Source: an uncultured archaeon (lineage in GTDB: Archaea > Halobacteriota > Methanosarcinia > Methanosarcinales > Methanoperedenaceae). Taken from it: a stretch of DNA of 39,603 nt. Below the pieces are notes generated by a model. The model had not been told where the DNA came from. It was given only the letters and a program-made list of their open reading frames with translations, and made no database searches. A program made the translations under genes and the position numbers. Shown piece after piece: positions 1 to 39,603 of the stretch (positions are counted from its first letter, which is position 1; each line of letters begins with the position of its first letter). The stretch is taken from NCBI GenBank assembly GCA_902386255.1, contig CABMII010000070.1, forward strand, positions 1-39,603, in the 5' to 3' direction.

Positions 1-89
1 CCCTCAGCTATTTCTTTGCTGATATGGTATTTTCCTTTCTGAAATTCTATGTTCATGGCATCTGCATCAGGGTCGTATGTTATTTTCAT
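1..89 (-). CDS. DUF2283 family protein (partial, runs off the window)
   Basis: The reverse strand reads MKITYDPDADAMNIEF and continues off the left edge, so only about 29 residues are visible. The Y-D-x-x-x-D-A-x-x-I start is typical of the small DUF2283 family, which is often encoded beside DUF4258 proteins in toxin-antitoxin-like pairs. The ATG lies 8 nt after the stop codon of the DUF4258 gene, so the two are probably co-transcribed. The biochemical role of the family is unknown. Confidence 0.7.
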   Translation of the reverse strand, partial: MKITYDPDADAMNIEFQKGKYHISKEIAE

Positions 90-97
90 AATATCAC

Positions 98-328
98 TTA
101 GTATCTTTCCGGTTCTGTGAAATATGCGGTTATTACAACGTATTTTTCACTCCGCTGCGTGTATACTATTCTTAGGAGTTTGTTTCTTATAAGCTTATGC
201 GCAATCTGCTTTCCAAATGCGGCTTCCAGAACGGTGTCAGGATTTTTGAGCGAACGCTCAATTGTTGCCTTTGAAATCTTTCTTTCCGCTATTTTTTCTT
301 CGGCATGAAGCGTATAAACGACATCCAT
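98..328 (-). CDS. DUF4258 domain protein, possible toxin partner
   Basis: A 76-residue protein that starts MDVVYTLHAEEKIAERKIS and ends in V-V-I-T-A-Y. This is the compact pattern of the DUF4258 family: an H-A-x-x-K/R-x-x-E-R-x-I motif near the N-terminus and a strand-rich C-terminus. DUF4258 proteins resemble RelE/BrnT-like folds and are commonly paired with a DUF2283 gene, which is what follows here after 8 nt. A toxin-antitoxin function is inference from pairing and size. No direct regulator site is evident upstream. Confidence 0.7.
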   Translation of the reverse strand: MDVVYTLHAEEKIAERKISKATIERSLKNPDTVLEAAFGKQIAHKLIRNKLLRIVYTQRSEKYVVITAYFTEPERY

Positions 329-418
329 GAGAGATAGTAGCTTTGGGTAAATATAAATATACTTCTGTTTGCAGATATGCGATAATCTTAATATTGATAA
401 TAATAAGTGGATTAATTC

Positions 419-976
419 ATGCAGCGTCTTCCCCCAAACCAGCGTTTAACTTCAAATTTCCCTGTCCTCCACTTCGGAAAAGTGCCTGAATTTGACAAAG
501 GAACATGGGATTTTTGTGTTGAAGGTCTTGTAGAAAATCCGGTAACGCTTTCGTATGATGAATTCCTGACGCTTGAAAGGACGATTGATGTGAGTGATTT
601 TCATTGCGTGACCGGATGGAGCAGGTTTGATAATAAATGGGAAGGCGTACGTTTCAGCGATGTTGCAAAGCTCGTCATGCCCAAAAGTAATGCCAGGTTT
701 GCGACCATTGAGGCTGACGGCGGCTACACTACAACCCTGCCGCTCGCGGAGCTTATGGAGCCGGATGTGCTTTTTGCTTACGCTTTTGAAGGAAAACCGC
801 TTGAACCCATTCACGGCGGACCGCTTCGCCTCGTTGTCCCCAAAAAATATGCTTACAAGTGCGCCAAATGGGTAAGGAGGGTTGTATTCACCGAGAAGCA
901 GGAGCTTGGTTACTGGGAGCAGCGCGGGTACAGCAACAGCGCAGACCCGTGGAAGGAGGAGAGGTATTCGTATTAA
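419..976 (+). CDS. Sulfite oxidase/YedY-like molybdopterin-binding domain protein
   Basis: A 185-residue single-domain protein of the oxidoreductase molybdopterin-binding family. The segment around residues 57-68 (DVSDFHCVTGWS) places C63 where the family's molybdenum-ligating cysteine lies. The following W-x-G-V-R-F, G-G-Y-T-T-x-L-P and H-G-G-P-L-R-L-V-V-P stretches are also family hallmarks. There is no twin-arginine signal, so it is probably cytoplasmic, unlike MsrP/YedY. Substrate is not predictable. The gene stands alone and converges on pyrE, with the two ends overlapping by a few bases at 973-976. Confidence 0.88.
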   Translation: MQRLPPNQRLTSNFPVLHFGKVPEFDKGTWDFCVEGLVENPVTLSYDEFLTLERTIDVSDFHCVTGWSRFDNKWEGVRFSDVAKLVMPKSNARFATIEADGGYTTTLPLAELMEPDVLFAYAFEGKPLEPIHGGPLRLVVPKKYAYKCAKWVRRVVFTEKQELGYWEQRGYSNSADPWKEERYSY

Positions 977-1500
977 GATTCCAGCAGTTCACTTGCACTC
1001 ACAAGCGGTATGAGTTCGACACCTGCTTTCGAAAGAGCAGCAAGCGCCCCCTCCTCGCGGTCAACCACCACGATAACATACCGAACCACCACCCCTTCAC
1101 CCCGCAACATTTCTATCGCTTTCAGGACAGAACCGCCCGTCGTGGCAACGTCCTCGACCATTAAAACCGATTCACCAGGCCTGAATTCGCCCACGATTTG
1201 TCCCTTGGTACCATATTCTTTCACTTCTTTCCTGATAATTATCAGGGGCAATCCCGTTTCCAGCGATACGGCGACGGCTATGGGCACTCCCCCGAGAGCA
1301 ACGCAGCCTATATAATCCGCAGATATGGAATGTGAGCTTATTTTTTCCTTTATTTCGTGCGCTATGATTTTTAAAATTCGCGGGTTTGTGCTTGCTTTTT
1401 TTATATCGACATAATACCTGCTCTTCTTTCCCGAGGCAAGAGTAAAATCACCGAATTTTATAGCCCCGCATTCTTTCAAAGCTTCTGCAAGCATTACCAT
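973..1500 (-). CDS. pyrE: Orotate phosphoribosyltransferase
   Basis: 175 residues, the usual length for archaeal PyrE. It transfers ribose-5-phosphate from PRPP to orotate in UMP synthesis. The PRPP-binding loop VLMVEDVATTGGS is at residues 112-124, and the N-terminal F-T-L-A-S-G-K-K-S-R-Y-Y-V-D motif (residues 19-32) is characteristic. The first codons read ATG GTA ATG, so the start may be at 1500 or 1494. Either overlaps the end of the upstream carS gene, so translation is probably coupled. It is the last gene of the deaminase-carS-pyrE operon. Confidence 0.93.
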   Translation of the reverse strand: MVMLAEALKECGAIKFGDFTLASGKKSRYYVDIKKASTNPRILKIIAHEIKEKISSHSISADYIGCVALGGVPIAVAVSLETGLPLIIIRKEVKEYGTKGQIVGEFRPGESVLMVEDVATTGGSVLKAIEMLRGEGVVVRYVIVVVDREEGALAALSKAGVELIPLVSASELLES

Positions 1501-2048
1501 GGCTCCTTTTTTAGTTTAAGATAATACCCGATTATATTGGTCAGGCGATGGAGAATCGGGGTGAAAATGATGACCGTAATTATTATCCAGAAAGTAAAGT
1601 TACCAGTAAACCATTTCGGGTCTACAATGTACGCCAGAATCCATGCTCCTGCCACAAAATCCAGTTGGTCAACAAGCGGCAATTGGTCTCCCCGGGCTAA
1701 TCCCAGTCGGCGTTTAAAAAAACTCTTTACGATATCACCAAGCAATGCGCCGAACGAAAGGGCAACTACCGCGCTGAGAGTAAATGCCCCAAGTGAAAAT
1801 TGAGGCTGCACCTGCATCTGGATAAGTCCGATAATAATGCCGCATACTGTCCCCCCGATAAGTCCCCGATAAGTCTTTCCGTCACCCAATATTCTTCGCC
1901 CGTCCTTCCAGTTCTTCCCAAAATCTATGGGTGTCCCGCCCCCGAATACGACGGCTGTGGGATTTGCAATATAAGCCGGAAGCATCAACCACGTTGCTTT
2001 GAGAATGTATCCGGTTATTATTGCAATCAGTTCGAACATATATTTCAA
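1494..2048 (-). CDS. carS: CDP-archaeol synthase (CarS, DUF46)
   Basis: A 184-residue polytopic membrane protein that activates unsaturated archaeol phosphate with CTP in archaeal phospholipid synthesis. The segments PAYIANPTAVVFGGGTPIDFGK and, later, GDGKTYRGLIGG and GDIVKSFFKRRLG are the conserved CTP/metal-binding motifs of the family. Hydrophobic segments at both ends and the middle suggest about five transmembrane helices. The start overlaps the stop of the deaminase gene by 4 bp and the end overlaps pyrE. The archaeal-only function supports the taxonomic assignment. Confidence 0.92.
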   Translation of the reverse strand: MKYMFELIAIITGYILKATWLMLPAYIANPTAVVFGGGTPIDFGKNWKDGRRILGDGKTYRGLIGGTVCGIIIGLIQMQVQPQFSLGAFTLSAVVALSFGALLGDIVKSFFKRRLGLARGDQLPLVDQLDFVAGAWILAYIVDPKWFTGNFTFWIIITVIIFTPILHRLTNIIGYYLKLKKEPW

Positions 2049-2491
2049 GAGCTCCCTAATTGCTCGACTTTCACGCCTGCCTTGTCAAAAAAGTTCAGGG
2101 CTTCCTTATCAGGATAAACTACCCCGAATACCACTTTTTCAATCCTGGCATTGATAAGCATCTTTGCGCACAGGATACAGGGCTGGTGGGTGCAATAGAC
2201 AGTTGCATTCTCGATACTCACGCCATGAAGTGCAGCCTGTATAATGGCGTTCTGTTCTGCGTGAACTGCGCGGCAGAGTTCATGCCGCGTCCCCGAAGCA
2301 ATATTATTTTGCTGCCTTATGCATCCGATATCAAGGCAGTGTTCAAGGTTTCTAGGAGCGCCGTTATAACCCGTGGAAAGTATCCTTTTATCTTTCACGA
2401 TGACGGCGCCGACCTGGTTCCGGAGGCAGGTGGAGCGTTTTGCAACTATGGTCGCTATCTCCATGAAGTATTCATCTATTGTGGGTCGCAT
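2045..2491 (-). CDS. Deoxycytidylate (dCMP) deaminase family protein
   Basis: Zinc-dependent cytidine/dCMP deaminase fold. HAEQNA at about residues 79-84 supplies the catalytic His-Ala-Glu, and PCILC at 106-110 supplies the two zinc cysteines. An additional Cys/His-rich segment (about residues 52-75) is seen in ComEB-type dCMP deaminases. Likely reaction: dCMP to dUMP for thymidylate synthesis. An in-frame TTG lies two codons upstream at 2497; I prefer the ATG. It is first in the operon with carS and pyrE (4-bp overlap with carS) and divergent from queC. Confidence 0.88.
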   Translation of the reverse strand: MRPTIDEYFMEIATIVAKRSTCLRNQVGAVIVKDKRILSTGYNGAPRNLEHCLDIGCIRQQNNIASGTRHELCRAVHAEQNAIIQAALHGVSIENATVYCTHQPCILCAKMLINARIEKVVFGVVYPDKEALNFFDKAGVKVEQLGSS

Positions 2492-2548
2492 CGGCAATTA
2501 ATAAGCGCCAAACGATAAATATTTACTGCTTAAAAATCAATAGTCATT

Positions 2549-3229
2549 ATGAAATCCATTGTTTTGCTTTCATCTGGTCTTGATTCAACGGTTGCTTTCA
2601 AGGAAGCTTTTAACAGGTGCGACGAAGTGGTTTGCGTGACATTTGATTACGGGCAGAGGGCTCACGAAAAAGAGATTGCTTTTGCAAAAACCATCTGCAA
2701 GCGGTTCAGGGTTGGCCACATTATAATATCTTTACCATGGTACGGCACTTTTCGCGGCGCGCTTACAGGCGGCGGGGTGATGCCGAAAATATCGGGGCAT
2801 GAACTTGATGATAAAGAAATTACACAAAAAAGCGCTGAAGAAGTCTGGGTTCCTGCCCGCAATGTTGTCTTTCTTTCAATAGGGGCAGCGCTTGCTGAGA
2901 ACTATAAATATGACCTTATTGTTACGGGATTTGACGCCGAAGAAGCTGCAACTTTCCCTGATAATACACCTGAATTCGTTGAGCATTTCAACGAAATGCT
3001 TAAATTCGGTACGCTGACGCACCCGACTGTCTATACGCCGCTTATTTCCATGAATAAAGCCGATATCGTCAGGCGTGGACTGGAAATTGATGCGCCTCTT
3101 GAATGGTCATGGTCATGCTATGAGGGCAAGGAAAAACCATGTGGCGTATGCGAGTCGTGCCTCAGGCGGAAGCGTGCTTTTGATATGGTTGGGGCAAAAG
3201 ACCCATTGCTTGAACGAATAGGGGTTTAA
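2549..3229 (+). CDS. queC: 7-cyano-7-deazaguanine synthase
   Basis: 226 residues. Makes preQ0 from 7-carboxy-7-deazaguanine using ATP and ammonia; in archaea preQ0 feeds archaeosine in tRNA. The PP-loop is LLSSGLDST at residues 6-14, a Ser-for-Gly variant of SGGxDS. The zinc site is C190, C198, C201 and C204 near the C-terminus. A TATA-like AAATATTTA at 2517-2525 lies 23 nt before the ATG, so the transcript is probably leaderless. The tgtA gene that uses the product is 6.6 kb downstream. Confidence 0.95.
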   Translation: MKSIVLLSSGLDSTVAFKEAFNRCDEVVCVTFDYGQRAHEKEIAFAKTICKRFRVGHIIISLPWYGTFRGALTGGGVMPKISGHELDDKEITQKSAEEVWVPARNVVFLSIGAALAENYKYDLIVTGFDAEEAATFPDNTPEFVEHFNEMLKFGTLTHPTVYTPLISMNKADIVRRGLEIDAPLEWSWSCYEGKEKPCGVCESCLRRKRAFDMVGAKDPLLERIGV

Positions 3230-3235
3230 TTCACG

Positions 3236-3350
3236 CAGAGTAGGCTATGAATTGCGGTTCATAGATTGCAATGGGAAAGCCATAGGCGCCGATTAGTTGT
3301 GATGGAACACGGATTGCGCGGATTACACAGATTTGCACGGATTAAAAAAA
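3236..3350. repeat. Repeat B, copy 1 left half
   Basis: Matches 23783-23903. It contains a small hairpin (CTATGAA 3245-3251 with TTCATAG 3258-3264). Next comes the left arm of a long hairpin starting GAACACGGAT at 3305-3314. The match ends in a run of A at 3344-3350. The matching right arm lies 2.75 kb away, at 6102-6146. Confidence 0.8.
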
Positions 3351-3398
3351 TAAAGATTTCCTGATTTAATCGCTTTCGCCGCCGAATTTAGTCGCCTT

Positions 3399-3974
3399 TT
3401 ATCTTTCAGGAACCTTATACCAATCTCCAAACCATTCATGATAAAGCCAACCCAAAATTCTCAATTCAGCTCCTAAAATATCATCGTCCATAAAATTTTG
3501 TTTGAATAGTTCTCGTTCTTTTCCAGCAGGAATTTTTTGTATTTCTTTTTCATAAACAAATTTTTTAAAATTCAAATTGTACTTATAAGCAATTTCGCCA
3601 GAAGTTATAAGAGTTTTACTTCCAGCGTCGCCGAGCTTGTCTAAAAAATCCTTAAAATCTGTTTTTGAAGCTCCCCTCAAATTTTTAATGTCTTGTACTA
3701 ACTTTGCAACAAACCAATCCGTCAAATTATCAAATTTTCTATCTTTTGACGGATTGTACCCCAATGGGACAAACGGAGCGTAACCAGCTTCAAAAACAAT
3801 GTTTGGGCTTCTACTGGAAACATCATTTGCGAATGGGTCGTTTTTGACAAACCATTTTACAAATTCACGTACCTTATCTTCAACAAGCGTTTCATCCCGC
3901 GATAAAGTTGGAAATCCTCCAGAGGTTTTTAACAACTGCGGTTTGTCTCCTATTTTTCTTTCTTTGTTTTGCAT
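3399..3974 (-). CDS. Hypothetical protein, islet gene 4
   Basis: A 191-residue soluble protein, rich in Lys, Asp and aromatic residues, with no signal peptide or transmembrane segment. I do not recognise a family. The C-terminal part ends in an aromatic-rich segment (LGWLYHEWFGDWYKV), and there is a central E-A-G-Y-A-P-F-V-P-L-G-Y stretch. It starts 2 nt after the stop of the 247-residue gene and is the last of four co-directional genes. Base composition is visibly more AT-rich than the flanking pyrE/queC region, as expected of acquired DNA. Confidence 0.7.
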   Translation of the reverse strand: MQNKERKIGDKPQLLKTSGGFPTLSRDETLVEDKVREFVKWFVKNDPFANDVSSRSPNIVFEAGYAPFVPLGYNPSKDRKFDNLTDWFVAKLVQDIKNLRGASKTDFKDFLDKLGDAGSKTLITSGEIAYKYNLNFKKFVYEKEIQKIPAGKERELFKQNFMDDDILGAELRILGWLYHEWFGDWYKVPER

Positions 3975-3976
3975 AG

Positions 3977-4720
3977 TTATAAATTCCCAGCTTTTATTTC
4001 TTTGCGAATTAAAGCGTTAAAGGTAGATGATTCTTCAATTTCATTTTTGTATTTTTCTGAATTGTCCCTTGCTCTTTTTTCGATATAAATATTTATCCTA
4101 TTTTTTAGCTCGCAAGGCAGTGGCTTATCATCATCAGTTGTATGGTTGGTGTCATCAGGCTCGCCATATATTGGGTCATATATTGGGTGAAATTTTCTTA
4201 CTTTTTCAGCCGCCTTAGCCCCCGCCTTTTCTTTAGATGATTCATTGCTTTTTTCAAGCTCTGAGATAAAAAGCCCCATCTTCACAATATTTTCTTGTTT
4301 CAATATTAGGCGTCTTTCAATGTCGTTTAGATTCCACCACCATCTAACATCTTCCTCCATGACTCCTTCTTTTTTTATCTCAGGAAGTTTTTGCCTTATA
4401 CTTTCAGCTATTTTTTTAATTGTTTGGTTATCACTTCCAGCATCCCCCAAAATAATATCTCCTAAATTTTGAGGTATATAATAAGTCCCTCCTTTTTTTG
4501 ATTCTTCGATAGCTTTGTCAAGCATATCCTCAGTCATTTTTTTAGCTTCGGCAGAAGATATACCCTCCATACTGTCGTTCGGTAGATGCGGCATACCTAT
4601 GACTAAACATATTCTTTTAGTTTCGGTGGAAGATAGACCCATCTTACTCAACCTTTGTGAATAATCATTTAACAATGCTTTTTCTATATTGTTGTATTTT
4701 AAAAAATTGAAAAGTCCCAT
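3977..4720 (-). CDS. Hypothetical protein, islet gene 3
   Basis: A 247-residue, highly charged, mostly helical protein without membrane segments. I do not recognise it. An N-terminal helical region is followed by V-I-G-M-P-H-L-P. After a Lys/Glu-rich middle there is an acidic stretch (TNHTTDDDKPLPCELKNRI) and a helical C-terminus. Its first 22 bp overlap the end of the upstream two-helix membrane gene in another frame, which suggests tight co-expression. It may act with that membrane protein, but function is unknown. Confidence 0.7.
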   Translation of the reverse strand: MGLFNFLKYNNIEKALLNDYSQRLSKMGLSSTETKRICLVIGMPHLPNDSMEGISSAEAKKMTEDMLDKAIEESKKGGTYYIPQNLGDIILGDAGSDNQTIKKIAESIRQKLPEIKKEGVMEEDVRWWWNLNDIERRLILKQENIVKMGLFISELEKSNESSKEKAGAKAAEKVRKFHPIYDPIYGEPDDTNHTTDDDKPLPCELKNRINIYIEKRARDNSEKYKNEIEESSTFNALIRKEIKAGNL

Positions 4721-5073
4721 AAATTTCCCTCTTTTGGTTCTTGTTTTTCCGTATCTTTTTTCAAGCTTGCTTGAATAAATTTCTTAGCAGTAATTCGTCT
4801 TTGGATTCTGTATCCAATGTATGTTAATATCAAACCAATAATACCAAACCCTATAACTGCACCCCAATCTGCAGTCAAAAGAGAAAATAATGCTATAAGT
4901 TCTAGAAAACCGCCAATATAGGCAAATGGTTTTGCCAACCAATGACTTTTTTCTGGTTTTTCTAAAGATTCAATGGCTTCAAGTTGTTCTTCGCTCATCT
5001 CATCTGGTTCTAAACCCATACCCTTCATTCTCTTTACTGTAGCCTCTGATAGTTTTGGCTTTTCTTTATACAT
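4699..5073 (-). CDS. Small two-helix membrane protein, islet gene 2
   Basis: 124 residues. The N-terminal half is charged (EPDEMSEEQLEAIESLEKPE). Two adjacent hydrophobic segments follow, roughly residues 49-67 (FAYIGGFLELIALFSLL) and 72-90 (AVIGFGIIGLILTYIGYRI), then a basic C-terminal tail. It lies 18 nt after the HEPN-like gene and overlaps the next gene. A small membrane partner beside a HEPN protein is a layout seen in defence modules, but I recognise no family. Confidence 0.7.
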   Translation of the reverse strand: MYKEKPKLSEATVKRMKGMGLEPDEMSEEQLEAIESLEKPEKSHWLAKPFAYIGGFLELIALFSLLTADWGAVIGFGIIGLILTYIGYRIQRRITAKKFIQASLKKDTEKQEPKEGNLWDFSIF

Positions 5074-5091
5074 AATATTTTTTAGTGATTA

Positions 5092-5958
5092 TTAAACAAA
5101 TCGATTATTTTTATCTCGTATATCATCAATTATTCCAACTAAGTGAAAAGGTATATGTTCTAAATGTATTCTTACCTCTTTGCCATTTAGTTTTTCATAT
5201 GTATAAATATAAGGAATGCCTGAACTGTCTTTTATTTCGGTTATTAAATGTTTCACATATTCTGCACTTTTAATCATCTCTGGTAAATCATCTTTAATGA
5301 GAATAAAATTGATTGCTTCAATACATTCCATCATTATAGTAATATGTGGCGTAATTTCAAATGTAGGAGGAAGCCTTTGAATCTCGCTTTTAAGTGGAAG
5401 CCCCCATTTGTCATATCTTAACAATTCATCCCGAACGAACTCTACCTTAAAGGAATGATGAACATCGTTTGAACCTGGAATCAAAGACTTCTGCAATGAT
5501 ATCTCACCAACTGGCATTCCAAAATGTTGAGCATAGTTTCTCATTTTAGAAAGGAACCTATATGAAAAATGGTTATCATAGGCATTACTACAAGCACACT
5601 CAAATAGTCTAACCCTTTGGGAATCTTTTTCATTCTTTTTTTTGAGATTAGTTTCGGAGAGGTCTAAGTAACTACGGATAGATGATAGAAAGTTCATTAT
5701 ATATCTATTTATGTTCAGATTCATACGTTCAATCCGAGAAAAACTCATCGAAGGAATATTAGTAAATTCTTCGAAGTATTGATTCAATATGTTTTCGTAG
5801 TCTTTATAATTCATATATGCAATTGTAAAAAGTTGTAGTTCGCCTGAAAAATCTGTGAGGCACGTGATAGCTCTCTCATACTCTTCATACTCTGCATGGT
5901 TTAGTTCTCGGATTGGGATAAATTTATTTTCTTTTTGTATTACTAGATATTTATTCAT
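5092..5958 (-). CDS. HEPN-like protein, islet gene 1
   Basis: A 288-residue, mostly helical protein. R140-N-Y-A-Q-H145 forms an R-x4-H motif after a predicted helix (FSYRFLSKMR), which is the catalytic signature of HEPN-type RNases. The upstream helical region (FLSSIRSYLDLSETNL) would supply the partner helices of a HEPN bundle. HEPN proteins act in toxin-antitoxin, abortive-infection and other RNA-targeting systems. It heads the four-gene islet operon. The fold assignment rests on the motif and helix context, so it is moderate. Confidence 0.6.
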   Translation of the reverse strand: MNKYLVIQKENKFIPIRELNHAEYEEYERAITCLTDFSGELQLFTIAYMNYKDYENILNQYFEEFTNIPSMSFSRIERMNLNINRYIMNFLSSIRSYLDLSETNLKKKNEKDSQRVRLFECACSNAYDNHFSYRFLSKMRNYAQHFGMPVGEISLQKSLIPGSNDVHHSFKVEFVRDELLRYDKWGLPLKSEIQRLPPTFEITPHITIMMECIEAINFILIKDDLPEMIKSAEYVKHLITEIKDSSGIPYIYTYEKLNGKEVRIHLEHIPFHLVGIIDDIRDKNNRFV

Positions 5959-6101
5959 CTAATATCCTCTGAAACCAAATGTATCCAATGGACTTATAAT
6001 ATTGCTCCTATGGGTACCTGATTTTTGATTTATAATTTCTGAAGTAATCTACCACAAAATCAAGCCACAAGATAGGATATGTGTTTATATTTTCTTATAC
6101 G

Positions 6102-6155
6102 TTAAAAAATCCGTGAATATCCGTCTAATCCGTGTCATCAGTGTTCTGATTTACG
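6102..6155. repeat. Repeat B, copy 1 right half
   Basis: Matches the right half of the intact repeat at about 23900-23950 (ATCCGTG...ATCCGT...AATCCGTGTCAT). It ends with ATCAGTGTTC at 6137-6146, which pairs with the left arm at 3305-3314 except for one base. It begins in a TTAAAAAAT run, like the end of the left half. Confidence 0.8.
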
Positions 6156-6186
6156 ATTTTTACACTTTCTAATTTGCGGTGATTTA

Positions 6187-6615
6187 TTACTCAAGCTCAA
6201 ACTTGATGGTACATTCACCCACAACGCCCGGCTTTTCCACACCCTTAGTTATCACGTTTCTCCCGATTTTCTTGACAGCCGCGTACTTGGCAGCCTGCAC
6301 AATAGGACATGCAGTTGCCACCCCTTCTTTCCTCAATATCTCATTCCCGTGGCAGATGGCACATCCTTTTATGTCCAGCGAATAATTCTTGTCATCACAT
6401 TTGACTTTTACCTGTTTTGCAAATTCAAGCTGGTTCTTCAGGTAATTCTCAAAACTCTGCGCGAACTCGCCATTGTTATCGAATTTTCCAGCTTTATCAG
6501 CCCAGTTGTCTGCCATTATCGAACCGACTTTTGCATTTACCTTCTTGGCATCCTCGCCCAGTGCTTTTATAACGGTGCTGTGGTATTGTTTAAAGAAATT
6601 CAGGCTTGTTGTCAT
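6187..6615 (-). CDS. Conserved archaeal Cys-containing protein of unknown function
   Basis: A 142-residue soluble protein. An N-terminal helical part (about residues 1-75) is followed by a Cys-containing C-terminal half with C-A-I-C-H-G, A-T-A-C-P-I-V and G-E-C-T-I-K-F. CAICH formally matches the c-haem CxxCH motif, but there is no signal peptide, so an iron-sulfur or zinc role is more plausible. The arrangement recalls small archaeal ligand-binding proteins such as the V4R type, though I cannot assign a family. It is monocistronic, facing the repeat B right half. Confidence 0.65.
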   Translation of the reverse strand: MTTSLNFFKQYHSTVIKALGEDAKKVNAKVGSIMADNWADKAGKFDNNGEFAQSFENYLKNQLEFAKQVKVKCDDKNYSLDIKGCAICHGNEILRKEGVATACPIVQAAKYAAVKKIGRNVITKGVEKPGVVGECTIKFELE

Positions 6616-6716
6616 GTAACCTCCAAATTCTAAGTTTTGACAAAATTATACATAACCGTTATCAAATATATAGATTTTGCTTGAAATTTTCTTGAAAATA
6701 TTGTATCCAAAAAACC

Positions 6717-6863
6717 CTATAATCCATCCTTGGAATAAAACCTCATGCCAAAATGCTCGCATTGGCCGCTTTCGCATTGTGCATCGAGCCTTCGTTCACA
6801 ATGGGAATGCGTCAGGAGTCTTATCGCCATATCATGTTTTTCGCAATACGGTGAGACTATCAT
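6717..6863 (-). CDS. 48-residue Cys-rich mini-protein
   Basis: A short frame reads MIVSPYCEKHDMAIRLL and ends FYSKDGL, with four cysteines (C7, C22, C30, C35) and several His. This could form one zinc site. A strong ribosome-binding site, GGGAGGAATTAA, lies directly before the ATG at 6863-6861, which is the main reason to believe it. It sits alone in what would otherwise be a 390-bp gap. No family is recognised. Confidence 0.55.
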   Translation of the reverse strand: MIVSPYCEKHDMAIRLLTHSHCERRLDAQCESGQCEHFGMRFYSKDGL

Positions 6864-7005
6864 TTAATTCCTCCCTGATTAACGACATGATTTATTTGAA
6901 TTAATCGTTAACAAAAAGGATATGAAGCCTATACTATATAATATTTACCATTATATATATTATTCTAATTATCATCATAACCATAGGATTTTCCAAAATA
7001 AAAAT

Positions 7006-7533
7006 CTACCAGCGTGAACCGAATTTTTCTCGGAAAACAAGTTCATCGAGAATTTTCCTCTCAGAAATCCTCGTTTTATTTACCGGATGACCCAGAGCGA
7101 CCACAGCCATTAATTCATACGATTCCGGCGCTCCAAGGACTTCATTGACTTTCTCTTTGTTTTTCAATATCTCGCCAAGCCACACGCCGCCGAGCCCCAT
7201 CGAATGGATCGCAAGCAGCATATTCTGGATGCAGGCTCCTATAGATTGGATGTCCTTGGTGTAATTATACATGTGGTCTTTGTCAAGAAAAACCACTATC
7301 AGCACAGGCGCATTTTTTATGGTCGGGCCATATTCGGTAAGTTTTGATAGAGCCGTTTTTGTATCAGGGTTTCTCACAATAATAAAGCGCCATGCCTGGT
7401 TATTTAATCCTGAAGGCGCCCATTTCCCTGCTTCTAAAATCTCCTCAATTGCATCATCGCTTATGCCCGTTTCAGTGAAACCACGAACGCTTCGGCGGGT
7501 CTTGATCGCTTCAATGGTTTCCACGATTATCAC
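7006..7533 (-). CDS. Nitroreductase family FMN oxidoreductase
   Basis: 175 residues. The start V-E-T-I-E-A-I-K-T-R-R-S-V-R-G-F is the classic FMN phosphate-binding segment of the family. It continues with W-A-P-S-G-L-N-N-Q-A-W-R-F and, later, G-L-G-G-V-W-L-G and A-L-G-H-P. It should use FMN and NAD(P)H to reduce nitro or quinone substrates; the physiological substrate is unknown. Translation starts at GTG, overlapping the stop of the upstream Zn-ribbon gene by 4 bp, so the two are coupled. Confidence 0.93.
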   Translation of the reverse strand: MIIVETIEAIKTRRSVRGFTETGISDDAIEEILEAGKWAPSGLNNQAWRFIIVRNPDTKTALSKLTEYGPTIKNAPVLIVVFLDKDHMYNYTKDIQSIGACIQNMLLAIHSMGLGGVWLGEILKNKEKVNEVLGAPESYELMAVVALGHPVNKTRISERKILDELVFREKFGSRW

Positions 7534-7865
7534 CCGTACATCTGGGGGTCTGGCGGCTGCGATTGTAGCATGGGAATGAGATTCTCAAGCGATAAAGGAA
7601 ATACCACGATTATTTCTTTACCGCATTCGGGGCATTTTCTTGTTAGTTGCAGGGGCGTGACATTAATGGTTTCATCATATACCGATTCGGATATAAAGGG
7701 GCTCAGAATAGGGACAGGCTGTCCGAAATTGAACTCTCCTCCTGCTAAAAATTCAAAATAAGTAATATTATCCGAATAACCGCATTTGCAGCTAATTTCG
7801 ATTTTGTTTTTTAAGAACTTATTATACCTGTTTTTCTGCGATAATGAAACGATAGTATCTTTCAT
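7530..7865 (-). CDS. Zinc-ribbon/CpXC-like protein
   Basis: 111 residues. An N-terminal C-K-C-G-Y and a later C-P-E-C-G form two metal-binding pairs about 50 residues apart, consistent with a split zinc ribbon like that of CpXC-domain proteins. The region between is strand-rich (FEFLAGGEFNFGQPVPIL). The gene directly precedes and overlaps the nitroreductase gene (4 bp). A role for the pair is not apparent. Confidence 0.6.
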   Translation of the reverse strand: MKDTIVSLSQKNRYNKFLKNKIEISCKCGYSDNITYFEFLAGGEFNFGQPVPILSPFISESVYDETINVTPLQLTRKCPECGKEIIVVFPLSLENLIPMLQSQPPDPQMYG

Positions 7866-7889
7866 CGTACTAAGATTGACCTTCCTGTA

Positions 7890-8486
7890 CTAAATTCCTT
7901 CGGATTTTTTTTCAAGATAATAAAATGTTAATGAACATGTCATTATCGAGAGGGCAATAGTCACCCACATAACAATTTTGATATTTTCCTCAGGGATAAT
8001 TGGATGCGTACCTATGACATAATCAAAAAAATCAGAGACCATGAAAAAGGCAAATATCAATAAGTATCGGCTAAGATTTAACTTTTTCATCTCTTTTAAA
8101 AGAGTCATTGCAACAAGAAGCATTCCAATGTGAAGTAACACGATGACAAAGCGGAAATCCCTTGTTTCTGGCGAGAAATAATAATCATAATTCAGGAATA
8201 AAACAAAGAGCGTCCAAATACCCACTTTATTGAGGCCGATGAAGGTGAACGCATCAAATGTATTGGAACGCAAACCGAATGAATAAAAAAGCAAAACCAG
8301 AACATACATGAACGTGAAAAAGGGGCTGTCGGGCACGAAAAACCATAAATAGACCGGTGTTATCTCAAATTGCCCGAGGTAATAATAAAAACCAAAAAGC
8401 GTTCCGATGATGCAGGAAATCAAAACAACGAACCTGACTCTTCGTTCTTTTTTAAACCAAAAAAAGAAATCTAATATTCCTGTCAT
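7890..8486 (-). CDS. DUF1405 family membrane protein
   Basis: 198 residues with about six hydrophobic segments. The sequence Y-Y-L-G-Q-F-x-x-T-P-V-Y-L-W-F-F-V-P-D-S-P and the later G-L-N-K-V-G-I-W-T are hallmarks of the DUF1405 (YpjA-like) family, found in many euryarchaea and bacilli. Its function is unknown. The ATG overlaps the stop codon of the upstream acyltransferase by 4 bp. The two genes may work together on a cell-envelope component, but that is only inferred from coupling. Confidence 0.85.
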   Translation of the reverse strand: MTGILDFFFWFKKERRVRFVVLISCIIGTLFGFYYYLGQFEITPVYLWFFVPDSPFFTFMYVLVLLFYSFGLRSNTFDAFTFIGLNKVGIWTLFVLFLNYDYYFSPETRDFRFVIVLLHIGMLLVAMTLLKEMKKLNLSRYLLIFAFFMVSDFFDYVIGTHPIIPEENIKIVMWVTIALSIMTCSLTFYYLEKKSEGI

Positions 8487-8968
8487 GATTCCATTCCATT
8501 TTTTAACGGGCGCGCAGGCACACCGCCCACAAACCCGGAGACATCGCCGTTCACAAGAGAATGGGCCGAAACCACGCAGCCATCTGCGATAGTGACACCG
8601 GGAAGAATGGTGGTATTTGCCCCGATTGTAACGTTTTTTCCTATAATGACATTTCCAATCCTGTACTCACCGACCAGGAATTCATGGCACAGGATTGTTG
8701 AATTAAAGCCGATGATGCTATTTTCCCCAATCTCAATTAGTTCCGGGAAAAACACATCCATATTCACTTCAAGCCCCACCGACACATGCTCGCCTACCTT
8801 TATGCCCAAGGCTGAATAAAGAAAGTTCTTCAAGCGCAGGGATGGCGAAATGCGGGCAAGGGACATACAGATATAGTTGAATGCGACTTTGAAGGGGGAG
8901 ACTATGTCTTCCCAGTACCAGAGGGAGTTGTGGATGCCTTTTGAGCTGTATGTTTTGAGATTACGCAT
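8483..8968 (-). CDS. Left-handed beta-helix (hexapeptide-repeat) acyltransferase
   Basis: 161 residues. After an amphipathic N-terminal region come hexapeptide repeats (IEIGENSIIGFNSTIL, VIIGKNVTIGANTTILPGV, IADGCVVSAHSLV) that make the LbetaH fold of acetyl/acyltransferases such as sugar O-acetyltransferases. The end V-G-G-V-P-A-R-P-L is the typical cap. Acceptor unknown. It is first in a two-gene operon with the DUF1405 membrane protein. Confidence 0.88.
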   Translation of the reverse strand: MRNLKTYSSKGIHNSLWYWEDIVSPFKVAFNYICMSLARISPSLRLKNFLYSALGIKVGEHVSVGLEVNMDVFFPELIEIGENSIIGFNSTILCHEFLVGEYRIGNVIIGKNVTIGANTTILPGVTIADGCVVSAHSLVNGDVSGFVGGVPARPLKNGMES

Positions 8969-9055
8969 GATAAAAGCATATAATGGTGTAGAGAATAAAA
9001 AATATTTGCTTGTAAAACGGGATAATAATGTATTTACAAAATGATTACTTTTAAA

Positions 9056-9074
9056 TATTTAGATTATCTAAATA
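9056..9074. promoter_or_regulatory. Palindromic operator before the vapB-like gene
   Basis: A perfect inverted repeat, TATTTAGAT-T-ATCTAAATA (9-bp arms, one central base). It ends 8 bp before the preferred ATG at 9083 and overlaps the TATA-like TTTAAATATTT. This is the expected place for autoregulatory binding by an antitoxin or the toxin-antitoxin complex. Confidence 0.6.
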
Positions 9075-9082
9075 CATTAATT

Positions 9083-9322
9083 ATGGGAACTTTAACTATT
9101 AATGTGAACGATGATATTGAAAATCGTTTCAGGGCGCTTGCACAGAAGATTTATGCCGAGAAAAAAGGTTATCTTGGGAAAGCTGTCACTTCTGCCATGC
9201 AGAAATGGATTGATGAAATAAACCAGAAAAAGATTTCAGAAAGCGAATTGAATCTTATGGATAAAGGTTTCAAAATGGGAAAATTAAAATTCAAATCCAG
9301 GGAAGAGCTGCATGAAAGATGA
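9083..9322 (+). CDS. VapB-type antitoxin
   Basis: About 79 residues from the ATG at 9083 (an upstream in-frame ATG at 9041 would put the operator inside the gene). The start, M-G-T-L-T-I-N-V-N-D-D-I-E-N-R-F-R, is a ribbon-helix-helix-like DNA-binding N-terminus. The C-terminal L-M-D-K-G-F-K-M-G-K-L-x-x-K-S-R-E-E-L-H-E-R is the usual toxin-wrapping tail of antitoxins paired with PIN toxins. Its end overlaps the toxin gene by 11 bp. Confidence 0.8.
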   Translation: MGTLTINVNDDIENRFRALAQKIYAEKKGYLGKAVTSAMQKWIDEINQKKISESELNLMDKGFKMGKLKFKSREELHER

Positions 9323-9746
9323 ACTCTTCCTGGTGGATACCAACATTCTGGTTTATTCTTTAGACAAAAGCGAGCCTGAGAAGCAAAAAAGTTGCAGTTC
9401 ATTAATCGAGAAATGCTGGATGCAGGAAGAATCGTATGCAATTGCTCTCCAGAATATTTCAGAGTTTTATGTTGTTGTAACTAAAAAAATTGAAAATCCT
9501 TTGCCCACTAGTATCGCCAGAAAAATCGTCAAAGATATTATTGATTTCAACAACTGGCAGGTCATAAGTTATGATGAGGCTTCTTTAATAACAGCCATTG
9601 ATATGGGTATTAAATATAAAATCCATTATTGGGATTCGCTTTTATGTGCCACAATGAAACAAAATGGTATTAACGGGATATACACGGAAAACGTCAAAGA
9701 CTTTGATAAAGTGCCCTGGGTTACGGCGATTAATCCGATGGAATAA
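9312..9746 (+). CDS. VapC-type PIN-domain RNase toxin
   Basis: 144 residues of PIN fold. V-D9-T-N-I-L-V-Y carries the first catalytic Asp. E51 (N-I-S-E-F), D108 (Y-W-D-S-L-L) and E126/D130 (Y-T-E-N-V-K-D-F) are in position for the remaining acidic metal ligands. PIN toxins cleave RNA, often tRNA or rRNA. The reading frame overlaps the antitoxin gene by 11 bp, the standard vapBC arrangement. All catalytic residues look intact. Confidence 0.9.
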   Translation: MKDELFLVDTNILVYSLDKSEPEKQKSCSSLIEKCWMQEESYAIALQNISEFYVVVTKKIENPLPTSIARKIVKDIIDFNNWQVISYDEASLITAIDMGIKYKIHYWDSLLCATMKQNGINGIYTENVKDFDKVPWVTAINPME

Positions 9747-9782
9747 AGAACCTTGTATCGATTCTAATTCGATTTAACCACA

Positions 9783-9794
9783 TTTTAATATACT
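9783..9794 (+). promoter_or_regulatory. TATA box of tgtA
   Basis: TTTTAATATACT ends 23 nt before the tgtA ATG at 9818, consistent with an archaeal TATA element and a leaderless transcript. Confidence 0.5.
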
Positions 9795-9817
9795 AAAGCC
9801 TCATAACTTAGCCCAAT

Positions 9818-11263
9818 ATGCCCCCAATCTTTGAAATCCTCCACAAAGCCTGCGCCGGCCGCATCGGGCGCCTTGAGACCCGCCACGGGATTGTGGAAAC
9901 GCCCACCATCATGCCTGTGGTCAACCCCAATATCCAGACCATCAAGCCTTCAGAGCTTCGAAAATTCGGTGCCGAGATGATCATCACGAATTCTTATATC
10001 ATTTACCGAAAAGCCGAACTCAGGGAGCGCGCCCGCAGCGAGGGTTTGCATTCTCTTATCGGTTTTGACGGCCCCATAATGACCGATTCAGGTTCCTACC
10101 AGTTATCGGTGTACGGCGAAGTGGAAGTAAATAATGCAGAGATTGTCGGGTTCCAGCAGGAAATCGGTTCGGATATCGGCGTACCGCTTGACATACCCAC
10201 TCCTCCCGATGTCCCGCGCGCCCGCGCCGAAGAAGAGCTTGGAATCACATACAAGAGAGCAAAAGAAGCCCTCGGGTTAAAAAAGGACATGCTGTTAGCT
10301 GCACCGGTACAGGGTTCGACATATCCTGACCTGCGGGAGCAAGCTGCGCACGAGTTAAGCCGGCTTGATTTTGATGTCTATCCGCTTGGGGCTGTTGTGC
10401 CTCTTATGGAATCATACAGGTATTCCGACCTTGTGGATGTCATTGTGGCATCAAAAAAAGGTCTCTCCCCCGCAGCACCGGTGCATCTTTTCGGTGCAGG
10501 GCATCCAATGATGTTCTCGCTTGCGGTCGCATTGGGCTGCGATTTGTTCGATTCTGCCTCGTATGCCCTGTATGCCAAGGACGGGCGGTATATGACCGTG
10601 CGCGGCACTTACCACGTTGATAACCTCCAGTACCTTCCTTGCTCATGCCCGGTATGCGTATCTCATGATGCCAGTGAGCTGATTAAAAGCGATAAACGCG
10701 AAGAATTGCTGGCGCGCCATAATCTTTATGTGACTTTTCAGGAAATAAGGGAAGTCAAACAGGCGATAAGAGAGGGAAGCTTATGGGAACTCGTGGAGCA
10801 GCGGTGCAGGGCGCATCCGCAGTTGTTAAACGGCCTTAAGCGCGCGCTTCATTACTCGGATTGGATCGAGCAATTCCAGCCAGTTTCAAACTCTACATTT
10901 TTTTACAGCGGCCCTGAATCAGCGCTCCGACCCGAGGTGGTTCGGTACAGGAAGAAGCTTAAAAACCTGAAGCTTGAAGGCAAGGTGCTTATCAGGGCAA
11001 GAAAGCTTGGTAATGAAGATGATTTCGATTGGGTGCTTGATTTTAAACCGCCGTTTGGTCCGTATCCCATAGAACTAAAAGAAAATAGTCCTTTCAATGC
11101 TGAAGTAACTGATGAACCGGATTATGAATCTTTAACAGTCGCGCTTCAAAATACGATCGAGCTGATGGCGTTAAATCCTGAATCGGAATTTACGATTGTA
11201 TTGGAGGGGCTTCCCGAACATCCATTAATGACAGAAATCCAGAACCTTTTGCTCAGGAAATAG
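9818..11263 (+). CDS. tgtA: tRNA-guanine(15) transglycosylase, archaeosine pathway
   Basis: 481 residues. Exchanges guanine-15 in the D-loop of archaeal tRNAs for preQ0. D90-S-G-S-Y-Q is the catalytic/nucleophile region, and C-S-C-P-V-C with the downstream H are the zinc ligands. The C-terminal third matches the archaeal C1 domain rather than a PUA domain. The protein is shorter than full-length archaeal TgtA (around 580 residues), so PUA is absent and may be supplied by a separate protein, as in Methanosarcina-type genomes. It converges on ftsY with 7 bp between them. Confidence 0.93.
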   Translation: MPPIFEILHKACAGRIGRLETRHGIVETPTIMPVVNPNIQTIKPSELRKFGAEMIITNSYIIYRKAELRERARSEGLHSLIGFDGPIMTDSGSYQLSVYGEVEVNNAEIVGFQQEIGSDIGVPLDIPTPPDVPRARAEEELGITYKRAKEALGLKKDMLLAAPVQGSTYPDLREQAAHELSRLDFDVYPLGAVVPLMESYRYSDLVDVIVASKKGLSPAAPVHLFGAGHPMMFSLAVALGCDLFDSASYALYAKDGRYMTVRGTYHVDNLQYLPCSCPVCVSHDASELIKSDKREELLARHNLYVTFQEIREVKQAIREGSLWELVEQRCRAHPQLLNGLKRALHYSDWIEQFQPVSNSTFFYSGPESALRPEVVRYRKKLKNLKLEGKVLIRARKLGNEDDFDWVLDFKPPFGPYPIELKENSPFNAEVTDEPDYESLTVALQNTIELMALNPESEFTIVLEGLPEHPLMTEIQNLLLRK

Positions 11264-11270
11264 TTAATAA

Positions 11271-12377
11271 TTATTCAAACAACCGTGCAAGCAGCCACTG
11301 TGGTTCGAACTTCACAAGGTCTTTATACGTCTGCCCAACCCCCAGGAACAATATGGGCTTCCCCGTCGTGTAGGATATTGAAATTGCCGCCCCGCCTTTT
11401 GAGTCTGCATCCGCTTTTGTAAGAATGCTGCCGTTAAAAGGCACTGCGTTATTGAACAGCTTTGCGCGTTCAACCGCATCATTTCCTGCCACAGCTTCGT
11501 CCACAAAAATAATAAGGTCAGGCTGGTTGACTCTGCACACCTTCTTTAACTGGTCCATCAGGTTCACATTCGTGTGCATCCTGCCTGCCGTGTCTGCAAG
11601 CACGATATCCTTGTGCTTTGCCTTTGCGAATTGTACTGCGTCGTACACGATAGCCGCAGGGTCGGCGCCTTCCTGGTGTTTGATTATCTTGACGCCAAGA
11701 TTTTCTGCATGCCTGTCTATCTGTTCAATAGCCCCTGCTCGGAATGTGTCTGCGGCAGCGATAACTACCGAATATCCCTGCGCCATGAAACGCTCTGCCA
11801 TTTTGGCTACGGTGGTGGTTTTGCCTGTCCCGTTTACTCCTACAAAAACAATGCTCACGGGTTTTTTGGATTTCTTGATAAAATCATCAAAATCAAAAGA
11901 ATCAACAGAAATTACTTTTGAAATCGCGTTTTTTATAGCGGTTTCAACGATTTTCCCGGTATCAGAGCCGATTTTCCTGCGGCTTCCTACAAGTTCGCCT
12001 TTTACAGATTCCACTATTTTCTCGGCCACGGGCAGCGCCACATCGCTCTCAAGAAGCGCCATTTCAAGCTCCCATAAATGGTCTTTCAGGCTGCCCTCAT
12101 CGATGATGAACTCCTGTTCAAGAACCGCTGCCTTAATTTTATCAAATATGCCGATTTTTTCAGGCGCTTTTGCCGCGGGCTCGGGAGCTTTTGGTATCTC
12201 TTTTATCTCTTTTTTTACAGGAACTTCTTTTTTAATGGCTTCTGCTTTAACTGGTTCTGATTTAACAGGTTCTGCCCTGGCAGGCTCTGTTTTTATGACC
12301 TCTTTCTCTTTTTCTTCTATTACGCTGCCAAGAACTTTCTTAAAACTGCCAAGCTTTTCCTTTAGTTTTTCAAACAT
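11271..12377 (-). CDS. ftsY: Signal recognition particle receptor FtsY
   Basis: 368 residues. SRP receptor GTPase that docks ribosome-nascent chains at the membrane. An N-terminal Lys/Glu/Pro-rich acidic linker (residues 20-75) precedes the N domain. The G domain shows GVNGTGKT (180-187), DTFRAGA (210-216), DTAGR (262-266) and TKAD (320-323), with a final G-V-G-Q-x-x-x-D-L. It is third in the LX-pfdA-ftsY cluster, 15 bp after pfdA, a gene order conserved in many euryarchaea. Confidence 0.96.
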   Translation of the reverse strand: MFEKLKEKLGSFKKVLGSVIEEKEKEVIKTEPARAEPVKSEPVKAEAIKKEVPVKKEIKEIPKAPEPAAKAPEKIGIFDKIKAAVLEQEFIIDEGSLKDHLWELEMALLESDVALPVAEKIVESVKGELVGSRRKIGSDTGKIVETAIKNAISKVISVDSFDFDDFIKKSKKPVSIVFVGVNGTGKTTTVAKMAERFMAQGYSVVIAAADTFRAGAIEQIDRHAENLGVKIIKHQEGADPAAIVYDAVQFAKAKHKDIVLADTAGRMHTNVNLMDQLKKVCRVNQPDLIIFVDEAVAGNDAVERAKLFNNAVPFNGSILTKADADSKGGAAISISYTTGKPILFLGVGQTYKDLVKFEPQWLLARLFE

Positions 12378-12392
12378 GCGAACTTAAAAAAA

Positions 12393-12842
12393 TTACCTAG
12401 CTTGCATGGGCTGCTGGGCCTGTTGAACCTGCTGGTGTTTTTGTACAAGCTTCTGGATATTCTGCAATTCCTGCCCGATTTTTGCAATTGTGCCATTCAA
12501 TTGCTCAAGATATTTGTTAAGCTCTTCTTTTTTCTTTTCAAGGAACTCTTTTGCCTCGTCAATTTTCTTTTCAATGCTAACGCCGGCCCCGATTCCGACA
12601 ACAACTTTATCCGTCTCGGTCAGGGTTGCTTTGACAAAAGAGCCGAATCCTACCGGTACAAGAGTTTCTTTTCCTGCAGGTTCGTCTTTTAAAGCCGTGA
12701 TTGTTACCAGTGCAGTTTCCACATCCCTGATAGTCATTTTTACCATGTTTATCTGCTGTGCCAACGACTCTGCCTGATACTGGTAAACCTGGTGTTTTTC
12801 AGATAATTCAGCAAGCTGCTGCTGGGTTAATGCACCGCTCAT
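12393..12842 (-). CDS. pfdA: Prefoldin alpha subunit
   Basis: 149 residues. The hexameric jellyfish-shaped chaperone subunit holds unfolded proteins for the thermosome. Two long coiled coils (about residues 5-45 and 95-140) flank a beta-hairpin region ([14 protein letters not shown] and [13 protein letters not shown]), which is the prefoldin-alpha pattern. A Gln-rich tail ([14 protein letters not shown]) ends the protein. The ATG overlaps the LX stop codon in an ATGA junction. Confidence 0.94.
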
Positions 12843-13018
12843 TTTGCAGCCTCTTCAACCGATTCTATTTTTACCAGGTAGCGCTTGAGCCCGTGCTCGC
12901 TTCCTAATAAGGAATATGCTTTCTCAGATGCATTCTTTTTGTTCGCGCTTGTTATTGTTTTTGTAAATCGTTCCCATTTGTGTCCTGCTTTGAATGTGCC
13001 TTTTACCATGAAATTCAT
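12839..13018 (-). CDS. rpl18a: 50S ribosomal protein L18Ae/LX
   Basis: The reverse strand reads [18 protein letters not shown] and ends [13 protein letters not shown], 59 residues, with the stop codon overlapping the pfdA ATG. This is archaeal LX (L18Ae). The first ATG at 13018-13016 follows GGTGAT, a plausible ribosome-binding site; an internal ATG is at 13009-13007. It heads the LX-pfdA-ftsY operon. In many euryarchaea L31e and eIF6 lie just upstream; here the upstream gene is a TPR protein instead. Confidence 0.92.
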
Positions 13019-13054
13019 AATATCACCTGGATAGGGGTTTGAGTTGTACTCAAT

Positions 13055-13066
13055 AAGATATATAAC
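13055..13066 (-). promoter_or_regulatory. TATA box of the LX-pfdA-ftsY operon
   Basis: On the reverse strand AGTTATATATCTT lies about 37-48 nt upstream of the LX start, a good archaeal TATA match followed by a short leader that contains the GGTGAT ribosome-binding site. Confidence 0.5.
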
Positions 13067-13128
13067 TACTGTTATTCAGAGATGGTTTCAATTCGTGTTG
13101 GTAATTGGTTCTATGTGCAACACCTATC

Positions 13129-14595
13129 TTAAGATGGTATTAAATTTGCAAATTTTGGATCTATTTTACTTGCGTTTTCAAATGCTATTTTTGCTTCCTC
13201 ATGCCTGCCCAGCTTGCCGAGAACAATTCCTTTATTGTACCATGTTTCAGCAAGTTGCGGGTTTATTTCAATAGCTTTCTCATATGCTGCTAATTCGTCA
13301 TCATACCTGCCCCACTTATCGAAAACAATTCCTTTATTATTCCATGCACTTGCCTGTTGTGGGTCCATTTCAATGGCTTTCTCGTATGCTGTTAATGCTT
13401 CCTCATACCTACCCAGCTCACGGAGAACATTTCCTTTGTTGTTCCATACATCTGCAAATTTCGGGTTTATTTCGATAGCTTTTTCATATGCTGCTAATGC
13501 TTCCTCATACCTGCCCAGCTCATCGAAAACATATCCTTTACCGTACCATGCTTCTGCTACAAGTTGCGGATTTATTTCAGCAGCTTTCTCATATGCTGCT
13601 AATGCTTCCTCATACCTGCCCTGCTCACGGAAAACAATTCCTTTATTGTACCACGCGTTTTCATCTTTCGGATTAATCTGAATAGCCCTATCATATGCAA
13701 CAACAGCTTCTTCATTTCTTCCCAACTTGTTTAGAGCAAATCCTTTATTGTTCCATGCAGCCGATACATTTGAATTAATCTCAATAGCCTTATTGATTGC
13801 CACCAATGCTTCTTCATTTCTACCCAAATCATTTAGAGAACCCCCTAAATTGTTCCATATTGTATCATCTTTTGGATTAATCTGAATACCCTTATCATAT
13901 GCATACAAGGCTTCTTTTGTTCTACCTAATGCATAAAGAGCAAGTCCTTTATTGCCCCATACAGTCTCTTCATTTGGATTAATCTCAATAGCCTTATCGT
14001 ATGCAACCAAAGCTTCTTCATACCTACCTAAGATATTTAGAGCAAATCCTTTATTATTCCATGCAGTCACATCATTTGGATTGCTTTCAATAACCTTATC
14101 ATAGTTATATAATGCAGCAATAGTCTGATTCATTAAAAACTGTGCGTTCCCTTTGGAAAGTAAGACCTTAAACTGATTCGGATTTGCTAAGAGAGACCTG
14201 TCATAATAATTTATTGCTTCTGAGTAATTCCCTTTAGCAGAATAAGAAAGCCCAATGTCATAAAAATCATTGCTTGATTTTGAAAAATCTTCTACTATTC
14301 GATTAAGATCCTCTGGTGATTTTCCATATTTTTCTTTTAAAAATCTTGCAATTATATCAGCTTCATTTTCTTTTTGTTGTATTTTAATTTCCTCCATCCC
14401 CTGAAGAATACGTCTGTTTTCATCTTTTGCCCCAGTATCATATGGAATAAAGTAAAATAGTCCACTAATAATTAATCCGAAAATTGTTAATACAATTGCA
14501 AGTATTGCTAAATCCCTATTAGAAAAACTATGATATTTATTTTTAAAGAGAGAAATTATGCTATTTTTAGAATTTATGTTAATTTTTTCGCTCAT
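13129..14595 (-). CDS. Membrane-anchored TPR-repeat protein
   Basis: About 488 residues from the ATG at 14595 (a TTG at 14637 would add 14). One transmembrane helix near residues 30-52 (LAILAIVLTIFGLIISGLF) is followed by a short charged linker. About eleven 34-residue TPR units then run to the C-terminus, with the consensus A-W-N-N-K-G...L-G-R-Y-E-E-A-L-A-A-Y-E-K-A-I-E-I-N-P. One repeat (the eighth) has an extra residue. The last seven units are very alike, so they probably arose by recent duplication. It likely scaffolds protein complexes at the membrane; partner unknown. Confidence 0.9.
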   Translation of the reverse strand: MSEKININSKNSIISLFKNKYHSFSNRDLAILAIVLTIFGLIISGLFYFIPYDTGAKDENRRILQGMEEIKIQQKENEADIIARFLKEKYGKSPEDLNRIVEDFSKSSNDFYDIGLSYSAKGNYSEAINYYDRSLLANPNQFKVLLSKGNAQFLMNQTIAALYNYDKVIESNPNDVTAWNNKGFALNILGRYEEALVAYDKAIEINPNEETVWGNKGLALYALGRTKEALYAYDKGIQINPKDDTIWNNLGGSLNDLGRNEEALVAINKAIEINSNVSAAWNNKGFALNKLGRNEEAVVAYDRAIQINPKDENAWYNKGIVFREQGRYEEALAAYEKAAEINPQLVAEAWYGKGYVFDELGRYEEALAAYEKAIEINPKFADVWNNKGNVLRELGRYEEALTAYEKAIEMDPQQASAWNNKGIVFDKWGRYDDELAAYEKAIEINPQLAETWYNKGIVLGKLGRHEEAKIAFENASKIDPKFANLIPS

Positions 14596-14801
14596 TCTCT
14601 TGCCTTTTTTTGGCGGAATTATAAATATCATCTCCAAAGTATTTTCACCGATATATGATATGGATTTATTTAATACCTTCAGTCAACCTTATATATTTAA
14701 AATGATAGTATAATAATAGCTTTACATTTGAAAAGATTTAAGCTAATTTTCGTTAGTCTGAGGAACTCTTATACACATGTGAGTAATTAAACAGAATAGT
14801 A

Positions 14802-15827
14802 ATGAACTTTCGCAGAAATCCAGATCAAAAACTAGCATTTTCTATGTCTGAAAAAAAATGTGAACAAACATCTATAGAAAATAATGACTGTAGTTTGCGA
14901 TTATTTTATAACCATAAAAATGGCCAACTCTGGCTCGGAGATAGTATCGAGTGGCTTAAATCGTTGCCTGATGAGAGCGTCCATTTAATATTTGCTGACC
15001 CACCTTACAATATTAAGAAAGCTGAATGGGATAGTTTCGAAAGCCAGGAAGAATACATAAAATGGTCAATGCTTTGGATTGGGCAAGCTTCAAGAGTGTT
15101 AAAACCGACAGGAACATTGTATATTTGTGGATTTTCGGAAATACTAGCTGATTTAAAACATCCAGCATCAAAACATTTTCATTCTTGCCGTTGGATAATC
15201 TGGCATTATAAAAATAAGGCAAACTTAGGTAGCGATTGGGGGAGAAGCCACGAAAGTATTTTGCATTTCCGAAAATCAAAAAGATTTATTCTTAATATTG
15301 ATAATATTCGTATACCCTATGGTAATCACACTTTAAAATATCCAAGCCATCCACAAGCAGAAACAAGTCAATATGGAAACAACGGTAAAAATGATAAGCA
15401 TATTTGGACACCAAACCCTCTTGGTGCAAAACCTAAAGATGTTTTAGAATGTCCTACAGCATGCAATGACATGGACGAAAAGACACTGCACTCAACTCAA
15501 AAACCTGAAGATGTTTTAGAATGTCCTACAACTTGCAATGGCATGCATGAAAAGACACCGCATCCAACTCAAAAACCTGAAGAACTGATACGTAAAATTA
15601 TTCTTGCATCTTCAAATATTGGCGAAGTTGTCCTAGACCCATTCTGTGGTTCAGGAACAACGCCAGTTTGTTCAGAGCAACTTCAACGAAAATGGTTAGC
15701 TTGTGATATTTCTTCTGAATATCTTGAGTGGACTAAAAACCGTCTTGAATTGGTAGATAATTGGCCAATAGAAAAATGGATGGAATACGACTTTGTAAAC
15801 CAGAGAAAAAGGAATTCAATAAGATGA
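14802..15827 (+). CDS. Type II DNA methyltransferase (N4-cytosine or N6-adenine)
   Basis: 341 residues. ADPPYN (DPPY at 66-69) precedes LDPFCGSGTT (DPF at 279), so the catalytic motif comes before the SAM-binding motif, as in the beta class. Family-typical CNGM-x-EKT-x-HPTQKPEEL leads into the SAM motif. Residues 210-233 and 234-257 are a tandem duplication of that lead-in: K-P-x-D-V-L-E-C-P-T...C-N...E-K-T-x-H-x-T-Q. The frame stays open. It overlaps the restriction enzyme start by 4 bp. Target sequence is not predictable by eye. Confidence 0.93.
   Translation: MNFRRNPDQKLAFSMSEKKCEQTSIENNDCSLRLFYNHKNGQLWLGDSIEWLKSLPDESVHLIFADPPYNIKKAEWDSFESQEEYIKWSMLWIGQASRVLKPTGTLYICGFSEILADLKHPASKHFHSCRWIIWHYKNKANLGSDWGRSHESILHFRKSKRFILNIDNIRIPYGNHTLKYPSHPQAETSQYGNNGKNDKHIWTPNPLGAKPKDVLECPTACNDMDEKTLHSTQKPEDVLECPTTCNGMHEKTPHPTQKPEELIRKIILASSNIGEVVLDPFCGSGTTPVCSEQLQRKWLACDISSEYLEWTKNRLELVDNWPIEKWMEYDFVNQRKRNSIR
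15429..15572 (+). repeat. 72-bp in-frame tandem duplication in the methyltransferase gene
   Basis: Units 15429-15500 and 15501-15572 match at 63 of 72 positions by my count. They encode 24-residue units just before the SAM-binding motif. The second unit keeps the family's HPTQKP; the first has HSTQKP. Confidence 0.85.
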
Positions 15828-16732
15828 CACTACAACAAATTGTAAACAAAGCTAAAGACAAAGATAATTTTACCGACTTGGATGGGTTTATATCTTTCTC
15901 CAAGGAGTACCTTGAGTATATACACGATAATCTCCAAGCAACCATCATTTCTCAAAATGAAAACCATTATTGTTTTTATCAATATGACAGTAATGGCAGT
16001 TTTCAAATTACAAGGCCAATCAACTCAAAGTTAATGTATAATTCAGAAGTGTTTGAGAATAAATCAAGTGAGTATTTAGAAATATTGCGGTCAATAAAAG
16101 ATATTGATAAAAGTGATAACACAATACGAGAAATCTTAAATAACACAACATATACTATTCAACAATCTATTGGTGCAGCATTGGATGCGTTGCCGGCTGG
16201 AAAATCAAATACAGCACGAAAATTAAATGGTGATTTATTTGAGCATTTCATTCGTCTAATCATAAAGGAAATAGGCATAGATTGTAAGGCTGGAGTAGTT
16301 CAAATCCCTGTAGTTGTTAATGATAAAAAGCTGTTTAATATGAGCTATCAACACGACCTTATTATCGAAGAGGATAATGAAATAAAAGTAATCGGGTCTA
16401 TAAAAACATCAAGTAAAGATCGCATAGATAAAATATTCATAGACAAATTTCTTTACAACAAATTAACTGAAAAGAATACACCTCATATTGCTGTATTTTT
16501 AAATGATGTTCAGAGAAAAAATGTTAAAAAAGAAAATAAATATGGCATAAATTCGACATTTTTACCAGGGCATTTTAAAGGATACACAATAAAACTTAAT
16601 CCACTTGATGGTGTTTATTACTGTGACATCAGACCGAATATGAGAACTGAACCTATTATCAAAGACCACATTCGAACTTTTGACAATTTACTCATTGAAG
16701 ATATCTGGACATTTTTGCGTAAAGAAGAATAA
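15824..16732 (+). CDS. Type II restriction endonuclease
   Basis: 302 residues from the ATG that overlaps the methylase stop (ATGA). I do not recognise the exact restriction-enzyme family. The likely core is H-D-L-I-I-E-E-D-N-E-I-K-V-I-G-S-I-K-T-S-S-K-D-R near residues 184-207: an Asp, a beta hairpin and a Lys, as in PD-(D/E)xK nucleases, with Ser in the usual Glu/Asp position. The N-terminal half is helical. Overlap with a beta-class methylase is the main evidence that this is its cognate nuclease. Both genes are AT-rich, suggesting transfer. Confidence 0.75.
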   Translation: MTLQQIVNKAKDKDNFTDLDGFISFSKEYLEYIHDNLQATIISQNENHYCFYQYDSNGSFQITRPINSKLMYNSEVFENKSSEYLEILRSIKDIDKSDNTIREILNNTTYTIQQSIGAALDALPAGKSNTARKLNGDLFEHFIRLIIKEIGIDCKAGVVQIPVVVNDKKLFNMSYQHDLIIEEDNEIKVIGSIKTSSKDRIDKIFIDKFLYNKLTEKNTPHIAVFLNDVQRKNVKKENKYGINSTFLPGHFKGYTIKLNPLDGVYYCDIRPNMRTEPIIKDHIRTFDNLLIEDIWTFLRKEE

Positions 16733-16779
16733 CCTTGTCTCTCCATCTCAACGGTCAATTATTGTATATGAGCCAAGAC

Positions 16780-16905
16780 GGGAGCGCCCCCACTTCCGGG
16801 CGCGCTGCCGAGGTTCGGCAAAAGCCGAATCCCTGCGGGGACGGCGCGCCTCGAAGGGTGGGGAGACTGGGCGACCCTTTGAACTGCGAAGCGTCACGGA
16901 TTTCT
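16780..16905. other. GC-rich structured intergenic element
   Basis: About 110 bp of strongly GC-rich sequence between two convergent AT-rich genes. It contains nested inverted repeats: GGCGCGC (16799-16805) with GCGCGCC (16844-16850), and inside it TTCGGC-AAAA-GCCGAA (16814-16829). A second hairpin follows, AAGGGT (16854-16859) with ACCCTT (16874-16879). It could be a small RNA, a bidirectional terminator or a mobile repeat. No coding frame is convincing. Confidence 0.5.
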
Positions 16906-16943
16906 GGTCATTATGGTTTGAAGCTATCCACGTAAAACGATTT

Positions 16944-18233
16944 TTAAATATACATCTCAAGCGCCAGCACAAGGCTTGCTCCCAGGATAGCTATGGGAGT
17001 AATGAATAATCCTATCTTCAAAAGGTCAGTCATTCTCGTGCTCCATCCATATCGCCTTGCGCTTTCAATCCAGAGAATCCCTGCAAGCGCGCCGAACGTG
17101 GTGAAATTTGCACCGAGATTCGAGCCAATGACCAGTGAATATGCCATTGCAGTGTTCATTTGCGCTGATAAACCTGCATGCTGTGTTATGGATAGCATCA
17201 TGGCGGTCATCGGTATGTTATTGACAAGATTGCACAGGAAAGCAGAAAAAAGTGACACCGAGAAGATTGCAGCAGTCATATTGCTGCTCAAATTCGCAAA
17301 CAGTAATTCCCCTGCATAATCGGCAGCGCCGCTCACCTCGATCCCTTTTACCACAATGAAAAGCCCGATAACGAAAAATACCACATTCCATGAGATTTTC
17401 TTCATCCGCTGGATTGGATGCCGCTCAAACAGCAGCAGGATTAAGGCGCCTCCAAAAGTAACTATAGATAGCGGTATCCCATAATGGTTCGCAACTCCTC
17501 CAAGTAAAATAACGGCAAGCAGAACCAGAAGTCCGAGGCTTACAAGGAATTTATTTTTTATTTGTGTCCTTCCGTTATCTATTGGATTAAACGTCTCTGG
17601 TATCTGGTTCCTGAAAATGTGCTTCATCAGGTAATAATTTACAAAAGCGGCAGCAAGTGTCGGGAGAATCATGTATCCGGTGAAACCGAAAAAATCAAGT
17701 TTGAAACTATCGCCGATTAATATATTGGTGAGGTTTCCGATATATAGCGGCATTGAAAATGTGTTCGCCGCGAAAAAAGATACATACATGTAGGGTTTCG
17801 GGTTAATGCCCGCTTTCCTGCAGAAAATAAGTATTATAGGCGTCGTCGTCAGGATAACAACGTCATTGCCCGCAAAAAGGGATATGACCGAAACTACGAG
17901 GAAAGTATATAAAAAAAGCCGCTGACCACTGTTTTTTGATGCATAAATCGCCCTGGAAGCGCAGTACTCGAAAAAACCGTAATCATCAAGAAGCGTCGAG
18001 ATTACCATCAAAGTAGCAAGTATTATGACCACATTCCAGGTTGTCACGAGCGGCTGCGGCATTTCCGTTGTCGCAATTCCGAGGGCTTCAATTATATGAT
18101 GGGGCTTGAGTAAAAAAATAATAGTAACTGCTGCGCCGATTAAAGCAGCGTGAGCTTCATTGATTCCTTTTGGTTTTAGGACTATCAGTGCGTAAGTTAA
18201 TACAAAAACAGCAATAGCCAGTATCTGACTCAA
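16944..18233 (-). CDS. ArsB/NhaD-type (ion transporter superfamily) permease
   Basis: 429 residues with about eleven to twelve transmembrane segments. G-I-N-E-A-H-A-A-L-I-G-A, the N-D-V-V-I-L-T-T-T-P-I-I-L stretch and the N-x-G-A-N-x-T-x-F-G-A-L repeat near the C-terminus match the ArsB/NhaD/SLC13 superfamily. These carry arsenite, sodium/proton or carboxylates; the exact substrate cannot be told. No arsR or arsA is adjacent, which argues against a dedicated arsenic operon. The small Cys-rich gene just upstream on the same strand may be co-transcribed. Confidence 0.88.
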   Translation of the reverse strand: MSQILAIAVFVLTYALIVLKPKGINEAHAALIGAAVTIIFLLKPHHIIEALGIATTEMPQPLVTTWNVVIILATLMVISTLLDDYGFFEYCASRAIYASKNSGQRLFLYTFLVVSVISLFAGNDVVILTTTPIILIFCRKAGINPKPYMYVSFFAANTFSMPLYIGNLTNILIGDSFKLDFFGFTGYMILPTLAAAFVNYYLMKHIFRNQIPETFNPIDNGRTQIKNKFLVSLGLLVLLAVILLGGVANHYGIPLSIVTFGGALILLLFERHPIQRMKKISWNVVFFVIGLFIVVKGIEVSGAADYAGELLFANLSSNMTAAIFSVSLFSAFLCNLVNNIPMTAMMLSITQHAGLSAQMNTAMAYSLVIGSNLGANFTTFGALAGILWIESARRYGWSTRMTDLLKIGLFITPIAILGASLVLALEMYI

Positions 18234-18239
18234 TTTTGC

Positions 18240-18386
18240 CTAGAGGTGTTCTTCTTTGAATTCCTGGCACTCACGGTTGGTTTCGTACACGTTTTTCTTC
18301 ATCAGCGTGCAGGAACCATCGTATTGTTCCCTATTGCTTCCTTTTACTTTTGTTGAGAAGTATCTGCAATCAACACAATACTTCAA
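18240..18386 (-). CDS. 48-residue Cys-rich protein, probable zinc domain
   Basis: The reverse strand reads (TTG)KYCVDCRYFSTK and ends NRECQEFKEEHL. Four cysteines (C4, C7, C26, C40) give a C-x2-C...C...C layout fitting one metal site. Translation from TTG is supported by GGAGG 6 nt upstream and by an in-frame stop two codons before it. The stop lies 6 bp before the permease start, so the two genes likely share a transcript. Confidence 0.65.
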   Translation of the reverse strand: MKYCVDCRYFSTKVKGSNREQYDGSCTLMKKNVYETNRECQEFKEEHL

Positions 18387-18659
18387 GATTCATCCTCCAT
18401 GTTGTGATAAAAAATCAGCATAAATTTTTAGTAAATAATTTTATCAATAAACATCAAAAAATCTATTCGCATTTTTTTTTTGGAAATAAATTTACGAACC
18501 AAATCCTTCACTAAAATCCAATATATCCAAACCCATTAATAAATCTTACCCCCAATCTATCATATTATCCAATATATGCAATAGCCATTATGTTCCTGGA
18601 AGTTATTAACTGCTAGTGACCGGAATGTATTAACCGGAGATCAAAAAATCAGGCTAAAA

Positions 18660-21110
18660 ATGACAGACTACAAGGAATTTATAACTAAAAACCTGTACAG
18701 GCTGGATGGTTATCGCGCATACTTTCCACGCAACAACCCCACTTTTAATAATCCAGAATTCGAAGATGCACAACTGAAGGTGATGATTACCAGGCTGTCC
18801 CCATTTCCAAATATCCGTGAATCCATAACTCATCATTTCCTGTTCCAGGAAGTCAGAAGAGCCCTGCCTTATGCTTATATTGATTATTCCGTTTTCCCTA
18901 ACCCGAAGAACATTCCACTTTTTGCCGAAAACAATATACCGTTTTTTCTCGGCATTCAATCGCTTCGCTCGATATCGGATTTTGACCTCTTGCTGGTATC
19001 CAATTCCTTTAATCTTGAATTATTCAACCTGCCTTACCTCTTTTTAAATACCGGGATTCCGGCATCCAAAACAGAGAGGCTTAAAACAAAAGCGCCTGTC
19101 ATTGTAATGGGCGGCTCAAATTCGCTTATGGCGCAGTGCACGATATCGCCGGAAGGAGATTCTTTTATTGATGCTCTTTTCTTCGGGGAGGGCGAAGGGG
19201 CTGTGCAAAAAATCATATCGATAATAAACGAAAAAAAGGATTGTCCCAAACCAGAATTACTCGATATTCTTGAGAAAGAAATACCAGGTTTCTTTGATAT
19301 CAGGCTCCCAATCCCTGAAAGCGCATGTGTCTCACCTCCGAAAGCCCCTCATTCTTCGCATCTCCTTACCGATTATCCCATACTGAATACCGACATCGAA
19401 AATACAGCAAAGCTCCAGATTACACAGGGATGCCCTTGCTTCTGCTCTTTCTGTTTTGAAGGAAATACAAGAAAACCTTTCAGGGAGTATGAGCCACAGG
19501 ATATACTGGAAAAGGCTCTTGTTGTAAAAATTAAACATGCGCCGACAGAATTTGATTTCCTGAGTTTTAATTTCAATCTGCACACAGGGATATCGCGGAT
19601 TATAGCAGACTTAAACAAGGTAGCGAAGTTCGTGAATTTCAAAAGCCAGCGTGCTGATATAATAGCGATGCGGCCGGAACTGCTTGACATCGAGATCCTG
19701 TCAGGCAAACGGACTTACACCATAGGCGTGGAAGGGATTAGCGACAGGATGAGGCGGTATTTGCACAAAAGCCTGAACGAACAGGAACTTTTGAAGGCTC
19801 TTGAACACATATATGCAAAAAAACCACGGCAGCTGAAATTATTCTTTATGATAACCGGGCTTGAAAATGATAATGACCTGAAAGAATTCAAAGGCTTCAT
19901 TATGAAACTCAAGCAGCACAAGGGCAAATTATCACCCGGATGCCGGACTATAATGAGCTTCGGGCTGCTTGTTAACCTTCCATTTACACCGATGCAGTTT
20001 GCCCCAACCATAAAAGACCCGGAGAGCATAAAACACATAAAGGGCGACCTGAAAAGGGATTGCGAAACCAATGGTTTTGAATTCAGGATGGCACAGGATA
20101 CAGAGGAATTCCTGGTATCCCAGCATATCGCGTTGGGCGGTTTTGAATGTTTTGATGTCATATCCGATTTCGTAAATATGGGAGGGTATTTTGACGGGGA
20201 ACATATATCAGGGGATAAAAATGCGCTGATTTCAGCATTGCGGTCTGCATCTGGGGATGGATTATATGGCGCCAAGGACGAGAATTATGTTTTTCCTTTT
20301 GAGAACTTAAGAGGCGCGCCCGCCAAATCATTCCTTTACAGGATGTATGATGAAGCCAGGAATTTCAAGGACAACGGGTACTGTCTCGAAGGAAAGGGGG
20401 AATGCATCGGATGCGGTGGCTGTGAGGAACGAAAACTTTCAACGCTTCCCGAAGTCAGGCAGGAAGATATAGAGAAACTCAGAAATATTGTGGAAATGAA
20501 GAAAAGGCCAAAGAGCATGCAGGCAGTGGTTACAATAAAGGAAGCGGGAAAATTCCTGACCCCCGAGGCAAAATGCGTTTTTATAGGCAGGGCAATTCTA
20601 GAACATATACCGTCTCTTGTTAAAGATTATCTTGCATGCAGGCAGGTGCAGAATATGCCGGCCTCGAAAGGCTACGGGTTCCTTTTCGGGAGCTTCTTAT
20701 ACGATTTTGAGTTCATGGGTTCATCTGATGCTTTTTCAAGCTATCTTGAAAAGAATACGATTGATTCTCCGCTTCTGGGCATTTCAAGGGTTTCGGGGAA
20801 GGAGATAGGAAATAGTTTCAGGATAACTTCGGCGTGGAAGGATGTATCAAAGTACAGTTTCCAGAACAAAGTGCAGGATTTCATGCTTGTGAACGGCATG
20901 GGGTTTGATATAAGGAAAACAGATGGGTTGACTTATTTTGAAGTGGCTGCTAAGGACAGGAAGAAGAAACTCCTGAATTCTGCTGCGCTGGGGCAGGAAA
21001 ATGGAAGTGTTTCGCTTGAGGTAGAGACAGGGTCGAATTTCAGCATCGTCTCTCTGCTCAAACATATTTTTGGGGAGGAATGGATGGATGCAAAAGTGGA
21101 ATCGATATAG
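18660..21110 (+). CDS. Large radical SAM protein with B12-binding-like N-terminus
   Basis: 816 residues. C258-x3-C262-x2-C265 (Q-G-C-P-C-F-C-S-F-C-F) is the [4Fe-4S]/SAM motif, followed by a TIM-barrel-like region. The N-terminal 250 residues have a Rossmann/B12-binding-like run with G-G-S-N-S and F-F-G-E-G-E-G, as in cobalamin-binding radical SAM enzymes. A second cysteine group, C575, C582, C585 and C588 (G-E-C-I-G-C-G-G-C), may bind an auxiliary cluster. The C-terminal 230 residues may be a DUF2344-like domain. Substrate unknown; the gene stands alone. Confidence 0.8.
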   Translation: MTDYKEFITKNLYRLDGYRAYFPRNNPTFNNPEFEDAQLKVMITRLSPFPNIRESITHHFLFQEVRRALPYAYIDYSVFPNPKNIPLFAENNIPFFLGIQSLRSISDFDLLLVSNSFNLELFNLPYLFLNTGIPASKTERLKTKAPVIVMGGSNSLMAQCTISPEGDSFIDALFFGEGEGAVQKIISIINEKKDCPKPELLDILEKEIPGFFDIRLPIPESACVSPPKAPHSSHLLTDYPILNTDIENTAKLQITQGCPCFCSFCFEGNTRKPFREYEPQDILEKALVVKIKHAPTEFDFLSFNFNLHTGISRIIADLNKVAKFVNFKSQRADIIAMRPELLDIEILSGKRTYTIGVEGISDRMRRYLHKSLNEQELLKALEHIYAKKPRQLKLFFMITGLENDNDLKEFKGFIMKLKQHKGKLSPGCRTIMSFGLLVNLPFTPMQFAPTIKDPESIKHIKGDLKRDCETNGFEFRMAQDTEEFLVSQHIALGGFECFDVISDFVNMGGYFDGEHISGDKNALISALRSASGDGLYGAKDENYVFPFENLRGAPAKSFLYRMYDEARNFKDNGYCLEGKGECIGCGGCEERKLSTLPEVRQEDIEKLRNIVEMKKRPKSMQAVVTIKEAGKFLTPEAKCVFIGRAILEHIPSLVKDYLACRQVQNMPASKGYGFLFGSFLYDFEFMGSSDAFSSYLEKNTIDSPLLGISRVSGKEIGNSFRITSAWKDVSKYSFQNKVQDFMLVNGMGFDIRKTDGLTYFEVAAKDRKKKLLNSAALGQENGSVSLEVETGSNFSIVSLLKHIFGEEWMDAKVESI

Positions 21111-21141
21111 TCTTATCAGAAAGAAATTATAGTTGCCTAGT

Positions 21142-21350
21142 ATGAAAAAATCAACAACCAACTCGTACGAACTGAAAACTTTAGGAAAGTTTTATCAAAC
21201 GACAGGTATGCTTCGCATACCTGAACACCGCATAAAGCGAGGTGTCGCTTTACGAACTCACGCCATCGGAGTTCGTACGAGTTTGTATTAGTTCGTTGTT
21301 AACGTCACCGCATAGTCGCAAAGATAGTTCTAATTGTTTGGTTTTTAACA
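21142..21350. repeat. Repeat A, copy 1 (cloverleaf-like) with its C segment
   Basis: A perfect 13-bp terminal inverted repeat, ACTCGTACGAACT at 21161-21173 with its complement at 21270-21282, encloses three hairpins. These are 21175-21193 (AAAACTTT/AAAGTTTT), 21204-21222 (AGGTATGC/GCATACCT) and 21233-21252 (TAAAGCGA/TCGCTTTA). The result would be a four-way, tRNA-like cloverleaf. It is followed at 21313-21350 by a C segment (TCGCAAAGATAGTT...). The second copy is at 23558. Confidence 0.85.
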
Positions 21351-23441
21351 TTATATGTTAAGCGACCTCATCATTTCCTCCGCATCAGTTGTGGGAAGCT
21401 TGCAGCTAAAATTACGGCAGACATAGGCTGTGGCTTTGCCATCTTTGCTCTTCAGGTTTCTGGTATAATCAGCAATATGTATGATTTCCGGTTCCCCTGC
21501 AGGAAGGAAGATTACAACTTTCCCCGGTACAAACGCTTTTCGAAGTTTACCTATCATAGCTTGGGTATCGGGAGCATGCAAGTCCCCGGCGATAACCACC
21601 TCGGCTGTCGGTCCTATCACAAAATCCAGGGCTGTCATGAGCATTGTATAAGCAGCTGGGGACGCCCTGATGCTTCTTGAGAATGCCTGCCCGAGCAAAG
21701 CTGCTTTCTTTTCAAATTCGGGATTACCTGTCATTTTACCCAGCCGAACAAGGTTCAACATTGCCACGGAATTCCCTGAAGGGATAGCGCCGTCATAAAT
21801 GTCTTTCTTTCGGATGAGAATATTCTCGGCATCATCTGCAGTGAGGTAAAAACCACCATTTTCCCAATCCCAGAAATGTTCCATGAGTTCATCATTAAGC
21901 CCAATGGCAGTTTTCAGGAATCGTAGCTCAAATGTGGTTTCGTAGAGTTCTATCAATCCCCAGATAAGAAATGTGTAATCATCTAACATGGCAGGAACCG
22001 CAATTTCACCATCCCTGTAGCGATGGTAAAGTATCCCGTTTTCATTTCGCATTTTTGAAAGAATAAAATCCGCTCCCTTTTGTGCTGCCTCAGCATACTG
22101 GTAATCGTTAAAGACCGCCGCTGCCTTAGCAAGCGCAGCTATCATCAAGCCATTCCAGTCTGCCAAAATCTTATCATCTTTTCCCGGATGGAAGCGTTTT
22201 TCCCGCGCGGCAAAAAGTTTGTTCCGCACCGCTTCGATACGCTTTTCCAGTTCTTTAACTGAAAGTTTGAAATCGGACGCAAGCCCTGGAAGTGGTTTTG
22301 TTAAATGGAAAATATTTCTTCCTGTGCTTTTTCCTTCAGGAAAATTGCCGTCTTTACTGATATTGAAGACCTTTCTTACAATCTCCGCCTCATCACTGGA
22401 AAGAACTGTGCGGATTTCCTCCTCATTCCAAACGTAGAATTTCCCCTCTTTGCCTTCGCTATCCGCATCTTCCCCTGAATAAAATCCACCTTCTTTTGAG
22501 GTCATATCGCGAAGTACGTAAGTAAATATCTCCCTGCAGGTTTTCTGGTATTCATCTTTCCCCGTTGCCTGATAAGCTTCTATGTAAGCCATCGCAAGCA
22601 GCGCCTGGTCGTAAAGCATTTTTTCAAAGTGCGGGACAAGCCATGCGGCATCCGTGGAATACCTGTGAAATCCAAATCCTATATGGTCAAAAATCCCACC
22701 CATGCGCATCGTGGAGAGCGTTTTTTCAACCATGAAAAGCGCCATTTTATCCCCGGTGCGTTTCCAGTAACGGAGAAGGAACATGAGGCTGTGGGGCGTC
22801 GGGAACTTGGGCGCATCGCCAAAACCTCCATGTTGTTCATCAAACATCGCTAGAAGTTGTTCATACGTTTCATGAAGATATTCTTCGTCCAGTTCTTCAC
22901 CACGTGATTCTGCCACAGCCTTTATAGCCAGAACGCTATTATTTGCCGCAGCTTCAACCTCGTTTCTCTTTGTTTTCCAGAGGTCTTTTATTTGCGGTAT
23001 CATCTCAAGCATCCCGATGCGCCCGAATTTACTTTCTTTTGGAATATAAGTAGCAGCGTAAAAGGGTTTTTTGTCTGGTGTTATTATCATATTAAGAGGC
23101 CAGCCGCCGGTTCCTGTCATCCTCTGGCATGCCGCCATGTAGATGCTGTCTATGTCAGGTCTTTCTTCCCTGTCGACTTTTATACTCACGAATGCATCAT
23201 TCATCAATCCTGCAACCTGTTCGTCCTCAAAGGACTCTTTCTCCATTACATGGCACCAGTGGCAGGTGGAATATCCTATTGAAAGGAAAACCGGTTTATC
23301 CTCAGTTTTCGCTTTCTCAAACGCGTCTTTTCCCCAGGGATACCAGTCCACGGGATTGTATGCATGCTGGAGCAGGTACGGGCTTTTTTCATTGATGAGC
23401 CGGTTAGGTCTCTTTTCGGTTTTAACTCCCTTGTTTTCCAT
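21351..23441 (-). CDS. Thioredoxin-domain protein, DUF255/YyaL (SSP411) family
   Basis: About 696 residues, the usual family length. [11 protein letters not shown]-x-N-P-V-D-W begins the thioredoxin-like domain, with [10 protein letters not shown] carrying the redox pair (C61, C64 counted from the upstream TTG). The rest is an (alpha/alpha)6 barrel like cellulase/epimerase folds, with [10 protein letters not shown] and [10 protein letters not shown]. The physiological role is unresolved in all organisms. A TTG one codon upstream is an alternative start. It lies between direct copies of repeat A. Confidence 0.93.
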
Positions 23442-23557
23442 CAATCATTATTCTGTGCCATGAGTATATAATTTATCAGCAAATGGTGATGATAAAAAAT
23501 GGAGTTCGTTCTGTGTTTGTACATATTCTTGTGAATACTTTTTACTTGGCACCTATT

Positions 23558-23720
23558 ATGAAAAAATCAACAACTAACTCGTACGAACTGAAAACTTTAG
23601 GAAAGTTTTATCAAACGACAGGTATGCTTCGCATACCTGAACACCGCATAAAGCGAGGTTTCGCTTTACGAACTCACGCCGCCGGAATTCGTACGAGTTC
23701 GTATTAGTTCGCTGTTAATG
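23558..23720. repeat. Repeat A, copy 2 (cloverleaf-like)
   Basis: Nearly identical to copy 1 over about 165 bp, in the same orientation. Outer arms are at 23577-23589 and 23686-23698, with one mismatch that still allows G-U pairing. All three inner hairpin stems are unchanged, and differences fall mainly in loops and linkers. The C segment that directly follows copy 1 is displaced to 23973-24009, with repeat B in between. Confidence 0.85.
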
Positions 23721-23782
23721 TTCTTTTTGTTGTTTTTCATTGTATCCTATGAACTACTCTGAAGTGTCTGGTTTTATTCACT

Positions 23783-23955
23783 GCAGAGCCGCAAAGTCGG
23801 CTATGAACCACAGTTCATAGATAACAATGAAAAAGCCTGCACAATGCGAACAGTTGGCGTAGAACACGGATTGCGCGGATAACACGGATTTGCACAGATA
23901 AAAAATCCGTGGGCATCCGTCGAATCCGTGTCATCCGTGTTCTGCTTTGTGGTTT
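23783..23955. repeat. Repeat B, intact copy
   Basis: A small hairpin, CTATGAAC-CACA-GTTCATAG (23801-23820), is followed by a long imperfect hairpin. Its ends are GAACACGGAT (23862-23871) and ATCCGTGTTC (23933-23942), with internal ATCCGTG repeats and an A-rich apex near 23899-23904. It lies between repeat A copy 2 and the C segment at 23973-24009. Confidence 0.8.
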
Positions 23956-24043
23956 TGATACTTTTTCATACCAGGTCGTAAAGATAGTTTTAATTGTTTG
24001 GTTTTTTAACTATAGTCGTTTGTCTATCTGTTTATATTGATAC

Positions 24044-24343
24044 CTAATACGGCCGCCTCATCTGTTTTCCGCATACGGTGCATGTCGTTGTTATATGCGT
24101 CCCCTGAAGCCTTGTGCGTGCGGTTACGCCCTGGACCAAATAAGCGTGACAGTGCTTGCAAATCCTCTGCTTTAATTCAGGCGGCATCCTGACGCGGTAT
24201 CTCATCCCGATGCGGCGCGCCAGTCCCGCATACCTGTTGCTGAGTTCAGGATGCGTCCTGAATTCGTGGTCTGCAAGCTCAAAAAGCAGGTGCATGCGCT
24301 GGTATGCCATGTCCTTTGCCCAGTCTTTTTGCTTTTTGCGCAT
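24044..24343 (-). CDS. rnp4: Ribonuclease P protein component 4
   Basis: 99 residues. Archaeal Rpp21/Rpr2 homologue that, with Rnp1-3 and the RNA, matures tRNA 5' ends. The helical N-terminus (DMAYQRMHLLFELADHEF) includes the conserved Y-x-x-L-A-R-R-I-G-M-R-Y-R. The zinc ribbon is I-C-K-H-C-H...T-C-T-V-C-G. Standard length for the family. It is monocistronic. Intergenic repeats lie on both sides, so gene order here looks rearranged. Confidence 0.93.
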   Translation of the reverse strand: MRKKQKDWAKDMAYQRMHLLFELADHEFRTHPELSNRYAGLARRIGMRYRVRMPPELKQRICKHCHAYLVQGVTARTRLQGTHITTTCTVCGKQMRRPY

Positions 24344-25080
24344 GGCTTTTAATTAACGAGGGATTACTAATAAGTATAGCCAGAGTAATTTATTCTGCCG
24401 AATTTAACTTTCATAAAGTCAGACCACGTTGCAATTATGGTAAGGCAGGTTTTAAGAGTATGTTCATTATTTCGAACATATGTTCATTTATGTGAACAAA
24501 TGTATTTGGGGCTAGGGCATTGCCAAGCAATATGGATGAGCGAAGACGGCTCGGCGGATGCGATGGGATAAGGCGCTCGTCAGATAATTAACCACAGAGG
24601 ACACAGAGAGCACAGAGATAGCTATTTTTCTCTCTGTGGTCTTTAAGGTGCAGGGGATGCAGGATTGGAAAGTTTTGATAATAATTTAGACTGAGCGGCG
24701 CCGATATGTTACCAAAGCAACCTACTTCATACATGAATAATACAAACCGCAGATGAACGCAGATTTAATGCGCCGGCGCGCGTGCTGAGAGGCGGCGCCG
24801 TGACACTGGCATGCCTTGGGTTATAAGGGGGATGGGGGCACATCACAAACAAAACAACGAACTTATACGAACTGGTACGAACTCAGCGACGGGTTTCGTT
24901 GCGATTGATTCAAGGCAGAAAAACCTGACAAGACACAATCCTTCAAGTGCGGGATATGGGGTGACTGAAGACGATGGGGGGCGCCTCATGAGGGATTTAA
25001 AACTAGAAAAATGATTTCGACTATTAATATTGATTATGTTTGAGTATTATTTGAATTAGTTTAAAATTGGCCAAAATTGA
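24344..25080. other. Gene-poor stretch with repeat relics
   Basis: No convincing gene in 737 bp. It holds the half-site cluster near 24480 and a hairpin with arms ACCACAGAG (24591-24599) and CTCTGTGGT (24632-24640) around CACAGAG repeats. There is also a CCGCAGATGAACGCAGATTT relic near 24748, a GC-rich patch at 24770-24805, and three TACGAACT-like words near 24860-24890 that recall repeat A. It looks like a graveyard of intergenic repeats. Confidence 0.55.
24461..24498. promoter_or_regulatory. Clustered TGTTC/GAACA half-sites
   Basis: Four alternating half-sites, TGTTC at 24461 and 24481 and GAACA at 24474 and 24494. They include the perfect palindrome GAACATATGTTC (24474-24485) and TGTTCA-N6-TGAACA (24481-24498). 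This resembles an operator of a dimeric winged-helix regulator. It lies about 120 bp upstream of rnp4; no regulator gene is adjacent. Confidence 0.35.
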
Positions 25081-25890
25081 TTAAAATGTAAAATCAAAAT
25101 GATCTATTTCTTGTTTTTTTCTCAAGCAACATTTTTTGAATTTAATTTCAGAACCACAAGGACATAATTCGTTACGTCCTACTTTAGTATATTTTGGAAC
25201 AAGTTTTTTTGATTTTTTATAATCCCATGCATCCCAAGGAGAAGAAATTTTTTTAATTATATATTTTATAACTCCGTAATCATAACTATCTTTGTCTATT
25301 ACAGAATATTTTTGAACGGGATTTTCGACAATTGATACTTCCAAGGGTTCAATGTCTTCTGCTATTCCATGACACATTTCTCCGTCGTATATTTCTCCAT
25401 TCTCATGTCCACAATAATTACGAGGAGTAATTAATTTATTGCAAACAGAACAACGTGTTTTCATTAGAAAACCAGGGCTTATAAACAACTTATATGGGAA
25501 TAATGATTGAAATTTTTTAGTATTTATTCTGATGAATTCGATACCGAATTCATTATTCTTTTCCTGATAATGCATATCCAAAGACCTAGTAATATTTTCA
25601 CATATCTCAAGAAGACACCATCCTTCATAGAATTCATCATTGCTAAAATGAATAAATGACTCTACATATTTATCTTGAATTTTGCCAATTTCTTCAAAAC
25701 ACCATGTAACTTTGGCAATTAATTGATCTGATTCTAAGACTGCTCTTTTCTTTATTGATAAAAGATTGTCCCAATATTCTTTTTGCAAAATACCATCATT
25801 TCTATTTTTGTAATCAGTGGCAAGCTTTCTTACATGAGCAAAACTAGAATTGTTATGAATTTGAAAATCAACAGCCTCTTTATTATTCAT
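25081..25890 (-). CDS. SEC-C zinc-motif protein
   Basis: 269 residues. The C-terminus, G-R-N-E-L-C-P-C-G-S-E-x-K-F-K-K-C-C, is a complete SEC-C zinc motif as in SecA tails and many stand-alone proteins. A central C-S-V-C-N-K...N-Y-C-G-H may bind a second metal. The N-terminal part is helical and unrecognised. SEC-C domains often recruit ribosomes or other partners, but function here is unknown. It follows a one-helix membrane gene by 14 bp, suggesting an operon. AT-rich relative to neighbours. Confidence 0.78.
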   Translation of the reverse strand: MNNKEAVDFQIHNNSSFAHVRKLATDYKNRNDGILQKEYWDNLLSIKKRAVLESDQLIAKVTWCFEEIGKIQDKYVESFIHFSNDEFYEGWCLLEICENITRSLDMHYQEKNNEFGIEFIRINTKKFQSLFPYKLFISPGFLMKTRCSVCNKLITPRNYCGHENGEIYDGEMCHGIAEDIEPLEVSIVENPVQKYSVIDKDSYDYGVIKYIIKKISSPWDAWDYKKSKKLVPKYTKVGRNELCPCGSEIKFKKCCLRKKQEIDHFDFTF

Positions 25891-25904
25891 ATAAATTAAT
25901 ACGA

Positions 25905-26396
25905 TTATTTTTTAAAAATTTTTGATATTGTACTTTCATATTCATTTGCTGGTCCATTATATTCAATTAATATGTTATCTCCGCTTTCATTAATAATTAT
26001 GATCTTACTTTTTACTATAACGTCATCTGATTTCAGTTCATCATAGATGTAATTTGTAATTAAGCCAATAATAATTGGAAGAATAACACCTGAAACTATT
26101 ATTGTCGGCAAATTCAATAAATCGCTATGTTGTGCAAGCTCGACATAATCTTCATCTTTGGTAGCAATATCTAATTTCACTTGACTTGGAGATTTCTTTT
26201 GTAAATATCGATATAATTCTGTAGTAGTAACAGGAAATATGTTATTATTTTTAGAACTCTTTCCATCTGGAATAATAAGAACATTTGCCATCAACAGCTT
26301 TTTTTTAAATTCAGGATCTGAAGAACATGTATCAATAGCAGAATCAAAATCAATATTACTAATTTCTTCTTGGAACTTGATTTCATTTGTAGACAT
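25905..26396 (-). CDS. Hypothetical protein with one or two C-terminal membrane segments
   Basis: 163 residues. A soluble N-terminal part (about 90 residues) is followed by a hydrophobic segment, L-P-T-I-I-V-S-G-V-I-L-P-I-I-I-G-L-I, and then a strand-rich tail. I do not recognise it. It is upstream of and co-directional with the SEC-C gene (14-bp gap). Together they look like a two-gene accessory unit of unknown role. Confidence 0.65.
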   Translation of the reverse strand: MSTNEIKFQEEISNIDFDSAIDTCSSDPEFKKKLLMANVLIIPDGKSSKNNNIFPVTTTELYRYLQKKSPSQVKLDIATKDEDYVELAQHSDLLNLPTIIVSGVILPIIIGLITNYIYDELKSDDVIVKSKIIIINESGDNILIEYNGPANEYESTISKIFKK

Positions 26397-26545
26397 GTGG
26401 CAACCTCATATTCTTGATTCTAAAATAGAACTTTATAGGATTAAATCTACTGTTTTCATTGCCCCATCAACACTTAGAATTATTTGTATTTTGATAAATC
26501 ATAATAAACTTATGCCTCCTTCTTCAGATTGAGGTTTGTGACTGA

Positions 26546-26809
26546 TTACACCAACAGCACATCCCCCACCGTAAACACCAGCATGCACAAACTCACCGCC
26601 GCATTCACATTAAAGAACGCCACAGGAATATTCTCAAAATTATCAGCTTTCACAAGCGTATGCTCATACCATATCAGCGCCGCAATAATCACAAGCCCCG
26701 TCTTAAAAATAACCCCGAGCTTCAGCACAAACATCAACCCGACAAGCAGCAAGAGCATCATGACATGCGCCGCAAACGACAAATTAAGCGCCGATTTTAC
26801 AACGAACAC
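26546..26809 (-). pseudogene. Truncated duplicate of the ubiA 3' end
   Basis: The 87-residue frame repeats the last ~85 residues of the UbiA protein encoded 560 bp away (S-F-A-A-H-V-x-M-L-L-L-L-V-G-L-M-F...N-A-A-V-S-L-C-M-L). It lacks both Asp-rich catalytic motifs, so it cannot be an active prenyltransferase. DNA identity is high but not perfect over about 240 bp (26559-26805 versus 27113-27360). The divergence argues against an assembly artefact. Confidence 0.85.
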
Positions 26810-26826
26810 AACACTGAATCAAAACA

Positions 26827-27021
26827 TCAGTATCCAGAAATATCCTGGGTTTTTCCATAACAACTTTCTCTCAGCTTTTTAATGTATTCAGTACTGGTCA
26901 TCCCTTCCGGCATTACTCCCTCAAATGCGCCAAGCCATCTATCTGCAAAATCCTTTTTAGTTTTTGCTTTAGTTTCTATGCTCTCAAGGGCTTTAACCAA
27001 TTTTTCAAGCATTACAGGCAT
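26827..27021 (-). CDS. Antitoxin-like small protein (orphan)
   Basis: 64 residues: helical, charged, ending in M-P-E-G-M-T-S-T-E-Y-I-K-K-L-R-E-S-C-Y-G-K. This C-terminal pattern is common in archaeal antitoxins encoded before PIN toxins. No PIN gene follows here: the next sequence is the truncated ubiA copy. The toxin may have been lost when the ubiA fragment was duplicated. Family assignment is from memory of similar proteins. Confidence 0.55.
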   Translation of the reverse strand: MPVMLEKLVKALESIETKAKTKKDFADRWLGAFEGVMPEGMTSTEYIKKLRESCYGKTQDISGY

Positions 27022-27099
27022 TTTTTCACCATCTAAATCATGTGCAGAATAGTATATAATGTTTTGTTTTAAATTTTGATGAAAGTATTAAAGAAACTG

Positions 27100-27975
27100 T
27101 TATCTCATCACCACATCCCCCACCGTAAACACCAGCATGCACAAACTCACCGCCGCATTCACATTAAAGAACGCCACAGGAATATTCTCAAAATTATCAG
27201 CCTTCACAAGGGTATGCTCATACCATATCAGCGCCGCAATGATCACAAGCCCAGCCTTAAAAACAACCCCAAGCTTCAGCACAAACATCAGCCCGACAAG
27301 CAGCAAGAGCATCAGGACATGCGCCGCAAACGACAAGTCGAGCGCCTTTTTCACCCCGAATACCGTTGGCACGGAATAAAGCCCGTTTTTTTTATCAAAA
27401 TCAAGGTCCTGAAGTGAGTATATCATATCAAAACCCGCAACCCACAAAGTGACTGCAAACAACAGCAGCAGCATCGCGCTCTCAGGCGCGCCGAACGGGA
27501 TATGGAAGGCGCCCGTCACAGCAAGCCAGCCCCCCACGGGAGCATAACCGAGATTAAGCCCAAGAACGAAATGCGGAATCGGGGTGAATCTTTTAAGACA
27601 CGGATAGATGACCGACGTAATAGGAATAATAGGAGAAAGCATAAGGCACAGCGGGTTCAGTTTATATGCGGAATAGAACAGCAGGACATAGGAAATCAGA
27701 ATAATCACCCATACCTCAAATAACGATATTCTACCCGATGGCAGTTCGCGTTTTGCTGTCCTTGGGTTTTTGGCATCGATATCCCTGTCAACCAGATTAT
27801 TCAGCGCCATTGCAGCGCTCCTCGCGCCTATGAATGCAAGCCCTACCCAGAAAAGAATGCGAAGCTCCGGTACTCCCCTGCTTGCAAGGAAAGCGCCAAG
27901 ATATGCAAACGGGATGGCAAACAGGCTGTGCTTCAGCACCACAAAATCAGCGTATAGTTTAAGTTTTTGGAACAT
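27100..27975 (-). CDS. UbiA-family prenyltransferase, likely menaquinone (MqnP-type)
   Basis: About 291 residues with roughly eight to nine transmembrane helices. The first Asp motif is N61-x2-D64-R-D66-x-D68 and the second is Y187-x3-D191-x-D193-x-D195, the Mg-diphosphate-binding motifs of UbiA enzymes. With a UbiD gene 0.8 kb away it resembles the MqnP/MqnL pair of the futalosine menaquinone route. That specificity is inferred from context. A GTG just before the ATG is an alternative start. Its 3' end is duplicated downstream. Confidence 0.88.
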   Translation of the reverse strand: MFQKLKLYADFVVLKHSLFAIPFAYLGAFLASRGVPELRILFWVGLAFIGARSAAMALNNLVDRDIDAKNPRTAKRELPSGRISLFEVWVIILISYVLLFYSAYKLNPLCLMLSPIIPITSVIYPCLKRFTPIPHFVLGLNLGYAPVGGWLAVTGAFHIPFGAPESAMLLLLFAVTLWVAGFDMIYSLQDLDFDKKNGLYSVPTVFGVKKALDLSFAAHVLMLLLLVGLMFVLKLGVVFKAGLVIIAALIWYEHTLVKADNFENIPVAFFNVNAAVSLCMLVFTVGDVVMR

Positions 27976-28019
27976 CACAAATCTTTTCTCTTATCACCGA
28001 TATTATCACCCTGATACAA

Positions 28020-28784
28020 ATGATTAACCTTTACTTTATCGGCTCCGCAGGAAGCGGCAAATCCTCGCTGACAGGCGCATACATGGGATGGATGCAGAAC
28101 CATGCATATGATGCGATTACAGTGAACCTTGACCCCGGAATTGAAAATGCGCCTTATGTTCCTGACGTGGACATCCGGGAATGGATTAAACTGCGCGATA
28201 TTATGAAAGAGCATGGCGTAGGCCCAAACGGTGCACAGATAATTGCTGCCGATATGCTCGCCCTGAATATTAATGAAATGAAAGAGATAATCGAAAGTTT
28301 TGAAACAGAATACGTCATTTTTGATACGCCGGGGCAGATGGAATTATTCGTGCTGAGACAATCCGGGAAATACTTAATCGATGCTTTCGGCGCTGATAAT
28401 TCGATTATCGGCTTTCTTTATGACCCAATAATCTCAAGAAATCCCTCAGGCTTTATCTCCCTAATGCTCCAGGCAGCTTCTGTCCAGGTGAGGTTCAACG
28501 TTCCTTTTATTAATATCCTCACGAAATCGGACCTGCTTTCAGAGGAAGAACGCGGAAAAATTTCGGGCTGGAGCAGGGATTTATTGGCACTTGAAGATGC
28601 TATTAACAGCGAACGGCTAACGCTTCGAAGCCAGTTGAGCATAGAGTTTTTGTCTGCCCTTAAATCATTCGGCGCCAGCCAGAATTTAATTCCGGTATCA
28701 TCGACTTATGGCGCCGGCATGGAAGATATCTACAATGCAGCACAGCAGATATGTTCCGGAGGAGAGGATTTGAGGAAGGATTGA
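28020..28784 (+). CDS. GPN-loop GTPase
   Basis: 254 residues. P-loop G-S-A-G-S-G-K-S at 8-15 and the G-P-N motif at 68-70 (V-G-P-N-G-A-Q) define the GPN family, like archaeal PAB0955. Eukaryotic homologues help assemble RNA polymerase II; the archaeal role is less clear. D-T-P-G-Q-M-E near residue 104 and T-K-S-D near 165 are G3 and G4. It is divergent from ubiA, with a 44-bp gap between starts, and convergent with ubiD. ATG is favoured. Confidence 0.93.
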   Translation: MINLYFIGSAGSGKSSLTGAYMGWMQNHAYDAITVNLDPGIENAPYVPDVDIREWIKLRDIMKEHGVGPNGAQIIAADMLALNINEMKEIIESFETEYVIFDTPGQMELFVLRQSGKYLIDAFGADNSIIGFLYDPIISRNPSGFISLMLQAASVQVRFNVPFINILTKSDLLSEEERGKISGWSRDLLALEDAINSERLTLRSQLSIEFLSALKSFGASQNLIPVSSTYGAGMEDIYNAAQQICSGGEDLRKD

Positions 28785-28785
28785 A

Positions 28786-30228
28786 CTAGAATCCCAGTTC
28801 CTTCCATATCTTATCCACGCGTGCTTTCACTTTTTCATCCATCTTTAAAGCATCAGGCCATTCCCTTTCGAAGCCCTCATCCTTTCCTTTCCGTGTCGCA
28901 TCGATACCCATCTTGGAGCCAAGATTCGGTAGCGGCGAAGCATGGTCAAGCGTATCTGTCGGCGCACTGTCGATTATCGTGACATCAGTTGCCGGGTTCA
29001 TGCGAGTGGTCGTAGCCCACAGTACTTCTTTTAAATCCTGCACGTTCACGTCGTCATCGAGTACAATTATTGTCTTGGCGAACATCATCTGCCCCATTCC
29101 CCACAGGGCGAACATGACCTTTTTAGCATGACCGGGATACCGCTTTTTTATTGACACGATGCAGAGGTTGTGGAAAACGGCTTCAACAGGCAGGTTGATG
29201 TCAACGATTTCGGGAAGCTGTGTCTTCATGAGAGGAAGGAATATCCTCTCGGTGGCTTTGCCAAGATACGCATCCTCCATCGGGGGGATTCCCACAACTG
29301 TTGCATGATAAATCGGGTTTTTGCGATGCGTGATGCAGGTTATATGGAACACAGGAAATTCATCTGCAAGCGAATAATATCCTGTATGGTCGCCGAAAGG
29401 CCCCTCGACACGCCGCTCCTTTGCATCCACGTATCCTTCCAGTATAATTTCGGCATGAGCAGGCACATAGAGGTCAACGGTTTCGCATTTGACAAGCTCT
29501 ACGTTCTTTTTGCGAAGGAACCCTGCAAACATCATCTCATCGATGCTATCGGGAAGCGGCGCAGTGGCCGAATAAACGACAGCCGGGTCGGCGCCGATGG
29601 CGACTGCGACCTCGATTTTTCCGTCTTTCGCCGCATCCGCATAATCCCGCGCGCCGTGTTTGTGGATGTGCCAGTGCATACCCGTGGTCTTGCCATCATA
29701 AACCTGCATCCTGTACATACCCACGTTCTGCTTACCGGTTTTGGGGTTTTTAGTGAATACAAGTGGGAGGGTGATGAACCGTCCGCCGTCCTCAGGCCAG
29801 CATTTCAATACCGGGAATTCATCCAGCGAAAAGCCTTCTTTGAGTATGACTTCTTTACATGGTCCACTGTTCACATGCTTTGGCGGGAAAGAGGTTATCT
29901 CTGCAACCTTCGGGATCATCTTGATACCTTCCCAGAGGCTTGAGGGCGCTTCGAATTCCAGCAGTTTCCGGATTCTCTCGCCGATTTCATCAAGGTTATT
30001 GACGCCAAGAGCAAGGCACATTCGTTCCATTGTTCCAAAAGCGTTGGCGAAAACCGGGTGCTTATAGCCTTTGACATTCTCGAATAACAGCGCAGGGCCA
30101 TTGTTTTTTACGACCCTGTCCAAAATCTCGGTTATCTCAAGCTCGGCGCTTACCTCGGTTTTTATGCGTTTGAGCAGTCCTTTTTTCTCGAGGACTTCGA
30201 TGAACTCGCGTAAATCTTTGTATGCCAC
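28786..30228 (-). CDS. UbiD-family decarboxylase, likely menaquinone (MqnL-type)
   Basis: 480 residues, the normal UbiD size. The prFMN-dependent decarboxylase core is visible: E-V-A-V-A-I-G-A-D-P near the middle, E-G-P-F-G-D-H-T-G-Y-Y-S carrying family catalytic residues, and a C-terminal D-P-A-T-D family equivalent (N-P-A-T-D-V-T-I). It starts at GTG, overlapping the stop of the 74-residue gene (TAGTG). No ubiX lies in the window. Pairing with the UbiA gene suggests quinone synthesis. Confidence 0.92.
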   Translation of the reverse strand: MAYKDLREFIEVLEKKGLLKRIKTEVSAELEITEILDRVVKNNGPALLFENVKGYKHPVFANAFGTMERMCLALGVNNLDEIGERIRKLLEFEAPSSLWEGIKMIPKVAEITSFPPKHVNSGPCKEVILKEGFSLDEFPVLKCWPEDGGRFITLPLVFTKNPKTGKQNVGMYRMQVYDGKTTGMHWHIHKHGARDYADAAKDGKIEVAVAIGADPAVVYSATAPLPDSIDEMMFAGFLRKKNVELVKCETVDLYVPAHAEIILEGYVDAKERRVEGPFGDHTGYYSLADEFPVFHITCITHRKNPIYHATVVGIPPMEDAYLGKATERIFLPLMKTQLPEIVDINLPVEAVFHNLCIVSIKKRYPGHAKKVMFALWGMGQMMFAKTIIVLDDDVNVQDLKEVLWATTTRMNPATDVTIIDSAPTDTLDHASPLPNLGSKMGIDATRKGKDEGFEREWPDALKMDEKVKARVDKIWKELGF

Positions 30229-30452
30229 TATACGACCCCGCTGTCATCCGACATCTTTGAGCCGGCTTTTTCAAGGCATGCTCTGTGGATGTATCCGAGC
30301 TGCCTTTTTTTCCAGTTCTTGGATTCGTTGCTCATGCCTTCCACGGGTTCGTAGACGATAAGCATGTTTTTTGCGTCCTCAGGGAACATGAGTTTCACAA
30401 AATCGCCGCATAGCAGGCATTTTTTCCATCGTGTGTATTTTCGTTCGGTCAT
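30228..30452 (-). CDS. Small Cys-containing protein upstream of ubiD
   Basis: 74 residues. K-K-C-L-L-C-G near the N-terminus and I-H-R-A-C-L-E-K-A-G later would make a C-x2-C...H-x3-C metal site. It is basic and Trp-containing, with no recognised family. Its stop overlaps the ubiD GTG by one base, so the two are co-translated. Its promoter region holds the first CCGTWACGG array. Confidence 0.7.
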   Translation of the reverse strand: MTERKYTRWKKCLLCGDFVKLMFPEDAKNMLIVYEPVEGMSNESKNWKKRQLGYIHRACLEKAGSKMSDDSGVV

Positions 30453-30465
30453 AATTATGCTTACT

Positions 30466-30553
30466 GCGTTACGGGAATATATAAAGATGCCGTTACGGTA
30501 TTTTTATTAAAAAATCTCCGTTACGGAAATATGATGAGTTAATAGCGTAACGG
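30466..30553. repeat. CCGTWACGG array 1
   Basis: Four sites: GCGTTACGG 30466, CCGTTACGG 30490, CCGTTACGG 30518 and GCGTAACGG 30545. Starts are 24, 28 and 27 bp apart. A TATA-like TTTATATATTC on the reverse strand (30475-30485) lies between sites 1 and 2, so the array overlaps the promoter of the 74-residue gene/ubiD operon. Confidence 0.85.
30475..30485 (-). promoter_or_regulatory. TATA box of the ubiD operon
   Basis: The reverse strand reads TTTATATATTC, ending 22 nt before the ATG at 30452, consistent with a leaderless archaeal transcript. It is flanked directly by array-1 sites, so occupancy of those sites should affect transcription. Confidence 0.45.
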
Positions 30554-30604
30554 AAAGTTATTTGTTTTCAGACCTTTTATCGAGGTGCAGCCACCCCTCA
30601 GTAC

Positions 30605-31177
30605 CTACACATTTTTAAATACTTTTACGAAAAGGCTGCTTTCAGAAATTTTGCTCTCGGTTTTGACCCCATAAGTTTCAAACACGCTTTCAATCACGAT
30701 ATTGATCATTTTAGAACTATTAATGCCCAGGGTATGGGTCATTTTCAGCGTGTATTGGTTACCATCGTCTGTGTAATTTATTGTATCGAACCAGTTTGAT
30801 ATCTTGGCATTGATGACTATTCCATCAATAACTTCTTTCAAACTACACTCTTTAAGAGGCTTCTGATAATAGTACTCTATTACGCATTCTATTGGTTTCT
30901 GGTGGGATACATACTCTATGTACCGTCCAATATCAGCCGTTCCTATCAGCTCTTTTAAACCATCTTTCTGGATAAGACATGCTGATTTTACTTCCCTGCC
31001 TGTACGCATCCAGAGCTCCTCTTCCCGAGACATCTCATGAGCCTGTTTTACGCCGTTCTCAAGACCCTCAAGCGCATACTCTATGACCTTTTGCTGTGTC
31101 TCAAACTCTGCTGTATGCTTTTTGAGTAATTCCCAGTGCTTCGGAGAGATTGTAGTGGATATGCGACGCTTCTTCAT
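30605..31177 (-). CDS. Ribbon-helix-helix regulator with unknown C-terminal domain
   Basis: 190 residues from the ATG at 31177 (a TTG three codons upstream is the longer option). Residues 3-41 (R-R-I-S-T-T-I-S-P-K-H-W-E-L-L-K-K-H...V-I-E-Y-A-L-E-G-L) fit a ribbon-helix-helix DNA-binding domain. The remaining 140 residues are unrecognised, probably a sensing or oligomerisation domain. An inverted repeat ACACATT (31227-31233) and AATGTGT (31254-31260) upstream could be its operator. The gene lies between array 1 and the divergent surface-protein gene. Confidence 0.75.
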   Translation of the reverse strand: MKKRRISTTISPKHWELLKKHTAEFETQQKVIEYALEGLENGVKQAHEMSREEELWMRTGREVKSACLIQKDGLKELIGTADIGRYIEYVSHQKPIECVIEYYYQKPLKECSLKEVIDGIVINAKISNWFDTINYTDDGNQYTLKMTHTLGINSSKMINIVIESVFETYGVKTESKISESSLFVKVFKNV

Positions 31178-31314
31178 AATATCCAAACCGCGTTATGCTT
31201 TATTTATCTTTCCATGCGCATGACATACACACATTGTGAGGATAATCTATATGATAATGTGTATAACTCATGTTTATTTTCCCTGTCCAATTTAAAAAGT
31301 CTGGAATGTTTGGT

Positions 31315-33894
31315 ATGGATAAAACGATATCGTCAAAAACTTGCGCGAGACGCACCCTCAGAATCGCGGTTGGAATAACGATAATATTTTTATTACTATC
31401 CTTTGGAGCGGGCGCCGTCCCTGTTGAAGAATGGAACAAGACATTCGGCGGGAATTATCTGGATGGGGCTAAATATGTCCAGCAGACCTCTGATGGTGGA
31501 TTTATAATAGCAGGAAATACAAAATCATCTGGAGCTGGCGATTATGATGCATGGCTCATTAAAACAGATAATAAAGGCAAAGAGAAGTGGAGCAAGACAT
31601 TTGGGGGGGCTGGAACTGACATTCTTTGGTCTGCCCGGCAGACCTCTGATGGCGGGTATATCGCAGCAGGAAAAACCAATTCGTATGGCGGTAAGGACCA
31701 GATATGGGTTTTTAAGACTGATGATTCAGGCAACCAGCAGTGGAGCAAGACATTCGGGGGAAATAGTGGAGACGCAGCTTACTCTGTCCGGCAGACCTCC
31801 GATGGCGGTTATATAATAGCGGCGTATTCGTCATCGTGTACATATGATGTTAAAGGCAGCGCATTGATCATCAAAACCGATAATAACGGTAACCAGCAAT
31901 GGAGCAAGAGATTTGGTGGATGCGGGTTCGACATTGTTAACACTTTCCTGGAGACCCGGGACGGAGGCTTTATATTCGCCGGGTCAACGGATTCGACAGA
32001 AAATGGCGCAAAGGGGATGACTGCATGGATTTTCAAAACAGACTCAAGCGGTAAATGGCAGTGGAGCAAATTAGAGCCTCAAGGGGAAGAATTTACTTCT
32101 ATTGAGGAGGCATCGGATAGCGGTTTCATATTGGCAGGAACGGTAGTCCCTCGTGGAAGTTACGATAAAGCCTGGCTATACAAAACCGATGATGGAGGAA
32201 ACAAGCAGTGGAGCAAGACATTCGGAAGCGGTGGGATTTATAAAGGAACATCTGTCCTGCAAACGGCCGATGGGGGTTATGCATTAGCAGTAACTGTTGC
32301 TCCTAATGCAGAAACGACTGAGGAGGGTTTTGTTTATGCCGGTCGTTCTGATTCATTACTAATAAAAACAAATGCTACTGGTGAGAAGCAATGGAACATG
32401 AAATTGGGTGGAGATGGTTATGATGATATTTATTCTGTCCAGCAAACATCCGACGGAGGGTATGTATTATCTGGAACAACAGATTCGTATGGCCGCGGGG
32501 CATGGTTAGTGAAGGTTTCAAACGAAATTTCACCCATCACCTTGAAGGTGACCGCTACACCGGACACAGTAACGGCAGGCGCGCCGACCGGCGTAACGTT
32601 CACGGTCGAGAACCTTTTAGATGTGCCTCAGGGCGGTGTTACGGTCGAACTGAACAGCGCGTCTAAAGGTAGTGGGATAACCGATGCCAGCGGCAATGTT
32701 GCAATAAACGCGAACGCCCAAGAAGCCGGCATAATAACGGCAACAGCCAGCAAAACCGGATTTATTAGCGCAAGCACAAGAGTATCGGCGATAAAAGCCG
32801 TTGGTACTTTGCAGGTTACTGCAGCACAATCAACTGCTGAAACAACGGGAGGTATAACAGCAAAAATTTGGGGAGCAATAACAGCGACAGCCAGTAAATT
32901 GGGTTTAGGGGGAGGCTTAACTATTCCAGCAGGTACGCCAACCAGTGTGACATTCACTGTGGTTAATACTGCTGGTGTGGCTCAGAGCGATGCAAAAATC
33001 GACCTGACCGGCGCTGCCACAGGGAGGGGGATAACCGATGTCAACGGCAATGTCGTCATGAACGTGAACGCTGCAAATGCGGGAGCAATAACAGCGACAG
33101 CCAGTAAATTGGGTTTCATAGGTGGAAGCTTAAATATAACTGTAATAAAAGGGACTCCAACACCCACACCAACACCCACATCAGTGCCTGCAACTACTGT
33201 ACCTACATTATTACCTACCTCAACGGCAACACCAACACCCACAACAACAATTACTGCATCAACCGTGACTACTGCATTAAACATAACGGCAACACCAAAA
33301 ACCATAACAGCAGGAATACCAACCAGCGTAACCTTTACAGTATTCCAGCCACCTAAAGACGGTTTAGACGGGGGATTAGGACAGGCAGATGTTGTTGTTA
33401 TCCTGACCGGCGCAGCAACAGGCAGCGGAACAACCGATGTATACGGCAATGTCGTCATGAACGTGAACGCTACAAATGCGGGAACAATAACAGCGACTGC
33501 AAGCAAAGCCGGATTCTCCACTGTAAGCAAAACCATATCTGTAACAGCTAACACAACAATACCAGCAACATCAAGCACAGGGATATCTCCTGCTATCGTA
33601 ACCCTGCAGGGAAAGCTGACAGGAAGCGGCGGGAATCCTGTCCAGAAAGGAAGCATGAAGGTCACTATTTACGACCTCTCAGGCGCACAAGTATGGCAGG
33701 AAACCTTTGACGGGGTCATAGATAACGGTGTTTTCAATATCCCGCTTGGAGCGATACAGGAATTGGACCTGATGCCCGGCACCATATACCAGATGGAAGT
33801 GGCGATAGATGCCGAATCTGCGACATACGCTACACCTGACGTTACTTTCGGGGACAAAAACCCCACAAGTGATGTTATAAAGTTCAAGGCGTAG
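31315..33894 (+). CDS. Secreted surface protein: beta-propeller-like repeats plus Ig-like domains
   Basis: About 859 residues. I prefer the ATG at 31315; 31306 and 31270 are in frame. An N-terminal R-R-T-L-R-I-A-V-G-I-T-I-I-F-L-L-L signal is followed by about seven to eight repeats of the T-S-D-G-G-Y-I-x-A-G...W-x-x-K-T-D...W-S-K-T-F-G-G type (residues ~45-400). Three invasin-like Ig domains, a Pro/Thr linker and a beta-sandwich C-terminus complete it. A cell-envelope location is likely. It is first in a surface-protein operon. Confidence 0.85.
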   Translation: MDKTISSKTCARRTLRIAVGITIIFLLLSFGAGAVPVEEWNKTFGGNYLDGAKYVQQTSDGGFIIAGNTKSSGAGDYDAWLIKTDNKGKEKWSKTFGGAGTDILWSARQTSDGGYIAAGKTNSYGGKDQIWVFKTDDSGNQQWSKTFGGNSGDAAYSVRQTSDGGYIIAAYSSSCTYDVKGSALIIKTDNNGNQQWSKRFGGCGFDIVNTFLETRDGGFIFAGSTDSTENGAKGMTAWIFKTDSSGKWQWSKLEPQGEEFTSIEEASDSGFILAGTVVPRGSYDKAWLYKTDDGGNKQWSKTFGSGGIYKGTSVLQTADGGYALAVTVAPNAETTEEGFVYAGRSDSLLIKTNATGEKQWNMKLGGDGYDDIYSVQQTSDGGYVLSGTTDSYGRGAWLVKVSNEISPITLKVTATPDTVTAGAPTGVTFTVENLLDVPQGGVTVELNSASKGSGITDASGNVAINANAQEAGIITATASKTGFISASTRVSAIKAVGTLQVTAAQSTAETTGGITAKIWGAITATASKLGLGGGLTIPAGTPTSVTFTVVNTAGVAQSDAKIDLTGAATGRGITDVNGNVVMNVNAANAGAITATASKLGFIGGSLNITVIKGTPTPTPTPTSVPATTVPTLLPTSTATPTPTTTITASTVTTALNITATPKTITAGIPTSVTFTVFQPPKDGLDGGLGQADVVVILTGAATGSGTTDVYGNVVMNVNATNAGTITATASKAGFSTVSKTISVTANTTIPATSSTGISPAIVTLQGKLTGSGGNPVQKGSMKVTIYDLSGAQVWQETFDGVIDNGVFNIPLGAIQELDLMPGTIYQMEVAIDAESATYATPDVTFGDKNPTSDVIKFKA

Positions 33895-33896
33895 AA

Positions 33897-34253
33897 ATGT
33901 CCTCATGGATACCATTTCTGCTTCTTGGGGCTATCGTGGTAAGCTTGGGCTGTATTTCAGATAAGGGAGTTGCACCGGGGTTAAACGAAAGCCTGATTAA
34001 AATTGCAGAAGAGGTGCCGGATGTTGCCTCGTTCATTGCCCGGAATCCTGATTCTCATCCTGAAATCACGGTGCTGGCGCCGGAAAGTATCAGCCAGTTA
34101 TCTAAAAAATATCCTGCGCTCTATGGCAACCTTCCGAACCGGACTTTGTATAAGCTCGAATACAGAGGCGATAGGGGATTGCTTGTAATTGTGGATTTGG
34201 AGAATAAAAAGGTGTTGAAGTATTTCAGGACTGCGGGGGTGAGTCTGGAATGA
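33897..34253 (+). CDS. Small predicted lipoprotein
   Basis: 118 residues. The N-terminus, M-S-S-W-I-P-F-L-L-L-G-A-I-V-V-S-L-G-C-I-S, is a signal peptide ending in a lipobox-like S-L-G-C. The mature part is a short soluble domain (I-A-R-N-P-D-S-H-P-E-I...L-Y-K-L-E-Y-R-G-D-R-G-L-L-V-I-V-D). I recognise no family. It starts 2 nt after the previous stop and overlaps the next gene by 4 bp, so the three surface genes form one operon. Confidence 0.75.
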   Translation: MSSWIPFLLLGAIVVSLGCISDKGVAPGLNESLIKIAEEVPDVASFIARNPDSHPEITVLAPESISQLSKKYPALYGNLPNRTLYKLEYRGDRGLLVIVDLENKKVLKYFRTAGVSLE

Positions 34254-36883
34254 TGGGGAAATATGCAGTCCTCTTTTTAATAATTATATCCGGTTTGGGG
34301 CAGGTATCTGAAGCGGCGACGAATGTAAGCGCGTGCCGGACGATTTCCTCGCCAGGGGAATATGTGCTCAACACGAGCCTATCGAATATCAATGTGATAT
34401 GGGCGGGTGGTTATTGCATTAGTATCACCTCAAGCGACGTGGTTTTTGACGGCAATGGCAAGACGATTGGTGGCATTGGTGAAAGCATAGGCGTGCTTGT
34501 TCAAGGAGGAATTCTCTCAAATGTCACCATAAAAAATCTGGGGGTAACAAACTGGGAAACCGGTATCGCCTATACTGGTGCCCAAAATGGAAGCATAAAC
34601 AATAACAATGCCAGCAATAACTCCTACCTTGGAATCGATGTTGAAAATTCTGCCATCAATAATACCATAACCAACAACACTGCAAACTCGAACGGTTATG
34701 GAGTATATGCGTCTGATGGTCATGGAATTGGTCTCTTTGCTTATGCAAATAACAACACCTTATCTAACAACACGGCAAACTCGAATAGTTACTGCGGAAT
34801 AGGAATTCAAGCTTCAAGCGATAATACGATAGAGAATAGTGTACTTGATGGAAATTATTATGGGATATACACAATGGATGATTCAGAAAATGTAAGCGGC
34901 AACGTATATCGTGGAAATATGGTTACGAATACGAGTACGGATGGCATTTACTTCTACACTAAAGATAAAAATATTTCAAGCATGAATATAGAAAATAATA
35001 CTATTATAAGCTCTTATAATGGTATTTACTTCTACGCTAAAAATAACAATATTTCAAGCATGAATATAGAAAATAATACTATAACAAGCTCTTATAATGG
35101 TGTTAATCTTTCCGCAGAATATGACTATGAGATATTCGATGGCACGATAAAGAACAACACAATCAGTGGCGCATCACACCATGGGATAGATTTGGCTGGT
35201 AAACTTCACGATAATTACATCTACGACAACAATTTCAACAACAGCCAAAATGCATATACAAATACCAGTTCGTATAATAAATGGAACATTACTAAAACTT
35301 CGGGAACAAATAGTATGGGCGGACCATATATCGGCGGCAACTTCTGGGCATACCCGAATGGTACCGGATTCTCACAGACATGCACTGATGCAAATGGTGA
35401 TGGGATATGCGATTCAAACTTAACTTTTGATGCGAATAATATCGACTACCTGCCGCTCTCATTGAACTTCACTTCCAATAATACGCCGCCAGCAAGTGTT
35501 ACCAGCCTGACAAACATAAACTATGCTTCAAATTATATCAACTGGACCTGGTCTGACCCCTCTGATAGCGATCTTGCAAATGTTACCATATACCTGAACG
35601 GAACATTCATGACCAATGTATCAAAAGGCGTACAATATTACAATGCAACTGGACTCAGTGCCAATACCACTTATGAAATAAGTACACGCACGGTTGATAA
35701 TTCCGGGAATATCAACCAGAGCTGGGTGAATCACACATCAAGGACAGCAGAACCCGATACCACACCGACTGATATAGACGCCTGCGGAATAATTTCCTCG
35801 CCTGGGGAATATGCGCTCAACACGAGCATAGCAGACAGCGGAGCATCAAACTGCATAGAGATTACTTCAAACGATGTGACTTTTGACGGTATGGGTTACA
35901 CGGTTGATGGAATAGATGGCTGGGGTACATCTGGCATTTATGTGTATAATTCTACATATCAGCTAACAAATGTAATCGTAAAAAATGTTACTGTAACTGA
36001 ATGGGGTTATGGTATCTACTATGAGAATGCATCCAATGGAACCATAGAAAACAATACATTAAATTCAAACATTGTTGGAATATACACTAAAGTATCATCA
36101 AATCCGGTATTTGGCAACATATATCGTGGAAATATTATTACTATTACGAGTACGAATGGCATTTACTTCGACGATACTTGTAATAACAATATTTCCAGCA
36201 TGACCATAGAAAATAATACGATAACAAGCTCTTATAATGGCATTTATCTTTCCGCTGAATGTTATGAAATATTCGATTTCACGATAAAGAATAACACAAT
36301 CAGTGACGCATCACACTATGGGATAAATTTGGATGGTGCTCTTCACGATAATTATATCTACGACAATAATTTCAACAACAGCCAAAATGCACATATAAAT
36401 AGTGGTTCCTATAATAACTGGAACAGTACTAATACTTCGGGACCAAACATTTTGGGCGGACCATATATTGGCGGCAACTTCTGGGCTCAGCCTGATGGCT
36501 CAGGTTTCAGCCAGACCTGTGTTGATGAGGATGGCAACGGGATATGTGATTCAATCTATGAAATTGATAACAGTGGCAATAATATCGACTACTCTCCACT
36601 CACTTCCGATAATACACCGCCCGCCAGCATCACGAACCTTGCGGCCAACAGCATTTCCCAAACATACATCAACTGGACATGGTCTGATCCATCTGATTCG
36701 GATTTTTCTAAAGTAATGATATACCTTGACGGGGTATTCCAAATAAATGTATCGAAAGGCGTATTGTATTACAATGCCGCAGGACTTAGCGCCAATACCC
36801 AGTACATAATAAGCACGCGTACTGTTGACCAGACCGGAAACATAAACCAGACCTGGAAAAATAAACCAGACCTGGAAAAATAA
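34250..36883 (+). CDS. NosD-like parallel beta-helix surface protein (N-terminal part, frameshifted)
   Basis: 877 residues as read. After a signal peptide come two tandem modules, each a right-handed parallel beta-helix with N-N-T-I-x-S-S-Y-N-G-I repeats like periplasmic NosD, then G-G-P-Y-I-G-G-N-F-W and an FN3-like domain. Asn-rich, as in methanogen S-layer proteins. The frame ends early because of a 19-bp duplication at 36844-36881. The first module's end (NINQSWVNHTSRTA) shows the missing continuation. Probably on the cell surface. Confidence 0.85.
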   Translation: MMGKYAVLFLIIISGLGQVSEAATNVSACRTISSPGEYVLNTSLSNINVIWAGGYCISITSSDVVFDGNGKTIGGIGESIGVLVQGGILSNVTIKNLGVTNWETGIAYTGAQNGSINNNNASNNSYLGIDVENSAINNTITNNTANSNGYGVYASDGHGIGLFAYANNNTLSNNTANSNSYCGIGIQASSDNTIENSVLDGNYYGIYTMDDSENVSGNVYRGNMVTNTSTDGIYFYTKDKNISSMNIENNTIISSYNGIYFYAKNNNISSMNIENNTITSSYNGVNLSAEYDYEIFDGTIKNNTISGASHHGIDLAGKLHDNYIYDNNFNNSQNAYTNTSSYNKWNITKTSGTNSMGGPYIGGNFWAYPNGTGFSQTCTDANGDGICDSNLTFDANNIDYLPLSLNFTSNNTPPASVTSLTNINYASNYINWTWSDPSDSDLANVTIYLNGTFMTNVSKGVQYYNATGLSANTTYEISTRTVDNSGNINQSWVNHTSRTAEPDTTPTDIDACGIISSPGEYALNTSIADSGASNCIEITSNDVTFDGMGYTVDGIDGWGTSGIYVYNSTYQLTNVIVKNVTVTEWGYGIYYENASNGTIENNTLNSNIVGIYTKVSSNPVFGNIYRGNIITITSTNGIYFDDTCNNNISSMTIENNTITSSYNGIYLSAECYEIFDFTIKNNTISDASHYGINLDGALHDNYIYDNNFNNSQNAHINSGSYNNWNSTNTSGPNILGGPYIGGNFWAQPDGSGFSQTCVDEDGNGICDSIYEIDNSGNNIDYSPLTSDNTPPASITNLAANSISQTYINWTWSDPSDSDFSKVMIYLDGVFQINVSKGVLYYNAAGLSANTQYIISTRTVDQTGNINQTWKNKPDLEK
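36844..36881 (+). repeat. 19-bp tandem duplication causing a frameshift
   Basis: AAACCAGACCTGGAAAAAT occurs twice in a row (36844-36862 and 36863-36881). Removing one copy restores the downstream frame exactly: codon phase at 36882 minus 19 equals the upstream phase. The joined product would read N-I-N-Q-T-W-K-N-N-T-A-R-T-V. Confidence 0.9.
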
Positions 36884-37706
36884 TACCGCGAGAACAGTTC
36901 ACGCTCCGACACCGACCCCCACTCCAACATCGACTCCCACTCCTACATCGACTCCCACTCCTACATCGACTCCCACTCCTACACCGACTCCCACTCCGAC
37001 ACCGACCTCGACCGTTAACAGCGGACATTATCCAACCGTGAGCCCCACAGCAACTTCCACTTCAAAAGCTACTCCAACTCCTACTGCCACAACGCCTGCG
37101 CCAAAATTGACAACGATAACAGTCTCACCATCGAATGCTTCTGTTGCTATAAACAATACAAAGACATTTACGGCATCAACAAAGGACCAATTCGGCAACC
37201 CGATGACAGTTCCTGTAAGCTGGAGCAGCAGTAATATTTCTATTGGCTTAATCGATTCATCCGGTGTGTTCAAAGGAATAACCCCGGGAATTGTTACAAT
37301 TACCGCGAGCAGTGGAAATGTCAGTGGAACAGTTATAGCAATTGTAATAGAAACTGGTTATCGTCTCTGGTTGGTAGCACCCCGGGAATTTTCAGATACC
37401 CTGCAAGAGAATACTTACAAGATGAATTTCATTGTAAATCCTGCAAGTTCAGGTTCTTTAAGAACCGAAGAAAATTACAATGTGGCTTTAAATGTTTATA
37501 ATAGCGGCGTTGGAGGCGGATATAGCGAAAATGGATTCAAACTCTATCTTGTGCCCGAGCTTGCGTATTTTTCTTATTTAAATGACATCACAGTGAATGA
37601 CCCGTGGCAAAAAATAACTCCCAAATACTCTATTTGGACCCTTTTAACAACCCCGATAGATAATTTACTAAATACACTAAAAACTCTAATCGGGTCTATT
37701 TTGTAG
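36882..37706 (+). pseudogene. C-terminal part of the NosD-like protein, out of frame
   Basis: An open frame without its own start at the beginning. N-T-A-R-T-V-H-A matches the end of the first FN3 module (HTSRTA). A Pro/Thr linker follows (36901-37110, low-complexity 18-bp DNA repeats), then a Big_2-like Ig domain (T-I-T-V-S-P-S-N-A-S-V-A-I-N-N-T-K-T-F) and a C-terminal domain with no membrane anchor I can see. The repaired gene (34250-37706 minus 19 bp) would encode about 1145 residues. An internal ATG at 37038 could express the tail alone. Confidence 0.75.
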
Positions 37707-37812
37707 CTTTATAAAAAATTAATTCCATGGTAATAATTGTTAGAGACACCTGCTCTGAGTTTACATCAACCGTAAGCTATAAATACCATCGTTCGTATAT
37801 ACACGAATTGTT

Positions 37813-37869
37813 GTGGGCAGGGAAAAACTTTTTTAACCATACCACCACCATAATCCCCTTCCTGCCCAC
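37813..37869. repeat. Inverted repeat in the gap before xerA
   Basis: GTGGGCAGG (37813-37821) and CCTGCCCAC (37861-37869) form a 9-bp stem around a 39-nt loop. The 283-bp gap also carries a TATA-like word near 37780 and array 2 at its right end. I see no convincing gene there. Confidence 0.5.
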
Positions 37870-37898
37870 TAACCTCCTTATGATGACAAAATTCGATG

Positions 37899-37986
37899 CC
37901 GTTACGGAAATTAATAAATGTATCCCGTAACGGTATTTACTAATAAAAAACCCGTTACGGAATGTTTTACTGTAAATCCGTTACGC
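37899..37986. repeat. CCGTWACGG array 2
   Basis: Sites start at 37899 (CCGTTACGG), 37925 (CCGTAACGG), 37952 (CCGTTACGG) and 37978 (CCGTTACGC). Spacing is 26, 27 and 26 bp. The array ends 3 bp from the xerA stop codon. Each spacer is AT-rich, and site 2 is followed by TATT as in the other two arrays. Confidence 0.9.
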
Positions 37987-37989
37987 AAT

Positions 37990-38826
37990 TCACAGCATAT
38001 CCAGCGGGCTTTTAATCTTCTTTATCTCCTCGCTGGAAACCTGGGTATAAATCTGTGTGGTCTGCAAATTCGAGTGACCGAGAAGCTTCTGTATTTTCCT
38101 GATGTCCACGCCGTTTTCAAGCAGGTGCGTGGCGAATGAATGCCGCAGAGTGTGGACATGAACATCTTTTTCTATCCCGGCCCTTTCTGCTGAAACCTTT
38201 ATCGCATGCTGTATGCCGCGCGGCGACATTTTCTTCCCGTTTACCGAGAAAATGAGTCCCTTGCCATCGGCTCCAGTCTTTTCCTGGTACTCAAGAAGGT
38301 CTTTCCTGAACATCTCTGAAACTATGAATATCCTGTCCTTTGCGCCTTTCCCCATGCGCACCCACCCGATTCCGTCGTTTACGTCAAGGTCCGAGTATTT
38401 CAGGTTAATACATTCCGAAAGCCGAAGCCCTGTTGAGTAAAGTAGTTCGATTAGCAGCCTGTGCTTTTCATTTTTAGTATTATCCAGCAGGTCATGTATT
38501 TCCCTGCGACTGAGTATGACGGGCAGCTTTTTCGATGCCTTTGGTGTTTTTATGAGCGAAAGGTTTTTTCCAAGCATGTCTGTATAAAAAAATTTTAGTG
38601 AGGCTTTTATCAACGCAATTGAAGCGTTTGACAATGAATGGTCTGACATCTTGTAAGCAAGAAATTCCTTTATGTCGTCATCACTAATTTCTTCGGGGGA
38701 TTTGTTTATATATTCAAGGAACTTGCGATTGTAGAAGAGGTACATCTTTGAGGTCTGCTTTGAAAAACCTCGCAGTTTCAGCTCAGTCTCAAGCTTTTTT
38801 AATGTTGATGGCAGTTCTATTGTCAT
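37990..38826 (-). CDS. xerA: Tyrosine recombinase XerA
   Basis: 278 residues, the size of archaeal XerA. The catalytic set is complete: R135 (T-G-L-R-L-S-E), K160 (G-K-G-A-K), H225 and R228 (H-T-L-R-H), H251 (L-G-H-S-N) and the nucleophile Y260 (Q-I-Y-T). The N-terminal SAM-like core-binding domain spans ~1-95. A perfect dif-like site is 32 bp upstream of the start, and CCGTWACGG arrays lie on both sides. A chromosome-dimer-resolving role is likely; an integrase of a lost element is the alternative. Confidence 0.95.
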   Translation of the reverse strand: MTIELPSTLKKLETELKLRGFSKQTSKMYLFYNRKFLEYINKSPEEISDDDIKEFLAYKMSDHSLSNASIALIKASLKFFYTDMLGKNLSLIKTPKASKKLPVILSRREIHDLLDNTKNEKHRLLIELLYSTGLRLSECINLKYSDLDVNDGIGWVRMGKGAKDRIFIVSEMFRKDLLEYQEKTGADGKGLIFSVNGKKMSPRGIQHAIKVSAERAGIEKDVHVHTLRHSFATHLLENGVDIRKIQKLLGHSNLQTTQIYTQVSSEEIKKIKSPLDML

Positions 38827-38849
38827 AATACCACAATTTTGGCTTTCAA

Positions 38850-38861
38850 GGTATATAAAAA
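38850..38861 (-). promoter_or_regulatory. TATA box of xerA
   Basis: The reverse strand reads TTTTTATATACC, ending 23 nt before the ATG, so the transcript is probably leaderless. The first bases overlap the left arm of the dif-like site, which implies that XerA binding could repress its own gene. Confidence 0.5.
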
Positions 38862-38891
38862 CTGCGTATAATCTATCTTATACGCAGTTTT
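38858..38891. other. dif-like Xer recombination site
   Basis: AAAACTGCGTATAA (38858-38871), spacer TCTATC, TTATACGCAGTTTT (38878-38891): perfect 14-bp arms around a 6-bp spacer. Arms ending in TATAA/TTATA with a 6-bp centre are the known architecture of bacterial and archaeal dif sites. It lies directly upstream of xerA. Confidence 0.75.
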
Positions 38892-39053
38892 AGGAGTTTT
38901 AAGCGGTTTTTTGATTATTTGATAGGGAAATTAAAGATATTACACCCGAAACTCTGGAAAGTCCAGAATGCAGGTAGGAAATGTAGGGGTGAATAAAGAA
39001 GATTTACCATAAATTAAAATAAGAGGTTTGAATATAAATAATACATGGAAGTT

Positions 39054-39142
39054 CCGTAACGGAATTAAGTTTGATAATTTCCGTAACGGTATTGTTTAAA
39101 GAATTTACCGTAACGGATTTTAGTTACCAAGCCCCGTTACGG
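39054..39142. repeat. CCGTWACGG array 3
   Basis: Sites start at 39054, 39081 and 39108 (all CCGTAACGG) and at 39134 (CCGTTACGG). Spacing is 27, 27 and 26 bp. The array ends 11 bp from the stop codon of the reverse-strand DUF3147-like gene and lies 163 bp from the dif-like site. Confidence 0.9.
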
Positions 39143-39153
39143 AATGTGAGAGG

Positions 39154-39503
39154 TTATACCAGACGGGAAATCCTGGACGCCAAGGGAATAAGCAAAGCCC
39201 ACACAAACAAACCGAGAGCAAGACTTTTGACGAGTCCTATTCGCTGCGTGAGCAGGATCACTGTGAAAATATATGCAAACCACGGTATATTCCCGACAAC
39301 TACCCCTTTTGCAAAATCAACCGCAGCATTTTCACCGACTGCACTGCCGACTATTAGCAGGCTTACGATTGTGGCCGCCGGTATGGTTGCAATGATGCCG
39401 CCAAATTTAGGGTCAAATGCCTCTGCTAGCCATGTTGTTCCCGCTATGGCTGCGCCGCCTATTAAAAACCTGATTAAGACCGGAGTTTATAAAATAATAC
39501 CAT
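39154..39503 (-). pseudogene. DUF3147/GlpM-like small membrane protein, apparent frameshift near the start
   Basis: The reverse strand encodes about 107 residues: I-R-F-L-I-G-G-A-A-I-A-G-T-T-W-L-A-E, then D-P-K-F-G-G-I-I-A-T-I-P-A-A-T, with three to four membrane helices, ending S-R-I-S-R-L-V. No ATG, GTG or TTG lies between the upstream stop and this segment. An ATG at 39503 reads M-V-L-F-Y-K-L-R-S and then hits TAA. One missing base near 39477 would join the two. It may be a true frameshift, a sequencing error or an unusual start. Confidence 0.65.
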
Positions 39504-39603
39504 AACCAAAAACGGTAGTTCAATTTTTTGTAGGGTCTACATAATAATTAAATTAAACTTTTTATTCCCTATCTATAAATAATGAATGGTTTTCAGATGA
39601 TAC

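Follow-up and report, generated by a model that had tools for sequence, protein, structure and literature searches.

A single dif-like site upstream of xerA in Candidatus Methanoperedens is accompanied by phased arrays of CCGTWACGG repeats

The window analysed here, a 39,603-nt stretch, is an entire contig (C70) of a 2.6-Mb Candidatus Methanoperedens MAG in 172 contigs, whose closest relatives are Candidatus Methanoperedens (ANME-2d) genomes; no closed genome for the genus was found among the collections searched. The window carries a dif-like inverted repeat, a gene for an archaeal XerA tyrosine recombinase whose start lies 31 bp from that repeat, three arrays of a short CCGTWACGG repeat and a gene for a 74-aa Cys/His protein (Table 1). 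The remaining genes look chromosomal. They include two named by eye, for an SRP-receptor-like GTPase (11271-12377) and an archaeosine tRNA-guanine transglycosylase-like protein (9818-11263), and two assigned with Pfam, for the RNase P subunit Rpr2 and UbiA. A fragment at 26546-26809 (- strand) repeats the C-terminal portion of the UbiA prenyltransferase encoded next to it (27100-27978, - strand).

Table 1. Positions of the dif-like site, xerA, the repeat arrays and the small Cys/His protein gene in the window
Feature	Position	Strand	Remarks
dif-like site	38858..38891	.	28-bp core at 38861-38888, arms extended to 14 bp
xerA, 278 aa, archaeal XerA tyrosine recombinase	37990..38826	-	NF040815, PF00589, 4a8e
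TATA-like box of xerA, TATATAAA	38852..38859	-	from sequence; layout common to most relatives
Array A1, four CCGTWACGG repeats, spacing 27/27/26 bp	39054..39142	.	upstream of dif
Array A2, four repeats, the last being CCGTTACGC, spacing 26/27/26 bp	37899..37986	.	behind xerA
Array A3, four repeats, two of them exact CCGTTACGG, spacing 24/28/27 bp	30466..30553	.	
Gene for 74-aa Cys/His (zinc-finger-like) protein, candidate array-binding factor	30228..30452	-	

The dif-like site reads AAAACTGCGTATAA-TCTATC-TTATACGCAGTTTT, with two 14-bp arms (38858-38871 and 38878-38891) that are 100% complementary and flank a 6-bp spacer. The 28-bp core within it consists of the two 11-bp inverted arms (ACTGCGTATAA and TTATACGCAGT) and the 6-bp spacer (TCTATC) by which an archaeal Xer/dif site is recognised. 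The perfect 14-bp arms, the spacer length and the TATAA/TTATA inner ends described in the original prediction were all borne out. The chance expectation for a perfect inverted repeat of this kind (14-bp arms, 6-bp spacer) is about 0.0002 per window and 0.014 per genome, and none appeared in 60 dinucleotide shuffles. Searching with up to three mismatches revealed no further copies in the 39,603-nt window, and the generalised pattern ANNNCGTATAA-N6-TTATACGNNNT with up to two mismatches occurred once in the whole 2.6-Mb genome; the many copies that had been feared as a refutation were absent, the source genome having just one site. The bare TATAA-N6-TTATA core is common, occurring at 15 places in the genome, and the specificity of the site therefore resides in its long arms. 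A viral carrier of the site was considered and rejected, as the full ACTGCG-type arms had no exact match in IMG/VR; patterns with shorter arms were too loose to use in that search.

The xerA product scored 266 bits against NCBIfam recomb_XerA_Arch (NF040815), passing the curated cut-off of 220, and also matched PF00589; its best solved relative was Pyrococcus abyssi XerA (4a8e, E=5.6e-48). The R-K-H-R-H/W-Y residues that characterise XerA-type tyrosine recombinases of archaeal Xer/dif systems were all present (R135, K163, H225-x-x-R228, H251 and Y260; motif positions computed, residues read from the sequence). Contigs C89, C153 and C81 of G000 carry three more XerA-like tyrosine recombinases, which fell below the XerA cut-off and are possibly mobile-element integrases.

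Within the genus, the generalised 28-bp pattern (up to two mismatches) had matches in 28 of the 31 genomes, among them all 19 good-quality ones, part of these matches being weak look-alikes at other places. Sites were called as dif by their proximity to xerA, or to a repeat array where xerA lay apart, which gave sites in 29 genomes. With one copy in the source genome and matching sites in relatives, the site was found as an archaeal dif should be. The inner ends TATAA and TTATA were near-invariant (28-29 of 29 sites), and arm positions 2-6 varied with both arms in step (ACTGCG, ATGTCG, AGTACG, ACTGTA). Identical arms were found in 20 of the 29 sites, against a mean of 9.6 and a maximum of 17 when arms were re-dealt among sites (5000 shuffles, which ignore kinship). 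The spacer was free, with 17 forms among the 29 sites. Near-fixed inner ends, co-changing arms and a drifting spacer are what would be expected of a dif site that recombines with itself through a single homodimeric recombinase; an element's attachment site would require a partner, and for an operator there would be no call for a spacer fixed at 6 bp. The identification of the site as dif, made in the original prediction, is well supported by its singleness, the matching sites in relatives, the co-varying arms, the free spacer and the presence of XerA.

Comparison of spacers between sister or close genomes revealed four pairs that are exact reverse complements: G001/G003, G018/G019, G012/G028 and G023/G027 (loci L211/L213, L228/L229, L223/L236 and L232/L235, respectively). 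In the G001/G003 pair the spacers are TATTTG and CAAATA, and the flanks are collinear and nearly identical. The spacer seems to invert in place, either via XerA acting on the symmetric site or by loop inversion of the short palindrome.

The TATA-like box of xerA and the outer end of the dif-like site share 2 bp, confirming the overlap that had been claimed. Because the site abuts this box, autoregulation of xerA, which had been proposed on the same grounds, is possible in the source genome; the arrangement is not conserved among relatives, eight of which have dif 218-566 bp from the xerA start and one on another contig, the site being kept throughout. At three loci with dif away from xerA (L031, L032 and L034), the xerA promoter carries an apparent decayed half-site, e.g., TTAGACGGAGTTTTTATATA compared with TTATACGCAGTTTTTATATA, possibly a relic of an ancestral dif at that position.

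The original prediction had recognised the dif-like site and missed the repeat arrays that travel with it. The array unit is CCGTTACGG/CCGTAACGG, repeated about every 27 bp; the nearest repeat of A1 is about 183 bp from the dif centre, and A2 ends 3 bp past the xerA stop. To our knowledge, the CCGTWACGG motif is not recognisable as an ArgR box. The genome contains 16 exact copies of CCGTTACGG, nine of them inside 8.7 kb of the window and the other seven as singles on other contigs. Pairs or longer arrays were found in 29 of 31 genus genomes, and triplet arrays were confined to two of the 39 genera in the class (26 of 238 genomes); a reversed-pattern control gave no triplet arrays in those genomes. 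Among the matches listed, the sequence between repeats differed between genomes, and it is therefore the phased cores themselves that are kept. Nearly all listed arrays lie by dif, at the promoter of the gene for the 74-aa protein (hereafter the small gene) or at the dcd promoter; G012 has two repeat pairs (C85 and C158) outside these settings.

The array follows dif, and not xerA or any neighbouring gene, as indicated by its largely preserved distance from dif, its separation from xerA in G014 and the changing genes around it. The nearest repeat lay 157-208 bp from the dif centre in 18 of the 27 genomes, some of which have dif 481-519 bp from xerA, and the dif-xerA distance ranged from 48 to 566 bp across the same comparison. 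In G014, contig C117 has xerA but neither dif nor repeats, and contig C61 has dif with a nine-repeat array 177 bp away that is intergenic and at no gene start. The gene beyond the array, judged by eye, varies by genome (dcd, cdc6, an ERCC4-type nuclease, a nitrogenase-Fe-protein-like gene, a CDC48-type ATPase or rpS8e) and often turns its 3' end toward the array; in about nine genomes only a 3' end faces it. The spacing is not strictly fixed, reaching 477 bp, and no clear signal of helical phasing was observed in the dif-array distance. In G003, no array was present upstream of dif within 2.6 kb, the only one being on the xerA side.

Alignment of the 74-aa protein revealed invariant C12, C15, H56 and C59 and many basic residues. 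The protein is encoded in single copy in 29 of 31 genus genomes and, of the 24 genera in the order, only in g1 and g2, which are the two array-bearing genera; protein and arrays co-occur within this one clade only, so that their co-occurrence is phylogenetically confounded. In 27 of 29 genomes, the small-gene TATA box is flanked by repeats of the CCGTAACG type, at around -44 and/or -20 relative to the start; these are kept even where the gene is far from dif or on another contig; in the window, two A3 repeats bracket this TATA box (30476-30485). The exceptions are the sister genomes G001 and G003, whose upstream dif arrays are weak or absent. Such flanking of the TATA box would be the layout of an autoregulated DNA-binding protein, and the 74-aa Cys/His protein is the best candidate and most likely the binder of the arrays. 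It had no Pfam match and no relative in IMG/VR; its fold model was poor (pLDDT 63), and a search with that model gave no significant PDB match. Beside A3, a 193-aa protein (30605-31186, - strand) with an apparent ribbon-helix-helix N-terminus (RRISTTISPKHWELLKKH) is patchy in the genus and had no Pfam match above the cut-off; it was rejected as the array binder, being present in only 11 of 31 genomes.

We favour, with moderate confidence, the interpretation that the site at 38858-38891 is the single chromosomal dif and that the CCGTWACGG array is its accessory element, bound by a helper protein and controlling XerA recombination. A XerA homodimer would occupy dif with one monomer per arm, and two XerA-bound sites would synapse and be cleaved at the spacer edges, resolving chromosome dimers. 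The 27-bp phased arrays would bind an accessory protein and form a nucleoprotein structure beside dif, which would control recombination or give it an orientation in this FtsK-less archaeon; the small Cys/His protein would be that binder and would also regulate its own repeat-bracketed promoter. Archaea have no FtsK homologue (PMC2958812), and the array that almost always accompanies dif in Methanoperedens suggests that a dedicated helper protein may act here in the absence of FtsK. More tentatively, and at less than an even chance, the array-bearing lineage may have evolved a dif with built-in accessory DNA and an autoregulated zinc-finger binder that would stand in for FtsK by setting the direction or timing of XerA action.

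A purely transcriptional role of the repeats stays a live alternative because they also occur at the small-gene and dcd promoters. On this account, which we consider rather unlikely overall, the dif site is of the usual archaeal kind, and the arrays serve as repressor operators for xerA, dcd and the small zinc-finger gene, brought together in an ancestral gene cluster. The bracketing of the small-gene TATA box agrees with it, as do the repeats upstream of dcd starts, which are found even where dcd and dif are no longer neighbours, and the neighbourhood of dcd, xerA and the small gene in several genomes. It does not account for dif arrays that are kept where xerA is some 500 bp away or on a different contig and where dcd is missing, for the roughly nine genomes in which only a gene 3' end faces the array, for the G014 array at no promoter, or for the second array behind the xerA stop, which is no promoter position.

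The arrays could instead be a centromere-like (parS/SegB-type) or terminus-organising (matS-like) element that serves segregation or chromosome organisation and shares the region with dif by chance, which we regard as improbable. Several arrays spread across 1-10 kb in one region per genome with 26-27 bp phasing, together with a lineage-specific small protein whose promoter resembles that of an autoregulated gene, would suit such an element, but no ParA/SegA-like gene is fixed beside the arrays, and a pure centromere leaves the preserved dif-array distance unexplained. On three of the four long contigs, the cumulative GC skew also peaks within about 20 kb of dif, which points in this direction, though the peak is local and weak. 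GC skew itself showed no clean switch at dif on the four long contigs and was equally flat at the orc1 gene; since no switch was seen at orc1 either, the test has no power here. For placing dif at the replication terminus, as suggested in the original prediction, neither GC skew nor strand bias had discriminating power.

A reading of the palindrome as an operator, bound by XerA or by some other repressor, or as a terminator hairpin in the promoter of xerA, with no recombination involved, is very improbable: the palindrome abuts the xerA TATA box in the source genome and most relatives, but the 28-bp site with its 6-bp spacer is kept far from xerA or on another contig, its spacer is free and inverted between sister genomes, and it has the full Xer half-site geometry. 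The repeats were rejected as origin recognition boxes placing dif at a replication origin, a notion that is hardly credible, since the main orc1 gene of G001 has different, canonical ORB-like repeats (TTCCAGTTGAAATAAAGGGG) upstream and no CCGTWACGG array, the ORB consensus with an adjacent orc1/cdc6 gene that identifies an archaeal origin was not found at dif, and cdc6, of which a paralogue lies 0.7 kb from dif in G022 (a second orc1/cdc6 gene; C30, L231) and 27 kb from it in G030, is not near dif in other genomes.

The literature searched yielded no case of a phased repeat array linked to a chromosomal dif in archaea, and we know of no repeat array at XerS/difSL or XerH/difH. With the archaeal XerA/dif systems of P. 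abyssi and Thermoplasma acidophilum, the Methanoperedens system has in common a single XerA, one 28-bp site per genome, 11-bp arms, a 6-bp spacer and few or no arm mismatches (PMC2958812, PMC8371274). In Thermococcales, dif is not beside xerA and has AT-rich flanks of about 23 bp, with no mention of a phased repeat array (PMC2958812), whereas Methanoperedens dif mostly sits at the xerA promoter and has a 27-bp phased array. In Sulfolobales, dif is close to xerA as here, but the only conserved flank described for it is 13 bp long and on one side, as opposed to the array found here (PMC2958812). Proximity of dif to xerA was already known.

Among bacterial systems, XerS/difSL of streptococci and lactococci and XerH/difH also employ a single recombinase, and XerS is genetically linked to its own site; however, the XerS site is an atypical 31-bp sequence, and these recombinase families differ from XerA (PMC5357621). 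The plasmid sites cer (ColE1) and psi (pSC101) combine a short Xer core of 30 bp with about 180 bp of neighbouring accessory DNA bound by PepA with ArgR or ArcA (PMC5357621), and the repeats described here begin about 160-200 bp from the dif core. As an accessory element, the array would resemble the logic of cer and psi; it differs from them in being chromosomal and archaeal, in its repeat motif and in having a candidate binder only, where cer and psi use ArgR/PepA or ArcA/PepA. What pushes Xer recombination toward resolution in archaea, which have no FtsK homologue, has yet to be settled (PMC8371274). With a conserved array linked to dif and a named candidate binder for it, the question can be addressed directly using two small proteins and short DNA substrates. 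The dif site is also a candidate locus for the chromosome terminus or a segregation region in ANME-2d archaea.

Two further observations concern the surroundings of the repeats. CCGTWACGG-type repeats occur just upstream of dcd (dCTP deaminase), for example at about 18690-18745 in L214, about 8246-8305 in L243 and G025:C2:36613-36671, adjoining dif in one clade and lying 11-12 kb or a contig away from it in another, suggesting a small regulon. Within the window, a conserved non-coding block at 37760-37875 comprises a TATA-like CCGTAAACTATAAATA, a palindrome TTCGTATATATACGAA and a hairpin GTGGGCAG...CTGCCCAC. No Rfam matches were obtained in the 30-39.6 kb region that includes it. The same block adjoins arrays in L216, L221, L226, L229, L230, L232, L233, L237 and L240, and it looks like a small RNA gene.
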